Assembly: GCA_947306055.1 (NCBI GenBank)
Contig: CAMZFK010000002.1
Coordinates: 1 to 56,835 of the forward strand
Origin: an uncultured Candidatus Saccharibacteria bacterium
GTDB lineage: Bacteria; Patescibacteriota; Saccharimonadia; Saccharimonadales; Saccharimonadaceae
DNA length: 56,835 nt
Direction: 5' to 3'
A program made the position numbers and the translations under genes. Shown piece by piece: positions 1 through 56,835 of the stretch (position 1 is the first letter of the stretch; each line of letters starts with the position of its first letter). Below the pieces are notes generated by a model. The model had not been told where the DNA came from, searched no databases, and was given only the letters and a program-made list of their open reading frames with translations.

Positions 1-2
1 AA

Positions 3-659
3 GACACCAAGGAAGAGGAAAAAGACACCAAGGAAGAGGAAAAAGACACCAAGGACGATGACGACAAAAAAGAGACTCCCCCAATCGACCAAAATCCTTC
101 GTATCCTGTGAACCCAGTTCTAGAGGAGAAGCATCCGGAAGCCGAAATCAGAAACAACGACCCAGACATCACCAAGAAAGAACTCAATCAGACAGAGACC
201 CCAGCTACTACATTGCCTCAAGACCAAGCCAATTTCAGTGCCATTACCGAGCAGGCAAGAAATGACGCAATCATAGCCGAACAAAATCAGCAAATCAGTG
301 CAATGCAGGCTGAAAACCAAAATCAAGCTGCTATAATAGCAGAGAGTCGCCGTGAAGCCGAAGCTGCAGAAGCTGCAAGGCTTTCCGAAGCCGAAGCTGC
401 CCGTGAGGCCGAACTTAGGTGTGCCGCTGATGAAGCTGCAGCTAGAGCACAGGCTGAAGCGGAGAAGGCTCAGGCAGAAGCAAACAAGGTAGAATCAGCA
501 AATGCCGCCGATGAGATTAGCCGAAGTATAGCTCAGCAAGAAGCAAACAACCTCGCCGAAGCAGAGAGAGCAAACGCTGAAGCCATGAGCGTAGATGACA
601 ATGCTCGCGACGGTAACAGTTTCAATAATGGCGATTTTGATTTAGTAGGAGGGAACTAG
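3..659 (+). CDS. Acidic/Ala-Glu-rich coiled-coil protein (5' truncated by window edge)
   Basis: The frame of ORF 108..659 stays open to the window start and reads DTKEEEKDTKEEEKDTKDDDDKKET..., with EAEAAR-type heptads after it; stop at 657-659. Confidence 0.6.
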   Translation, partial: DTKEEEKDTKEEEKDTKDDDDKKETPPIDQNPSYPVNPVLEEKHPEAEIRNNDPDITKKELNQTETPATTLPQDQANFSAITEQARNDAIIAEQNQQISAMQAENQNQAAIIAESRREAEAAEAARLSEAEAAREAELRCAADEAAARAQAEAEKAQAEANKVESANAADEISRSIAQQEANNLAEAERANAEAMSVDDNARDGNSFNNGDFDLVGGN

Positions 660-660
660 G

Positions 661-2061
661 ATGGGCAAGAATAATAAAATTAAAGAAGGGAAAGCTATGA
701 AAAAACTTTTCAAAGGAAGCCTAGCCTTAGCAACAATATTAACTCCAGCAATTGCCATGGCTTCGCCGACGTTTGCTTGGGGACCGGAGCGCACGACTTA
801 CACTAACGCGAATCCAGCGCCGGAGGTCACTTTTAACTCCATTACCGACAATGCGGCGATTGGTGATGAGCGTAATTTCGTCCGTGTTACCGAACTCGGT
901 GGCGAGACGAAGGACTATGTCGATACGCTAAAAATTGAGCCAGGCAAAGAGTATGAAGTCTATATTTATTATCATAATAATGCCGCTTCAAATTTAAACT
1001 CAAGTGGTAAAGGTATAGCAAATGGCGTCAAAGTCTCTTCCGCCTATCCGACCATCGTCAAAAAAGGCGAAAAAGGCATGGTCAGCGGGATTATCTCCTC
1101 AACCGACGGCAATCCGCCAAAGGTTTGGGATGAAGCCTACCTCACTACAGATTACGATGAAGTAAATCTTCGCTATAAGACCGGCACCGCCATCATCCAT
1201 AATGGTGGTAGAGTCAACGGCTCCGTCCTCTCAACTAACCTTTTCACTGAAGCAGGTACATATATCGGTATCAATGTGTTAGACGGGCGTATTCCTGGTT
1301 GTGCCGAGTACTCAGGGTATATCACTTATACTCTAGTCGCTGAGCGCACCGCCGCTTCAGTCAAAAAGCAAGTATCTCTGGATGGTGAAAATTGGTACGA
1401 GCAAGTCAGCGCTAAAGCTGGCGAGTACGTCACGTATAAAGTCACATTCAAAAACGAAGGCAACACGAAGCTCGCAAATGTAATATTCAAGGATGCTCAC
1501 GACGAAGGCCTTTCGCTTCGCTCTGGTAGCACGAAAGTTTACGACAACAAAGACGTAGAAGCCTATAGCGGTGACGGGACTTCTGGCAGAACCATCGATG
1601 ATATCCTGGATATTAGCGGATATAATACTGGTGAGGCTCATATCGGCGCCCTAAGGCAGATTATTTACCAAGCCAAAGTCAGCGACGACGAAACTTATTG
1701 TGGTAAGACTTTAAAAAACACTATCACTACGAAATATAATGTAGACGGGAATATTTCCGACGAGGCTAGAGTATTTGTAGTCTGCGAAAATACCGAAAAC
1801 CCAGCTCCTATTCCAGAGCAGGGCCCAGAAGAAGAGCTTCCAAAAGAAATTGTCAAAACCGGTCCAGCAGAAATCGTCATGGCAGTAATAATTGTTCTTG
1901 CTATTGGCGCTGGCAGCTTCTATTTGTGGCGCACTCGTCGTACGCTTAAGACAGTAGAAAGTACAGTCTCCGGCAAGACTACCGAAAATGCAGAGGGTAA
2001 GAAATCCGAAGCCATCGACAAAAAAGAAGAAAAGTCAAAAGATTCTAAAGAATCAAAATAA
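661..2061 (+). CDS. Secreted/anchored surface protein with DUF11-like domain and C-terminal TM anchor
   Basis: ORF with N-terminal signal peptide (KGSLALATILTPAIAMASPTFA), a repeat-like region (VSLDGENWYEQVSAKAGEYVTYKVTFKNEG) and a C-terminal TM helix followed by RTRR. Confidence 0.7.
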   Translation: MGKNNKIKEGKAMKKLFKGSLALATILTPAIAMASPTFAWGPERTTYTNANPAPEVTFNSITDNAAIGDERNFVRVTELGGETKDYVDTLKIEPGKEYEVYIYYHNNAASNLNSSGKGIANGVKVSSAYPTIVKKGEKGMVSGIISSTDGNPPKVWDEAYLTTDYDEVNLRYKTGTAIIHNGGRVNGSVLSTNLFTEAGTYIGINVLDGRIPGCAEYSGYITYTLVAERTAASVKKQVSLDGENWYEQVSAKAGEYVTYKVTFKNEGNTKLANVIFKDAHDEGLSLRSGSTKVYDNKDVEAYSGDGTSGRTIDDILDISGYNTGEAHIGALRQIIYQAKVSDDETYCGKTLKNTITTKYNVDGNISDEARVFVVCENTENPAPIPEQGPEEELPKEIVKTGPAEIVMAVIIVLAIGAGSFYLWRTRRTLKTVESTVSGKTTENAEGKKSEAIDKKEEKSKDSKESK

Positions 2062-2073
2062 TAATTAGCCTAA

Positions 2074-2105
2074 TACAAAAACTCGCCAAATGGCGAGTTT
2101 TTGTA
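2074..2105 (+). terminator. Rho-independent terminator
   Basis: tacaaaaactcgcc-aaa-tggcgagtttttgta hairpin with T-run. Confidence 0.8.
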
Positions 2106-2139
2106 TGGATTACCTCTTGTATTTTTATCTAATCTGTGC

Positions 2140-2233
2140 TATAATAGGCGCATTATTAGCTCAGCAAACGAGCACGGCGGTGGCAATGGCGTCACAAGTC
2201 AGGTCTGCGTTTGCTTTAACCAAAGGAGTCACA
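2140..2233 (+). promoter_or_regulatory. rpsF promoter (-10 TATAAT 2140-2145) and structured mRNA leader, probable S6:S18-binding motif
   Basis: GCAAACG 2164-2170 pairs with CGTTTGC 2208-2214 and encloses a GGCGG-rich internal loop/hairpin just upstream of the rpsF ATG. Confidence 0.55.
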
Positions 2234-2587
2234 ATGAAAGAATACGAACTTTCTGTGCTATTTCATCCTGACCTCGAGATGAATATTGACCCTGCCCTAG
2301 ACAAGGTCAAAAAAATCATCGAGACCAGCGGTGGCAAAATCACCAAAGAAGAAAGCGAAGGCAAAAAACGCCTTGCTTATTCAGTTAATGGTCAAGATTT
2401 TGCAATCTATTACTTCTTTAACTTGAGCCTCCCAGCTGCGGCTCCAGCGAAGATTTCTTCGGTACTTAATATTACCGACGAAGTTTTGCGCTATCTCCTC
2501 GTCAAAGCAGACGAGCGCAGAGCCAAGATGGAAGCACGTCGCAAAGAAAAAGCAGACGAAGAAGTAACTGAAGAAAAAGGAGAATAA
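2234..2587 (+). CDS. rpsF: 30S ribosomal protein S6
   Basis: MKEYELSVLFHPDLEMN...; SD AAAGGAG; the ORF-track start at 2090 is too far upstream; followed by ssb and rpsR. Confidence 0.9.
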   Translation: MKEYELSVLFHPDLEMNIDPALDKVKKIIETSGGKITKEESEGKKRLAYSVNGQDFAIYYFFNLSLPAAAPAKISSVLNITDEVLRYLLVKADERRAKMEARRKEKADEEVTEEKGE

Positions 2588-2592
2588 CTTAT

Positions 2593-3036
2593 ATGCGCGG
2601 TTTTTCTAAAGCTATTATCACCGGTAACCTTACACGTGACCCAGAGCTTCGCAACACTCAAAGCGGTGCTTCGGTCTGTTCTTTCTCAGTTGCAGTTAAT
2701 CGTGTTTATCGCGATACCAGCGGCGACCAAAAAGAAGACGTCTCGTTTATCGATTGTTCCGCTTGGGGCAAACTTGGCGAAATGATTTCTCAATATGCCA
2801 AAAAAGGCACCGGCGTGCTCGTATCGGGACGCTTAAACCAACGCTCTTGGGAAGACAAAGATGGCAACAAACGTTCTAATGTCGAAATCGTTGTCGAAGA
2901 TTTCAATTTCGTTGGTAACCCACCACGCGAAGGCGGCAATAGCTATGGAGGTGACAACTCCGCTCAAGGACAGCCAGTAGACATCCCAGACGATATTCCA
3001 GATGGCGAAATTGAACTTAGCGAAGTCCCATTCTAA
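2593..3036 (+). CDS. ssb: Single-stranded DNA-binding protein
   Basis: KAIITGNLTRDPELRNTQSG..., acidic C-terminal tail ending EVPF. Confidence 0.95.
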   Translation: MRGFSKAIITGNLTRDPELRNTQSGASVCSFSVAVNRVYRDTSGDQKEDVSFIDCSAWGKLGEMISQYAKKGTGVLVSGRLNQRSWEDKDGNKRSNVEIVVEDFNFVGNPPREGGNSYGGDNSAQGQPVDIPDDIPDGEIELSEVPF

Positions 3037-3058
3037 AAATTAAAGAAGGAAGGATACT

Positions 3059-3256
3059 ATGAAAAGATTAAAAAACGATCCAGATCTATATTTCGATTAT
3101 CGCGATGTCAAAACTTTGCAACGCTATATTGACATATATGGTCGCATCGAGCCAATCTCTAAGACTGGTCTCTCAAGCAAACAGCAACGCCAACTCGCCG
3201 TCGCCGTCAAGCGCGCACGCCATTTGGCACTTTTGCCTTTCGTTTCGAACAATTAA
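3059..3256 (+). CDS. rpsR: 30S ribosomal protein S18
   Basis: [51 protein letters not shown]. Confidence 0.95.
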
Positions 3257-3265
3257 GGAGTAATT

Positions 3266-3823
3266 ATGTACGGACCAACAGATCTAAAGAAAAATACTCT
3301 AATTACTTTAGACGGCCAGCCGTATAAAGTGGTGGAGTACTCACAAAAAGTTATGGGCCGCGGTGGTTCCATTGTAAACGTAAAGGTCAAAAACCTTGTC
3401 ACGGGCGCTCTGCTCCCAAAGACCTTTAAAGGCCAAGAAAAAATTGAACCGGCCGAGGTCACTACTCGCAAAGTTCAATATCTCTACAAGGATGATGAAA
3501 AGTTTTATTTCATGGATCCAGAGACTTTCGAGCAATACGAACTTATGGGCGACATGGTCGGCGACATGAAAGATTTTATGAAAGATGGTGACGAAATGGA
3601 AATCCAATTCTATAATGGCACTCCAATCAATCTCCAGCTTCCAAAGAATCTCTGGCTTGCAGTTACCTACACCGAGAGCGTAGTTAAAGGTGACACTACT
3701 ACTTCTGTAATGAAAGATGCTACTTTGGAAACCGGCGTAGTGGTCAAAGTCCCAGCATTCATTAAGGAAGGCGACATCGTCTCAGTCGACACCGAAACCT
3801 ACGAATATCGTGGAAGGAAATAA
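3266..3823 (+). CDS. efp: Translation elongation factor P
   Basis: KKNTLITLDGQPYKVVEYSQKVMGRGGSIVNVKVKNL; EF-P domain order. Confidence 0.95.
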   Translation: MYGPTDLKKNTLITLDGQPYKVVEYSQKVMGRGGSIVNVKVKNLVTGALLPKTFKGQEKIEPAEVTTRKVQYLYKDDEKFYFMDPETFEQYELMGDMVGDMKDFMKDGDEMEIQFYNGTPINLQLPKNLWLAVTYTESVVKGDTTTSVMKDATLETGVVVKVPAFIKEGDIVSVDTETYEYRGRK

Positions 3824-4560
3824 TGGCAGCACGGACGGGTGACGGAGCTTGGGGGACCCCCACGGAGCCTTGCGACGTGGGGGAAAATGCGACGGCAGGA
3901 CCCGTCCGGGGCTATATTAAACTCTCTAATGCTGTCCGCGCCTTCAATTTCGATTTCCGTGGCAAGACCGTGCTCGATATCGGTTCTTCGACTGGCGGTT
4001 TCACCGAGCTCGCCCTAAAAAACGGCGCGAAAAAAGTCATCGCAGTAGAGAAAGGCTCTCACCAAATGAAGGCCCCTCTCCGCTTCGATCCCCGCATCGA
4101 ACTCCACGAAAAAACCGACATCTTCGACGTAGAAGCGCGGACAAAAGTAAAGCCCTCTGAGGGGCATCCGCAGTTGCTACGAGGACGAAGTGACGAGCCC
4201 CGTGAAGACGGGCGCGAGGAACGTCCCGAAGAGGGCATTACTTTTGTCCTTACTCCTGACGCTATAGTCGCAGACGTTTCTTTTTTGAGTTTGACGAAAA
4301 TATTGAAGTACGCCAAGGGGCATTTATCTGGCAAAAACACAGATTTTCTCGTGATGCTAAAGCCCCAGTTTGAAGCTCGCGAAGACCAGCTACATAAAGG
4401 TGTCGTCAAAAACGAAAAAATCCGCCGCGAAATTATCAAAAACTTTGAACAATGGCTCAAGCAAAACGGCTTCGTTATTATTAAAAAACGCGATAATGAC
4501 CTCGCTGGCCGCCACGGAAATTTGGAACGTTTTTACTGGTTGAAGCAAGCAGGGAAGTAG
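3823..4560 (+). CDS. TlyA-family / FtsJ-type rRNA methyltransferase carrying two palindromic insertions
   Basis: GYIKLSNAV...GKTVLDIGSSTGGFTELALKNGAKKVIAVEKG and VADVSFLSLTKIL motifs; no N-terminal S4 domain. Confidence 0.85.
   Translation: MAARTGDGAWGTPTEPCDVGENATAGPVRGYIKLSNAVRAFNFDFRGKTVLDIGSSTGGFTELALKNGAKKVIAVEKGSHQMKAPLRFDPRIELHEKTDIFDVEARTKVKPSEGHPQLLRGRSDEPREDGREERPEEGITFVLTPDAIVADVSFLSLTKILKYAKGHLSGKNTDFLVMLKPQFEAREDQLHKGVVKNEKIRREIIKNFEQWLKQNGFVIIKKRDNDLAGRHGNLERFYWLKQAGK
3832..3908 (+). repeat. Intragenic palindromic element 1 (family 1)
   Basis: CGGACGGGT 3832-3840 / ACCCGTCCG 3900-3908; inner CCCCCAC 3857-3863 / GTGGGGG 3877-3883; core shared with 18868-18941. Confidence 0.8.
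4139..4249 (+). repeat. Intragenic palindromic element 2 (family 2-like)
   Basis: GGACAAAAGTAAAGCCCTCT 4139-4158 pairs 19/20 with AGAGGGCATTACTTTTGTCC 4230-4249; core resembles the gyrA element. Confidence 0.8.
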
Positions 4561-4618
4561 TATTCGGGATACACTCAAGGCGCTCTCCCGAGCGCGTGGT
4601 TTAAAAACTACTTTTTAC

Positions 4619-5701
4619 TTGCATTTCAACGAGATTAAGCTTATAATTGAAGGTATGGATTTATTGCATGGAGTGGGCGACTTCTTCTCATTAGACATAG
4701 GGACGAATTCGATGCGGATCGTTCAGCTTTTTGGTAATGCCAAAAATGGCTGGACTTTGTCAAAATATGCTTATGTCCCAATCAACCCAAAACTTACTTC
4801 TGATATCTCCGAGTTGGGCAAAAAACGCCTCGGCGAGGCCATTTTGGGCGCAGTAAACCAAGCCGGCATTAAGACAAAAAATGTCGCCGTTGGTATTCCG
4901 GCCACCAAGACATTTACCTCAGTTGTAGAGACTGATACGATGGAAGAAAAAGAGCTGGAAAAAGCTTTTCACTACGAAATCGACAAGTACGTCCCGATGG
5001 CAATTAGCGATGCAAAAGCAGATTTTATTATCCTTGGGCCAAGTCCAAACGATGCTACTAAGACAGAAGTTCTCGTGTCGTCAGTAGCAAAAGAATATGC
5101 AGAAGCCACCATGGAGACCATTGAGAAGACAGGCCTTAATATCATTGCTATGGAGCCAGAACCTCTCGCGATGGCAAGAAGCCTCGCTTTGCCAGGGGCG
5201 ATTGATGCCAATCTAATCGTTGATTTTGGCGAAAAATCTACCGATCTTGTAATAGTCTACAAAGGCCAGCCACGCCTGGTGCGTTCTGTCCCGGGCGGGT
5301 TTGGGCAATTAGCTAAAGCCGTTGCAGGAGGCGTCGGCGTTCGCGAAGATCAAGCTCGACAATTTATCCTTAAATTTGGTTTAGCTGAGGATAAAGTCGA
5401 AGGCCAAGTCTTCAAAATTCTTAGCCATTCTCTTGATAACTACGCGGTAGAGCTTACCAAATCAGTTCGCTTCTTCCAGACTAAATATCTCAACGGAAGA
5501 GTCGGCGGTATTATCCTTTCTGGTTATGCTAGCATTATCCCACTCTTCGCCGAATATATCGAAGCCAAGACCGACATCCCTACCATGAAAGGCAACCCAT
5601 GGCAATCAGTTCGCACTACTCCAGACCAACAGGCTGCGCTTTCATCAGTGGCGAGTGAATTCGCTGTAGTCATAGGCTTATCTGAAAGGAGCAATGACTA
5701 A
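4619..5701 (+). CDS. pilM: Type IV pilus assembly protein PilM-like ATPase
   Basis: FFSLDIGTNSMRIVQL..., actin-like fold motifs; followed by PilN/PilO-like genes. True start may be the internal ATG at 4655. Confidence 0.85.
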   Translation: MHFNEIKLIIEGMDLLHGVGDFFSLDIGTNSMRIVQLFGNAKNGWTLSKYAYVPINPKLTSDISELGKKRLGEAILGAVNQAGIKTKNVAVGIPATKTFTSVVETDTMEEKELEKAFHYEIDKYVPMAISDAKADFIILGPSPNDATKTEVLVSSVAKEYAEATMETIEKTGLNIIAMEPEPLAMARSLALPGAIDANLIVDFGEKSTDLVIVYKGQPRLVRSVPGGFGQLAKAVAGGVGVREDQARQFILKFGLAEDKVEGQVFKILSHSLDNYAVELTKSVRFFQTKYLNGRVGGIILSGYASIIPLFAEYIEAKTDIPTMKGNPWQSVRTTPDQQAALSSVASEFAVVIGLSERSND

Positions 5702-6906
5702 TGGCCCGTGAGATCAATCTAGTACCAGACGTCAAAAATGAGATGATTAAAGCGCTTAAGTTGCGCAACCTCATTTTCTTCATTTGTATAGTAGTAGCTT
5801 CTGCTAGCGTTGCCGTAAGCGTGATTTTTGCATCCATTGCTGGTGGCCAGCAGGCAATCGTCAACGGCAAAAAAGAAACTATAGCTGAGCTTTCAGACAA
5901 AATTAGTTCCTATAGTGATCTAAAAGATTTTCTTACGATCAAAGACCAACTAGGGAATCTTTCATCTATTGCGGAGAATAAAAAACTTCTTTCTAGGACT
6001 TTTGGGATTCTCACAGCTCTTCTACCGACCGGCCTAGACACCATCACTCTTTCCGAGCTACAAATCAACCTCGTCGACGATGAGCCAACAATTTCTTTTG
6101 ACGGCCAAGCCAATGCCAACAGCGCGCCGTTCATTGATTATAATGTACTAGACTCATTCAAGAAAAGTATGCAATACATGCGCTACGATTATGGCGAATA
6201 TGTCGACAAAAACGGAGAAACTATCCCAGCCTACTGTATGGTGGAGTCCGGCGCAGACGGAGCAACTTTCTATGATGCAGATAAGCAAAGCTATTATGCA
6301 TATTGGTTAATTAGCGGTGATGGTTGTGACCCATCATATGAAGAAGACGTAGATAGCAAAAAATCAAAGCAGTCCCAAGAAGAAGACAAAAAAGAAGAGA
6401 TTCCAGCCACATATCATGGTTATGATGTTGAAGCATATGAAAACCAAATTGCAGTCCGCGTCTGGCGTACCCCGCAATTTAATGATTGGTATAGCATAGA
6501 AGAAAAAGCAGGTAAACCATACATGAGCTTAGACGGTGACATTTCAAATGTTCCGCACTTTGTAAGCGAATGTACGACTTACTACGGCACAGAAGCCGGC
6601 AAGGGCGTAATCAACTGGGAGAGCTATAACAACGATTGTAAACTCGTCCCAGACGGCGCAGACGGCATTAATATTACGGGTTCCTCTAATGGTCGTGATG
6701 CTTCTTCCGAACTTGTGCTCCGTTTCTCAGCGACGATTACGCTAGCCGAAGAGGCTTTCGACTTCAACAACAAGCACTTAATGGCAATCGGTCCGACCGG
6801 GCGCCACAATGTGACAGACTCTTATGTCCAAATTCAGAATATGTTTGCAGAACGTGCTAATGATTGTGCGCCAGGCGATGCCGCATGTAGCGGAGGAGGG
6901 AATTAA
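5701..6906 (+). CDS. pilN: PilN-like fimbrial assembly protein
   Basis: MAREINLVPDVKNEMIKALKLRN followed by TM; position after pilM. Confidence 0.75.
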   Translation: MAREINLVPDVKNEMIKALKLRNLIFFICIVVASASVAVSVIFASIAGGQQAIVNGKKETIAELSDKISSYSDLKDFLTIKDQLGNLSSIAENKKLLSRTFGILTALLPTGLDTITLSELQINLVDDEPTISFDGQANANSAPFIDYNVLDSFKKSMQYMRYDYGEYVDKNGETIPAYCMVESGADGATFYDADKQSYYAYWLISGDGCDPSYEEDVDSKKSKQSQEEDKKEEIPATYHGYDVEAYENQIAVRVWRTPQFNDWYSIEEKAGKPYMSLDGDISNVPHFVSECTTYYGTEAGKGVINWESYNNDCKLVPDGADGINITGSSNGRDASSELVLRFSATITLAEEAFDFNNKHLMAIGPTGRHNVTDSYVQIQNMFAERANDCAPGDAACSGGGN

Positions 6907-6907
6907 A

Positions 6908-7780
6908 ATGGCTAGAGAAATTGCAATATTAAAACGCGCTAAAATCTCCCAAGCCCAGCAATACATGATTTTGGCAGTGCTTGGTGCGTCACTATTTTTA
7001 GGAGCTACACTTGCCCTAGTAATGCACTTCACGACACAGATTTCGTTTAATGCAAATGTCATTTCGGAAGAAGACAAGGCGATTGCCGCATATTCAAACA
7101 CCATAAAACAGATTGGTATTTGCACCAAGCCAGCAGGAGATGTCTATACACTAGAAGAACTCAAAAAATGTAGACCAAATAGCATTGAAATATCTAGAGT
7201 TCCGAATACTTTACGCGCCAACATCATGAACAGTATGGCTGCTAATGCCGCCTTGAATTCCGTGCCAAAAGAAGATAGCACGAGTTGCGTCAATCCAAAA
7301 ACCAACAAAAACTACACGTATAACGAAATGCAAAATTTATACAATGATGCTAAAGATGACGAGGAAATGGTAGCGGCTGCTGAGTTAATCCAGCACTGTT
7401 CAGCTCTGCGCGTCATCCCAGATGCTCTCCCAGCTTTCAAAAACGAAGAAGCACTTCTAGCCAGCTTGAACAAAATTTTTATTCTTTCTGACTGGGAGCC
7501 AAATTCGCTTAGCCCATCTGGTACTGCCACGGTGGCCCCATTTGGCACGAACCTAAATAGTCTATCAGTGCGTCTTTCCGTCGAGGCAGATTCTGCGACT
7601 ACTACTAGAGTCCTAAGCAATATCGAGCGCTCGATCCGTGAGTTCAATATCGAAAGAGCCACAATCGAATGGGGTGGGGATGATAGCCTAATCTTGCAAG
7701 CTCAAGCCACAGCATATTTTATGGATGAATCGACGCTCAGCGAGACGACTAAGACTATCAGACCGAAAGGAGTCAAATGA
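6908..7780 (+). CDS. PilO-like / pilus assembly membrane protein
   Basis: MAREIAILKRAKISQAQQYMILAVLGASLFLG; single N-terminal TM; position in pil operon. Confidence 0.5.
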   Translation: MAREIAILKRAKISQAQQYMILAVLGASLFLGATLALVMHFTTQISFNANVISEEDKAIAAYSNTIKQIGICTKPAGDVYTLEELKKCRPNSIEISRVPNTLRANIMNSMAANAALNSVPKEDSTSCVNPKTNKNYTYNEMQNLYNDAKDDEEMVAAAELIQHCSALRVIPDALPAFKNEEALLASLNKIFILSDWEPNSLSPSGTATVAPFGTNLNSLSVRLSVEADSATTTRVLSNIERSIREFNIERATIEWGGDDSLILQAQATAYFMDESTLSETTKTIRPKGVK

Positions 7781-8049
7781 AAACCGATCTAACCACTGCA
7801 ATCGTATCTGCAATAATTGGAGTAGCTGTAGCATATTTTCTTTGTAATGTATTATTACCGCAAATTGACGAGGTTTCATTTAAAACGCTCACTTCGTCCC
7901 CAGACTACACGCTCCGCGAGCCAAATGTAGATATCTTTAATTATCGTGCACTTAACCCTACGGTTGAAGTATACGTCGGCAGCGAAGAAGAAAAACCAGA
8001 AGAAGAAAAACAGCCAGAAGAAGGGGAACAAGATGGCGCTTCTAACTAA
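7777..8049 (+). CDS. Small membrane protein in pilus operon
   Basis: Overlaps preceding stop; N-terminal TM, acidic C-terminus. Confidence 0.5.
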   Translation: MKTDLTTAIVSAIIGVAVAYFLCNVLLPQIDEVSFKTLTSSPDYTLREPNVDIFNYRALNPTVEVYVGSEEEKPEEEKQPEEGEQDGASN

Positions 8050-9796
8050 AGAAGCCGAAGAAAGTATCATTAGCCTTCTTTTGTCAGAGGGTCTTGTAGA
8101 GGGTGCTCTAGTTAATAAAATAAGAGAAACTTTAGGAGATCAAGGCGGCTCAGTCCTTAACGAATTATCAAAGCAGGGGGCTACTAATGAAGACATGGTG
8201 GCACATGCCACGGCCGCTATTTTGGGTGTCCCGTATGTCGACCTAAAAAATATCGCCATAGATCAAGACATATTGAGCCTGATCCCGTACGAGGCTCAAA
8301 TTCGAGTAAAGGCTATTCCTCTCGGTGAAAAAGACGGTATGCTAAACGCTGCTATGGCAGATGTTACAAACGTTCAAGCGACCGATTACCTTTCAAATTT
8401 AACCGGTAAGCCTATCCGCGTCTGGATGTCGTCCGAACATGGCATTCGTGAAATGATTGAAAAAAATCATGGTGATTTTGCCGGAGTCAAAGAAGCAGTC
8501 CGTGAAACCAATGCAGAAGAAGCTGCCAAAGAGCAAAGCAATGTCAAAACAATTGTTCAGGACTCGCCGATCTCAAAAGCCCTTACTACGATTTTAAGTT
8601 ATGCTGTTCGAACTAAAACCTCAGATATCCACATTGAACCACTAGAGGACTCTTTGATTATCCGTTGTCGCGTCGATGGTGTGCTCAGAAAAATCATGGA
8701 ATTGCCAAAAAATGTTGCTCCGGCACTTGTGTCGCGCATCAAGATTTTAAGTAATCTTAAAATCGATGAACATCGTATTCCTCAAGACGGTCAATTTACA
8801 GTTGCGGTAGACGACAAAGAGGTAGACCTTCGTATCGCAATTTCGCCAGTAACTTGGGGTGAGCAAGTGGTAATTCGTCTTCTTGATAAAAGTGGCACGA
8901 GCATGAACATCGAAAAAATGGGTATGAGCGGCCACGCTCTCCGCACTGTGCTGTCCGGCATCAAGAAGCCAAACGGCATGATTTTAACATCAGGCCCTAC
9001 TGGCTCCGGTAAGTCCACGACGCTTTATGCTTTGATCCAGCAAATTAAATCTGAAGAAATTAATATTGTCACGCTCGAAGATCCAGTCGAATACAAGATG
9101 GAAGGCATCAACCAAATCCAGGTGAATGTTGACGCAGGCCTTACTTTCGCATCTGGGTTACGCTCGATTTTACGTCAAGATCCAGACGTGGTGATGGTGG
9201 GTGAGATTCGTGATAGCGAGACGGCTTCGCTAGCTGTTCAAGCAGCACTCACTGGCCACCTTGTATTCTCGACTCTTCACACCAACTCAGCAGCAGGCAT
9301 TTTACCTCGTCTTCTAGATATGGGCATCGAGCCATTTTTGCTCGCTTCTACTCTAAACGTTGTGATTGGCCAGCGCCTTGTCCGCCGTCTTACCGAAAAA
9401 CGTGAATTTCACAAATCGTCAGACATCGAGACTGCCGCCATTAATTCTATTGTCGGGGATATCTTGCCAACATCACCAGACGATGTAGCGGCGGTCAGCG
9501 AAGATCTTGGCTATCCAGGTCTCCCAGTCAAAAACGACAATTATTATATGCTTGCCAAAGGTATGGATACTAAGGAAACGCCGGGTGGGTACAAAGGTCG
9601 CGCCGGTCTTTATGAAACTATTGAAGTCGACGAAGACATTCAGAAGATGATTACTAGTCATGCCACCGCCGCAGAAATTATGCGCTTAGCGCGTTCTAAA
9701 GGTACTATTACCATGCGCCAAGACGGCATCCTGAAGGTTCTTTCTGGCATTACGTCTATCGATGAAGTTAATCGTGTAGCGAGTGATTTATCATAA
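8033..9796 (+). CDS. pilB: Type IV pilus extension ATPase PilB (GspE family)
   Basis: GPTGSGKSTTLYALI, EDPVEY, LRQDPDVVMVGEIRD, HLVFSTLHTN; true start at 8033 (MALLTKEAEE). Confidence 0.95.
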   Translation: MALLTKEAEESIISLLLSEGLVEGALVNKIRETLGDQGGSVLNELSKQGATNEDMVAHATAAILGVPYVDLKNIAIDQDILSLIPYEAQIRVKAIPLGEKDGMLNAAMADVTNVQATDYLSNLTGKPIRVWMSSEHGIREMIEKNHGDFAGVKEAVRETNAEEAAKEQSNVKTIVQDSPISKALTTILSYAVRTKTSDIHIEPLEDSLIIRCRVDGVLRKIMELPKNVAPALVSRIKILSNLKIDEHRIPQDGQFTVAVDDKEVDLRIAISPVTWGEQVVIRLLDKSGTSMNIEKMGMSGHALRTVLSGIKKPNGMILTSGPTGSGKSTTLYALIQQIKSEEINIVTLEDPVEYKMEGINQIQVNVDAGLTFASGLRSILRQDPDVVMVGEIRDSETASLAVQAALTGHLVFSTLHTNSAAGILPRLLDMGIEPFLLASTLNVVIGQRLVRRLTEKREFHKSSDIETAAINSIVGDILPTSPDDVAAVSEDLGYPGLPVKNDNYYMLAKGMDTKETPGGYKGRAGLYETIEVDEDIQKMITSHATAAEIMRLARSKGTITMRQDGILKVLSGITSIDEVNRVASDLS

Positions 9797-9817
9797 TGCT
9801 TATGGTATAATAATAGT

Positions 9818-10900
9818 ATGGAAGAAAGCACGAACCAGAGACAAGTCAAAATCGAAATATTGCTCGAAGAGTGTATTCGTCGCAATGCTTCAGACTTACA
9901 TATTCAATATGGCTTACCTCCAATTTTGCGTATCGACGGGGCTCTCTCCCCGATTGTAGGAATGCCGCCGCTAAATGCTGACATGCTGAAAGACTTAATT
10001 TTTGCTACATTAGACGAAGAACAGCAAAAAATTTACCTAAAAGACAAAGAGTTTGATTACTCATTTGCTTTTGGCGATATTGGTCGTTTTCGCGTCAACG
10101 CTTTTCATGAGCGTGGCAAAATGGCTGCTGCCTTTCGTCTAATCCCGAACAAAATTAAATCCATCAATGATCTCGGTATGCCACCAATCGTTGAAACTTT
10201 TGCCGATTATCCTAGAGGTCTAGTCCTCGTTACCGGCCCTACTGGCTCTGGTAAATCTACCACCCTCGCAGCTATTATAGACAAAATCAATCGCGAGAAG
10301 AGCAAGCATATTATTACGATTGAAGACCCAATTGAATTTACACACAAATCTCAGCGTTCGGTCGTAGTCCAGCGTGAAGTTCATTATGATACGTTTAGTT
10401 TTGGCGCCGCGCTCCGCTCAGTTTTGCGTGAGGACCCAGATGTAGTTCTGATTGGTGAAATGCGTGACCTTGAGACTATCCAAGCAGCAATCACTATTGC
10501 CGAGACGGGCCATCTAGTCTTTGCTACTTTACACACGAATTCTGCTGCACAATCCATCGATCGTATGATTGACGTATTTCCAGCACATCAGCAAGGGCAG
10601 ATTCGTTCACAGCTCGCTGGCATGCTAAACGCAGTCTGTTCGCAGCGCTTAGTCCCAGCAGTTGGCGGTGGGCGTGTCGTTGCGGCAGAAATTTTGGTAG
10701 CAAATCCTGCCGTCCGCTCACTCATCCGTGAAGGTAAGACTTTCCAGCTCGACACAGCAATCCAGACCGGCGCCGACCAAGGTATGCAGACGTTAGATCG
10801 TACGCTAGCCAAGCTGGTTCGTAGTGGCGAAGTTACTTATGAAGACGCAAGAGACTATGCTGTAGACATTAACGATTTTGATCGCTATACGAAGGGCTAA
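9818..10900 (+). CDS. pilT: Twitching motility ATPase PilT
   Basis: LLEECIRRNASDLHIQYGLPP, GPTGSGKSTTLAAIID, LREDPDVVLIGEMRDLETI. Confidence 0.95.
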   Translation: MEESTNQRQVKIEILLEECIRRNASDLHIQYGLPPILRIDGALSPIVGMPPLNADMLKDLIFATLDEEQQKIYLKDKEFDYSFAFGDIGRFRVNAFHERGKMAAAFRLIPNKIKSINDLGMPPIVETFADYPRGLVLVTGPTGSGKSTTLAAIIDKINREKSKHIITIEDPIEFTHKSQRSVVVQREVHYDTFSFGAALRSVLREDPDVVLIGEMRDLETIQAAITIAETGHLVFATLHTNSAAQSIDRMIDVFPAHQQGQIRSQLAGMLNAVCSQRLVPAVGGGRVVAAEILVANPAVRSLIREGKTFQLDTAIQTGADQGMQTLDRTLAKLVRSGEVTYEDARDYAVDINDFDRYTKG

Positions 10901-10901
10901 A

Positions 10902-12113
10902 ATGAAGCGTTTTAATTACAAAGCAAAAGAGAAAGCCACCGGCAAAATGATAAAAGGTAGCATCCAGGCGGACAACGAACGCACCGCAGGGAAGCTTCTT
11001 TTAGAGCAGGGATACATTCCGCAGACCGTAGTAGAAGAAGGTGCCGCCAACCCACTCTTGAAGGCTCAAAATCGTGTCAATAATAAAGACAAGATTATGT
11101 TTACACGCCAGCTAGCTACGTTGATTGGCGCTGGTTTACCGCTATCTGCTAGCCTCCGCACGGTTTCCGAACAGACTCAAAGCAAAGGCATGAAGACCAT
11201 CGCAGAAGAGATTATCGCCGCCGTAGAATCAGGGAAGAGCCTCTATGAAGCCTTTTCGGCCCATCCAAAAATCTTCAATGGTGTCTATCTTGCTCTTATT
11301 CAAGCTGGCGAAAAGTCTGGTACGCTAGATGTGGCACTTAAGCGTATTGCTGACCAAGAAGAGAAAGATGCCGCCATGATGGGCAAAATCAAGGGAGCAT
11401 TAGTCTACCCGGGGATTATTTTGGGGGTTATTGTCGCAGTTTTGGCATTTATGATGATTATGGTTGTCCCGCAAGTAAAAAGTCTCTACGAAGACATGGG
11501 AGAAGAATTGCCAGGCCTTACGCAAGGGCTTGTCGATATGACAGATTTCTTTGGTAGCTTCTGGTGGCTAGTCTTGCTAATTCTAGGTATTATTGTTGGC
11601 GGGGGTATTTATCTGGTTAAAACTACCCCAGTCGGTAGGCGCGCCGCCGATACATTCAAAATCCATGTGCCACTATTTGGAGGTCTTTTCCGCAAACTTT
11701 ATGTTTCACGTTTTGCTCGTACCGCCGAAATGATGTTAGCTACAGGCGTCCCAATGCTTGACTCTATCAGTATCGCTATTGGAGCCATTAATAACTCTGT
11801 CGTTGAGACAGAATTCAAAAAATCGCTCGACATTATTAAAGGCGGCAAGAGTCTTTCCGAGGCTTTGTCGGACCGTAAATTTATGTTGCCACTAGTCCCG
11901 CAGATGGCTGGCATCGGTGAGCAATCTGGCAAAATTGACGAAATGCTAGGCAAAGCCGCTCAAGTTTACGAAAATGAACTCGACGAACAGATTAGCAATA
12001 TTTCTACCATGATTGAACCAATTTTGATGGTCATCATGGCAGGACTTATTGGTGTAGTAGTTGGCGGTACACTACTACCGATTTATTCGTTAGTAAACGA
12101 AGTTGCTAAATAA
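10902..12113 (+). CDS. pilC: Type IV pilus inner-membrane protein PilC (GspF family)
   Basis: MKRFNYKAKEKATGKMIKGSIQAD..., GLPLSASLRTVSEQT; ATG at 10902. Confidence 0.95.
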   Translation: MKRFNYKAKEKATGKMIKGSIQADNERTAGKLLLEQGYIPQTVVEEGAANPLLKAQNRVNNKDKIMFTRQLATLIGAGLPLSASLRTVSEQTQSKGMKTIAEEIIAAVESGKSLYEAFSAHPKIFNGVYLALIQAGEKSGTLDVALKRIADQEEKDAAMMGKIKGALVYPGIILGVIVAVLAFMMIMVVPQVKSLYEDMGEELPGLTQGLVDMTDFFGSFWWLVLLILGIIVGGGIYLVKTTPVGRRAADTFKIHVPLFGGLFRKLYVSRFARTAEMMLATGVPMLDSISIAIGAINNSVVETEFKKSLDIIKGGKSLSEALSDRKFMLPLVPQMAGIGEQSGKIDEMLGKAAQVYENELDEQISNISTMIEPILMVIMAGLIGVVVGGTLLPIYSLVNEVAK

Positions 12114-12189
12114 AAGCATAAACCTCTTGATTTTTGTGAGAAATTCAGTTATGATAAACTTAAGCGTAAAATCTAGAAAGGATTTATTT

Positions 12190-12825
12190 ATGGCTGATAA
12201 AAAATTAAACAAGGAAGGCTTTACGATTATCGAGGTCGTGCTTGTTCTCGCTATCGCCGGTCTCATATTTCTTATGGTATTCGTTGCGCTTCCAGCTTTG
12301 CAGGGCTCACAGCGTGATACTCAGCGCCGTCAAGACATGTCTCGTGTCAGCAACGCCCTAGTCCAGTATCAAACAAACAACAGCACCAAGAGCAACAACT
12401 TACCAGCCGAAGGCAGTTGGCAAGCCCCATCAGAAATCAACAGTGCGGGGTACTACCCAATTGGCGAATGCAACAATTCCGCATGTAGATTTGTTCGCGA
12501 TTACTTAAATGCAGCTTCTGCCAATACTGACGAAAACACATTTAAGGATCCAGAAGGCGTTCCATACAATGTTGTGATTACGATGAATATTTACAAGAAT
12601 GGGCTATCTACTGTTCCATCCGCCATTGGCGACAGCAAATTATTAGTAGACACGAATGGCTCCATCACTATCGACAACGGCAACAAGGCCTTCAAAGACC
12701 ACGTCGTTTATATCATCCCAGGCGGTAAGTGTGATGGTGAATCCGTAGTCAAATCTACCGTTCGTCACTTTGCGATTCTATATCGCCTCGAGACGGCCGG
12801 TACCTATTGTCTAGACGACCAATAG
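12190..12825 (+). CDS. Type IV prepilin
   Basis: MADKKLNKEGFTIIEVVLVLAIAGLIFLMVFVALPALQ prepilin cleavage/TM motif; ATG at 12190. Confidence 0.9.
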   Translation: MADKKLNKEGFTIIEVVLVLAIAGLIFLMVFVALPALQGSQRDTQRRQDMSRVSNALVQYQTNNSTKSNNLPAEGSWQAPSEINSAGYYPIGECNNSACRFVRDYLNAASANTDENTFKDPEGVPYNVVITMNIYKNGLSTVPSAIGDSKLLVDTNGSITIDNGNKAFKDHVVYIIPGGKCDGESVVKSTVRHFAILYRLETAGTYCLDDQ

Positions 12826-12843
12826 AATAAATCCTAGCTAGAA

Positions 12844-12875
12844 TAAAATCACCCCACTTAAGAGGGGTGATTTTA
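12844..12875. terminator. Terminator after prepilin gene (may act in both directions)
   Basis: taaaatcacccc-acttaaga-ggggtgatttta. Confidence 0.75.
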
Positions 12876-12990
12876 TTGGAGCGATTTATCTATCCATTAC
12901 GCTACTAAGCGGCGTCGCATCACTACACTACCATACTAAGCAACGCCACACTCTGCAACATACCGCACCCCATTTCAGCAGTATATATTT

Positions 12991-13572
12991 TTATGTGTTC
13001 GAACAGTGAACGCCACCGCCTTCAAGGCGATAAAGAATTGCAACTTTACGATTATTTGCTGAGGCTACGGCAGTTTCTCCAGAACAGGTCGCCCCGATTA
13101 CGATATATACATTATACTCGTTCGGGAAAGAAGAATTGGCCAACTTATTTAGATCATTGTTTGGGCAAGGCGTATCAGGGGTCTTTTTATTGCAAGACAT
13201 GATAAGCCAATTATAACGAGGCCCGTCCGGATCACTATAGTCTTCGCCGAAATAGCCACGATAAAACCCGCTCCAAGACGTATCAGATAACGCAGAAGAA
13301 GGGACGATGCTATCGCCAGCGATCTTGACTGATTGCCCTGCGTTTACGATAGACTGCTCACCGGTCGTTAGTGTAGGCAAAGCACCACGGTTGTTATTTG
13401 TCTGGAAATTTTGTAATTGTTGCGCCAGCTTTAGCACGTCATCACGCCTCTCGGAGTCACGCTCAGAGGCCCAAAGCGCTGGCAGAGCCGTAAAAGTCAA
13501 AGCGAAAATCAGCCCAGCTATCGCTAAGACCAATATTACTTCTATCAAGGTAAAACCATTCTTCTTATCCAT
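12991..13572 (-). CDS. Type IV prepilin (second copy, opposite strand)
   Basis: MDKKNGFTLIEVILVLAIAGLIFALTFTALPALW; shares C-terminal CSGE..A..RKVAILYRLE.GG.HC with 12190..12825. Confidence 0.9.
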   Translation of the reverse strand: MDKKNGFTLIEVILVLAIAGLIFALTFTALPALWASERDSERRDDVLKLAQQLQNFQTNNNRGALPTLTTGEQSIVNAGQSVKIAGDSIVPSSALSDTSWSGFYRGYFGEDYSDPDGPRYNWLIMSCNKKTPDTPCPNNDLNKLANSSFPNEYNVYIVIGATCSGETAVASANNRKVAILYRLEGGGVHCSNT

Positions 13573-13629
13573 ACTTTAAGTATAAATTAAAAAACAGAAA
13601 ATTCAAGATAGTTATGGTAAAATTAAGAC

Positions 13630-14415
13630 ATGCAGATTGGGTTTCACATCCTTATGACAATCGTCGGCGCCCTTTTTGGTTCATTTTTGTGCTGCCAAGC
13701 CCGTCGGCTCCGCGCTAGGGAATTAAACCACCAAAAATTCGGTCCTCGCTCGATTTGCCTACACTGCAAGCATCAGCTTAGATGGTATGAAAACATCCCC
13801 ATCTTCTCTTGGCTTATCCAAAGAGGCAAATGTCGAAAATGTGGTCAAAAAATCGGGCTTCTAGAAATCCTCTCAGAGATTGGCACTATGCTGGCTATGC
13901 TTATTATAAGCACAAGCATAGATATAGCGCTAGCCTCTCCGCTAGACTGGATAATTTTTGCTTTTACGGTATTGCTTACTCTAAGCCTATGCTTTTTAGC
14001 AATTTACGATGGTGCATACGGGGAACTACCAAGCCTAATATTGACTTTTTCGGTGATTTGTGCTATAATTATATATGTAATATCTTGTATTCAAGATTCA
14101 GCCTTTAATCTAGACGCATTAGGCGGCGCACTTCTTCTGGGGGGATTATATTTAATACTCTACCTCGTGTCCAAAGGTAAATGGGTAGGAGATGGCGACT
14201 GGATATTGGCTACTACCATCGGCCTTGCTCTCGGCTCAACCTGGCTATCCCTTATAGCGCTCTTTGTCGCTAATTTTTCGGCTTGTATCATTATGTCTCC
14301 ATCCGCCATCAAGTCTAAGTCCCATAAAATCTATTTTGGACCGTTCTTAGTATTGGCATTTTTCATCGTCTTCGCTCTCGGCGATTTTCTGGTGTCGCCA
14401 TTTAGTATGTTATAA
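13630..14415 (+). CDS. pilD: Prepilin peptidase / N-methyltransferase
   Basis: GSFLCCQARRLR..., CLHCKHQLRWYENIPIFSWLIQRGKCRKCGQKI; multi-TM with GDGDW. Confidence 0.95.
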   Translation: MQIGFHILMTIVGALFGSFLCCQARRLRARELNHQKFGPRSICLHCKHQLRWYENIPIFSWLIQRGKCRKCGQKIGLLEILSEIGTMLAMLIISTSIDIALASPLDWIIFAFTVLLTLSLCFLAIYDGAYGELPSLILTFSVICAIIIYVISCIQDSAFNLDALGGALLLGGLYLILYLVSKGKWVGDGDWILATTIGLALGSTWLSLIALFVANFSACIIMSPSAIKSKSHKIYFGPFLVLAFFIVFALGDFLVSPFSML

Positions 14416-14422
14416 TAAAAAT

Positions 14423-15130
14423 ATGCATAAGAAGAAAGGCGACACCCTTGTAGAAGTTACTCTAGCGATAGGGATTTTTTCAATGGTTGCCATTGCCGTC
14501 GTATCAGTAATTAGCGGCAGCACTTCTGGTGCACAGGATGCTCTCGAAGTCACTATTACGCGCGAGGAAATTGATTCTCAAGCTGAGGCGCTCAGGTTTA
14601 TTCATGATTCATACATTTCTGGTGGTGTCTCCAATGAGGCCAAAGACGATAAATATGTCAAACTTTGGCGAAACATTACGGCCCGCGCGAGGAATAAAAG
14701 CGACTCGCTAGAATTTATCCCAGACACCTGTGCAAATGTCTACAAGAACAATAGTCTAAATGAGCAGGGAGCTTTTCTTATCAACACCCGCGCACTTGGG
14801 GCAAGCGATATTGCAAATGCTCTAATTACCCCGACATCAAACGTCTTCGTGGAGGCATCCACCTACCCACGCATAATATACAGAAATGCCGCTGATGATG
14901 TCTTGCTTGATCAGAATGTCGACAAGGTAGTTAGCCGCGCCGAAGGGATTTTCGTTATACCGATCAAAGATAATAAGTCCACAAGTATTGTTACGCCAAA
15001 TGGCGTTAAGACCAAATCCGCCTACTACGACTTCTATATCCGTACCTGTTGGTATGCACCGGGCGCCGATCGCCCATCGACCATCTCGACGGTCATTCGC
15101 CTATACGATCCAAACATCATTGAATACTAA
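14423..15130 (+). CDS. Prepilin-like (minor pilin) protein
   Basis: MHKKKGDTLVEVTLAIGIFSMVAIAVVSVISG (class III-like N-terminal methylation motif). Confidence 0.75.
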   Translation: MHKKKGDTLVEVTLAIGIFSMVAIAVVSVISGSTSGAQDALEVTITREEIDSQAEALRFIHDSYISGGVSNEAKDDKYVKLWRNITARARNKSDSLEFIPDTCANVYKNNSLNEQGAFLINTRALGASDIANALITPTSNVFVEASTYPRIIYRNAADDVLLDQNVDKVVSRAEGIFVIPIKDNKSTSIVTPNGVKTKSAYYDFYIRTCWYAPGADRPSTISTVIRLYDPNIIEY

Positions 15131-15135
15131 AATTA

Positions 15136-16074
15136 TCAATGCGTCTCAGAATGAAATTTTTCATGTATCTCACGAAGATGCGCATCTGTTACGTGTGTAT
15201 AAATTTGTGTAGTCGAAATATCAGCGTGCCCAAGCATTGACTGCACTGCGCGCAAATCTGCGCCATTCATCAATAAGTCGGTCGCAAAAGAATGTCTTAA
15301 AGTATGTGGCGAGACGTGTTTCGTGATGCCGGCTAGGCGAGCGTATTTTTCGACGATTCTCTCTATCGAGCGAGCCGTCATGCGCCGATAATTTCCAGAA
15401 GTATCGGCCGTCTGTAAATTTTTTGAATTATTCAAAAACAGCGCCGGCAGGGAATCGGTTCTAGCGTCAAGGTAGTCGCGTACCCTATCCGCGCAAGCCT
15501 CGCTAATAAAAATTGGTCGATCCTTAGAGCCTTTACCGCGAACCATGAACTCGCGTCGTTCAAGATTGATAGAATCACGATTGAGATTCACAAGCTCAGA
15601 TACGCGTAGCCCTCCAGAATATAAGAGCTCAATAATCGCACGATCCCTTAAGCCCGACTCATTACTTGTGTCGATTTGATTTAGCATCTCTTCCACTTCA
15701 TCAAAATGCAAAAAACTCACCTGTTTTCGTATCACTCTAGGGAGCTCAATCAAAGATGGATCAAGAGATTTAATCTCGCGCTTCACGAGATATTTCATGA
15801 AACCGCGCAGAGCGATAAGATGATACGCCTGTGTGATAGTCTTGAAATCGTCCCCACCATTTTCTGAACCATAACGATTAAGTTTTAGACGATATTTTCT
15901 TAAGACCTCTCGATTAATATCGCCAGGCTTAATATCGTCCTTATTCAAAATTTCCTGAGTAATCTCTAGAAATCTTTCAAGATATAGCCGATAATTTTCG
16001 ATCGTCTTTTTCGAGCGACCGCTCTCAATCTCCAGATGCTCCAAAAAATCTTCAATCAAATCAGAGATATACAT
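15136..16074 (-). CDS. Tyrosine recombinase XerC/XerD family
   Basis: RDRAIIELLYSGGLRVSELVNL, HTLRHSFATDLLMNGADLRAVQSMLGHADISTTQIYTHV. Confidence 0.93.
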   Translation of the reverse strand: MYISDLIEDFLEHLEIESGRSKKTIENYRLYLERFLEITQEILNKDDIKPGDINREVLRKYRLKLNRYGSENGGDDFKTITQAYHLIALRGFMKYLVKREIKSLDPSLIELPRVIRKQVSFLHFDEVEEMLNQIDTSNESGLRDRAIIELLYSGGLRVSELVNLNRDSINLERREFMVRGKGSKDRPIFISEACADRVRDYLDARTDSLPALFLNNSKNLQTADTSGNYRRMTARSIERIVEKYARLAGITKHVSPHTLRHSFATDLLMNGADLRAVQSMLGHADISTTQIYTHVTDAHLREIHEKFHSETH

Positions 16075-16153
16075 AACTAAATTATACAAAAATTATTATA
16101 AATGTAAAACCTCGCCTCGAATTGTATGATATAATATCTGAAAAGGAGAATTT

Positions 16154-16669
16154 ATGGCAAAAACAGATGACTATATCCAGAGAACTTTAGTCGTATTAAA
16201 ACCGGATACGGTTCAACGTGGTATCATTGGCGAGATTATCCAGCGTTTTGAACGTGTCGGTCTTAAAATTGTTGGTATGAAAATGGTTATGCCAGACGAG
16301 AGGCTTTATCGTATGCACTATGAGGATATCGGCAAGATGATCACTCGTCGTGGCGAGCAGGCTTTCCGTTACAATGTAGAATATATGATGACCGGCCCAG
16401 TTATTGCTATGGTTCTTGAGGGCGTCGAAGCTCAGCCACTCGTCCGCAAGATTGTCGGCCCTACTGAACCAAAAGCCGCAGAAATGGGCACCATCCGCGG
16501 CGATTTCAGCCACATGAGCTTCGGCTATTCCGATGCCAAAGGCACTGGCGTGCCAAATCTTGTCCACGCTTCTGGCTCTCTCGAAGAAGCCAAAGCTGAG
16601 ATTGATCTCTGGTTCAACGCCAACGAGCTTTACGACTACAGCGATCTAAACGAAAAATACACTCGCTAG
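16154..16669 (+). CDS. ndk: Nucleoside diphosphate kinase
   Basis: RTLVVLKPDTVQRGIIGEIIQRFERVGLKIVGMKM; contains RGDFSHM in place of the usual RGDF...(N/I)HGSD. Confidence 0.9.
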   Translation: MAKTDDYIQRTLVVLKPDTVQRGIIGEIIQRFERVGLKIVGMKMVMPDERLYRMHYEDIGKMITRRGEQAFRYNVEYMMTGPVIAMVLEGVEAQPLVRKIVGPTEPKAAEMGTIRGDFSHMSFGYSDAKGTGVPNLVHASGSLEEAKAEIDLWFNANELYDYSDLNEKYTR

Positions 16670-16721
16670 TAAATAGCACAAACGAGCTACGTATAGTAGC
16701 TCGTTTTTTATGACAAAAAAA

Positions 16722-16798
16722 TGGTGACCTGGGCGGGAGTTGAACCCACAACCTTCTCCTTAGGACGGAGCTGCTCTATCCAATTGAGCTACCAAGCC
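16722..16798 (-). tRNA. tRNA-Arg (anticodon CCT), CCA encoded
   Basis: Reverse complement ggcttggtagctcaattggatagagcagctccgtCCTaaggag...gtgggttcaactcccgcccaggtcacca forms a cloverleaf. Confidence 0.9.
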
Positions 16799-16807
16799 AA
16801 GCGAGAG

Positions 16808-16842
16808 GAATAATATTAAAAAACAAGTTTTTAATATTATTC
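16808..16842. repeat. Perfect 15-bp AT-rich inverted repeat
   Basis: GAATAATATTAAAAA (16808-16822) - acaag - TTTTTAATATTATTC (16828-16842). Confidence 0.9.
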
Positions 16843-16909
16843 AGCGAGCACCGGCTTAGAAAGCACGAAGTGCTTACCAAGCCAATGTGTGCTATAATCA
16901 TATTATACC

Positions 16910-17920
16910 ATGAAACTATTGAAGAAAAAAGACGACAAGAAGACCGAACAGGAAAAGGTCGACGAGCGCCGCGAAGAAGTTTTTGCGACAGGACGCAAAT
17001 TCAAGTATCCTCTACAATGGACCAAACATCGCGTGGTCGTAAATACTATTTTGATTTCATTTATAGTCGCAGCTATTTTAGTAGTAGCAACTTGGCTAGC
17101 TCTATATAGATTTAATATGACAGACGATATCCTTTATCGTGCTACAAAGATCGCTCCGGTCCCAGTCGCGTCTGTAGATGGTGAGAGTGTCCGTTTTTCG
17201 GATTACTTGATGCTTTATCGCAGTAGCATCCTTTCGATTGAGCGCCAATCTGGTCAGATCGATAGTGAAGGGCCTAAAGACGCTTTGCGGTTTCAATATC
17301 GTCGAGCGGCTTTGTCTGAGGCCGAAGAATATGCTTATGCGAATAAGCTAGCAAAAGAATTAGGTATTAATGTTTCAAGCGAAGAAATTGATGCCGAATT
17401 TGATCGTCATCTTAAAGTTGGCGGCATAGATAGGAGCGAAGAGAGCTTTATCAAGATTGTCGAAGAAAATTTCGGCGTCGGCAAAGATGAATATCGCCGC
17501 ATGTTGCAGCTCGCCATCACGAAGGCAAAAGTTGAAGAAGCCATAGATGAAAGCGCTAATGAAATAGCTACAAAAGTAGAAAAAATGCTTGCTGAAAACG
17601 GCGGAGACTATGCCGCTGTAAACACGGCGCTAAGTGGCAGCATCATTTACGAGGAAACTGGCGGCATGGTAAGCAGCCAAAATATTGACGGCGGGCGCGC
17701 TTCAGAAGCAATCAAATTACAGCCAGGAGGGCAAAGCGGCAAATTCGTCTCAATGAGCGGAGACGGCTACTATTTTGTCAAGCTCATTAAAAAGACCGAA
17801 TCAGAAGTGAACTTCGTCTCAATAAGGGTCCCATTTACAGAGTTTAGTGCCCGCTTCGAGGCCTTGAAGGCCGAAAACAAAATTTCTGAATTTATCACTT
17901 TTCCAGAAGACCAAAACTAA
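16910..17920 (+). CDS. SurA-N/PpiC-like membrane-anchored foldase
   Basis: TM near N-terminus, then PVPVASVDGESVRFSDYLMLYRS... with PpiC-like C-terminus. Confidence 0.6.
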   Translation: MKLLKKKDDKKTEQEKVDERREEVFATGRKFKYPLQWTKHRVVVNTILISFIVAAILVVATWLALYRFNMTDDILYRATKIAPVPVASVDGESVRFSDYLMLYRSSILSIERQSGQIDSEGPKDALRFQYRRAALSEAEEYAYANKLAKELGINVSSEEIDAEFDRHLKVGGIDRSEESFIKIVEENFGVGKDEYRRMLQLAITKAKVEEAIDESANEIATKVEKMLAENGGDYAAVNTALSGSIIYEETGGMVSSQNIDGGRASEAIKLQPGGQSGKFVSMSGDGYYFVKLIKKTESEVNFVSIRVPFTEFSARFEALKAENKISEFITFPEDQN

Positions 17921-17943
17921 AAAATAAGAGCGGACGCTCTTTC

Positions 17944-18018
17944 TGGTGCGGGTACAGGGAGTCGGACCCTGATCTCATCCTTGGGAAGGATACATAATAG
18001 CCGCTATACGATACCCGC
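17944..18018 (-). tRNA. tRNA-Gly (anticodon CCC), CCA encoded
   Basis: Reverse complement gcgggtatcgtatagcggctattatgtatccttCCCaaggat...cagggtccgactccctgtacccgcacca. Confidence 0.92.
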
Positions 18019-18072
18019 GACTACCCCTATTATATCATATTTAGATAAGATATGGTATAATATATATTATAT

Positions 18073-20007
18073 ATGGATGAAATCAAGCAAAAATTAAAAC
18101 TCATTATAAAAAATTTATACAATCTTGATTTTGAACCCGAGCTCACCCCATCTCCAGACAATATCGACGCAGATTACTCCACCAACGCCCCATTAAAACT
18201 CGCGAAAGACCTTCATAAATCTCCAATGCAAATTGCTGAGGAGTTAGAGACTGGGTTTGGAACTTTTGAGACCGTGTCCCGCGAGGGTCACGACCCGAGC
18301 GAAGTGATGGCAGAAGTTGCCAAAGGGGGATTGCGCAGCGCGGCAGCGCGAGCCATAGCAGCGCCCGCCCGTGGCGACTGGCCGGGCGACTGCGACCCCG
18401 TGGTAACTACTGCCATCACTCCCCCAGGATTTTTGAATTTTAGATTAGATGACGCATGTCTTAACGAGAGTCTTAATGGCTTGTATGGTGATTTCGACGG
18501 CGAAATTAAATCGAACGAACTTAGCGGCAAAACCGTAATTTGCGAATTTAGCGACCCGAATCCATTTAAAGTCCTCCATGTCGGCCATCTCTATACCAGC
18601 ATTGTTGGCGATTCCATTTCGAGACTTTACGAATACGCCGGCGCTAACGTCATCCGTGCCAATTTCGGTGGCGATGTTGGCCTCCACGTGGCAAAAACCA
18701 GCTACGCTTTGCTCAAAAATAACTTCACTCCTGACACCCTTACCATAGAAGATATCTCGAAATGCTATGTCGAAGGTACTGCCGCTTACGAAGAAGACGA
18801 GCAAGCCCACGCCGAGATCACTAGACTCAACAAAGAGATTTATAAAGTCAACGCCGAAGGTATTCATGGGCGGGTGACAGACTCGCAGGGGGACCCCCGC
18901 GAGAGCCTCGTGGGGGATAGCGAGTCTGGCAGGACCCGCCCAGAGGATAGACTCGCCGATCTTTATTGGAAAGGTCGCGAATTAAGCTATGATTATTTCA
19001 AAGCCTTCTACGCCAATATCGGCCTCACCTTTGACAAATACTATCCAGAATCCACCGTCGCCGCCCTCGGTCTTGAGACTGTCAAAAAAGAGCTCGCAGC
19101 CGGAGTCTATGAAGAGTCCGACGGCGCCGTTATCTTTGATGGCGACAAATTTGGTCTCCACACCCGCGTCTTTATCAATAAAGAGGGTGTCCCGACTTAC
19201 GAAGCAAAGGACGTCGGTCTGATTTTTACCAAAAACAACGATTATCATTTTGACAAATCCGTCGTCATCACTGGCAACGAGCAGCTTGAATACATGAAAG
19301 TCGTTCTAAAATCGGTCGAACAATACGCCCCAGACTTAGTCGCAAAAACCACACACTTGACTCACGGCCTCGTCAAGCTTCCAGGCAACGTTAAAATGTC
19401 ATCAAGGAAGGGCAACTTCTTAAAAGCTGTCGAGGTTCTCGACCTCGTGAAAGATGAATTAAAGTCCGAATATGGCTCCGAAGACGAAAAAGTCTCCCTT
19501 GCCGCCACCAAGTACGCCTTTTTGAAATACAAAATGGGCGGCAACATCATTTTCGATCCAAAAGAATCCGTCAAGATGACCGGCAACTCCGGCCCATACC
19601 TCCTCTACTCCTGCGTCCGCGCCAAGAAGATTCTCGAGAAGGTCGATAAAGAAGCTCGCGACGGGGTTCTTTTGCGACCCTTTGCGACTGACGAGGAGCA
19701 ACGGAGCGAAGTTTCGCCTGTGACGACGGGCCGAGACGAGCGCGTCGCGAAAGAATCCTCGCGCGAGCTTCTTAAAAAACTTTTAGAATATCGTAGCACG
19801 CTTACGGATGCCGTTGCCGAAATGGCCCCACACAAAGTCGCAAATTACCTATACGAGCTCGCCCAGGACTTTTCAAGATTTTACGAAAACTGTCAGGTCG
19901 CCGGCTCAGATGAAGAAGAAGAGCGCCTAAAAATTGTCAAAGTTTACCTAGACACTATGACCCACGGTCTAAACATTTTAGGTATTGAAATCCCGGAGGA
20001 AATGTAG
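18073..20007 (+). CDS. argS: Arginyl-tRNA synthetase carrying three palindromic insertions
   Basis: EFSDPNPFKVLHVGHLYTSIVGDSISRLYEYAGANVIRANFGGDVG; PGNVKMSSRKGNF; ANYLYELAQDFSRFY. Confidence 0.95.
   Translation: MDEIKQKLKLIIKNLYNLDFEPELTPSPDNIDADYSTNAPLKLAKDLHKSPMQIAEELETGFGTFETVSREGHDPSEVMAEVAKGGLRSAAARAIAAPARGDWPGDCDPVVTTAITPPGFLNFRLDDACLNESLNGLYGDFDGEIKSNELSGKTVICEFSDPNPFKVLHVGHLYTSIVGDSISRLYEYAGANVIRANFGGDVGLHVAKTSYALLKNNFTPDTLTIEDISKCYVEGTAAYEEDEQAHAEITRLNKEIYKVNAEGIHGRVTDSQGDPRESLVGDSESGRTRPEDRLADLYWKGRELSYDYFKAFYANIGLTFDKYYPESTVAALGLETVKKELAAGVYEESDGAVIFDGDKFGLHTRVFINKEGVPTYEAKDVGLIFTKNNDYHFDKSVVITGNEQLEYMKVVLKSVEQYAPDLVAKTTHLTHGLVKLPGNVKMSSRKGNFLKAVEVLDLVKDELKSEYGSEDEKVSLAATKYAFLKYKMGGNIIFDPKESVKMTGNSGPYLLYSCVRAKKILEKVDKEARDGVLLRPFATDEEQRSEVSPVTTGRDERVAKESSRELLKKLLEYRSTLTDAVAEMAPHKVANYLYELAQDFSRFYENCQVAGSDEEEERLKIVKVYLDTMTHGLNILGIEIPEEM
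18303..18420 (+). repeat. Intragenic palindromic element 3
   Basis: AGTGATGGCAGAAGTTGCC 18303-18321 pairs 17/19 with GGTAACTACTGCCATCACT 18402-18420; GC-rich core. Confidence 0.75.
18868..18941 (+). repeat. Intragenic palindromic element 4 (family 1)
   Basis: GGGCGGGT 18868-18875 / ACCCGCCC 18934-18941; CAGACTCGC 18878-18886 / GCGAGTCTG 18920-18928; core matches element 1. Confidence 0.85.
19653..19769 (+). repeat. Intragenic palindromic element 5 (family 2)
   Basis: TTCTTTTGCGAC 19667-19678 / GTCGCGAAAGAA 19744-19755; AGCTCGC 19653-19659 / GCGAGCT 19763-19769; core homologous to the gyrA element. Confidence 0.82.
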
Positions 20008-20009
20008 CG

Positions 20010-20792
20010 GTGAGCAAAAATATTGGCGAATTTAGCCATGAGTCTCAAGACGATTCACGTTGGGATATGGGCGAGGTGACTCCATTTGGCGGTGAAAAAG
20101 ATTCTGGTGACGCTACAGAAAATCTAGAAAGAGACCCTTCATTATCAAGACAAGAGAAATCGGCTGAACTCGATGAAGCCCGTGAACGTGTTGAGGAAAC
20201 ATATCACAAAAATGCTCCACTCGAAACCACACCAACCATTAAGGAGGCTCCAGCGCTACAAATCACTCACCGCGAGAATTCAGTTAGTCAAGCCTTAAAA
20301 CACGGAGCAGTTGCTACGGGCAGTCTCGCCCTATCCTTTGCCTCGGTGGGCACGATGTGCCTCATCCCAGCCACCATTCCTTTACTTGCGCCAGCGCTTC
20401 TTTTGGCAGCAGATTCAGTTGTGTACAACATTAATGGTGTCAACGGCTCGATGTTTAAGGTGGATCACAAAAATCACATTACTCAACGTCTAAACTTTCT
20501 TCCCAATCTAATAAAATATCACGGCAAAACCAGCTCTGAGATTTTTGAAGCCGAAACCACAAAACTGTTCGAAGGTTTAAAACCTGGCGAAACTTACAAT
20601 ACTAGAAGCCACGCTTTAACATGCAGGATGCTTCGCGAAGCTCAAAGTAGAGGACTCATTACGGATTTGACCAAGGAAGAAACTGGCAAAAAATCCCGTC
20701 TCTTTTTAGAAAACATTGTTACCAGAAATTGGAAAGCCATAAGGAGCGGTAAAAAGCGCGATATGTATAATATATCTTTTAAGGTGGTATAA
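20010..20792 (+). CDS. Hypothetical protein with central hydrophobic segment
   Basis: ORF in operon position, hydrophobic stretch AVATGSLALSFASVGTMCLIPATIPLLAPALLLAA. Confidence 0.6.
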   Translation: MSKNIGEFSHESQDDSRWDMGEVTPFGGEKDSGDATENLERDPSLSRQEKSAELDEARERVEETYHKNAPLETTPTIKEAPALQITHRENSVSQALKHGAVATGSLALSFASVGTMCLIPATIPLLAPALLLAADSVVYNINGVNGSMFKVDHKNHITQRLNFLPNLIKYHGKTSSEIFEAETTKLFEGLKPGETYNTRSHALTCRMLREAQSRGLITDLTKEETGKKSRLFLENIVTRNWKAIRSGKKRDMYNISFKVV

Positions 20793-20799
20793 TATTATT

Positions 20800-21324
20800 A
20801 TGAAAAAAGCCAAATTACTCTGGATAGATCTCGAAATGACCGGCCTTGATCCTACAAAAGACAAGATTCTTGAAGTCGCCGCTATCGCGACCGACATGAA
20901 GCTAAACGAAATAGCAACCTACGAAGCCATCATAAAAGTTGACGAAGAACTCATGAAATCTCGCATGATCGGCGATTTCTGGGAGAAGAATAGCGGCTCT
21001 CGCGACGCCCTTGTTGCTCAAAATGCATCAGGAAAGCCAGTTAGCAAAGTAGAAAAAGACCTCCTCGCCTTTCTCGATAAAAATTTCGGTAAGGAAATCT
21101 ATCTTGCCGGCAACTCGATTCATCAAGACCGCAAATTTTTAGAACGCGAAATGCCCGAACTAAATAGCAAACTGCATTATCGCATGCTCGACGTTTCTGC
21201 CTGGAAAATTTATTTTGAAAACGCGCTAGGAAAGAAATTCATCAAACCGGAAAATCACCGCGCCTTGGACGATATTAATGGAAGCATAGAGGAGCTCAAA
21301 TGGTACCTGACCTTTCTAAAATAA
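20800..21324 (+). CDS. orn: Oligoribonuclease (DEDDh exonuclease)
   Basis: LLWIDLEMTGLDPTKDKILEVAAIATD...HRALDDINGSIEELKWY. Confidence 0.95.
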   Translation: MKKAKLLWIDLEMTGLDPTKDKILEVAAIATDMKLNEIATYEAIIKVDEELMKSRMIGDFWEKNSGSRDALVAQNASGKPVSKVEKDLLAFLDKNFGKEIYLAGNSIHQDRKFLEREMPELNSKLHYRMLDVSAWKIYFENALGKKFIKPENHRALDDINGSIEELKWYLTFLK

Positions 21325-21611
21325 GTGGTCTCGGCAATTATACCGAGAAAAGGGAAGAAGTCGTAGACGGCGAGAATACTAAATCTCGCAAAATCTATCA
21401 AAAAAACGACAAAGCCTTCCTGGTAATAAACGAAAATACCATCGAGATTCGCACGGACGATAAATTAGGCAAATTTTTGCGCGAAAAATACGAATCCGTC
21501 ATGGAATCACGCTATTTTGGTCGCGGTGGCATCGAAATAGTCACCATTGGACACCAATTATCCGATGAAGAATTAGACGACCTAATTCGTTTAAGTTACA
21601 ACCTCTCTTAA
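21300..21611 (+). CDS. Hypothetical protein
   Basis: ORF overlapping the orn 3' end. Confidence 0.5.
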   Translation: MVPDLSKISGLGNYTEKREEVVDGENTKSRKIYQKNDKAFLVINENTIEIRTDDKLGKFLREKYESVMESRYFGRGGIEIVTIGHQLSDEELDDLIRLSYNLS

Positions 21612-21631
21612 CCCTTATAGTACCAGCGACG

Positions 21632-22084
21632 CTAAGCGGCCTTTTCTCCTTTCTTAGCATCTTTTTTACGATTAATTCTATTCATCGCCTTGACAATCAT
21701 AAAGATTACCCATGCGACGATTAAGAATTCGACAACATTTTGGATGAAATTTCCGTACGCGATCACAGCCTCCGTATCCCCACCGAAGAAATTAGGGATT
21801 ACGAGCTTTAAATCTCGGAAATTAACACCGCCAGCGACCAAGCCAACTACCGGCATGACAACATCATTTACAAGGGAATTAACAATTGCAGTGAAGGCTC
21901 CGCCTACTGCTACGCCTACTGCGAGGTCTACCACAGAACCGCGATTGATAAACTCGATGAATTCCTTACGGAACCCAGAACTTTTGTCGCGTGCAGCCTT
22001 AATCTTGCCTATTACTGCTCCGGCTTTAGCTCCAGTCGCGGCTACCACCCCAGCTTTATTTTCTTTAGAATTTTTTTCTACCAT
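21632..22084 (-). CDS. mscL: Large-conductance mechanosensitive channel
   Basis: FRKEFIEFINRGSVVDLAVGVAVGGAFTAIVNSLVNDVVMPVVGLV. Confidence 0.95.
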   Translation of the reverse strand: MVEKNSKENKAGVVAATGAKAGAVIGKIKAARDKSSGFRKEFIEFINRGSVVDLAVGVAVGGAFTAIVNSLVNDVVMPVVGLVAGGVNFRDLKLVIPNFFGGDTEAVIAYGNFIQNVVEFLIVAWVIFMIVKAMNRINRKKDAKKGEKAA

Positions 22085-22092
22085 ATGACTCC

Positions 22093-22728
22093 TTATTTAG
22101 TCCCTTCTGAAAAATCGTTAAAATTATGATAAAGATTATTCAGACTAGCGTATGATGAATTCAAAATATCGAGCAAAGTCTTGTCTTTGGAAGAATTATA
22201 AATATTCGACTCGCTCGAAGTGATCAATGATATTTCGTAGGCCATTTTGTGTGCATAGATTCTGTCTAGGATGCCATTAATCTTTGCCTCAAAGAGTTCA
22301 GACTCAAGCCCATCCTTTGCGGTATTTGCTTCTTCTAGAATATTCTTAGGGACAGACTTTTCTTTGTAATCATATTTAGTAGTGACATAGTCGGTAAGTT
22401 CACGACTGGTATTCGACAAAATCCCCGAGAGCGAAGCAGAGCTCGACCTTAATTCTGGCGATTTTACATATTGTTGATACTTAGAGATTATCGCGGAAGT
22501 ATTATCGATATGAAGTTTCAAAGCAAAACAGCGCTCTTTAATATTGCCGCTAGCCCCGCCAATAATCGCGCCGATTATTGCTATTACAATAATCGCGGCC
22601 AAACTCCCAGCAATAATTTTAAAATATTTAGACGACAAGAACCCACCACTGGTTTTTTGTGCAGGACGATTTGTCGCAGAAATTTGATTAAGATATTCTT
22701 GGCTGTCCATATGATATAATTGTAACAT
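22093..22728 (-). CDS. Hypothetical membrane protein
   Basis: Single TM (IIAGSLAAIIVIAIIGAIIGG) followed by soluble domain. Confidence 0.6.
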   Translation of the reverse strand: MLQLYHMDSQEYLNQISATNRPAQKTSGGFLSSKYFKIIAGSLAAIIVIAIIGAIIGGASGNIKERCFALKLHIDNTSAIISKYQQYVKSPELRSSSASLSGILSNTSRELTDYVTTKYDYKEKSVPKNILEEANTAKDGLESELFEAKINGILDRIYAHKMAYEISLITSSESNIYNSSKDKTLLDILNSSYASLNNLYHNFNDFSEGTK

Positions 22729-24369
22729 ATGAATGACCTAAAGGAGGAAATAAAATCACGCCTCCAGGTGGAGGACGTAGTAGGGCAGTATATAGAATTA
22801 AAGCGTGCCGGACGAAATCTCAAAGGACGCTCGCCCTGGGGTGTCGACAAGACACCGAGTTTCATGGTTTCTCCCGAAAAAGGTATCTGGCACGACTTCT
22901 CAGCGAATAAAGGTGGCGACATTTTTACTTTTGTCATGGAAGTCGAGGGGATCAGCTTCAAAGAAGCCCTCGAGAAACTTGCCGCTCAGGCTGGCGTCGA
23001 CATCACCAAATATAAAGGCGGCGACGCCGAAGTCACCAAACAAAAAAATCGCGCCAAAGAAGCCCTCGCTCTCGCGACTAAATATTACCAAGCCTGTCTT
23101 GTGCGTAGCCGTGAAGTTTGCGAGTATGTTTTTTACAAGCGCAATCTCAATCGCCAAACTGTCGCCGAGTTCAAAATCGGTTATTCGCCAAAAAGCGGTC
23201 GCGCACTACTAGAAGTTCTCAAAAAGCGTGGGTTTAAAGAGTCGGAGCTAGACGCCGCCGGATTGCTTAATCGTTTTCACACCGATCTTTTTAAAGACCG
23301 TATGATGGTCCCATTTATAGACACTTCAGGCAATATTATCGGCTTCACGGCCCGCGTGATAGACGGCGGTGAGCCGAAATATCTAAATACGCCAGAAACT
23401 TTGCTATTCAAAAAATCCCGCTTCATCTTCGGGCTTTTCAATGCAAAAGAAGCCATTCGTCGTAGCGGGTTCGTAGTAATCGTAGAAGGGAATATGGATG
23501 TCATATCGTCACATCAAGCTGGAGTCAAAGAAGCCGTAGCTACTTCTGGCACAGCCATGACGGACCAGCACCTCAAAATTTTGTCCAAGCTCACCAGTGA
23601 CATTCGCCTTGCTTATGATGGCGATGAAGCTGGCGTTAAGGCTACTGAACGCGCGATTATGATGGCTGGGGATCTAGGCATTAGCCTTACAGTTATTTCA
23701 AATTATCACGGAGCCAAAGATCCAGACGAACTCATCCAAAAAGATCCAAAACTTTGGCAAGAGGCAGTAAATGAACGTGTCCCAGCAGTAGAGTGGCTAC
23801 TAAAAAAATACGAAGAAGGCTTAAACCTTCGTCTTACTGCCGACAAAAAGAAATATTCCGATTTAGCTCTAAATCTACTAAGTTTCGTAAAAGACGAAGT
23901 CGAATATGCAGACTATGAATCAAAAATTGCCAAAAAGCTTGGTGTAGACGCCGAAGTCCTTCGCGAAAAGGGAGAAAGGCTGAGTAAAAAATTAGAACAA
24001 GCCGCCTCACACAGATATCTCAAGAAGCCAAAGACCGAATTTAAATCCGATACCATTAAGAAGCTTGAAAACAGCCTCCTCGCTCTTAAAATCTTTGGTG
24101 GCATCACTAGGACGGAGATACCACTACCTGTACCAGAAGACGAAACGAAGCTCTCCGAATTGGAATTAGTCTTCAATACCGATCACGAACATATTAAGAA
24201 TCCGGACTACGAAAATGAAGCCGCAGAGCTCATGAAACGCTACGACGCCATCGTAAACAAAACCAAAGTCCAAGAATTAAACGACAAGTTGAAAGAATTA
24301 GATGAGGACAGCGACGCGTACGAAGACACCTTGAGGCAGATTCTCGACTTGCAAAATACTTTGAAGTAG
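22729..24369 (+). CDS. dnaG: DNA primase (apparent zinc-binding region lacks the usual CHC2 cysteines)
   Basis: [89 protein letters not shown]. Confidence 0.93.
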
Positions 24370-24385
24370 GCTATACTTATTTTCA

Positions 24386-25360
24386 ATGAATCCTAAAGAA
24401 GACGATATTTTGAACGCAAAAGATTTAGTGCTCGACTTCGACGAGCCAGAGACAGATGATCTCGAGAATGAAGAAGAGCTTTCAGATGAAGACCTTGCCA
24501 TTACGGCCGAGAATGTTGATGCTTTTGCGGATGACTCAGTTAGACTTTATCTTCGAGAAATCGGCAAAATCCCACTTCTTACTCCAGAAGAAGAGGCCGA
24601 TCTTGCCGCGCGTATTGTAAAAGGCGACAAAAAGGCCAAAGACAAGATGGTCGAGAGTAACATGCGTCTCGTCGTCTCGATTGCTAAGCGTTATGGTGGT
24701 CGTGGCCTCGACTTCCTAGACCTCATCCAGGAAGGAAATACCGGTCTTCTTCGTGCAGTTGAGAAATTTGATCCAGCCAAAGGCTTCAAATTTTCTACTT
24801 ACGCTACTTGGTGGGTGCGCCAAGCGATTACTCGCGCTATCGCTGACCAAGCCCGCACGATTCGTATTCCAGTCCACATGGTAGAGACTATTAACAAAGT
24901 CTTAAGGACCACGCGTAAACTTACTTCCGAACTCAACCGTGAGCCGACCAACGAAGAAATCGCTAAAGAGCTAGGCCTAGAGCCAGAAAAAGTCGACTAT
25001 GTCATGCGTATTAAACAAGACATCGCATCCCTTGATGCTTCAGTCGGTCGCGAAGGCGATGACGAAGACTCGGTGCTCGGTGACTTCGTCGAGGACGAAG
25101 AACGAGATAGTCCAGAAGATTCCGCCGCAAATCAAATCTTAAAAGAACAACTTTCCGAGATTATTGCTACCCTTACAGATCGCGAACAGAAGATCATTCG
25201 CCTCCGTTTCGGCATTGGTGGCGGTCGCCCACACACGCTAGAAGAGGTTGGCAACGAATTTGACGTCACGCGTGAGCGTATCCGCCAGATTGAAGCCAAA
25301 GCCCTCTCCAAACTCCGCAAGAACAAAGACACCAAGAAATTACACGAATATTTAAAATAG
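24386..25360 (+). CDS. rpoD: RNA polymerase primary sigma factor
   Basis: [67 protein letters not shown]-type region 4. Confidence 0.95.
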
Positions 25361-25370
25361 GAGAGAAGAT

Positions 25371-25781
25371 ATGAAAAAAATCATTCTAGGTATCATTACG
25401 GCAGTCATGGGTATTTTTATGGCGACTACGCCAGCCTTTGCAGAAGTCAAGAGATGCTATTGCGAAGGGGGCAAAGAAGGCATACAGACCGCTCTCCTTG
25501 GTGACGAAAATGGTTGCTACTGTGCAGAAGATGGCAGGGGCGGAGGAGTTATCCATATTCTAAATCTCGTCGTCAATATTATGACAGTCGGTGTTGGTAT
25601 CCTCGGTGTAGTTGGCATCAGCATTGTCGGCATCCAGTATCTGACCGCCGGTGGCAATGAAGAACGCACCAGAAAAGCCAAGCGCCGTATGATCGAGATA
25701 GTTCTCGGCATAGTCGCCTACGTCGTGATTTACGCCCTACTTGTATGGCTAATTCCAGATTTCAAACCAATCGGCGCCTAA
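25371..25781 (+). CDS. VirB2/TrbC-like small membrane protein
   Basis: Signal peptide plus two TM helices, ...GVGILGVVGISIVGIQYLTAGGNEERTRKAKRRMIEIVLGIVAYVVIYALL. Confidence 0.65.
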   Translation: MKKIILGIITAVMGIFMATTPAFAEVKRCYCEGGKEGIQTALLGDENGCYCAEDGRGGGVIHILNLVVNIMTVGVGILGVVGISIVGIQYLTAGGNEERTRKAKRRMIEIVLGIVAYVVIYALLVWLIPDFKPIGA

Positions 25782-25782
25782 A

Positions 25783-26691
25783 ATGCAACGACTACTAGTC
25801 ATCTATAATCCAAGCTCATCCAATTACAAACGCGTCAAAGCCGAAGTCCTAGACAAGCTCAATGTCTTAAACGGCTATATGATAGGTAAATACGACATCA
25901 AAAAGACTTCTTTTGATGCAAACAAAAGAGAAATCGCTAGTATCATTAATGACGGAGACATAGTTTTGTCGGTCGGCGGAGACGCCACGGCAGCCGTCAG
26001 CGCAAACGCAATTCTAGAATCAGGGAAAGACGCCACCCTGTCCGTCCTGCCATACGGCAATTTTAATGATCTTGCCCGCACTCTAGGTATGATGAAATAT
26101 AGCGACGTCTTCAAAAAACGCAAAGCAAAAGTGCTTTATCCACTAGATATTATAATAAATGGCGTCCACTGGCGATATGCCACTTGCTACGTCACCATCG
26201 GCATGACCGCCGAATCCGTCGATATTTTTAATAATCCAAAAGTCAGGAAAAGCCTTCAAAAAGGTCATAGGAGCTCATGGCGCTCGTACCTCTCGCTTGC
26301 GAAATGGTATTTCAAAAATCGCCGCAAGAAGATTTTTCTGCCAGAATTTACAGTTAATGGCAAAAAGGTCAAGAAAAACACGAGCGATTATATCGCAGTG
26401 AATGGACGCTCCGTCTGCCGAGTGATGAAGGGGAGGGAAGATTACCTGCGGCCGAGAGCTTTTCGTAGTGGGGCGTATCGCCTTACGAGTTTCCCTAGGC
26501 TTTTCTGTCTGATGTCTAGAGCGATTTTGTTCCGCATCCCTAATGACAAGACTATTAATGATCGTCTGGAATTTTCTACTCCAACCACTATCGAAGTCCA
26601 AGCCGAAGGCGAAAATCGCGTCTTTAAAGGCGTAAGAACCATCGAGATTAAGAAGTCTTCCAAAAAATATATAAAAGTCACAAAAAAATAA
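25783..26691 (+). CDS. Diacylglycerol/lipid kinase catalytic-domain protein
   Basis: LLVIYNPSSSNYKRVK...DIVLSVGGDATAAVSANAIL...LPYGNFNDLARTLG. Confidence 0.8.
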   Translation: MQRLLVIYNPSSSNYKRVKAEVLDKLNVLNGYMIGKYDIKKTSFDANKREIASIINDGDIVLSVGGDATAAVSANAILESGKDATLSVLPYGNFNDLARTLGMMKYSDVFKKRKAKVLYPLDIIINGVHWRYATCYVTIGMTAESVDIFNNPKVRKSLQKGHRSSWRSYLSLAKWYFKNRRKKIFLPEFTVNGKKVKKNTSDYIAVNGRSVCRVMKGREDYLRPRAFRSGAYRLTSFPRLFCLMSRAILFRIPNDKTINDRLEFSTPTTIEVQAEGENRVFKGVRTIEIKKSSKKYIKVTKK

Positions 26692-26775
26692 GCGTTTTTG
26701 TTGCAATTTTTATAATACTTGTGCTATAATTATAGACAGTTAATCAGAGGTTTTATTGAGAGGACAAGAGAGGTA

Positions 26776-29700
26776 ATGATATCCACAAAAATCAAACACC
26801 AAATTAGCAGTATTAAATGGATGCGAAATGCAGCCTACTTTTCCATCCTAACTCTAGCCCTGCTTCTATCCTTTACCATTAATCCAGTAGGTAAAGAAAC
26901 CAGCGTAGAAGCCATTACTGGTACTGCTAATGCGGCTACAACCTCTCTAACCCTTAGCAGTACCAGTAATGAAGCCAAACTCACTATCTCTCCAACTAAT
27001 AGCAATGGCACCTTCACTTCCTCCACAGGCAGTGATATAGCCTCCTTCATGATTACCACAAACAACTACACAGGCTATACCCTAGGTATCACAGCTAGTG
27101 ATAATACTGGTAATCTAGTAAACACTAATACTAATGATACTATAGCTAGTATTACAGCAAATCTCACAGAATCATCCTTCAATACATCCACCAACAACAA
27201 CAAATGGGGCTACAAACCAAGCAGATATGTAGACACCACCAACAACACTACCACTACAATAGACAACACAGGCAATAACTCAGTCTTCCTCCCATCCCCT
27301 ACCACCTTCCCAACTCTCCTAGGTATCACAAGTACAGCTAATAGCATAGACAATAATAGCAGTAATGCAGATAACTATACTATAGCTCTAGGCCTAAGAG
27401 CAGACTATCACCTAGCTCCAGGCACCTACACCAAGACCTTCACCCTAACAGCCCTAGCTAATGATGCACCATATACTATCTACTACAACAAGAACACTAG
27501 TGATACTGTAACCAACATGCCTACCACCTCCACCAGTGGCTCTATCTCAGACACATCCATCACTCTAGCAAACAACATCCCCCAAAGAGCCCACTATACC
27601 TTCATAGGCTGGTGTAATAAAGAAACTACTACCACAAACGGTATAGATTCCTGTACAGGTACTAACCCAACCACCGGAGCAGCAGCTACAGTCTACAATC
27701 CAAACGGCAATAACACCAACCTCACCTACTACCTAGACCAAACCACAGAAAACATCACTACACTCTATGCTATGTGGAAGATTGATATGTTCACCATCAA
27801 TATCACTACCACCAATGGTGCAAGCAGTATCTCCATAGACAGCACTAACTACAACAATGGCACTACTGCCTCCCTAGCTTATGGTTCCACCCATACCATT
27901 ACTGGTAATTACGCCTCAGGCTACGAGTTTGACAGCTGGTCTACATCTGGCAATATCTCACTAACAAGCACTTCTTCATCCACCACCACCATGACCGTTA
28001 CTGGTGCGGGGACACTAACGCTAAATGGAAAGCAGAGCTGTGTGACGATCAGCGGATACCTTCAAGATTTTACTGGGACAGCGGACTACTGTAGCACTAC
28101 TGGCACTCTCACAGACAGCAGAGACGGGACTAGCTATACTGTGGGTAAATTAGCGGATAATAAGTGGTGGCTGTTAGATAACTTAGCCCTAGACATTACC
28201 ACCTCCACAGTGAAGAATAATCTCTCTGAGACCAATACTAACGCCTCAAATACTACGCTAAACTATCTCAAGAATGGTGGTGGCACCACTTCGGACCAAT
28301 ATGCCATGATTGGAGTTACCACTACTTGGGATGATAGTCAGTATAAGTATTCTGGTCCAAAAATCGCCACTAGTGGCACATGCTATGACACTAACTGCGT
28401 AAACGACCCAGAGTCTGGTCAATGGGCCAAAGACAGTCTAATAAGTTATGGGGACGGCTCTAATAGGATAGGCATTTACTACAATTTTTGTGCAGCCTCT
28501 GCAGGCTCATACTGCTATGGCAACGCTACCACTGGCTACGGCACGCCTTCTGGTAATGCCACCGAAGACATCTGCCCAGCAGGCTGGCGTTTACCTATAG
28601 GCGGGACGGCGAATAATGAATACGGAGCTCTATATACTGCCTATTCTAACAACGTTACGGATTCTATAAACGCGCTTCATGTCGCTCCCTCTGGTCAGTT
28701 TATCCCAAATTCAGCTAGGACGCAGGGGGGTAGAGGCCTCTTTTGGGCATCCACTAATATTGGCGATATGGCCATGTATGGTCTACTCATGCTTAATCGT
28801 AACGACCTTAGCGTGAGCGCTGTCCTAGACCGTAACTACGGTTATTCGGTTCGTTGCGTCTTGGATCGAGTAGACTACACATTCGCTTATAATAAAAATA
28901 CAAATGACGTCGTCTCAAATGTGCCAACTATCCAAACTGGTAGCACTCTCTCTGTGAACGGGATTACCATTCCAAATGATACTCCTGCCCGCTCTGGTTA
29001 TGCTTTTCTTGGTTGGTGCACCACCCAGCCAACTACGAATAGTGGCATAGATTCCTGCTCCGGTGCTACTTACTATCCAAGCACTCGGTATATAGAATAT
29101 GGCCGAACAGGACTAGTCTCTGGTACTTTTTATGCCATGTGGAGAGCACTCTCTTCAATGTCGACTATACAGAATATTGCTAGGGCCTCTTGTTCAGCTA
29201 GCCCAACTGAAGTTTACGATGTCCGTGATAATAATATCTACGCCATTCAAAAGCTCGCCGACGGTAAATGCTGGCTTCTAGACAATCTCCGTCTAGACCT
29301 CACAAACTCTACGGTAAAAGCCAATCTCTCTGTCACTAATACTAATGCTTCGAATACGACTCTAAATTACCTCAAAAATGGTGGTGGTACTACTTCAGAC
29401 CAATATGCTATCACTGGCGTAGTTGGATGGACAAGTAGTCCTAACTATGCTAGCTCATATAGCTTTTCAGATCCACTAATTGCTATCAGTGGTACTAATA
29501 AAACTAGTAATAATATTAGTAACTGGACTAAAGATACCACGGCGTCTTTCGCTATGGGCCAATCTGGAACGGGTAAAATAGGTGTATACTATAACTTCTG
29601 TGCTGCTTCTGCAGGTAGCTACTGCTATGGCGATGGTACAAGTTCTAATCCAATCTCCATCAATGTTACCGAAGATATCTGCCCAGCAAATTGGCGTATG

Positions 29701-31068
29701 CCTACAGGTGGTAGTAATGGAGAATACAGAGCTCTCTATACTGCCTATTCTAGCGACGGAGCAGCCTTCGTCAACATTCTCCACACCCCTCTCTCTGGCT
29801 ACTTCTACAGTAATGGCTCAGCCTACACTCAAGGTCTCCACGGCTACTTTTGGTCAGCATCTTTCTATAGTAATGGTGGCGGCGGTAGAGCCAGGTATTT
29901 GTTACAAGTTACTTCGTCAGGCGTAGACACGACATATTATACTCCTGCAAGTTATGGCTATTCAGTTCGCTGCGTTTTTGACCCACCCACACAGTACACC
30001 ATTACTTATAATAAAAATACTAGTGACACTGTTTCGAATATGCCAGCCAAACAAACTGGCAATGCCAGATCCATTGATTCAATCGTCCTTTCGGACAGTG
30101 TCCCTACTCGCTCTGGTTATGCTTTTCTTGGTTGGTGCACCACCCAGCCAACTACGAATAATGGCATAGATTTTTGCTCTAGCATCTCATATAATCCGAG
30201 AGACCAATATAATATAAACTCCGGCCAAGCAGAATCAGTTTCTATTATCCTCTATGCTATGTGGCAATCGTATTCTTTAGCACCAATAATGCAAAACGTC
30301 ACAGCTAGTACTTGCTACACATTCCCAATATTTGCTAGGGATTCCCGCGACAATGAACTTTATTCTATTCAAAAACTTGCCGACGGTAAATGTTGGCTAC
30401 TAGATAATCTCCGCTTGGATCTCACAAACTCTACAGTAAAAGCCAATCTTTCCGCTACTAATACTAATGCTTCAAACACGACTTTAAATTATCTTAAAAA
30501 TGGCGGGGGCGCTAATTCGGACCAATATGCTATGACTGGGGCTACTGCTACTTGGAACAATAGCCGGTATAGGTATTCTGGCCCTAAAATCGCTGCTAGT
30601 GGCACTGGCAATAATGGTGATTGGACTAAAGACACCGAGGTTCCTCTCGCTATGGGTCAGTCTGGCTCTGGTAAAATAGGCATATATTATAACTATTGCG
30701 CTGCTTCTGCAGGCTCATACTGCTATGGCAACGCTACCACTGGCTCCGGCACGCCTTCTGGTAATGCCACCGAAGACATCTGCCCAGCAGGCTGGCGTAT
30801 ACCTACAGGTGGTAGTAATGGAGAATACCAAGCTCTCTATACTGCCTATTCTAGCGATAGAGCAGCATTTGTTAATGCTCTCCGCACTCCTATTTCGGGG
30901 TATTTCTATAGTGGCGCTAGTAGTCAAAGCTCAATTGGCTACTTTTGGTCGTCTACATACAGCAGCTCTTCCGGCATGTATGATTTGTATGTGGCTACGT
31001 CTGGTTTTAGCGCGCAGTATAGCAGCAGTCGCTATAATGGCTACTCCATCCGCTGCATCCTCAAATAG
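26776..31068 (+). CDS. Large repetitive surface protein: Listeria-Bacteroides (InlB B-type) repeats alternating with three FISUMP-like domains
   Basis: Signal peptide; YTIYYNKNTSDTVTNMP...AHYTFIGWC repeats; three CWLLDNLxLD...ATEDICPAGWRLPTGG...GYSVRCV modules; likely ATG at 26776. Confidence 0.85.
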   Translation: MISTKIKHQISSIKWMRNAAYFSILTLALLLSFTINPVGKETSVEAITGTANAATTSLTLSSTSNEAKLTISPTNSNGTFTSSTGSDIASFMITTNNYTGYTLGITASDNTGNLVNTNTNDTIASITANLTESSFNTSTNNNKWGYKPSRYVDTTNNTTTTIDNTGNNSVFLPSPTTFPTLLGITSTANSIDNNSSNADNYTIALGLRADYHLAPGTYTKTFTLTALANDAPYTIYYNKNTSDTVTNMPTTSTSGSISDTSITLANNIPQRAHYTFIGWCNKETTTTNGIDSCTGTNPTTGAAATVYNPNGNNTNLTYYLDQTTENITTLYAMWKIDMFTINITTTNGASSISIDSTNYNNGTTASLAYGSTHTITGNYASGYEFDSWSTSGNISLTSTSSSTTTMTVTGAGTLTLNGKQSCVTISGYLQDFTGTADYCSTTGTLTDSRDGTSYTVGKLADNKWWLLDNLALDITTSTVKNNLSETNTNASNTTLNYLKNGGGTTSDQYAMIGVTTTWDDSQYKYSGPKIATSGTCYDTNCVNDPESGQWAKDSLISYGDGSNRIGIYYNFCAASAGSYCYGNATTGYGTPSGNATEDICPAGWRLPIGGTANNEYGALYTAYSNNVTDSINALHVAPSGQFIPNSARTQGGRGLFWASTNIGDMAMYGLLMLNRNDLSVSAVLDRNYGYSVRCVLDRVDYTFAYNKNTNDVVSNVPTIQTGSTLSVNGITIPNDTPARSGYAFLGWCTTQPTTNSGIDSCSGATYYPSTRYIEYGRTGLVSGTFYAMWRALSSMSTIQNIARASCSASPTEVYDVRDNNIYAIQKLADGKCWLLDNLRLDLTNSTVKANLSVTNTNASNTTLNYLKNGGGTTSDQYAITGVVGWTSSPNYASSYSFSDPLIAISGTNKTSNNISNWTKDTTASFAMGQSGTGKIGVYYNFCAASAGSYCYGDGTSSNPISINVTEDICPANWRMPTGGSNGEYRALYTAYSSDGAAFVNILHTPLSGYFYSNGSAYTQGLHGYFWSASFYSNGGGGRARYLLQVTSSGVDTTYYTPASYGYSVRCVFDPPTQYTITYNKNTSDTVSNMPAKQTGNARSIDSIVLSDSVPTRSGYAFLGWCTTQPTTNNGIDFCSSISYNPRDQYNINSGQAESVSIILYAMWQSYSLAPIMQNVTASTCYTFPIFARDSRDNELYSIQKLADGKCWLLDNLRLDLTNSTVKANLSATNTNASNTTLNYLKNGGGANSDQYAMTGATATWNNSRYRYSGPKIAASGTGNNGDWTKDTEVPLAMGQSGSGKIGIYYNYCAASAGSYCYGNATTGSGTPSGNATEDICPAGWRIPTGGSNGEYQALYTAYSSDRAAFVNALRTPISGYFYSGASSQSSIGYFWSSTYSSSSGMYDLYVATSGFSAQYSSSRYNGYSIRCILK

Positions 31069-31118
31069 CCCCTATCCTCTTGCACATTATCTCTATCCGT
31101 GATATAATACGTCCTAGT

Positions 31119-31337
31119 ATGGCTATTAAAGTTACTAGAAAAGATCAGGGCGAAGCGAACGAGAATATCATCCGTCGTTTCAACCGCAAAGTTCTTCAGA
31201 GCGGTATTATGCCTCTCAAGAAGTCGCAGATGCGTTTTGAGAAACCTATCTCGAAGCGTGAGCGCCGCTTGAAGGCTATCATCCGCGAAGCCCGCAAGGC
31301 AGAGAAGACAGAGCGCATTAAATTAGGCCTCAAATAA
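31119..31337 (+). CDS. rpsU: 30S ribosomal protein S21
   Basis: MAIKVTRKDQGEANENIIRRFNRKVLQSGIMPLKKSQMRFEKP. Confidence 0.88.
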   Translation: MAIKVTRKDQGEANENIIRRFNRKVLQSGIMPLKKSQMRFEKPISKRERRLKAIIREARKAEKTERIKLGLK

Positions 31338-31365
31338 AAATATCTCCCCACAGGGGAGATATTTT
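31338..31365 (+). terminator. Rho-independent terminator
   Basis: aaatatctcccc-aca-ggggagatatttt. Confidence 0.85.
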
Positions 31366-31381
31366 GTTATATAATATATAT

Positions 31382-31975
31382 ATGATTATACTATTTGGTT
31401 TAGCAGGCTCCGGCAAAGGCACACAAGGGAAGGCACTTTCCGAGATTTTTGGTTGGCGCTGGATGTCTAATGGCGAAGCTATTCGCCAAAGCAAGAAATA
31501 CGACGACATCATCAATCGTGGCGAGCTGATCCCGGATGACGATGTCATCCACCTCATGTCCGAGCAGATAGATAAGGCCGAAGCCGAAGGCTTCGACATG
31601 ATTCTTGACGGCTACCCGCGCAACGAATACCAAGCCGAATACGTAGTGTCTCACTACCTAGGCAAGCTAGACGGTGGCATCATCCTTGAAGTCCCAAAAG
31701 AAGAATTATACAAGCGCCTCGCCCTTCGTGGTCGTGATGACGACAAAGAGAAGGAGTCCATAGACCGCCGCTTTGCCATCTTTGAACAAAATATTTGTTC
31801 AATTGTAGCCCTATTAGAGTCCAATAATATCCCTGTAGAGCGAGTGAATGGCGTCGGTACGGTTGAAGAAGTCACAGAACGATTAATTTCTGTGATCAAA
31901 AAAATCAATCCCTCAGCCACGCCACAGCTAAAGGATGTCAATGGTGGAGAAATCGAGAAGAGCTATGGTGAATAA
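31382..31975 (+). CDS. adk: Adenylate kinase
   Basis: IILFGLAGSGKGTQGKALSEIFGWRWMSNGEAIR...DGYPRNEYQAEYV. Confidence 0.9.
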   Translation: MIILFGLAGSGKGTQGKALSEIFGWRWMSNGEAIRQSKKYDDIINRGELIPDDDVIHLMSEQIDKAEAEGFDMILDGYPRNEYQAEYVVSHYLGKLDGGIILEVPKEELYKRLALRGRDDDKEKESIDRRFAIFEQNICSIVALLESNNIPVERVNGVGTVEEVTERLISVIKKINPSATPQLKDVNGGEIEKSYGE

Positions 31976-32741
31976 AGACACCGCCTCCCCAGCTGAGCTA
32001 GACCAAAAAATCGCCGCCATGAGAAAAGGTGGCAAAATCCTCGGCAATCTCTTAAGAGACCTCAGGGATTATGTCAAGCCAGGCATGACCGGCAAAGAAA
32101 TCGACGCTTGGGTTCGCGCCGAGATAGTCAAACGCGGTGCTACCGTCGCCTACGACGACCTAGAAGAAGAATTCCCAGGGGCTATCTGTATCTCTGTAAA
32201 TGACGAGTTAGTTCACGGCGCTCCAAAAGACGAGCCCCTAGAAGAAGGCGATAAGGTTTCTTTTGATCTCGTCATTGGCTATGGCGGTTATTATACTGAT
32301 TCTGCCTTTACGATGATAGTTGGCAGCAAAGGTTCTCCGGCAGTCAAAAAGATGATTGAAATTACAGAGTCATCATTATGGGAAGGTATCGCTGAAGTGA
32401 AGCCAGGGGCTCATATCGGCGACATCGGCTCCGCCGTTGAAAAAGTACTAAAAAAAGGTTATCTCGGCGTGATCGAAAATTACGTCGGTCACGGCATTGA
32501 CAAAAAAATGCACACCGCACCAGAAGTCCCAAATTATGGCAAAAAAGGACACGGCTACAAGCTGGTTGAAGGTGACACTATCGCCATCGAGCCGATGTCT
32601 TGTCTCGGCAAGCCGGCTAATTATGTAGACAAAGATGATAATTGGTCCGTTAAGATGAAAGACGGCTCGATTGGTTGCCATTGCGAGCACACCGTTCTCG
32701 TGACGAAAGATGGCTACGAAGTACTAACTTTAGCGGATTAA
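31965..32741 (+). CDS. map: Methionine aminopeptidase type I
   Basis: ISVNDELVHGAPKDEPLEEGDKVSFDLVIGYGGYYTDSAFT...GHGIDKKMHTAPEVPNYG; start within adk 3' end. Confidence 0.93.
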   Translation: MVNKDTASPAELDQKIAAMRKGGKILGNLLRDLRDYVKPGMTGKEIDAWVRAEIVKRGATVAYDDLEEEFPGAICISVNDELVHGAPKDEPLEEGDKVSFDLVIGYGGYYTDSAFTMIVGSKGSPAVKKMIEITESSLWEGIAEVKPGAHIGDIGSAVEKVLKKGYLGVIENYVGHGIDKKMHTAPEVPNYGKKGHGYKLVEGDTIAIEPMSCLGKPANYVDKDDNWSVKMKDGSIGCHCEHTVLVTKDGYEVLTLAD

Positions 32742-32767
32742 TCCGTTATTTGTGATATAATATATAT

Positions 32768-34657
32768 ATGATGGGGAAAATAAGGAAGTTTTTCCAAAAG
32801 ACTTTTGTGCTAACTTTAGCATTAGCTACGATTTTTGTTACCCCAGTAAATGTTATAGCGCTTTCACAAGACCGTCTTGAAGAATTTTCCCAAAATAATA
32901 TCTTATTTTACAATCCAGACAGCAATAACGAATGTATGATGGCGGGTGGGGTGATAAATAGAAAAACAGAATCTGACGGCAGTGATGTTTATATTCTAGG
33001 CGAAGCCAGTACAATGGATGGCATTTTGACGGACAAAATCAAACAAAAGCTACCAAAAGTATCAATAAGTACATTAAGCGGCCTGAGTGAGAATTGGGCT
33101 TCCAGCCTTGACGTAAACGCCGCATCTTCTAGAGGAATTCTCGTGATGGCGTTTGGAGCCGATAGCGGAGACACCTTTGACGCCCAGAGTTTTTTGGATG
33201 CATTGACGGGTGCCAGCGTAAAAGTGGTCTTCATCACGGCGTATGGGCTAGATACGCTTAATTCTACATTGCAGACGACAGCAAAAGACAACGAAAACAT
33301 ATATATCGGAGACTTCGCGACATCCATAAATTCTAACGTCGAAAAATACATCAGCGGTACTTCCTTGACGGCAGACGGAGCGGATTCTTATGCTAGGACG
33401 ATATCAGATCTTGCAAACAGCTTGACCACTTCAAAGGCAGACGGCAATTTTTCTTCAGGGTTAGCGGATTTCCAGATAAATTTCGTAGATAAGTACCACG
33501 ATATAGCCGTAACATTAAGTATAGAATACGGCATCCCATGGGAGACGGTGATGGCACAAGGTATCCTAGAGTCAGCAGCCGGTACGAAGCAAATCAAGCA
33601 AAACAACTTCTTTGGCATCGCTGCTTACGATAGTGATACTAGTAAAGCGAGAGAGTACAAGACGCCAGAAGAAGGATGGAGAGGATATTACGAAAATATA
33701 AGATACACCTCAGTCTACAGAAACAACGGCGTATTTCAAGGTGCTACAGTCACAGACCCATATGAGTATGCCGTGGCGATTAAGCAAGCTGGCTATGCGA
33801 CAGATCCAGAATATGTCGGTAAACTAGCTCCACTAATATCTTCGATCGAAAAATATTCAAAGCAAAAGGGCTGGGCATCATCATTGCAAATCGCCAGAGC
33901 AAATCCCGTATGGTTTGAAAACGCAGAAAAGAATTCTCAAGGCGTGGATGCCAAACTTACGAGCACGAATATTGCCCTAGGCCCATTCTGTAGTCTAGAG
34001 TCAAATAATGGTACATACCCAGGGACGATTTCTGGAGAGAGTAATGTGCCAATCAAGAGCGCCCTGCTAAGTAAAGCTGCACAGATAGCCTGTGACCCAA
34101 GGACGACAGAATACGGAGAATTACAGACCGGCCACTTGGATGGCAAGACATTCCAAGTAAGACTTTGTAAATTGGATAAACCAGGATATCAAATATACGG
34201 TAATGATGGTGGGCTTGGCGCAGGCACATCCTTAAAGAGTAATGCAAACCTAAAGTCAGCCTACGTCACAGTGAATTCAATAGTGTCTGGGGCTTTTGCG
34301 GCGCTCGCACACAAATATTACGAAGAGCATAATGGTGGGGTGCTCCAAGGGACGAGCGGTTACAGAACCCAAACCTACCAAGAATATTTAGCTAATACCA
34401 ATGATTACGCTGCCGATCTCGGCAAATCAAAGCACGAAGCTGGGCTTGCTGTGGATATTGTGACTAATTGTGGTGGTAATTCTGGGAGACCTAGTGGCCC
34501 TCCGGGTGGATGTGGTTCAGAGATGGATAACTGGCTTACGAAGGTCGTAGGTGGTTACAATAAAGTCGAAGGTGAATTTGGCCTAATAAGACCAGTATCA
34601 AACGAAGCCTGGCACGTCCAGATGCCAGTATGGGAAATTAACGAAATCAATAAGTAG
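32768..34657 (+). CDS. Secreted peptidoglycan hydrolase: glucosaminidase-like plus VanY-type (M15) D,D-carboxypeptidase domain
   Basis: Signal peptide; YGIPWETVMAQGILESAAGTKQIKQNNFFGIAAY; SKHEAGLAVDIVTNC...EAWHVQM. Confidence 0.8.
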   Translation: MMGKIRKFFQKTFVLTLALATIFVTPVNVIALSQDRLEEFSQNNILFYNPDSNNECMMAGGVINRKTESDGSDVYILGEASTMDGILTDKIKQKLPKVSISTLSGLSENWASSLDVNAASSRGILVMAFGADSGDTFDAQSFLDALTGASVKVVFITAYGLDTLNSTLQTTAKDNENIYIGDFATSINSNVEKYISGTSLTADGADSYARTISDLANSLTTSKADGNFSSGLADFQINFVDKYHDIAVTLSIEYGIPWETVMAQGILESAAGTKQIKQNNFFGIAAYDSDTSKAREYKTPEEGWRGYYENIRYTSVYRNNGVFQGATVTDPYEYAVAIKQAGYATDPEYVGKLAPLISSIEKYSKQKGWASSLQIARANPVWFENAEKNSQGVDAKLTSTNIALGPFCSLESNNGTYPGTISGESNVPIKSALLSKAAQIACDPRTTEYGELQTGHLDGKTFQVRLCKLDKPGYQIYGNDGGLGAGTSLKSNANLKSAYVTVNSIVSGAFAALAHKYYEEHNGGVLQGTSGYRTQTYQEYLANTNDYAADLGKSKHEAGLAVDIVTNCGGNSGRPSGPPGGCGSEMDNWLTKVVGGYNKVEGEFGLIRPVSNEAWHVQMPVWEINEINK

Positions 34658-34658
34658 T

Positions 34659-35381
34659 ATGAAAGATGTAGATAAACGCAACAAAATAATAGCAATCGCC
34701 CTCGTATTAGGGTTGATAATCCTCGGCATTGTAATGGCGATCGTTAATAACAAGGGTGTAGACAAGGTGGAAATTTCTAATTTGAGAAAAGAATTGCCAG
34801 AAAATGCCCCGAGTGAACTTCTGGAAAACATCGAGACCAGCGTATATAAGCAGCTGGAAGTTGATCTTAGTAAAAATGAACTCCCAAATATCAAAGGGGC
34901 CGTTCGTGACAGCTCGTATTTTGCCTTTGCCGACCACGGCAACATCCGCTCAGGTAAATTTATAGTAGATATGGAATCGGTCGGACAATCATATTTAGTA
35001 CTTTACTCCTACAATGCCGACGAAAAATTCACCAGCAATGATCTAAGCGGTTACAACGGCGTAACTCTCTATTGTCTATCTAATCCTGAAGATATCATGT
35101 ACCCAGGCTCATCATGCGAGGGCAAGAGTATGATTAGCAGTCAAGACGATCTGTATTTAAGTTTGCCGCCATACCAATACAAGTTGGATGACGGTAGAGA
35201 AGTAAAGATTTCATTTAGCCAAGGCAAGGAAGTGACTATCATAGTGAATCATTGCGATACAGAAATAGACGAAATCCCAATTATCGATAAGGCAAAAGAG
35301 TGGGTCGAGGGCTACGGGTTCAAAGCTTCTGACTTTAAATATAAAGTACCGCTTAGCTATGAGAATTGTTTAATGAAATAA
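34659..35381 (+). CDS. Hypothetical membrane-anchored protein
   Basis: N-terminal TM (IIAIALVLGLIILGIVMAIV). Confidence 0.6.
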   Translation: MKDVDKRNKIIAIALVLGLIILGIVMAIVNNKGVDKVEISNLRKELPENAPSELLENIETSVYKQLEVDLSKNELPNIKGAVRDSSYFAFADHGNIRSGKFIVDMESVGQSYLVLYSYNADEKFTSNDLSGYNGVTLYCLSNPEDIMYPGSSCEGKSMISSQDDLYLSLPPYQYKLDDGREVKISFSQGKEVTIIVNHCDTEIDEIPIIDKAKEWVEGYGFKASDFKYKVPLSYENCLMK

Positions 35382-35391
35382 GGAGGGCGAT

Positions 35392-36006
35392 ATGGATGAT
35401 TCAAGTGTAAAACATAGAAAAATTGGTCTAATAACGCTTGTCGTAGTCTTTGTACTATCTATAGTTTTGATTTCTGTAAAAATGATTCTTGATAATAAAC
35501 AAATCACTAATGTAGGAGAAGTAGAGAAGAGTTCTGGTATCATGATCGAGAATTCTGGATTTGCATCCAGCACTATCGGCGGCAGTTTGTTCGGGATGAT
35601 TGCTGGCGATATCGAGGCGGTGATAATGGACGAATCCGAAAAAGCCGCAGCGCCATCAGAAAATAAACCAGGGGACAACTTGTCGGCAGATACTTATACT
35701 ATTGAGATCGATAATTCAGGGCTTCTTTCTAAAGTGTCTTTCCCATATTCAGTATATAGTTTCAGTTTTAGCGTGTCGGATAATCGCAAGTATGATGTAA
35801 ATATCGCGGCAAATCTACCTGGGTATTATGGCGTATTGATTTCGCGGACTATGCCAAAACAAGACACCCCAAAGATGTTTATAGTTTTTCTTGGCAACGA
35901 GACGCAGTACAACTACAATCGTAAAAATATAATTTCAAATCTTTTGAAATGGGCCAAAGGATTTTCGCCAGAAGGCGTCTATCTTACGACGAAGAGTATT
36001 TTCTAG
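35392..36006 (+). CDS. Hypothetical membrane-anchored protein
   Basis: N-terminal TM (IGLITLVVVFVLSIVLISV). Confidence 0.6.
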   Translation: MDDSSVKHRKIGLITLVVVFVLSIVLISVKMILDNKQITNVGEVEKSSGIMIENSGFASSTIGGSLFGMIAGDIEAVIMDESEKAAAPSENKPGDNLSADTYTIEIDNSGLLSKVSFPYSVYSFSFSVSDNRKYDVNIAANLPGYYGVLISRTMPKQDTPKMFIVFLGNETQYNYNRKNIISNLLKWAKGFSPEGVYLTTKSIF

Positions 36007-36056
36007 GGGATTTTAGCACTCTTGCTTTTTGAGTGCCAGAGCGGTATAATACATAT

Positions 36057-36962
36057 ATGGCAAAACGTGATTATTATGAAGTTTTAGGCGTCTCAAAAAA
36101 CGCATCTGATGACGAAATTAAAAAAGCTTATAGAAAGCTTGCTATCAAATACCACCCAGACAAGAACCCTGGCGACAAGGAGGCCGAGGCGAAATTTAAG
36201 GAAATTTCCGAAGCGCACGAAGTCCTTTCCGACAAGCAAAAGAGAGCAAGATACGATCAATTCGGCCATGCTGGCGTAGGAGGGAATGCTGGATTTGGCG
36301 GAGCCGGAGGCGGCAACCCATTCGGAGGCTTTAATTATAACGGACAGTCATTTAATTTTGATTTTGGCGGCGGTGGGTTAGACGATATTCTTGGCAGCTT
36401 GTTTGGTTTTGGAGCTTCAGGCGCACGAAGACCACGTCGCGGTGCAGACTACCAGACATCAGTAACAATAAGCTTCGAGGAGGCAGTTTTTGGTACCACC
36501 AAGACAATTTCTTCAGAGGGTAGCGAAATCAAAATCAAAATTCCAGCCGGCATTGACGACGGCATGTCCATTAGGCTCCATGGCAAAGGTGGTCCAGCCC
36601 CAGAAGGCGGCACCGAACGTGGCGATCTCTATGTACGCATAAAAGTAAAGCCACACAAAAATCTCACTCGTGAAGGCGCAATTATTCTATCTGAACAAAA
36701 AATTGACATGGTAGACGCAGCTCTTGGCTGTGAGATAGACGTAGAGACGGTGGATGGCAAAATCACAATGAAAGTTCCGGCCGGTACACAAAGCGGCACT
36801 CCATTTAAACTATCTGGTCACGGCGTTCCGTTTCGTGCAGACGGGGATCGCGGTCCACATATCGTGACAATAATCGTCGAAACGCCAAAAAATTTGAGCA
36901 AAAAACAAAAAGAACTCCTCGAAGAGTTCAAAGGCGCAAAAAAGCGCGGTTTTTGGGGATAA
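36057..36962 (+). CDS. dnaJ: DnaJ/CbpA-type chaperone lacking the zinc-finger region
   Basis: [41 protein letters not shown]; Gly/Phe region; no CxxCxGxG motifs. Confidence 0.9.
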
Positions 36963-37055
36963 ATTCCAGATATTCTCGCGGCGATTTGCCAAAAACCATC
37001 CTGTCACCTCTATCATTTTGTGGTATAATATATATCATTAAAAGAAAGGATAAAG

Positions 37056-38813
37056 ATGAACTCTCAAGAAAACGAGAATCTAGACAAAATGAGACATACT
37101 TTAAGTCATGTACTCGCTGCTGCAGTACAGGAGCTTTATCCTACAACAAAATTTGGGATTGGTCCTTCTATCGACAACGGTTTTTACTATGATATGGATT
37201 TTGGTGACACCAAGATCAGCGACGCAGATTTAGCTAAAATCGAAAAGAAAATGCGCGGCATTATAGCAAGAAAACTTGATATGACTAAACGCATTACCAC
37301 GAAGACTGAAGCTTTGAATTGGGCACGTGATAATAAACAAGATTACAAAATCGAGTTAATCAACGAACTTCCTGAGGATGCCGAGATTTCATTCTACGAT
37401 ATGGGTGACGTCTTTACAGACCTTTGCAAAGGCCCACACGTAGATAATACCAAAGAAGTCGGAGCGTTTAAACTTATTCGTGTAGCCGGCGCATATTGGC
37501 GCGGTGACGAAAAAAGGGAAATGCTTACGCGCATTTACGGCGTAGCTTTTGCTACCGAAGAGGAATTAGATGAATATTTGAAGCGGCAAGAAGAGGCTAA
37601 GGCTCGTGATCACCGCAAGCTTGGCAAGGAGCTAGATCTATTCTGCTTCTCAGATTTGGTCGGCGCTGGCCTTCCGCTCTTTACCCCGCGTGGTACTGAG
37701 CTCCGTGAACTCATGGCTAATTATTCGTTGTCGCTTCGTGGTCGCGAGGGCTTTAAGAAAGTTTGGACCCCACATATCACCAAGACTGACCTCTATAAGA
37801 CTTCTGGGCACTATGCCAAGTTCGGCGATGAGCTCTTTATGGTTCATTCTCAGGTTAACGGCGAAGATTTCGCTATGAAGCCAATGAACTGCCCACATCA
37901 CGCCCAGATTTTCGCTTCACGTCCGCGTACTTATCGCGAAATGCCAGTTCGCTACATGGAGGCTACGACCGATTATCGCGACGAAAAGACTGGCGAGCTC
38001 GGCGGGCTCTCTCGCGTGCGCTCTTTGACCCAGGATGATTCACACGTCTTTTGTCGCAAAGAGCAGATAAAAGATGAAGTGAAGCGCTTAGTCGCCATTG
38101 TAAAAGAACTCTACACCACGGTCGGCATGCAGAAACTACGTGCTAGACTTAGCTATCGTTCCGACGAAGATAAGTATCTCGGTGACAAAAAGCTTTGGGA
38201 GATGGCGCAGAATCAGATTAAGCAAGCTGCTATCGATAACGGCCTAGATTATTTCGAGCAAGAGGGTGAAGCTGCTTTCTACGGACCAAAGATTGATTTC
38301 ATGGCCGAAGATGCTATTGGTCGCGAGCACCAACTCGCCACCATCCAGCTCGATTTTGTTCAGCCAGAACGCTTTGGCCTCGAGTTCATTAATGAAAAAG
38401 GCGAAAAAGAACGCCCAGTGATGATTCACCACGCTACGCTTGGTTCGATTGAGCGCTTCCTCTCGGTATTTATTGAACACACTGGCGGCTGGTTCCCATT
38501 CTGGTGCGCGCCAGAACAAGTCCGTATTGTGACAGTGAATGACACCGTATCAGACTATGTCGGTAAAATCACCGACATTCTCAGCAAGATAGTACTAGAG
38601 AGGCCTCTCAAATACAATGAATTGCGCTATACAGTCGACGAATCTGCCGATTCACTTGGCAAAAAGATCAAACGTGCCACAGACATGAAAATCCCAGTCG
38701 TATTGGTCGTCGGGCCAAAAGATGCCGAAGAGGGAATCGTCTCCGTCCGCCTCCGCGACAAAGAAGAAAAAATCAAACTTGCCGACCTTGCCGAGTTCTT
38801 GAGAGGACGGTAG
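37056..38813 (+). CDS. thrS: Threonyl-tRNA synthetase (no N-terminal TGS domain apparent)
   Basis: MRHTLSHVLAAAVQELYPTTKFGIGPSIDNGFYYD...MKPMNCPHHAQIF...MIHHATLGSIERF. Confidence 0.95.
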   Translation: MNSQENENLDKMRHTLSHVLAAAVQELYPTTKFGIGPSIDNGFYYDMDFGDTKISDADLAKIEKKMRGIIARKLDMTKRITTKTEALNWARDNKQDYKIELINELPEDAEISFYDMGDVFTDLCKGPHVDNTKEVGAFKLIRVAGAYWRGDEKREMLTRIYGVAFATEEELDEYLKRQEEAKARDHRKLGKELDLFCFSDLVGAGLPLFTPRGTELRELMANYSLSLRGREGFKKVWTPHITKTDLYKTSGHYAKFGDELFMVHSQVNGEDFAMKPMNCPHHAQIFASRPRTYREMPVRYMEATTDYRDEKTGELGGLSRVRSLTQDDSHVFCRKEQIKDEVKRLVAIVKELYTTVGMQKLRARLSYRSDEDKYLGDKKLWEMAQNQIKQAAIDNGLDYFEQEGEAAFYGPKIDFMAEDAIGREHQLATIQLDFVQPERFGLEFINEKGEKERPVMIHHATLGSIERFLSVFIEHTGGWFPFWCAPEQVRIVTVNDTVSDYVGKITDILSKIVLERPLKYNELRYTVDESADSLGKKIKRATDMKIPVVLVVGPKDAEEGIVSVRLRDKEEKIKLADLAEFLRGR

Positions 38814-38964
38814 GGGTAGTTTTGTGAGCTTGGAGCAAGCCCAAGGGCAAAAAACTAGTTTCACAGGTCGAGTACGGAACTGTAATTCCGGCGCAGACCT
38901 GACTGAAACTAGTTTTTTGGACCTGGCGCGAAGCGATTTGCAAGCAAACACTACCCCTACCGTC
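38806..38964 (+). repeat. Palindromic element 6 spanning the thrS stop and miaA N-terminus
   Basis: GACGGTAGGGGTAGT 38806-38820 / ACTACCCCTACCGTC 38950-38964 (15/15); CAAAAAACTAGTTTCA 38848-38863 / TGAAACTAGTTTTTTG 38904-38919 (16/16). Confidence 0.85.
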
Positions 38965-39705
38965 ATTATCTTGGGTCCTACGGGCTCTGGCAAGACCGGT
39001 GTTTCTATCGAAATCGCAAAGGCTATCGGCGGCGAGATTATTTCTGCCGATTCTCGCGCTATCTTTAAAGGTATGGATATCGGCACGGCGAAGCCAAGCC
39101 TAGAAGAAAGACAAGGTATACCACACTACGGTATAGACTTGGTGAACCCAGGCGAACGTTTTACTGTGGCTGATTGGAAAGCTTATGCCGAGGACAAAAT
39201 CAAGGACATCAAGGCGCGTGGCAAAGTTCCGATTATCGCCGGCGGCACGGGACTTTATATTGATGCGTTAATTTACGACTACCATTTCAAAGGCCCAACG
39301 GGCAACAAAATTGGCGATGCTGAACAAAAAACTTGTACAGACCGGCAAGAGATAAAAGGAGATTTTTTAATCATTGGGATCAAGACTGACTTCGAGAAGC
39401 TAAAAGAGAGACTAGCGTTACGCGCAGACCAAATGTTTTGCGATGAATTATACGACGAAACCAAAAAACTTGTTCAAGCCTACGGCTGGGGAAGCGGCGC
39501 CATGAAAAGTAATATCTACGAGTATGCTTGGAAATATCTAAATGGCGAACTGTCGTTAGATGAAGCCAAAAAACTCTTTTTATATGAAGATTATCACTTG
39601 GCCAAACGTCAAATAACCTGGTTTAAAAGAAACAAAGAAATTATTTGGCTGGAGCTAGAAAAAATTTATCCATTTGTAATAAAAAAGTTTAAAAACTCAT
39701 TATAA
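38824..39705 (+). CDS. miaA: tRNA dimethylallyltransferase (start codon uncertain; N-terminal extension encoded by palindrome)
   Basis: [47 protein letters not shown]. Confidence 0.9.
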   Translation: [293 protein letters not shown]

Positions 39706-39736
39706 TTTGGATTGAATGTGATAGAATATAAATAGA

Positions 39737-40342
39737 ATGAGCAAAGAAACTAATACTCCAATAGAAAAATTATTCGGCTCGAAGACTCGCGCTAAACTCT
39801 TGCAACTATTTTTCGAAAATCCAGAGAAGTCTTTTTATGTTCGCGAGATGACTAGGGTTATCGACGAACAGATTAATTCAGTCCGTCGCGAGCTTCTAAA
39901 CCTCGAAAGCATTGGAGTTATCAAAAATGAAACTTTCGACAATAAAGTTTATTACTCAGCCAATAACAAACATCCATTTTGCCATGCATTAGTTGAAATT
40001 TTTTCTAAAAAAATTGATCTAGTGCAAGAAAAAGATATTCGCGAAAATTCGTGGGAAGAATATTGCCGTCCAGTCAAAAATTACCTAAAGGGGCTCATCG
40101 TTACGAATCGTTTGCCGGGCCAAGACGGTATCGACCTTCTCATTATCGGCAATGATAAAACCAAGAAGCTCACTCGCTGGGCGGAAGTCATCGAGAAAAA
40201 ACAAGGCAAGCCAATCAACTACGTCATTTTATCGACGGACGACTTCATCTATCGTAGAAATGTTCGCGACCGCTTCATCCTAGATATTTTCGAAATGGAA
40301 ATCACCAAAATCATTGATCCAGAAAAAATCATAAAAGAATAG
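39737..40342 (+). CDS. Winged-helix transcriptional regulator-like protein
   Basis: KLFGSKTRAKLLQLFFENPEKSFYVREMTRVIDEQINSVRRELLNLESIGVI. Confidence 0.7.
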   Translation: MSKETNTPIEKLFGSKTRAKLLQLFFENPEKSFYVREMTRVIDEQINSVRRELLNLESIGVIKNETFDNKVYYSANNKHPFCHALVEIFSKKIDLVQEKDIRENSWEEYCRPVKNYLKGLIVTNRLPGQDGIDLLIIGNDKTKKLTRWAEVIEKKQGKPINYVILSTDDFIYRRNVRDRFILDIFEMEITKIIDPEKIIKE

Positions 40343-40350
40343 GAGTAAAA

Positions 40351-40797
40351 ATGTTTGAAATCGAAAGCAAATCCCAAAACGAAATTACCATTATTACCAA
40401 AAAGACCACAATCAAAATCGACATCGAAGACGCCGTCGTTGATGCGGGGTTGGCTGTAGGCAAGATTACCGGACCAGGTGAATTTGAAATCGGCGACGCT
40501 ACCATTCGTGGTATTGCTACGGAAAGCGGCAAGACAATCTATGATGTCGAAATTGGCGGTATTCATATAGGGATACTTGGCGGCATCGAGGAAGGCCTAG
40601 ATGATATCGTAGCAGATATTCTTTGCACATCTTCCGTTCGAGCCGTACGTGAGATTGAGCCAAAGCTTGTCGTTTCTATGGGAAATGTGGACGGCATGGT
40701 ATCAGAATTAAAACTTACTGCACGCACAGAAAAGAAACTCAAAATAAAGAATCTTGAGTCTATCCCAGCGACAAAAGAAGTGGTGGTTCTAAATTAA
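40351..40797 (+). CDS. Small metallo-hydrolase-fold-like protein
   Basis: Resembles truncated beta-lactamase-fold hydrolases (ITGPGEFEIGDATIRGI...); weak. Confidence 0.4.
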   Translation: MFEIESKSQNEITIITKKTTIKIDIEDAVVDAGLAVGKITGPGEFEIGDATIRGIATESGKTIYDVEIGGIHIGILGGIEEGLDDIVADILCTSSVRAVREIEPKLVVSMGNVDGMVSELKLTARTEKKLKIKNLESIPATKEVVVLN

Positions 40798-40802
40798 ATC
40801 AG

Positions 40803-41444
40803 ATGGAAATTGTAGTAGTATTACTTATAATTTTGGGCTCAGTCATCCTGCACGAACTTTCTCATGGGGCAGTGGCGTATTGGCTCGGCGATCGTACCGC
40901 GAAAGACGCTGGACGGCTCACTTTTAACCCGCTTAAACATATTGATCCGTTTATGTCTATCCTTATACCAGTGATACTATATCTTATGCATGCCCCAGTT
41001 TTTGGTGGAGCGAAGCCTGTGCCAGTAAATTACCATAATCTAAAAGGTCGTGAATGGGGAATGGCTCTCGTCGCCATCGCGGGGCCACTGACTAACTTTC
41101 TGATTGCTTTTATTGCCTTTGCTATTGCGCATTTTTCAGGGATTCTTTCAGCTAGCGGCAATCAGATGGCCCGATTCGTCTTTTCTGAAATAGTCATTAT
41201 TAACCTCGGGTTTATGATTTTTAATCTTATCCCAATCCCGCCACTAGATGGCTCGCGTGTGCTATATGCGATTTCTCCAGATATAGTTCGCAATTTTATG
41301 ATGCAAATCGAAAGATACGGCGTCATCGTCGTCTATATCCTCATCTTCCTCCTTGGCGACGTGTTTGGCAATATTATGGTTGGGGGTATTAACGGAATGT
41401 TAGACTTCTTTTATATGCTACTACCCCCAACGCATATGTTATAA
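40803..41444 (+). CDS. Site-2 protease family (peptidase M50) membrane protein
   Basis: ILHELSHGAVAYWLGDRTAKDAGRLTFNPLKHID; FNLIPIPPLDGSRVLYA. Confidence 0.92.
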   Translation: MEIVVVLLIILGSVILHELSHGAVAYWLGDRTAKDAGRLTFNPLKHIDPFMSILIPVILYLMHAPVFGGAKPVPVNYHNLKGREWGMALVAIAGPLTNFLIAFIAFAIAHFSGILSASGNQMARFVFSEIVIINLGFMIFNLIPIPPLDGSRVLYAISPDIVRNFMMQIERYGVIVVYILIFLLGDVFGNIMVGGINGMLDFFYMLLPPTHML

Positions 41445-41452
41445 TAAAAATA

Positions 41453-41595
41453 GGCCCTGCCAGTGGCATGATTTTCCTGAATAATCATGTTATAGGGATT
41501 TCGTGGCTTACATCCGTGGATGTATCGCATAAGATTTTACCCACCTTGTATATATTACGGGGAAAACAGGCTGACAGGGCCCCTAAAGGTGGGCA
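41453..41595 (+). promoter_or_regulatory. Structured RNA leader with potential SD-sequestering pseudoknot
   Basis: TATAAT just upstream; closing stem GGCCCTGCCAG 41453-41463 / CTGACAGGGCC 41571-41581; CCCACCTT 41540-41547 complementary to the SD region AAGGTGGG 41586-41593. Confidence 0.55.
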
Positions 41596-42447
41596 ATGAA
41601 ACAAAGAATTCGTGTAGTCGGTATTATCAAAACAGGTGACGGGGTATTGATTTTGAAACGAAACCGTAGCCGTAGTGAGGCTCCGGTTTTTTGGGAGCTT
41701 CCTACAGACAAAATAAAATTCGGCGAACAACCAGAAGAAGCCATGGCGAGGACTATTAATGAAAATATCGGCCTCGTCGCTACTTCGATAAGATTGAAAG
41801 ACGTGATTACCTTTTTAGCATTAGAGGGAGCTAGCCGCCTAAGTAATCTGTATATTATTTACGAAATCCAAGTCGGCGGGGATAACAAGCCGGAGCCAAA
41901 GGATCGATACAATGCCTATAAATTTATTAAAGATTTTACGAATCTCGGCGGGATACACCTAAATGAGGCTAGCGCAGCAGTGATTGAGATAGAGGGAAAT
42001 AAAATCGTCTCTGGGCACATTTCTGCCAGAAATACTGCAAATGCAGTCACGGTTCACGTCGACGGTGCATCTCGCGGTAATCCAGGACCGTCAGGTATCG
42101 GCTATTGTATATATAATAATAATGGTGATTTGATCGAAAAGGGCGGTGAGTTTATCGGCTTTGCCACCTCCCGCGTTGCAGAATATTATGCAATGAAAAA
42201 CGGTATTAGTCGTGCGCTTAGCCTTGGCTTTAAGACCGTACGCTTTGTGTCGGATAGCTTGATGGTAGTAAATCAATTAAATGGGATTTTTAAAATTAAA
42301 AATCAAGATATCATGCCGATTTATAATGATATCGAAAAGATGCTAAATGGTTTTGAGAGCGTTTCATTTACACACGTGCCACGGGCTCAAAATGCTATTG
42401 CCGATGACGAAGCCAATAAGGCCATTGATAGACTAATCAATAGATGA
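41596..42447 (+). CDS. Nudix-like domain fused to RNase HI domain
   Basis: N-terminal RVVGIIKTGDGVLILKRNRSR...ELPTDKIKFGEQPEEAMARTINENIGL; C-terminal VHVDGASRGNPGPSGIGY...VSDSLMVVNQLNG...ADDEANKA. Confidence 0.8.
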   Translation: MKQRIRVVGIIKTGDGVLILKRNRSRSEAPVFWELPTDKIKFGEQPEEAMARTINENIGLVATSIRLKDVITFLALEGASRLSNLYIIYEIQVGGDNKPEPKDRYNAYKFIKDFTNLGGIHLNEASAAVIEIEGNKIVSGHISARNTANAVTVHVDGASRGNPGPSGIGYCIYNNNGDLIEKGGEFIGFATSRVAEYYAMKNGISRALSLGFKTVRFVSDSLMVVNQLNGIFKIKNQDIMPIYNDIEKMLNGFESVSFTHVPRAQNAIADDEANKAIDRLINR

Positions 42448-42458
42448 TATAATAAAAA

Positions 42459-42797
42459 GAGCCCAAAAAGTGATCGCTTGGGGTTACCCAAGAGGAAAGT
42501 CCGGGCAGCATAGAGCATGGTAGTCGCTAACGGCGACCGTCCGTAAGGATAGGGAAAGTACCACAGAAACAAAACTGCCCTTTAAGGGTGATGGTGAAAA
42601 GAGTGGGGTAAGAGCCCACAGCGCCCTGTAGCGATACTGGGCGGAGGCAAACCCTACCTGCTGCAAGGAGTGCTAAATACCCCTGCTCGGGGATGCACGC
42701 TCACCGCTTGAACATTATAGCAATGTAATGTCTAGATAGATGATCACTGGCTTTGTCTATGTGGCAAGGTTACAAAACCCGGCTTATTGAAGGCTCT
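42459..42797 (+). ncRNA. rnpB: RNase P RNA (class A)
   Basis: GAGGAAAGTCCGGGC, AGGATAGGGAAAGTACCACAGAAA, GGGTAAGAGCCCACAG, ACAAAACCCGGCTTAT; -10 TATAAT at 42448-42453. Confidence 0.95.
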
Positions 42798-42799
42798 CA

Positions 42800-42837
42800 A
42801 AAAATCACCCCTTTTATTAGAAGGAGTGATTTTTTTA
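42800..42837. terminator. Terminator between rnpB and convergent rpmB
   Basis: aaatcaccccttttattagaaggagtgatttttt. Confidence 0.8.
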
Positions 42838-42841
42838 TTGT

Positions 42842-43066
42842 CTATTTGGTCTTCTTTTCAGCGAGAGCTTTTGGAGACTCAATTAATCCTTTTTTCTTCA
42901 AAGTTCTGAGTGCAGAAGTAGAAATATTGCACTTGATTTTCTGGCCATTAATTACAAGAGTTCTCTTCGAAACATTTGGCTTGAATACTTTGCGAGTGTG
43001 CCTCTGGGAGAATGAAACATTATGACCATACATTTTACCTTTGCCGGTAACTTCACAAATTGCCAT
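42842..43066 (-). CDS. rpmB: 50S ribosomal protein L28
   Basis: MAICEVTGKGKMYGHNVSFSQRHTRKVFKPN. Confidence 0.93.
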   Translation of the reverse strand: MAICEVTGKGKMYGHNVSFSQRHTRKVFKPNVSKRTLVINGQKIKCNISTSALRTLKKKGLIESPKALAEKKTK

Positions 43067-43067
43067 C

Positions 43068-43415
43068 TTATTTCTCCTTTACTGCATTTACGATTGCTTT
43101 GAATGCCTCTGGCTCATTTACGGCGAGCTCAGCAAGGATTTTACGATCAACATTGATGTTTTTGGCTTTCATACCAGCGATTAACTGGGAATAGGAAAGA
43201 CCAAGTTCGCGAGATGCGTTGTTGATGCGGGTAATCCAGATAGCCCTTAGATCACGCTTCTTGTTGCGACGATCGCGGTAGCTATATCTTAAAGCCTTAA
43301 TCACACCTTGATTCCCAAGACGGAAACTTCTGGTGCGGGCATGCTGCATACCTTTAGCAGCTTTTAAAATCTTCTTATGTCGAGCCATTGCGGCTACACC
43401 ACGTTTTACTCTCAT
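43068..43415 (-). CDS. rplT: 50S ribosomal protein L20
   Basis: [36 protein letters not shown]. Confidence 0.95.
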
Positions 43416-43417
43416 GA

Positions 43418-43612
43418 TTAAACTCCTAAAGCAGTCTTAATGTTTTTCTTGATTTTGCCGTTGATGACTGCAGCAGTTTTCATGTTGCGTTTCCTGGCTT
43501 TAGATTTTTTGGCAAGAATATGATTGCCGAATGCACGTTCACGCACGATTTTACCAGAGCCGGTAATTTTAATACGCTTTGCGGTGCCTTTATGCGTCTT
43601 TAGTTTTGGCAT
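43418..43612 (-). CDS. rpmI: 50S ribosomal protein L35
   Basis: [43 protein letters not shown]. Confidence 0.95.
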
Positions 43613-43680
43613 AAACTTTCCTTTAATTTAATTAGGTTGTTATTAAAAACGTACAATCAGTCGACCGTGGAAGTAGGAAA

Positions 43681-44199
43681 TTACTTCTTCCGAATCCCTA
43701 CTGATAAGTTGCGCCCGTTAAATTGTGATTTACCTTCGATTACGATGTCGTCACCGAGAAGCCCAAGCACCTTTTCAAGTAAATCTTGACCAATCTCTTT
43801 GTGTGCCATCTCGCGACCGCGAAAGACAATCATTATCTTTACTCTGTCGCCATCGTCAAGGAACTCACGCATTTTGCGGACTTTGATATTGAGGTCGTTT
43901 TCGGAAATTTTAAGACCAATCTTCATCTGCTTAAGCTCGGATTGTTTTTCGCGAGCTTTTTTGCGATTTCTGGCCTCTTCCTTCATCTTTTGGTATTGGA
44001 ATTTACCCCAATCGATGATTTTTACGACCGGTGGGTTGGCATTAGCAGAAATCTCCACTAAATCCACACCCTGTTCCTTCGCAAGAATCTGGGCTTCGCG
44101 ACTTGACATAATGCCAAGCTGCTCTCCACTTGAACCAATTACGCGTACCTCCGGATAACGAATTTCTCCATTCAACCGAGTGCGTGATGTGTCTTTGAT
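43681..44199 (-). CDS. infC: Translation initiation factor IF-3, probable ATC (AUC) start codon at 44199-44197
   Basis: IKDTSRTRLNGEIRYPEVRVIGSSGEQLGIMSSREAQ; SD AAGGA 5 nt upstream of ATC; no ATG/GTG/TTG between the upstream in-frame TAG and ATC. Confidence 0.88.
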   Translation of the reverse strand: MKDTSRTRLNGEIRYPEVRVIGSSGEQLGIMSSREAQILAKEQGVDLVEISANANPPVVKIIDWGKFQYQKMKEEARNRKKAREKQSELKQMKIGLKISENDLNIKVRKMREFLDDGDRVKIMIVFRGREMAHKEIGQDLLEKVLGLLGDDIVIEGKSQFNGRNLSVGIRKK

Positions 44200-44275
44200 A
44201 GTAGTCCTTTCTTCTCTTGAATTAACCTGATACTAATTATATCAAATCATAAGAAAAAATACAAGAGAAAAATAC

Positions 44276-45826
44276 CTATTTCCTCCGGTACATCAGCGCC
44301 TCCGCGATGTGCACCGGCTTGATGATGTCAGCCTCATCAAGGTCGGCAATCGTCTGCGCAACTTTTATAGTTTTAAAATATGCTCTCGCCGAGAGATTTA
44401 ATTTTTTGGACGCCTGAGAAAGCATAGTTTTTGCTGCGGAATCCATATGTAGTAAATTTGACACTTCAAACGATGAAAGGGCGCTATTGAACATCCCGCT
44501 ACGGCCATAACGAGCCCGCTGCCGCTGAATCGCCCCTGTTATAGTATTTTTTACAACATTATGTTCATGGTTATCACCGGAAGGATTTTTGAGTAAATCT
44601 TCATTTTCGACCTTTTTTACGTCGATGCAAAGGTCGATTCTATCAAATAATGGCCCAGAGAGTTTTTTCTGGTAGTTTTGAATTTGTTGCTCAGTGCACG
44701 TACATTCGTGCGTAGGGTCGCCAAGGTATCCGCAAGGGCAGGGATTCATTGTTGCGACAAGCATAAAATCCGCTGGATAAGTCGTCTTGTGATTAGCTCT
44801 CGATATAGAGATTTCTTTATCCTCTAATGGCTGCCTCAAGGCTTCTAGCACCGAGCGAGGAAACTCGGGGATTTCATCTAAAAACAGGATCCCCTTATGT
44901 GCAAGCGATATCTCTCCAGGGGCAGCTGCTGCGCCACCACCGATGACAGACACCGCGCTTGCCGTGTGGTGAGGCTCACGGAAGGGCCGCGTCTTAATAA
45001 TTTCATCGGTGGAGAGCCCCGTCAGAGAGTAAATTTTGGTAATAGCGATTTCTTCTTCTGGGGTTAAATCCGGTAGCAGGTTGGAAGCAGCCTTCGCAAG
45101 GAGCGTTTTCCCAGCTCCAGGAGGCCCAGAAATCAAGATATTATGGTGGCCAGCTATAGCTACCGTCATGGCGCGTTTAGCGAGCTCTTGCCCACGTATA
45201 TGGTCTAGAATTGGCCCAGAAACGCGATTTTTTGGGCGGTAAGACTGGTCTACTTCCGTAGCTGACATCACAAACTTACCTTGATTTTTTAGATGCAAAA
45301 AGAGATCTTTAAGGCTTTTTACACCGTATATCTTAATGCCAGTAATCAACGCTGCCTGGGAAAGATTCCCCAAAGGGACATAAATCTCATCAATTTTTGT
45401 GCGCTTTGCCTCCTCAATGATATTTATGATGCCTTTTATCGGCCTAAGAGCGCCATCTAAAGATAACTCACCTACAAACATCTTGCCAGATACGTCTGAT
45501 TTAATAATTTGTGAAGATAAGGCTAATATCGATAAGGCGATTGGTAAGTCTAGATACGAGCCATCTTTAGCTAGATCTGCCGGCGCGAGGTTTATTGTGA
45601 CTTTTTTGTCAGGGAAGGTAAAGCCAGAATTAATTATGGCACTCCTGACTCGTTCTTTGGCCTCAGTTATGGTTTTGTTTGCCATGCCTACTATATTAAA
45701 CGCCGGTAGGCCGCGGCTCATATCTCCTTCTACCTCGACAGTTTTGCCATCGAAACCAAAAGGGATTGCGGAATATATCTTAGCTATCATGCCGCCTTTA
45801 CTAGCATAGGTGCAAAAATAATTCAA
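44276..45826 (-). CDS. comM: ComM/YifB-family Mg-chelatase-like ATPase
   Basis: LPAFNIVGMANKTITEAKERVRSAIINSGFTFPDKKVTINLAPADLAKDGSYLDLPIAL; GPPGAGKTLLAKA. Confidence 0.93.
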   Translation of the reverse strand: MNYFCTYASKGGMIAKIYSAIPFGFDGKTVEVEGDMSRGLPAFNIVGMANKTITEAKERVRSAIINSGFTFPDKKVTINLAPADLAKDGSYLDLPIALSILALSSQIIKSDVSGKMFVGELSLDGALRPIKGIINIIEEAKRTKIDEIYVPLGNLSQAALITGIKIYGVKSLKDLFLHLKNQGKFVMSATEVDQSYRPKNRVSGPILDHIRGQELAKRAMTVAIAGHHNILISGPPGAGKTLLAKAASNLLPDLTPEEEIAITKIYSLTGLSTDEIIKTRPFREPHHTASAVSVIGGGAAAAPGEISLAHKGILFLDEIPEFPRSVLEALRQPLEDKEISISRANHKTTYPADFMLVATMNPCPCGYLGDPTHECTCTEQQIQNYQKKLSGPLFDRIDLCIDVKKVENEDLLKNPSGDNHEHNVVKNTITGAIQRQRARYGRSGMFNSALSSFEVSNLLHMDSAAKTMLSQASKKLNLSARAYFKTIKVAQTIADLDEADIIKPVHIAEALMYRRK

Positions 45827-45959
45827 CCCCGGCCCTATTTTTAAGGGGTGAAATATTGATTGTGGGGCGGAATCTCAGGCATTTTTTGCTTACCTCTGTA
45901 TGGGCATTTTGCTTGTGGAAAACTCACGAAAAATATACAAAAATTGTTCAAAAAATGTA

Positions 45960-46110
45960 TTGACATTAGCATTTTTTCGCGATATTATAGAGATAGCTTT
46001 TGAATAAAAAAATTATTCAAAAGGCAAAAATAAACATTATAGCCAAAATAACTCCACACTCTACACAGAAGACCGGTTTTCCTCGCAGTTACCGGTCTTC
46101 TTTCTTGTTT
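45960..46110 (+). ncRNA. Candidate small RNA with consensus promoter and intrinsic terminator
   Basis: TTGACA 45960-45965, 17 nt, TATTAT 45983-45988; perfect 11-bp hairpin 45997-46023; terminator GAAGACCGGT 46068-46077 / ACCGGTCTTC 46091-46100 then T-rich. Confidence 0.6.
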
Positions 46111-46192
46111 CGAAACACAAAATGCCACTCTCGACATGGCAACATTACAGATATAGACATTTTTTAACAGAAGTAGTATAATAAAGACAGTT

Positions 46193-46549
46193 GGGGCTGA
46201 CAAAGCTTAGACGGAGTATTAACAGATATGATGCGTGTCGATTGAATACCGTAAGTATTAAATAAGTGCTAAAAACACTAAGCTAGCGCATGTCATGTAC
46301 ATGCCAGCATATGCCTAAGATTATTTTATAGGCTGGTCTGTGCTTAAGGCTCCGTAGAGCCCAGATTATCATATGACGGGGATAAAGCTATTCAAGCGGC
46401 GATAAATAGCTCGAAAATTAGCCATGGCGCTTGTAAGTTTCGTTTTCTGCAGTCTACAAACCGCGCCAAGATCAAACAGAGAACTATACACGTAGATTCA
46501 TATCCAGGTGATTCTTCGGACGGGGAGGCAGTATCCCCCAGCTCCACCA
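46193..46549 (+). ncRNA. ssrA: Transfer-messenger RNA; putative tag AKNTKLAHVMYMPAYA
   Basis: GGGGCTG 5' end pairs with CAGCTCC-ACCA; TTCG-type T arm; tag frame GCT AAA AAC ... GCC TAA ending in a stem; upstream TATAAT. Confidence 0.93.
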
Positions 46550-46570
46550 TATACTATAGTCAAACAATAA

Positions 46571-46598
46571 AATATCCTAGAATTAAGGATATTTTTTT
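46571..46598 (+). terminator. tmRNA terminator
   Basis: aatatcct-agaatta-aggatattttttt. Confidence 0.85.
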
Positions 46599-46721
46599 AA
46601 TTTTACGCCGCAAAAAGAGTCATATTGTTGTAAAATCCACAACATTTTGAGCAATAAAATAGAACAGGTAAACAATAGGGTAGACGTTGTAAAAAATACA
46701 ACATAAAATTGAACAATTCTA

Positions 46722-47090
46722 TTGCTTTTTTAAAGCTTTTATGCTAATATGAAAACAGTCGAGATGACTAAAATAAAAACATCAAAAAGGACAAAAAATG
46801 AAAAGGGACAAACCAATTCCGACGTAAAAGTAATTTAGCGGGCGAAAAGGTAATTTCTAGCCATAAATTACAACATAGGAATTACCTAGAGCTCCGCTAA
46901 AAGCGTCGAGCGCGTTAGTAAATCTTTTGTTAGCACCTTATAGAAACATAAACAAGAGCAAAAGAAAACACTAGCAAGGACAATGCTTCACCCTGCGTGA
47001 AGCGGTCAAAAGGATAGGCGGATCAGGTTGCGGTCAATAGTTAAGATTTTAAGTGCCGGATAACCCCCGCCTTCCTCCCATAAAATAAGC
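46722..47090 (+). ncRNA. Candidate structured RNA with extended -10 promoter and nested stems
   Basis: TTGCTT 46722-46727, 17 nt, tgc-TAATAT 46745-46750; TTTAGCGG 46834-46841 / CCGCTAAA 46894-46901; GGTAATTTCTA 46849-46859 / TAGGAATTACC 46876-46886; no long ORF. Confidence 0.5.
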
Positions 47091-47133
47091 TTCAAAAACT
47101 CTTGGGGGATAAAATCTGTGGTATAATCATGTT

Positions 47134-47487
47134 ATGAAGCATAACCGCGTTATACCAATCATCAGCATAGCAGGACTCGCAGCTTTAGCTGTTATGCTCA
47201 TAATAACATCCCCAACCGAAATCGGTCCATTAGGGGTTTTATTATTTTTTACAACACTTTATGTTACGACATTTGGAATTATCACCCTCATCATGGGGGC
47301 TTTTTATCGTCTCGCTTTCAAAAAAGAAGCTCTGCGCGGCAAAGATTACCTATACTCGGCAGTCATGGCTTTTGGCCCAATCATGATACTGATGGCACGC
47401 TCATTTGGCGCTATCAATCTCTGGACGGTCAGCCTAATCCTGATCTTTTTGCTATTAGCGGAATTTTTAGTCTACAAAAGGGCATAA
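47134..47487 (+). CDS. Multi-TM membrane protein
   Basis: Three to four hydrophobic segments. Confidence 0.65.
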   Translation: MKHNRVIPIISIAGLAALAVMLIITSPTEIGPLGVLLFFTTLYVTTFGIITLIMGAFYRLAFKKEALRGKDYLYSAVMAFGPIMILMARSFGAINLWTVSLILIFLLLAEFLVYKRA

Positions 47488-47504
47488 TGTGATAAAATAA
47501 GCAT

Positions 47505-47909
47505 ATGGATAATGGTCGAAGCGAATTTACGGGCAACATGATTCCTCAAAATCCCAATGAAAACACATGGGATTATTCGCCAGAGCATGACAATAAAGCC
47601 ATCGGCAACAAAATTATTTCTACTCCAGAATCATCTCCAGAACTAGCCCCAGAAAAATTCGGTGAAATTTTGCCGACGAGCCCGATTGTACCCGCTACCG
47701 AAGAGACAGTGGTCGCGGCCCCAGCCTTTAACGATAACGCCATCAAAACTACCGGAGATCACTTAGACGCGTTGGCTATAGACGAAGTAGACAGGCTGAT
47801 TGATAGTGTAGACTCTAACAATGGCGAACTCGCGGGACTCAATGACTCACTAAGACACATGACCGCAGTAAATCTAGATAATTCCTTTAATAGGAAGTTA
47901 GGCAAATAA
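47505..47909 (+). CDS. Hypothetical acidic protein
   Basis: ORF immediately upstream of the secretion-type ATPase, stop/start overlap. Confidence 0.5.
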   Translation: MDNGRSEFTGNMIPQNPNENTWDYSPEHDNKAIGNKIISTPESSPELAPEKFGEILPTSPIVPATEETVVAAPAFNDNAIKTTGDHLDALAIDEVDRLIDSVDSNNGELAGLNDSLRHMTAVNLDNSFNRKLGK

Positions 47910-50527
47910 TGGAAACTTGGGTGGCAGCGCTACTAATTATCATCTCGATAGTTGTCATCGTGGCGGTTGTTTTATCTGGTTCGCGCGTCGCCAAATTAAG
48001 GAAGGCTAAAAAATACGAACGTAGTCTGAAAATGGTCCCACTCCTCATCCATCTACCACCAACTACGGACGACGTCGATGGCGGCGGGCGCGACAAACGC
48101 GACATCGCTCTAGAGACGATTTCTAAAGCTCAAGTGATGTATTCGATCTTGTCTTCCACGATTACCAAAGGTTTCAAGACCAGGCTCTATGGTCAAAGGC
48201 ATTTCTCCTTTGAGATAATCGCAAAAGATGGCTTCATCAGATACTATGCCGTGGTTCCGGCCGTCTTAACAGAGACGGTGAGGCAGGCCATCCAGTCAGC
48301 CTACCCGACCGCTAGGATTGAAGAGAAGATGGAAGAAAACATCTTTGCCCCGAGTGGCCGTGTAGATACAATTGCTGGTGCGGAGTTGACCCTAAACAAG
48401 GCCTATTATTTACCTATTTCTACTTATGAAGACACGAAGCGAGATGCTTCGACGGCGCTTCTAAATGCTTTATCTGCCGTGAACAAAGATGAGGGGGCTG
48501 CTGTTCAAATTTTGTTCCGTCCCGCCGAAAGTTCTTGGTCGGATTCCGCCAAGCAACGCATCGATGAAATGCAGAAAGAAAAGAAAGAGAAGGGACTCGG
48601 TCTCGGTATTGGTGGTATGACTGCGATGGACATTATCCGTGCTCCATTCGAGGTTCCAGAACTACACGAAAAACAAAAAGAAGCACCTAAAATATCACAA
48701 ATTGATCAGGACGAAATCACTGCGATAGCCGGTAAAATACGCTATCCGGCATTCGAGACGCTCATTAGGGTAGTAGCAAGCTCCAACAACAAACCTCGTT
48801 CAGATGCTATTCTGGGTGGCATCGTCGCAGCATTTTCCCAATTCAATTCGCCGGAGTTTAATGGGTTCAAAGTCAACACATTTAAAGACCAGAAAAAGCT
48901 GGCCGTAGACTACATTTTGAGGGTTTTCCCCTTAAAAGTCCGAACAAATATTTTAAACAGCGTAGAGCTAGCTTCCATTTTTCACTTACCAGAACAAAAT
49001 GCGATTCCAAATTCCCAAGTAGAGCGTCAACTTACCAAACAAGTTGATGGCCCAGCTAGGCTGGCTACAGAGGGCGTATTACTGGGCACGAACGAGTTTA
49101 GGGGCATCAAGAAGCCAATTTATCTCGATGACGATGACCGTCGTCGCCACATGTATGTTATAGGTCAGACCGGTATGGGTAAATCCGTCTTCCTCGAGAA
49201 TATCGCTTTCCAGGATATGTGCGATGGCCGAGGTTTTGCCTTCATTGATCCGCATGGCGATGCCGTAGAAGCATTATTAAAACGCGTCCCAGAAGAGAGA
49301 ATCGATGACATTATCTATTTTGATCCTGCCGACATCGAACACCCAGTCGGTATGAATATGTTTGAGTTTACCTCTGAGGACCAAAAGGACTTCATCGTGC
49401 AGGAGGGTATCAGTATGCTCCAATCTCTCTTTGATCCATCAAATCAAGGTTTCTTCGGTCCGCGCGGTCAGCACATGTTCCGAAATGCCGCCCTGCTTCT
49501 CATGTCAGACCCGAAAGGTGCGACATTCATCGATATTCCACAGTGTTTCACTGACCCGGAATTCGTCAAGTCTAAGCTAAAATACGTCACCGATAAAGCC
49601 GTCTACGATTATTGGACCAAAGAGTTCCCAGCTTCACAGAAATCCAATGACGCTGGTGAGGTCATCACTTGGTTCGCATCGAAATGGGGCCCATTCCTCT
49701 CAAACACCATCATGCGAAATACTTTAGGGCAAATCAAATCCGGCTTTAACATCCGTGAAATCATGGACAACAAGAAAATTTTCCTAGTCAACCTCTCTAA
49801 AGGACGACTCGGTGATATCAACGCCAACCTTCTCGGTATGATTTTTGTAATGAAATTCCAGCAAGCTGCTATGAGTCGTCAAGACATCCCAGAGGATCAA
49901 CGTCAAGATTTCTGCCTTTATGTAGATGAGTTTCAAAATTTCGCCACAGATAGCTTCGAATCGATTCTCTCTGAGGCTCGTAAATATCGCCTTAACCTCA
50001 TCGTGGCAAACCAGTTTATGACTCAGCTCACCGATAAAATCAGGGAAGCACTCCTTGGTAACGTCGGTACGATTATTTGTGGTCGCGTCGGTGTGACGGA
50101 TGCCGATTTGATGGTAAAAGCCTTTACCCCGACCTTTACAGCGGAAGACCTCACCAAGACTCCAAATCACGCCGCAGTCTGTAAAGTCATGATGTTTGGT
50201 ATGCCATCTAGCGCCTTCACGATGAACTTGCCAGCTCCGATGGGTGAACCAAACGACGAGCTCATGGAGAGCTTAAAGGCTTATTCTGCAGCAAAATATG
50301 CTAAGACTCGTGCCGAAGTCGAAAATGAAATCAAAAATCGTTGGATGCCTGCTCCTAAGGCAGAAATAAATATCGCTGAGGCCAATTTAAATGCGCCTAG
50401 AAGGCCAGATACCTCAGAGCCAGTAGACAACACGCCTAAGGCCGAAGAAGCCCCTTCTGAAGCCTCTAATAAGCCAGAAAAGGGATTTTTGGATAAGTGG
50501 CTAGCCCAAAAAAGCTCCAATCAATAG
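47909..50527 (+). CDS. Type IV secretion/conjugation-type ATPase (TraD/VirD4-like DNA-binding, TM-anchored)
   Basis: RRHMYVIGQTGMGKSVFLENIAFQDMCDGRGFAFIDPHGDAVEALL; CLYVDEFQNFATDSFESILSEARKYRLNLIVANQFMTQL. Confidence 0.88.
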   Translation: METWVAALLIIISIVVIVAVVLSGSRVAKLRKAKKYERSLKMVPLLIHLPPTTDDVDGGGRDKRDIALETISKAQVMYSILSSTITKGFKTRLYGQRHFSFEIIAKDGFIRYYAVVPAVLTETVRQAIQSAYPTARIEEKMEENIFAPSGRVDTIAGAELTLNKAYYLPISTYEDTKRDASTALLNALSAVNKDEGAAVQILFRPAESSWSDSAKQRIDEMQKEKKEKGLGLGIGGMTAMDIIRAPFEVPELHEKQKEAPKISQIDQDEITAIAGKIRYPAFETLIRVVASSNNKPRSDAILGGIVAAFSQFNSPEFNGFKVNTFKDQKKLAVDYILRVFPLKVRTNILNSVELASIFHLPEQNAIPNSQVERQLTKQVDGPARLATEGVLLGTNEFRGIKKPIYLDDDDRRRHMYVIGQTGMGKSVFLENIAFQDMCDGRGFAFIDPHGDAVEALLKRVPEERIDDIIYFDPADIEHPVGMNMFEFTSEDQKDFIVQEGISMLQSLFDPSNQGFFGPRGQHMFRNAALLLMSDPKGATFIDIPQCFTDPEFVKSKLKYVTDKAVYDYWTKEFPASQKSNDAGEVITWFASKWGPFLSNTIMRNTLGQIKSGFNIREIMDNKKIFLVNLSKGRLGDINANLLGMIFVMKFQQAAMSRQDIPEDQRQDFCLYVDEFQNFATDSFESILSEARKYRLNLIVANQFMTQLTDKIREALLGNVGTIICGRVGVTDADLMVKAFTPTFTAEDLTKTPNHAAVCKVMMFGMPSSAFTMNLPAPMGEPNDELMESLKAYSAAKYAKTRAEVENEIKNRWMPAPKAEINIAEANLNAPRRPDTSEPVDNTPKAEEAPSEASNKPEKGFLDKWLAQKSSNQ

Positions 50528-50624
50528 ATAGGCTTACAAAATCTAAGAAACATTAGGCACTACTCTTGAAAAACCCTAGAAACTGGTGTATAATAGAGAG
50601 GTATATTTAAGATGAGGTATAAAA

Positions 50625-52607
50625 ATGGCCGAAAAAGAGGCTTACGATTCGTCAGAAATTCGGGTGCTAGAAGGGCTTGAGCCAGTACGCTTAAGGCCGG
50701 GTATGTATATCGGTTCTACCGGTTATGATGGGCTTCATCACCTAATCAAAGAAATCGCCGATAACTCCATCGATGAAGCTATCGCCGGTTACGCTAACAA
50801 AATCGACATCACTATATTAAATGATGGTGGTGTCCGCGTAGATGATAATGGTCGCGGTATCCCTGTAGATATCCATCCGAAGACCGGTAAATCTACTCTC
50901 GAGACGGTACTCACTGTCCTCCATGCCGGTGGTAAATTCGGTGATGGTGGCTACAAGGTATCATCTGGTCTTCACGGTGTAGGTTCATCCGTAGTGAATG
51001 CACTCTCTACCCACATGGTGGCTGAGGTTTATAGAGATGGCAAATCTCATCATATCGAATTTGACACCGGTAAGCCTACCATGGAGCTCAAAGTCACCAG
51101 CGGCTCACCAAGAGAGCATGGTACATCTATTACTTTCTACCCAGACCCAGCTATTTTTAAGGAAACCACCACCTTCGACTACGACTGGGTATCTAATTAC
51201 GCCCGTCACCAGGCCTACCTCACTAAGGGCATCCTAATTACAGTCGCCGATGAGCGCACCGGTGCTCGCGAGGCTTTCTACTTCGAGGGCGGCATCAAGA
51301 GCTATGTCAAACGCCTCAATAATGGCAAGGAAGTTCTCTCAGACGACATTTTCTATGTAGACAAACAGGTCGGTGACACCGGTGTAGAGATTGCGCTTCA
51401 GTATAATGATACCTACGCCGAAATCATGAAGCCATTTGCAAATAACGTCCTTACCCCTGATGGTGGTATGCACGTAGTTGGTTTCCGCACCGGTCTCAAC
51501 CGCACGATTAATGATTACGCCCGCAAGAATGGCCTTCTCAAGGAAAAGGAAGAGAATCTCACCGCTGATGATATTAAAGAGGGTCTTACCGCCGTCATCC
51601 TCGTGAAGCTTCCAGATCCACAGTTCGAAGGTCAGACCAAAAATAAACTTGGTAATCCTGAAGTACGTGGTTATGTTGACAAAGTCATGACCGAGTATTT
51701 CGGCTACTATCTAGAAGAAAATCCAGCCATCGCCAAGAAAATCGTCGGTAAAGCTACCTTGGCTGCCCGCGCACGCAAGGCCGCTCGTGCTGCTCGTGAC
51801 AACGTCATTAGAAAAGGCGCCTTTGAAGGTCTCAACCTTCCAAGCAAACTCGCGGATTGTTCCTCTAGAAATGCTGAGGAATGCGAACTCTTCATCGTAG
51901 AGGGTAACTCCGCAGCCGGTTCCGCTAAGGAAGGCCGCGATTCCAAGATTCAGGCTATCCTCCCACTCCGTGGTAAGGTGCTCAATACCGAGCGCGCCCG
52001 CCTAGACAAGATGCTAGCCAACGCCGAGCTCGTCTCTCTTATCAAGGGCCTCGGTGTAGGTATTGGCGACCAGTTCAATATCGATGGTCTCCGCTATCAT
52101 AAGATCGTCTTCATGACGGATGCCGATGTCGATGGCTCACACATCTCTACGCTTCTTCTTACTTTCTTCTTCCGTTATATGCCAGATATCATCAAGGCTG
52201 GTCACGTTTATTTGGCCAAGCCACCGCTATTTGGGCTAATCAAAGGCACGGGCAATACTCGTAAGATTGATTATATCTATGACGAGCAGGCTCTCGAAGA
52301 CACTTTGACTAAGAAAATTGAGGAGAGAAAAGCCGCCGGTACCAACGTCGATGAGACCGCCGAGCGCTTCAAGCAGGCAGGCTATACCGCCCAGCAGCGT
52401 TTCAAAGGTCTTGGCGAAATGGACGCCTCTCAGCTTTGGGAGACCACAATGAACCCAGAAAACCGTATCTTGGTAAGAGTTAATATCGAAGATGCCGAGC
52501 GAGCCGATGCCATCTTCACCAAACTCATGGGCGACCAAGCCGAACTTCGTAAAAACTTTATTCAGGCTAGAGCCGCCACCGTCGACCTAGACGACCTGGA
52601 CTTTTAA
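50625..52607 (+). CDS. gyrB: DNA gyrase subunit B
   Basis: YDSSEIRVLEGLEPVRLRPGMYIGSTG; EGNSAAGSAKEGRDSKIQAILPLRGKVLN. Confidence 0.97.
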   Translation: MAEKEAYDSSEIRVLEGLEPVRLRPGMYIGSTGYDGLHHLIKEIADNSIDEAIAGYANKIDITILNDGGVRVDDNGRGIPVDIHPKTGKSTLETVLTVLHAGGKFGDGGYKVSSGLHGVGSSVVNALSTHMVAEVYRDGKSHHIEFDTGKPTMELKVTSGSPREHGTSITFYPDPAIFKETTTFDYDWVSNYARHQAYLTKGILITVADERTGAREAFYFEGGIKSYVKRLNNGKEVLSDDIFYVDKQVGDTGVEIALQYNDTYAEIMKPFANNVLTPDGGMHVVGFRTGLNRTINDYARKNGLLKEKEENLTADDIKEGLTAVILVKLPDPQFEGQTKNKLGNPEVRGYVDKVMTEYFGYYLEENPAIAKKIVGKATLAARARKAARAARDNVIRKGAFEGLNLPSKLADCSSRNAEECELFIVEGNSAAGSAKEGRDSKIQAILPLRGKVLNTERARLDKMLANAELVSLIKGLGVGIGDQFNIDGLRYHKIVFMTDADVDGSHISTLLLTFFFRYMPDIIKAGHVYLAKPPLFGLIKGTGNTRKIDYIYDEQALEDTLTKKIEERKAAGTNVDETAERFKQAGYTAQQRFKGLGEMDASQLWETTMNPENRILVRVNIEDAERADAIFTKLMGDQAELRKNFIQARAATVDLDDLDF

Positions 52608-52616
52608 GGAGGAACT

Positions 52617-55277
52617 ATGGCAGATAAGAATGACAACTTGAAAGGAGCGGAAGGAATGTCCTCTGAGGAACCTTTCGCGACGACGGGAGCGAACGGAGCG
52701 AGCGAAGCCCGTAACGACGGGCCTGAGCGAAGCGTTTCCGAAGAGGGTATTGCTTCCGCTTCTGTAGAGAAGGGTATTGAGCTTCGTACTGTTGAGAACA
52801 CCATGGAAGACTACTTCCTACGTTACTCTCTTTCCGTTATTGTCGACCGCGCTCTCCCAGACGTCCGTGATGGTTTGAAGCCAGTCAACCGCCGTATATT
52901 ATATGCGATGAACAAAAATGGCTGGAAGGCTCCACATGCTACGGTCAAGTCCGCTCGTATTGTCGGTGAAGTCATGGGTAAATATCACCCGCACGGCGAT
53001 TCGTCCATTTATGATGCAATGGTCAACCTCGCTCAGCCATGGAAAATGCGCTACACCCTCGTAGAAGGTCAAGGTAACTTTGGTTCTATGGACGGTGATG
53101 AGCCAGCAGCTTCCCGTTACACCGAGGCTCGCCTTGATAAAGTTGGAGCCGAGCTTCTTGCTGATATCGAGAAAGAAACCGTAGATTTTCGTGACAACTT
53201 CGATGGCACCGAGAAAGAGCCGTCAGTTCTCCCATCCGCTGTACCGAACATTCTCTTAAATGGTCAGATGGGTATCGCCGTCGGTATGGCGACTAATATT
53301 CCGCCACACAATCTTGGCGAGCTCGTAGACGCCACCGTCGCCCAGATTGACAACCCAGACATCACCCTCGAAGAATTGATGAAATATGTCAAAGGCCCAG
53401 ATTTCCCAACTGGTGCCGAGGTCTATGGTGGCACCCCTATGAAAGAGGCCTACGCCACCGGTAAAGGCTCTGTCACGATCCGCGCTGTTGCTAATATCGA
53501 AGAGCGCAAAAACGGCCGCTATAACATCGTGATTACAGAGGTCCCTTACGGCATGAGCAAGGAAGACTTCATCGAGAAGGTTCGCGACCTCGTTCTCGCG
53601 AAAAAACTCGATCATATCGCCGACGCTCGTGATGAATCTGCCCGTGGCAAGGTTCGTGTCGTAGTAGAGTTAAAGAAAGATGCGTTCCCAAAGAAGATCT
53701 TGAACCAGCTTTACAAGCTTACTCCGCTCCAGACTTCTTTCCATTATAATATGCTCGCTCTTATTGACGGTATCCAGCCTCGTATCCTCGGGCTTAAGGA
53801 AATTTTGGCAGAGTTCATCAAGCACCGCCAGAAGGTCATCCGCCGCCGCACCGAGTTTGATCTTAAAAAGGCCAAAGAGCGCGCGCATATCTTAGAAGGT
53901 TTGAAGATCGCTCTCGATAATATCGATGAAGTCATTAAGACTATTCGTGCTGCTTATGATGACGCCGATAAACAACTCATGAAGAAATTCGGCCTCTCTG
54001 AGATCCAGGCTAACGCCATTCTTCAGATGCAACTTCGCCGTCTCCAAGGTCTCGAGCGCGACAAGATTGAAGAAGAGTTGAAGCAACTTCACGAGTTGAT
54101 CAAGCAGCTCGAAGCCATTCTTGCTGACGAAAAGGAAGTCCTCCGCGTAGTCAAGGAAGAACTCATCGCCATCAAAGAAAAATACGACGATCCTCGCCGC
54201 TCCAAGATTATTAATCATGAGGTTGGCAAGTTCTCCGAGGAAGAATTAATTCCAGAAGAAGAAAGCGTTATTCTCCTTACTACCGAAAATTACATGAAGC
54301 GTGTCCCGCAGAATGATTTTCGTCGCCAAAATCGTGGCGGTAAAGGCAAGCGCGGCATGACGACTAAAGAGGAAGATGTTATCCAGCAAATTATGACCGC
54401 AAATTCGCACGATTTCTTGCTATTCTTTACGAACCAAGGTCGTCTCTTCCGTATGAAGGCCTATGAAGTCCCGCAAGCCTCACTTTCTGCGAAGGGTACC
54501 GCTGCAGTTAATATGCTCAACATGCATCCAGAAGAGAAAATCACCGCTATTATTAAACAAGGTGATACTGGAGCAGACGGGTATCTCTTTATGGCTACCA
54601 AAAAAGGCACCATCAAGAAGTCCGCTATCAAAGATTTCTTTAATGTCCGTAGCAATGGCCTCATCGCTATCAAGCTCGACGCTGGTGACGAGCTCCGCTG
54701 GGTCAAAGAGACCACCGGTGATCATGATATCGTTATCTCTACCTCTGCCGGCCAAGCCACTCGCTTCAATGAAAAGGAAGTCCGCGTGATGGGCCGCTCT
54801 GCTATGGGTGTCCGCGGCATGCGTCTTCGCCCGAAAGATGAAATCGTCGGCATGGATGTAATTACCGATCCAGATCAGAAATTGATTGCAGTCTCGGCTA
54901 ATGGCTATGGTAAAGCCTGCCTTGTCTCCAACTTCCCACCACACAAGCGCGGCGGTGTCGGTATTAAGGTTGCCGCCGTCACAGAGAAGACCGGCCCAAT
55001 CGTAGCTGTCCATACTCTAGACCCAGAGGCCAAGGAAGTCATTATGATGTCTACCAAGGGTCAGGCCATCCGTGTAGCGATGAAAGAAATTCCAACTCTC
55101 GGTCGCGCCACTCAGGGTGTCCGCATCATGAAAATGAGCGAAGGTGACACAGTTGCCTCTATCGGTATCGTCCTTCCAGAAGAGGAATCGTCTGACGATG
55201 TCGCCGTCGCCGAGGATGTTTCGAAAGCTCCTGTCGAAGCAGAAGTTGAAACCGAGGCTCAAGAATCTGCAGAATAA
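52617..55277 (+). CDS. gyrA: DNA gyrase subunit A with palindrome-encoded N-terminal extension
   Basis: [62 protein letters not shown]. Confidence 0.97.
52646..52760 (+). repeat. Intragenic palindromic element 7 (family 2)
   Basis: AGCGGAAGGAATGTCCTCT 52646-52664 pairs with AGAGGGTATTGCTTCCGCT 52742-52760 (1 mismatch, 2 G-U); core shared with element 5. Confidence 0.85.
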
Positions 55278-55389
55278 AGCAATAGCGACTTAGATAAAAC
55301 ACTTATGTAAACAAATTTCGTAACAAGAGGTTGTATTTTTCATCGACTTGTGGCTATACTCCTGAAACTCAATAAAGAGAAAGGAGTAT

Positions 55390-56637
55390 ATGAAGACCAA
55401 AAAGAGTCTGCTAATATCAACTTTAATATTTTTAGCCGCAGGTTTTAGCGGCATCCCGAAAGAAGCTTCAGCGCTGGTAGAGAAAGACGGCGTAAAATAT
55501 TGGACTTTTGAGGAAATGCTAGAGCTCGACGCGGAAGTAAACAGAGAAAAGCTGGAAGTTTGCGGCGCTGATAATTACGACTGTGAATGGGATTTTGAGA
55601 TGAGCTTGATGGAACGAGGCGGGCAATACCTCGTTTATGACATGTTTAATTTTCAGCAAATGTTTATGACGGCGGTGAATCCAGCCAAAAACACCATAAA
55701 ATTTTTCTATCGCGACGAAGATAAAATGATGCGGATGTTCGGAATAGATGAAAAATACCCGCTAGAAGAATTCATAGTTTTTTGGACAGATGACGAAATT
55801 GAAAAATCATACCCAGGAGAATTATTGAGAGGGTTTAGACATTACATAGAGCCGATGCTAAATGGCGAATCTGTTGATGATCTCCACCCGATATTTTTTG
55901 GTAACGTCGAGCTGAACGGCGAAAATTGGTTTGAGCCAAATAAAGAGTTAGGATTCACGATCGTTTCTGATGACACAAAAGACAATACGAAAGGTTTTTT
56001 CTATCAAATGGGTAAAAGCAACGGCACTTTTTCTGGTAGAATTTATTATTCGGACTGTATAAATTCAGCAGATTATGAAGACGGAATGGAATGCAGGCTG
56101 TTTTTTGGCGGCACACCAGAGACGCTGAGAATGACGTATTTCCCGTTTAGAGAGGAAGACGAGGAGGAAAAAGACGAAGAGATGACGGAAATGGTAGAGA
56201 ATGAAGAAATAACAGAAATAATAAAAGATGAGGAGATAGAAGCGTCCGAAGAAGTAGAGATGGTTGAAAAAGCGACCACAGAGGAGATTATAATTGAAGA
56301 AATAGTTAGCGAGATGGAAGCAAGCGGGGAAATGGAGTTTCCTAAAGAAGTGAACGAAAAGACAGGAGAGGTCGAAAAAATAAAAATAAGTGAAAGCGTA
56401 GTTTTACCTAAGGAGGCAAAATCAGGCAAAGAGACAGTCATAGTTGAAGAAGCCAAATCGGATGAAGAAGCAGAAGATATTGAGATCCCGTTCGCCGCAG
56501 CTAAAATCGAAAAAACTGACGATTTCCCCTGGGGAATAGCCGCATTATGCACTGTCGGCACTATTTATATAGCATGGTGGCTCCTCCCAATTGAAAAAAT
56601 TACAAAAAATCTGAATTTTTTTCAAAAAAAGTGTTGA
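55390..56637 (+). CDS. Secreted protein with acidic stalk and C-terminal TM
   Basis: Signal peptide LLISTLIFLAAGFSGIPKEASA; Glu-rich C-terminal third; TM WGIAALCTVGTIYIAWWLLP. Confidence 0.65.
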   Translation: MKTKKSLLISTLIFLAAGFSGIPKEASALVEKDGVKYWTFEEMLELDAEVNREKLEVCGADNYDCEWDFEMSLMERGGQYLVYDMFNFQQMFMTAVNPAKNTIKFFYRDEDKMMRMFGIDEKYPLEEFIVFWTDDEIEKSYPGELLRGFRHYIEPMLNGESVDDLHPIFFGNVELNGENWFEPNKELGFTIVSDDTKDNTKGFFYQMGKSNGTFSGRIYYSDCINSADYEDGMECRLFFGGTPETLRMTYFPFREEDEEEKDEEMTEMVENEEITEIIKDEEIEASEEVEMVEKATTEEIIIEEIVSEMEASGEMEFPKEVNEKTGEVEKIKISESVVLPKEAKSGKETVIVEEAKSDEEAEDIEIPFAAAKIEKTDDFPWGIAALCTVGTIYIAWWLLPIEKITKNLNFFQKKC

Positions 56638-56662
56638 CAAAAATATTAATCTGCGATAAACT
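56634..56662 (+). promoter_or_regulatory. rRNA operon promoter
   Basis: TTGACA 56634-56639, 17 nt, TAAACT 56657-56662. Confidence 0.75.
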
Positions 56663-56805
56663 AGTACTAGTCTAAAGAGCTGCGAGAACTTATATTTTAG
56701 AAGTCTTTAGAAACATCTTAACAATTTAGTTGTGCAATTTTGAAGTAATTTTTACTTCATTTCATCGTCAGTTTTATTTATAATTTGAGTTTTTCAAATT
56801 TTCTA

Positions 56806-56835
56806 TAATGGAGAGTTTGATCCTGGCTCAGGATG
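56806..56835 (+). rRNA. 16S rRNA 5' end (truncated by window)
   Basis: gAGAGTTTGATCCTGGCTCAGgatg. Confidence 0.95.

Follow-up and report, generated by a model that had tools for sequence, protein, structure and literature searches.

The closest described counterparts of the elements reported here were the Rickettsia palindromic elements (RPEs) and the Wolbachia palindromic elements. Like the Saccharibacteria elements, they are dispersed hairpin palindromes of about 100 to 150 bp that lie in frame within conserved protein-coding genes and also occur in intergenic regions. To our knowledge, how coding palindromic elements such as RPEs enter and how they stay palindromic has been an open question since their description in 2000. 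Two other groups of repeats were similar in part. REP/BIME sequences with RAYT (Y1) transposases are short, GC-rich, multicopy palindromes, and bacterial MITEs (Correia/NEMIS, ERIC, and RUP) are non-autonomous elements of 100 to 200 bp that form stable stem-loops. Some bacterial MITEs are fused in frame to genes, and RPEs are recorded as having their own 12-bp terminal inverted repeat (PMC2229807).

The remaining comparison was with a mutational process. Template-switch or quasipalindrome mutation (the Ripley model) homogenizes arms, inverts spacers, and makes or lengthens a stem by inverted copying of nearby sequence, and the elements described below were similar in each respect. In yeast coding sequences, template switching between inverted repeats was reported to cause arm homogenization and the inversion of short spacers of 2 to 5 bp (PMC8604942). 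In rRNA genes, it was reported to create stems, to compensate several bases at once, and to invert loops that were typically four and at most eight nucleotides (nt) long (PMC8794818). The elements described here differed from those in both reports, because one core of 29 nt and one longer core were flipped and a dispersed, repeated core lay inside the stem.

The window, meaning the whole 56,835-nt stretch of DNA that was analyzed, is contig C2 of G000, a Nanosyncoccus-like genome of 523 kb (78% complete) that belongs to the rumen/gut Saccharibacteria. The genomes used for comparison were MAGs, and the relatives were mostly rumen/gut Candidatus Saccharibacteria, including Ca. Nanosyncoccus alces. 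Besides the focal hairpin (tlyA element 2) and its gyrA counterpart, the window contained five hairpins of this kind, located at the start of tlyA, in argS (three hairpins), and between thrS and miaA. The features were as follows.

3823 to 4560, forward strand: tlyA, which codes for an FtsJ-like rRNA methyltransferase (Pfam FtsJ, 1.3e-28) and hosts two in-frame hairpins.
3832 to 3908, forward strand: tlyA element 1, family D, with the shell GGTGACGG...GGCAGGACC, directly after the start codon.
4139 to 4249, forward strand: tlyA element 2, the whole focal hairpin, flanked in frame by TDIFDV and ADVSFLSL.
4139 to 4150, forward strand: locus-specific left outer arm of the focal hairpin, GGACAAAAGTAA, which covaries with 4238 to 4249 across six species.
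4152 to 4236, forward strand: family A core with the shell GCCCTCT...AGAGGGC and the central hairpin GAGCCCCGTGAAGACGGGCGCGAG.
4238 to 4249, forward strand: locus-specific right outer arm of the focal hairpin, TTACTTTTGTCC, which is complementary to the left arm and covaries with it.
18303 to 18420, forward strand: argS element 1, with a family B core in reverse orientation; the site is empty in genome G047.
18868 to 18941, forward strand: argS element 2, family D; the site is empty in G047.
19649 to 19773, forward strand: argS element 3, with an A/B-like core and 30-nt arms; G047 is shorter here by 69 nt.
38806 to 38964, forward strand: nested hairpin of family F at the thrS-miaA junction and the 5' end of miaA.
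52646 to 52760, forward strand: N-terminal gyrA element (element 7 of the original prediction), family A, with arms at 52646 to 52657 and 52749 to 52760.

The original prediction stated that tlyA element 2 and the gyrA element share their edges, and that the sequences outside these edges differ between the two genes but are still palindromic. Our analysis confirmed this observation. The coordinates and letters of the shared edges were correct, with CCTCTGAGG forming a common left edge at 4154 to 4162 in tlyA and 52660 to 52668 in gyrA, and exact copies of CCGAAGAGGG(C/T)ATT being found only at 4226 to 4239 and 52738 to 52751. The central hairpin was also common to the two elements, and the edges and center of the tlyA core recurred in part in other G000 copies. 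By itself, the 9-nt CCTCTGAGG (one mismatch allowed) was not significant within the window; the claim is carried by both edges together with the common central hairpin. The outer arms of the tlyA element, GGACAAAAGTAA and TTACTTTTGTCC, were complementary at 12 of 12 positions and unrelated to the gyrA pair, AGCGGAAGGAAT and ATTGCTTCCGCT, in which one mismatch, a small correction to the original prediction, left 11 of 12 positions complementary. The inverted-repeat arms of the focal element as a whole were 25 nt long with 88% identity, and its RNA fold was much more stable than those of shuffled sequences (-62.5 versus -38.8 +- 4.2 kcal/mol; z of -5.7, 0 of 200 shuffles). In eight species (loci L116 to L123), the N terminus of gyrA carried a family A, B, or C core or nothing, indicating a reused site, and every filled site had arms of its own.

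Elements of this kind were abundant in G000. An RNAfold scan of 517.5 kb identified 77 strong hairpins; about 30 had recognizable repeated cores, which we assigned to families A to F, and some of the 77 were terminator-like or tRNA regions. We used RNAfold because a strict, ungapped inverted-repeat scan misses most elements; even so, strict inverted repeats of such size numbered 46 in 1.45 Mb (the window and related loci) and 0 in 0.71 Mb of a Markov-shuffled control. Family D counts based on a regular expression were left out, as the pattern was too loose. Among 199 genomes sampled across the family, the C2 core occurred in 10, of which eight belong to the same genus and the remaining two share another. 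Family F was found in G000 at the window position listed above and at C1:76741-76900, C3:37330-37504, and C16:1357-1531. These hairpins had long, AT-rich, nested arms that differed between copies, and they lay mostly outside long genes; they resembled terminators but were much larger. At C4:4354-4528, a family C core lay inside a family D shell (GGTGAC...GGCAGGACC), so elements nest or swap centers. The C2 core (for example, C4:21015-21076) contained the hairpins ATGTGTTCTGCGGAACAT and GCGTGTCCGAAGGACACGC, and each half was itself palindromic; the halves look like products of a fold-back in which earlier arms were copied a second time. A literature search whose reach ended at subscription journals found no account of such elements in Saccharibacteria.

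Copies of one core at different loci showed how the outer stems are distributed. In G000, der (C4:21015) and ksgA (C1:61072) carried 62-nt C2 cores with 100% identity but unrelated arms, and the core was 94 to 98% identical at two more places; the flanking sequence differed at each place and was complementary within it. Similarly, a 73-nt family B core (98.6% identical to the G047 copy) was present at two loci of genome G118 with arm pairs that were unrelated to each other, each pair being complementary. Thus, the core is a repeated unit that is nearly identical at several loci, and every locus has an outer stem of its own. Arm composition, judged by eye, followed the locus as well, with AT-rich arms in AT-rich places and GC-richer arms in GC-richer genes. 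Identical cores with complementary arms that differ by locus, together with the match in composition, indicate that the arms were made from, or at, the locus.

These findings set the elements apart from the known repeats. As with RPEs, a dispersed palindromic repeat was found in frame in protein-coding genes. Unlike in RPEs, the outer stem was locus-specific, the cores flipped, several core families occurred and nested, and the hosts were Saccharibacteria. No terminal inverted repeat was common to the copies of a family, since identical cores had unrelated outer arms, and the elements are therefore not RPEs in the strict sense. MITE families have constant terminal inverted repeats, whereas the outer stems here varied. 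REPs differ in being extragenic with constant stems, and the cognate Y1 transposase was not found in G000 (78% complete). Our transposase search covered the Y1 family (PF01797), which was detected in 2 of 80 genomes of the genus. Direct target-site duplications were not noticed by eye at the sites compared. MITE- or RPE-like transposition, in which a transposase acting in trans inserts the whole palindrome and arms come to differ with age and divergence, could account for elements that are dispersed, lie in both orientations and in frame, resemble RPEs (PMC2229807), and include some recent copies. However, divergence could not yield 100% identical cores with arms that are unrelated yet complementary, and this fact, together with the scarcity of Y1 in the genus and its absence from the G000 assembly, made transposition very improbable.

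The original prediction proposed that the outer arms are inverted copies of flanking gene sequence. It named insertion into pre-existing palindromes, templated inverted copying, and compensatory stem maintenance as possible origins, and it suggested that empty-site relatives would indicate which arm is ancestral. Among the tlyA loci that we parsed, 39 were clearly empty, with 27 to 42 nt between TDIF and ADVSF (27 to 33 nt in most); the filled sites had cores of family A, B, C, or others. On the tlyA gene tree, families A, B, and C and empty sites were intermixed, and family A alone required at least six changes. This scatter indicated that the site had been reused or that tlyA had been exchanged. 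Neither focal arm was singled out as ancestral when the arms were compared with five near empty sites (L039, L040, L044, L051, and L059) in a shuffled-arm test, or with a profile of the 39 empty sites. The same was true of most G000 sites tested, because the genome nearest to that of the window was only about 81% identical.

Where a conserved flank made the origin of an arm visible, the comparison was more informative. At mnmA site 2 in L289, L291, and L292, the left arm was the conserved host segment coding for KDVFLR and the right arm was an added inverted copy; the left arm fit the three nearest empty sites (p <= 0.02), and the right arm did not (p of 0.08 to 0.93). The reverse case, in which the right arm was the host one, was found at mnmA L295 and in ksgA (G000_7). 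At a few resolvable sites, comparison with empty relatives thus showed that one arm is ancestral host sequence and the other is its inverted copy. The proposal that the arms copy the flanking gene was partly supported: it stood at these mnmA sites and ksgA, and at tlyA and most G000 sites tested neither arm could be singled out. Insert lengths did not cleanly equal the sum of the core and a single arm, as some host bases had been replaced too.

Both arms fit the empty sites at five other mnmA site 2 elements (L283, L284, L285, L290, and L298) and looked partly host-derived. At these sites the flanking R-T and V-R codons are themselves complementary, giving a natural match of 6 nt. Such cases, like the family D shell around another family's core at C4:4430, would be expected if cores were inserted into the loops of palindromes already present in genes. 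However, the empty tlyA, mnmA, argS, der, and ksgA sites that we compared were short and had no long palindrome, and only a single arm was ancestral at L289, L291, and L292. Insertion into pre-existing palindromes was thus not general, and we considered it quite unlikely as the explanation for the elements. Templated inverted copying, which was supported where a conserved flank made arm origin visible, was the best of the three proposed origins.

Compensatory substitutions between species, the expected sign of stem maintenance, were evident in the focal arms. Across six species with family A at this site, the arms gave 22 pairs of positions, with 94.7% pairing overall, and 13 of the 22 had changed on both sides. 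Arm cells with both-sided changes outnumbered those with one-sided changes by 23 to 2. The covariation score was 0.533, compared to 0.205 +- 0.036 after shuffling; slid pairings never exceeded 0.148. Between the window and L007, for example, there were six double changes, one single change, and eleven unchanged pairs. In the strict stems of 62 coding elements, GT and AC mismatches were about equally frequent in the coding strand (33 and 35); a second count gave 58 and 56. Selection for mRNA pairing would be expected to leave more G-U than A-C. That G-U was no more common than A-C favored a DNA-level process acting in either orientation, and arm upkeep looks to be a matter of DNA rather than of selection for mRNA pairing.

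Strong covariation and very stable hairpins could also result from selection on mRNA structure, in which a useful transcript hairpin is preserved by compensating arm mutations singly. We regarded this explanation as distinctly unlikely, since one-sided cells were so few, G-U pairs were not in excess in either count, hairpins at the same site appeared and vanished between species, and an Rfam search of the elements yielded no family matches. The near absence of one-sided intermediates and the lack of wobble bias are better explained by copying than by stepwise selection. Stem maintenance was directly visible at the focal arms, and it was the stepwise, selective form of it that fit less well. 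Given that family A is scattered on the tlyA tree, some covarying pairs may trace back to independent insertions or to exchange of the gene, and not to change within one lineage. Separate insertions that each copy their own host sequence are templated copying too.

Core orientation, which we derived from the listed strands of the loci, differed between related species at two loci. Within one clade, the recX hairpin held the same place in all five genomes, but its core was forward in G047 and G153 and reversed in G118, G051, and G020. At an intergenic site close to G047_C4:19826, G118 carried the exact reverse complement (29 of 29 nt) of the core present in G047 and G153, and the arms were related and complementary, with a T-A pair changed to C-G. 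At both loci, the core had flipped between complementary arms that were kept. If the inverted arms underwent homologous recombination, cores would be flipped and arms homogenized even in the absence of template switching at replication, and the two loci are what such recombination would produce. It nevertheless seemed unlikely, because arms of about 12 to 30 bp are short for homologous recombination, arms that differ at every locus could not be recognized by a site-specific recombinase, and recombination alone does not produce an extra inverted copy of host codons. Template switching, in comparison, matched the pattern on each point tested: multi-base compensatory homogenization of arms (23 versus 2 cells), an inverted spacer flanked by retained arms (two loci), and a new arm that is the reverse complement of adjacent ancestral sequence (mnmA L289, L291, L292, and L295).

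The coding elements preserved the reading frame. The tlyA inserts were in frame at 30 of 30 loci, all mnmA site lengths were multiples of three, and the ten length differences tested between G000 and G047 orthologs were also multiples of three. Translational bypass and excised introns were ruled out, as the inserts were in frame and stop-free in practically all cases; stop-free frames in the cores showed no consistent excess over shuffles. In an AlphaFold model of TlyA, residues 1 to 24 and 110 to 134, which correspond to the two inserts, had pLDDT values below 50 amid confidently predicted parts, and both inserts probably lie in disordered segments. Frame preservation and, in TlyA, predicted disorder would explain why the inserts are tolerated. 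Some ORFs were unusual in other ways. The mnmA ORFs of G027, G080, G090, G111, G112, G144, G167, and G034 were about 750 to 840 amino acids (aa) long, compared to about 350 aa elsewhere, and are perhaps fused with the adjacent cysteine desulfurase gene. A 1,449-aa ORF at 26719 to 31068 of the window, with internal repeats about 1.1 kb apart, probably codes for a large repetitive surface protein.

Taken together, the elements belong to several families of short, dispersed palindromes with repeated cores, and we think it likely that their arms are copied and homogenized and their cores flipped by template switching during replication. In this model, replication would stall at the hairpin, and the nascent 3' end would fold back or hop to the other arm. 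Such a switch would copy one arm into the other, could extend the stem into the adjoining gene sequence, and would sometimes invert the core. If the hairpin nuclease SbcCD were missing, long palindromes would persist; cleavage at palindromes by SbcCD is established in E. coli, according to works in the reference list of PMC7999016. SbcD scored above the curated cutoff in 0 of 80 genomes of the genus and in 8 of 14 control genomes, and it is possible that SbcCD is generally absent from the lineage. Template switching accounts for the arms and the flips and does not account for core travel. A broader idea, possible but doubtful, is that these are selfish hairpins with no dedicated transposase: a fold-back event would move a core and weld it in place, each insertion would copy its target in inverted form, amounting to an inverted target-site duplication, and repeated template switching in cells lacking SbcCD would keep the palindromes perfect and flip them.

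RPE-like coding palindromes with locus-specific outer stems, which are local inverted copies at readable sites, are a real, recurrent, and unusual feature of these genomes, and the elements are apparently kept up at the DNA level. Since the origin of the arms can be read from the arms themselves at some sites, and empty, filled, and flipped sites occur across dozens of related genomes, the question of how such palindromes enter and persist becomes testable. In a lineage with no SbcD found in the 80 genomes of the genus, the elements suggest that template switching reshapes conserved genes (tlyA, mnmA, argS, gyrA, and recX) by tens of bases.
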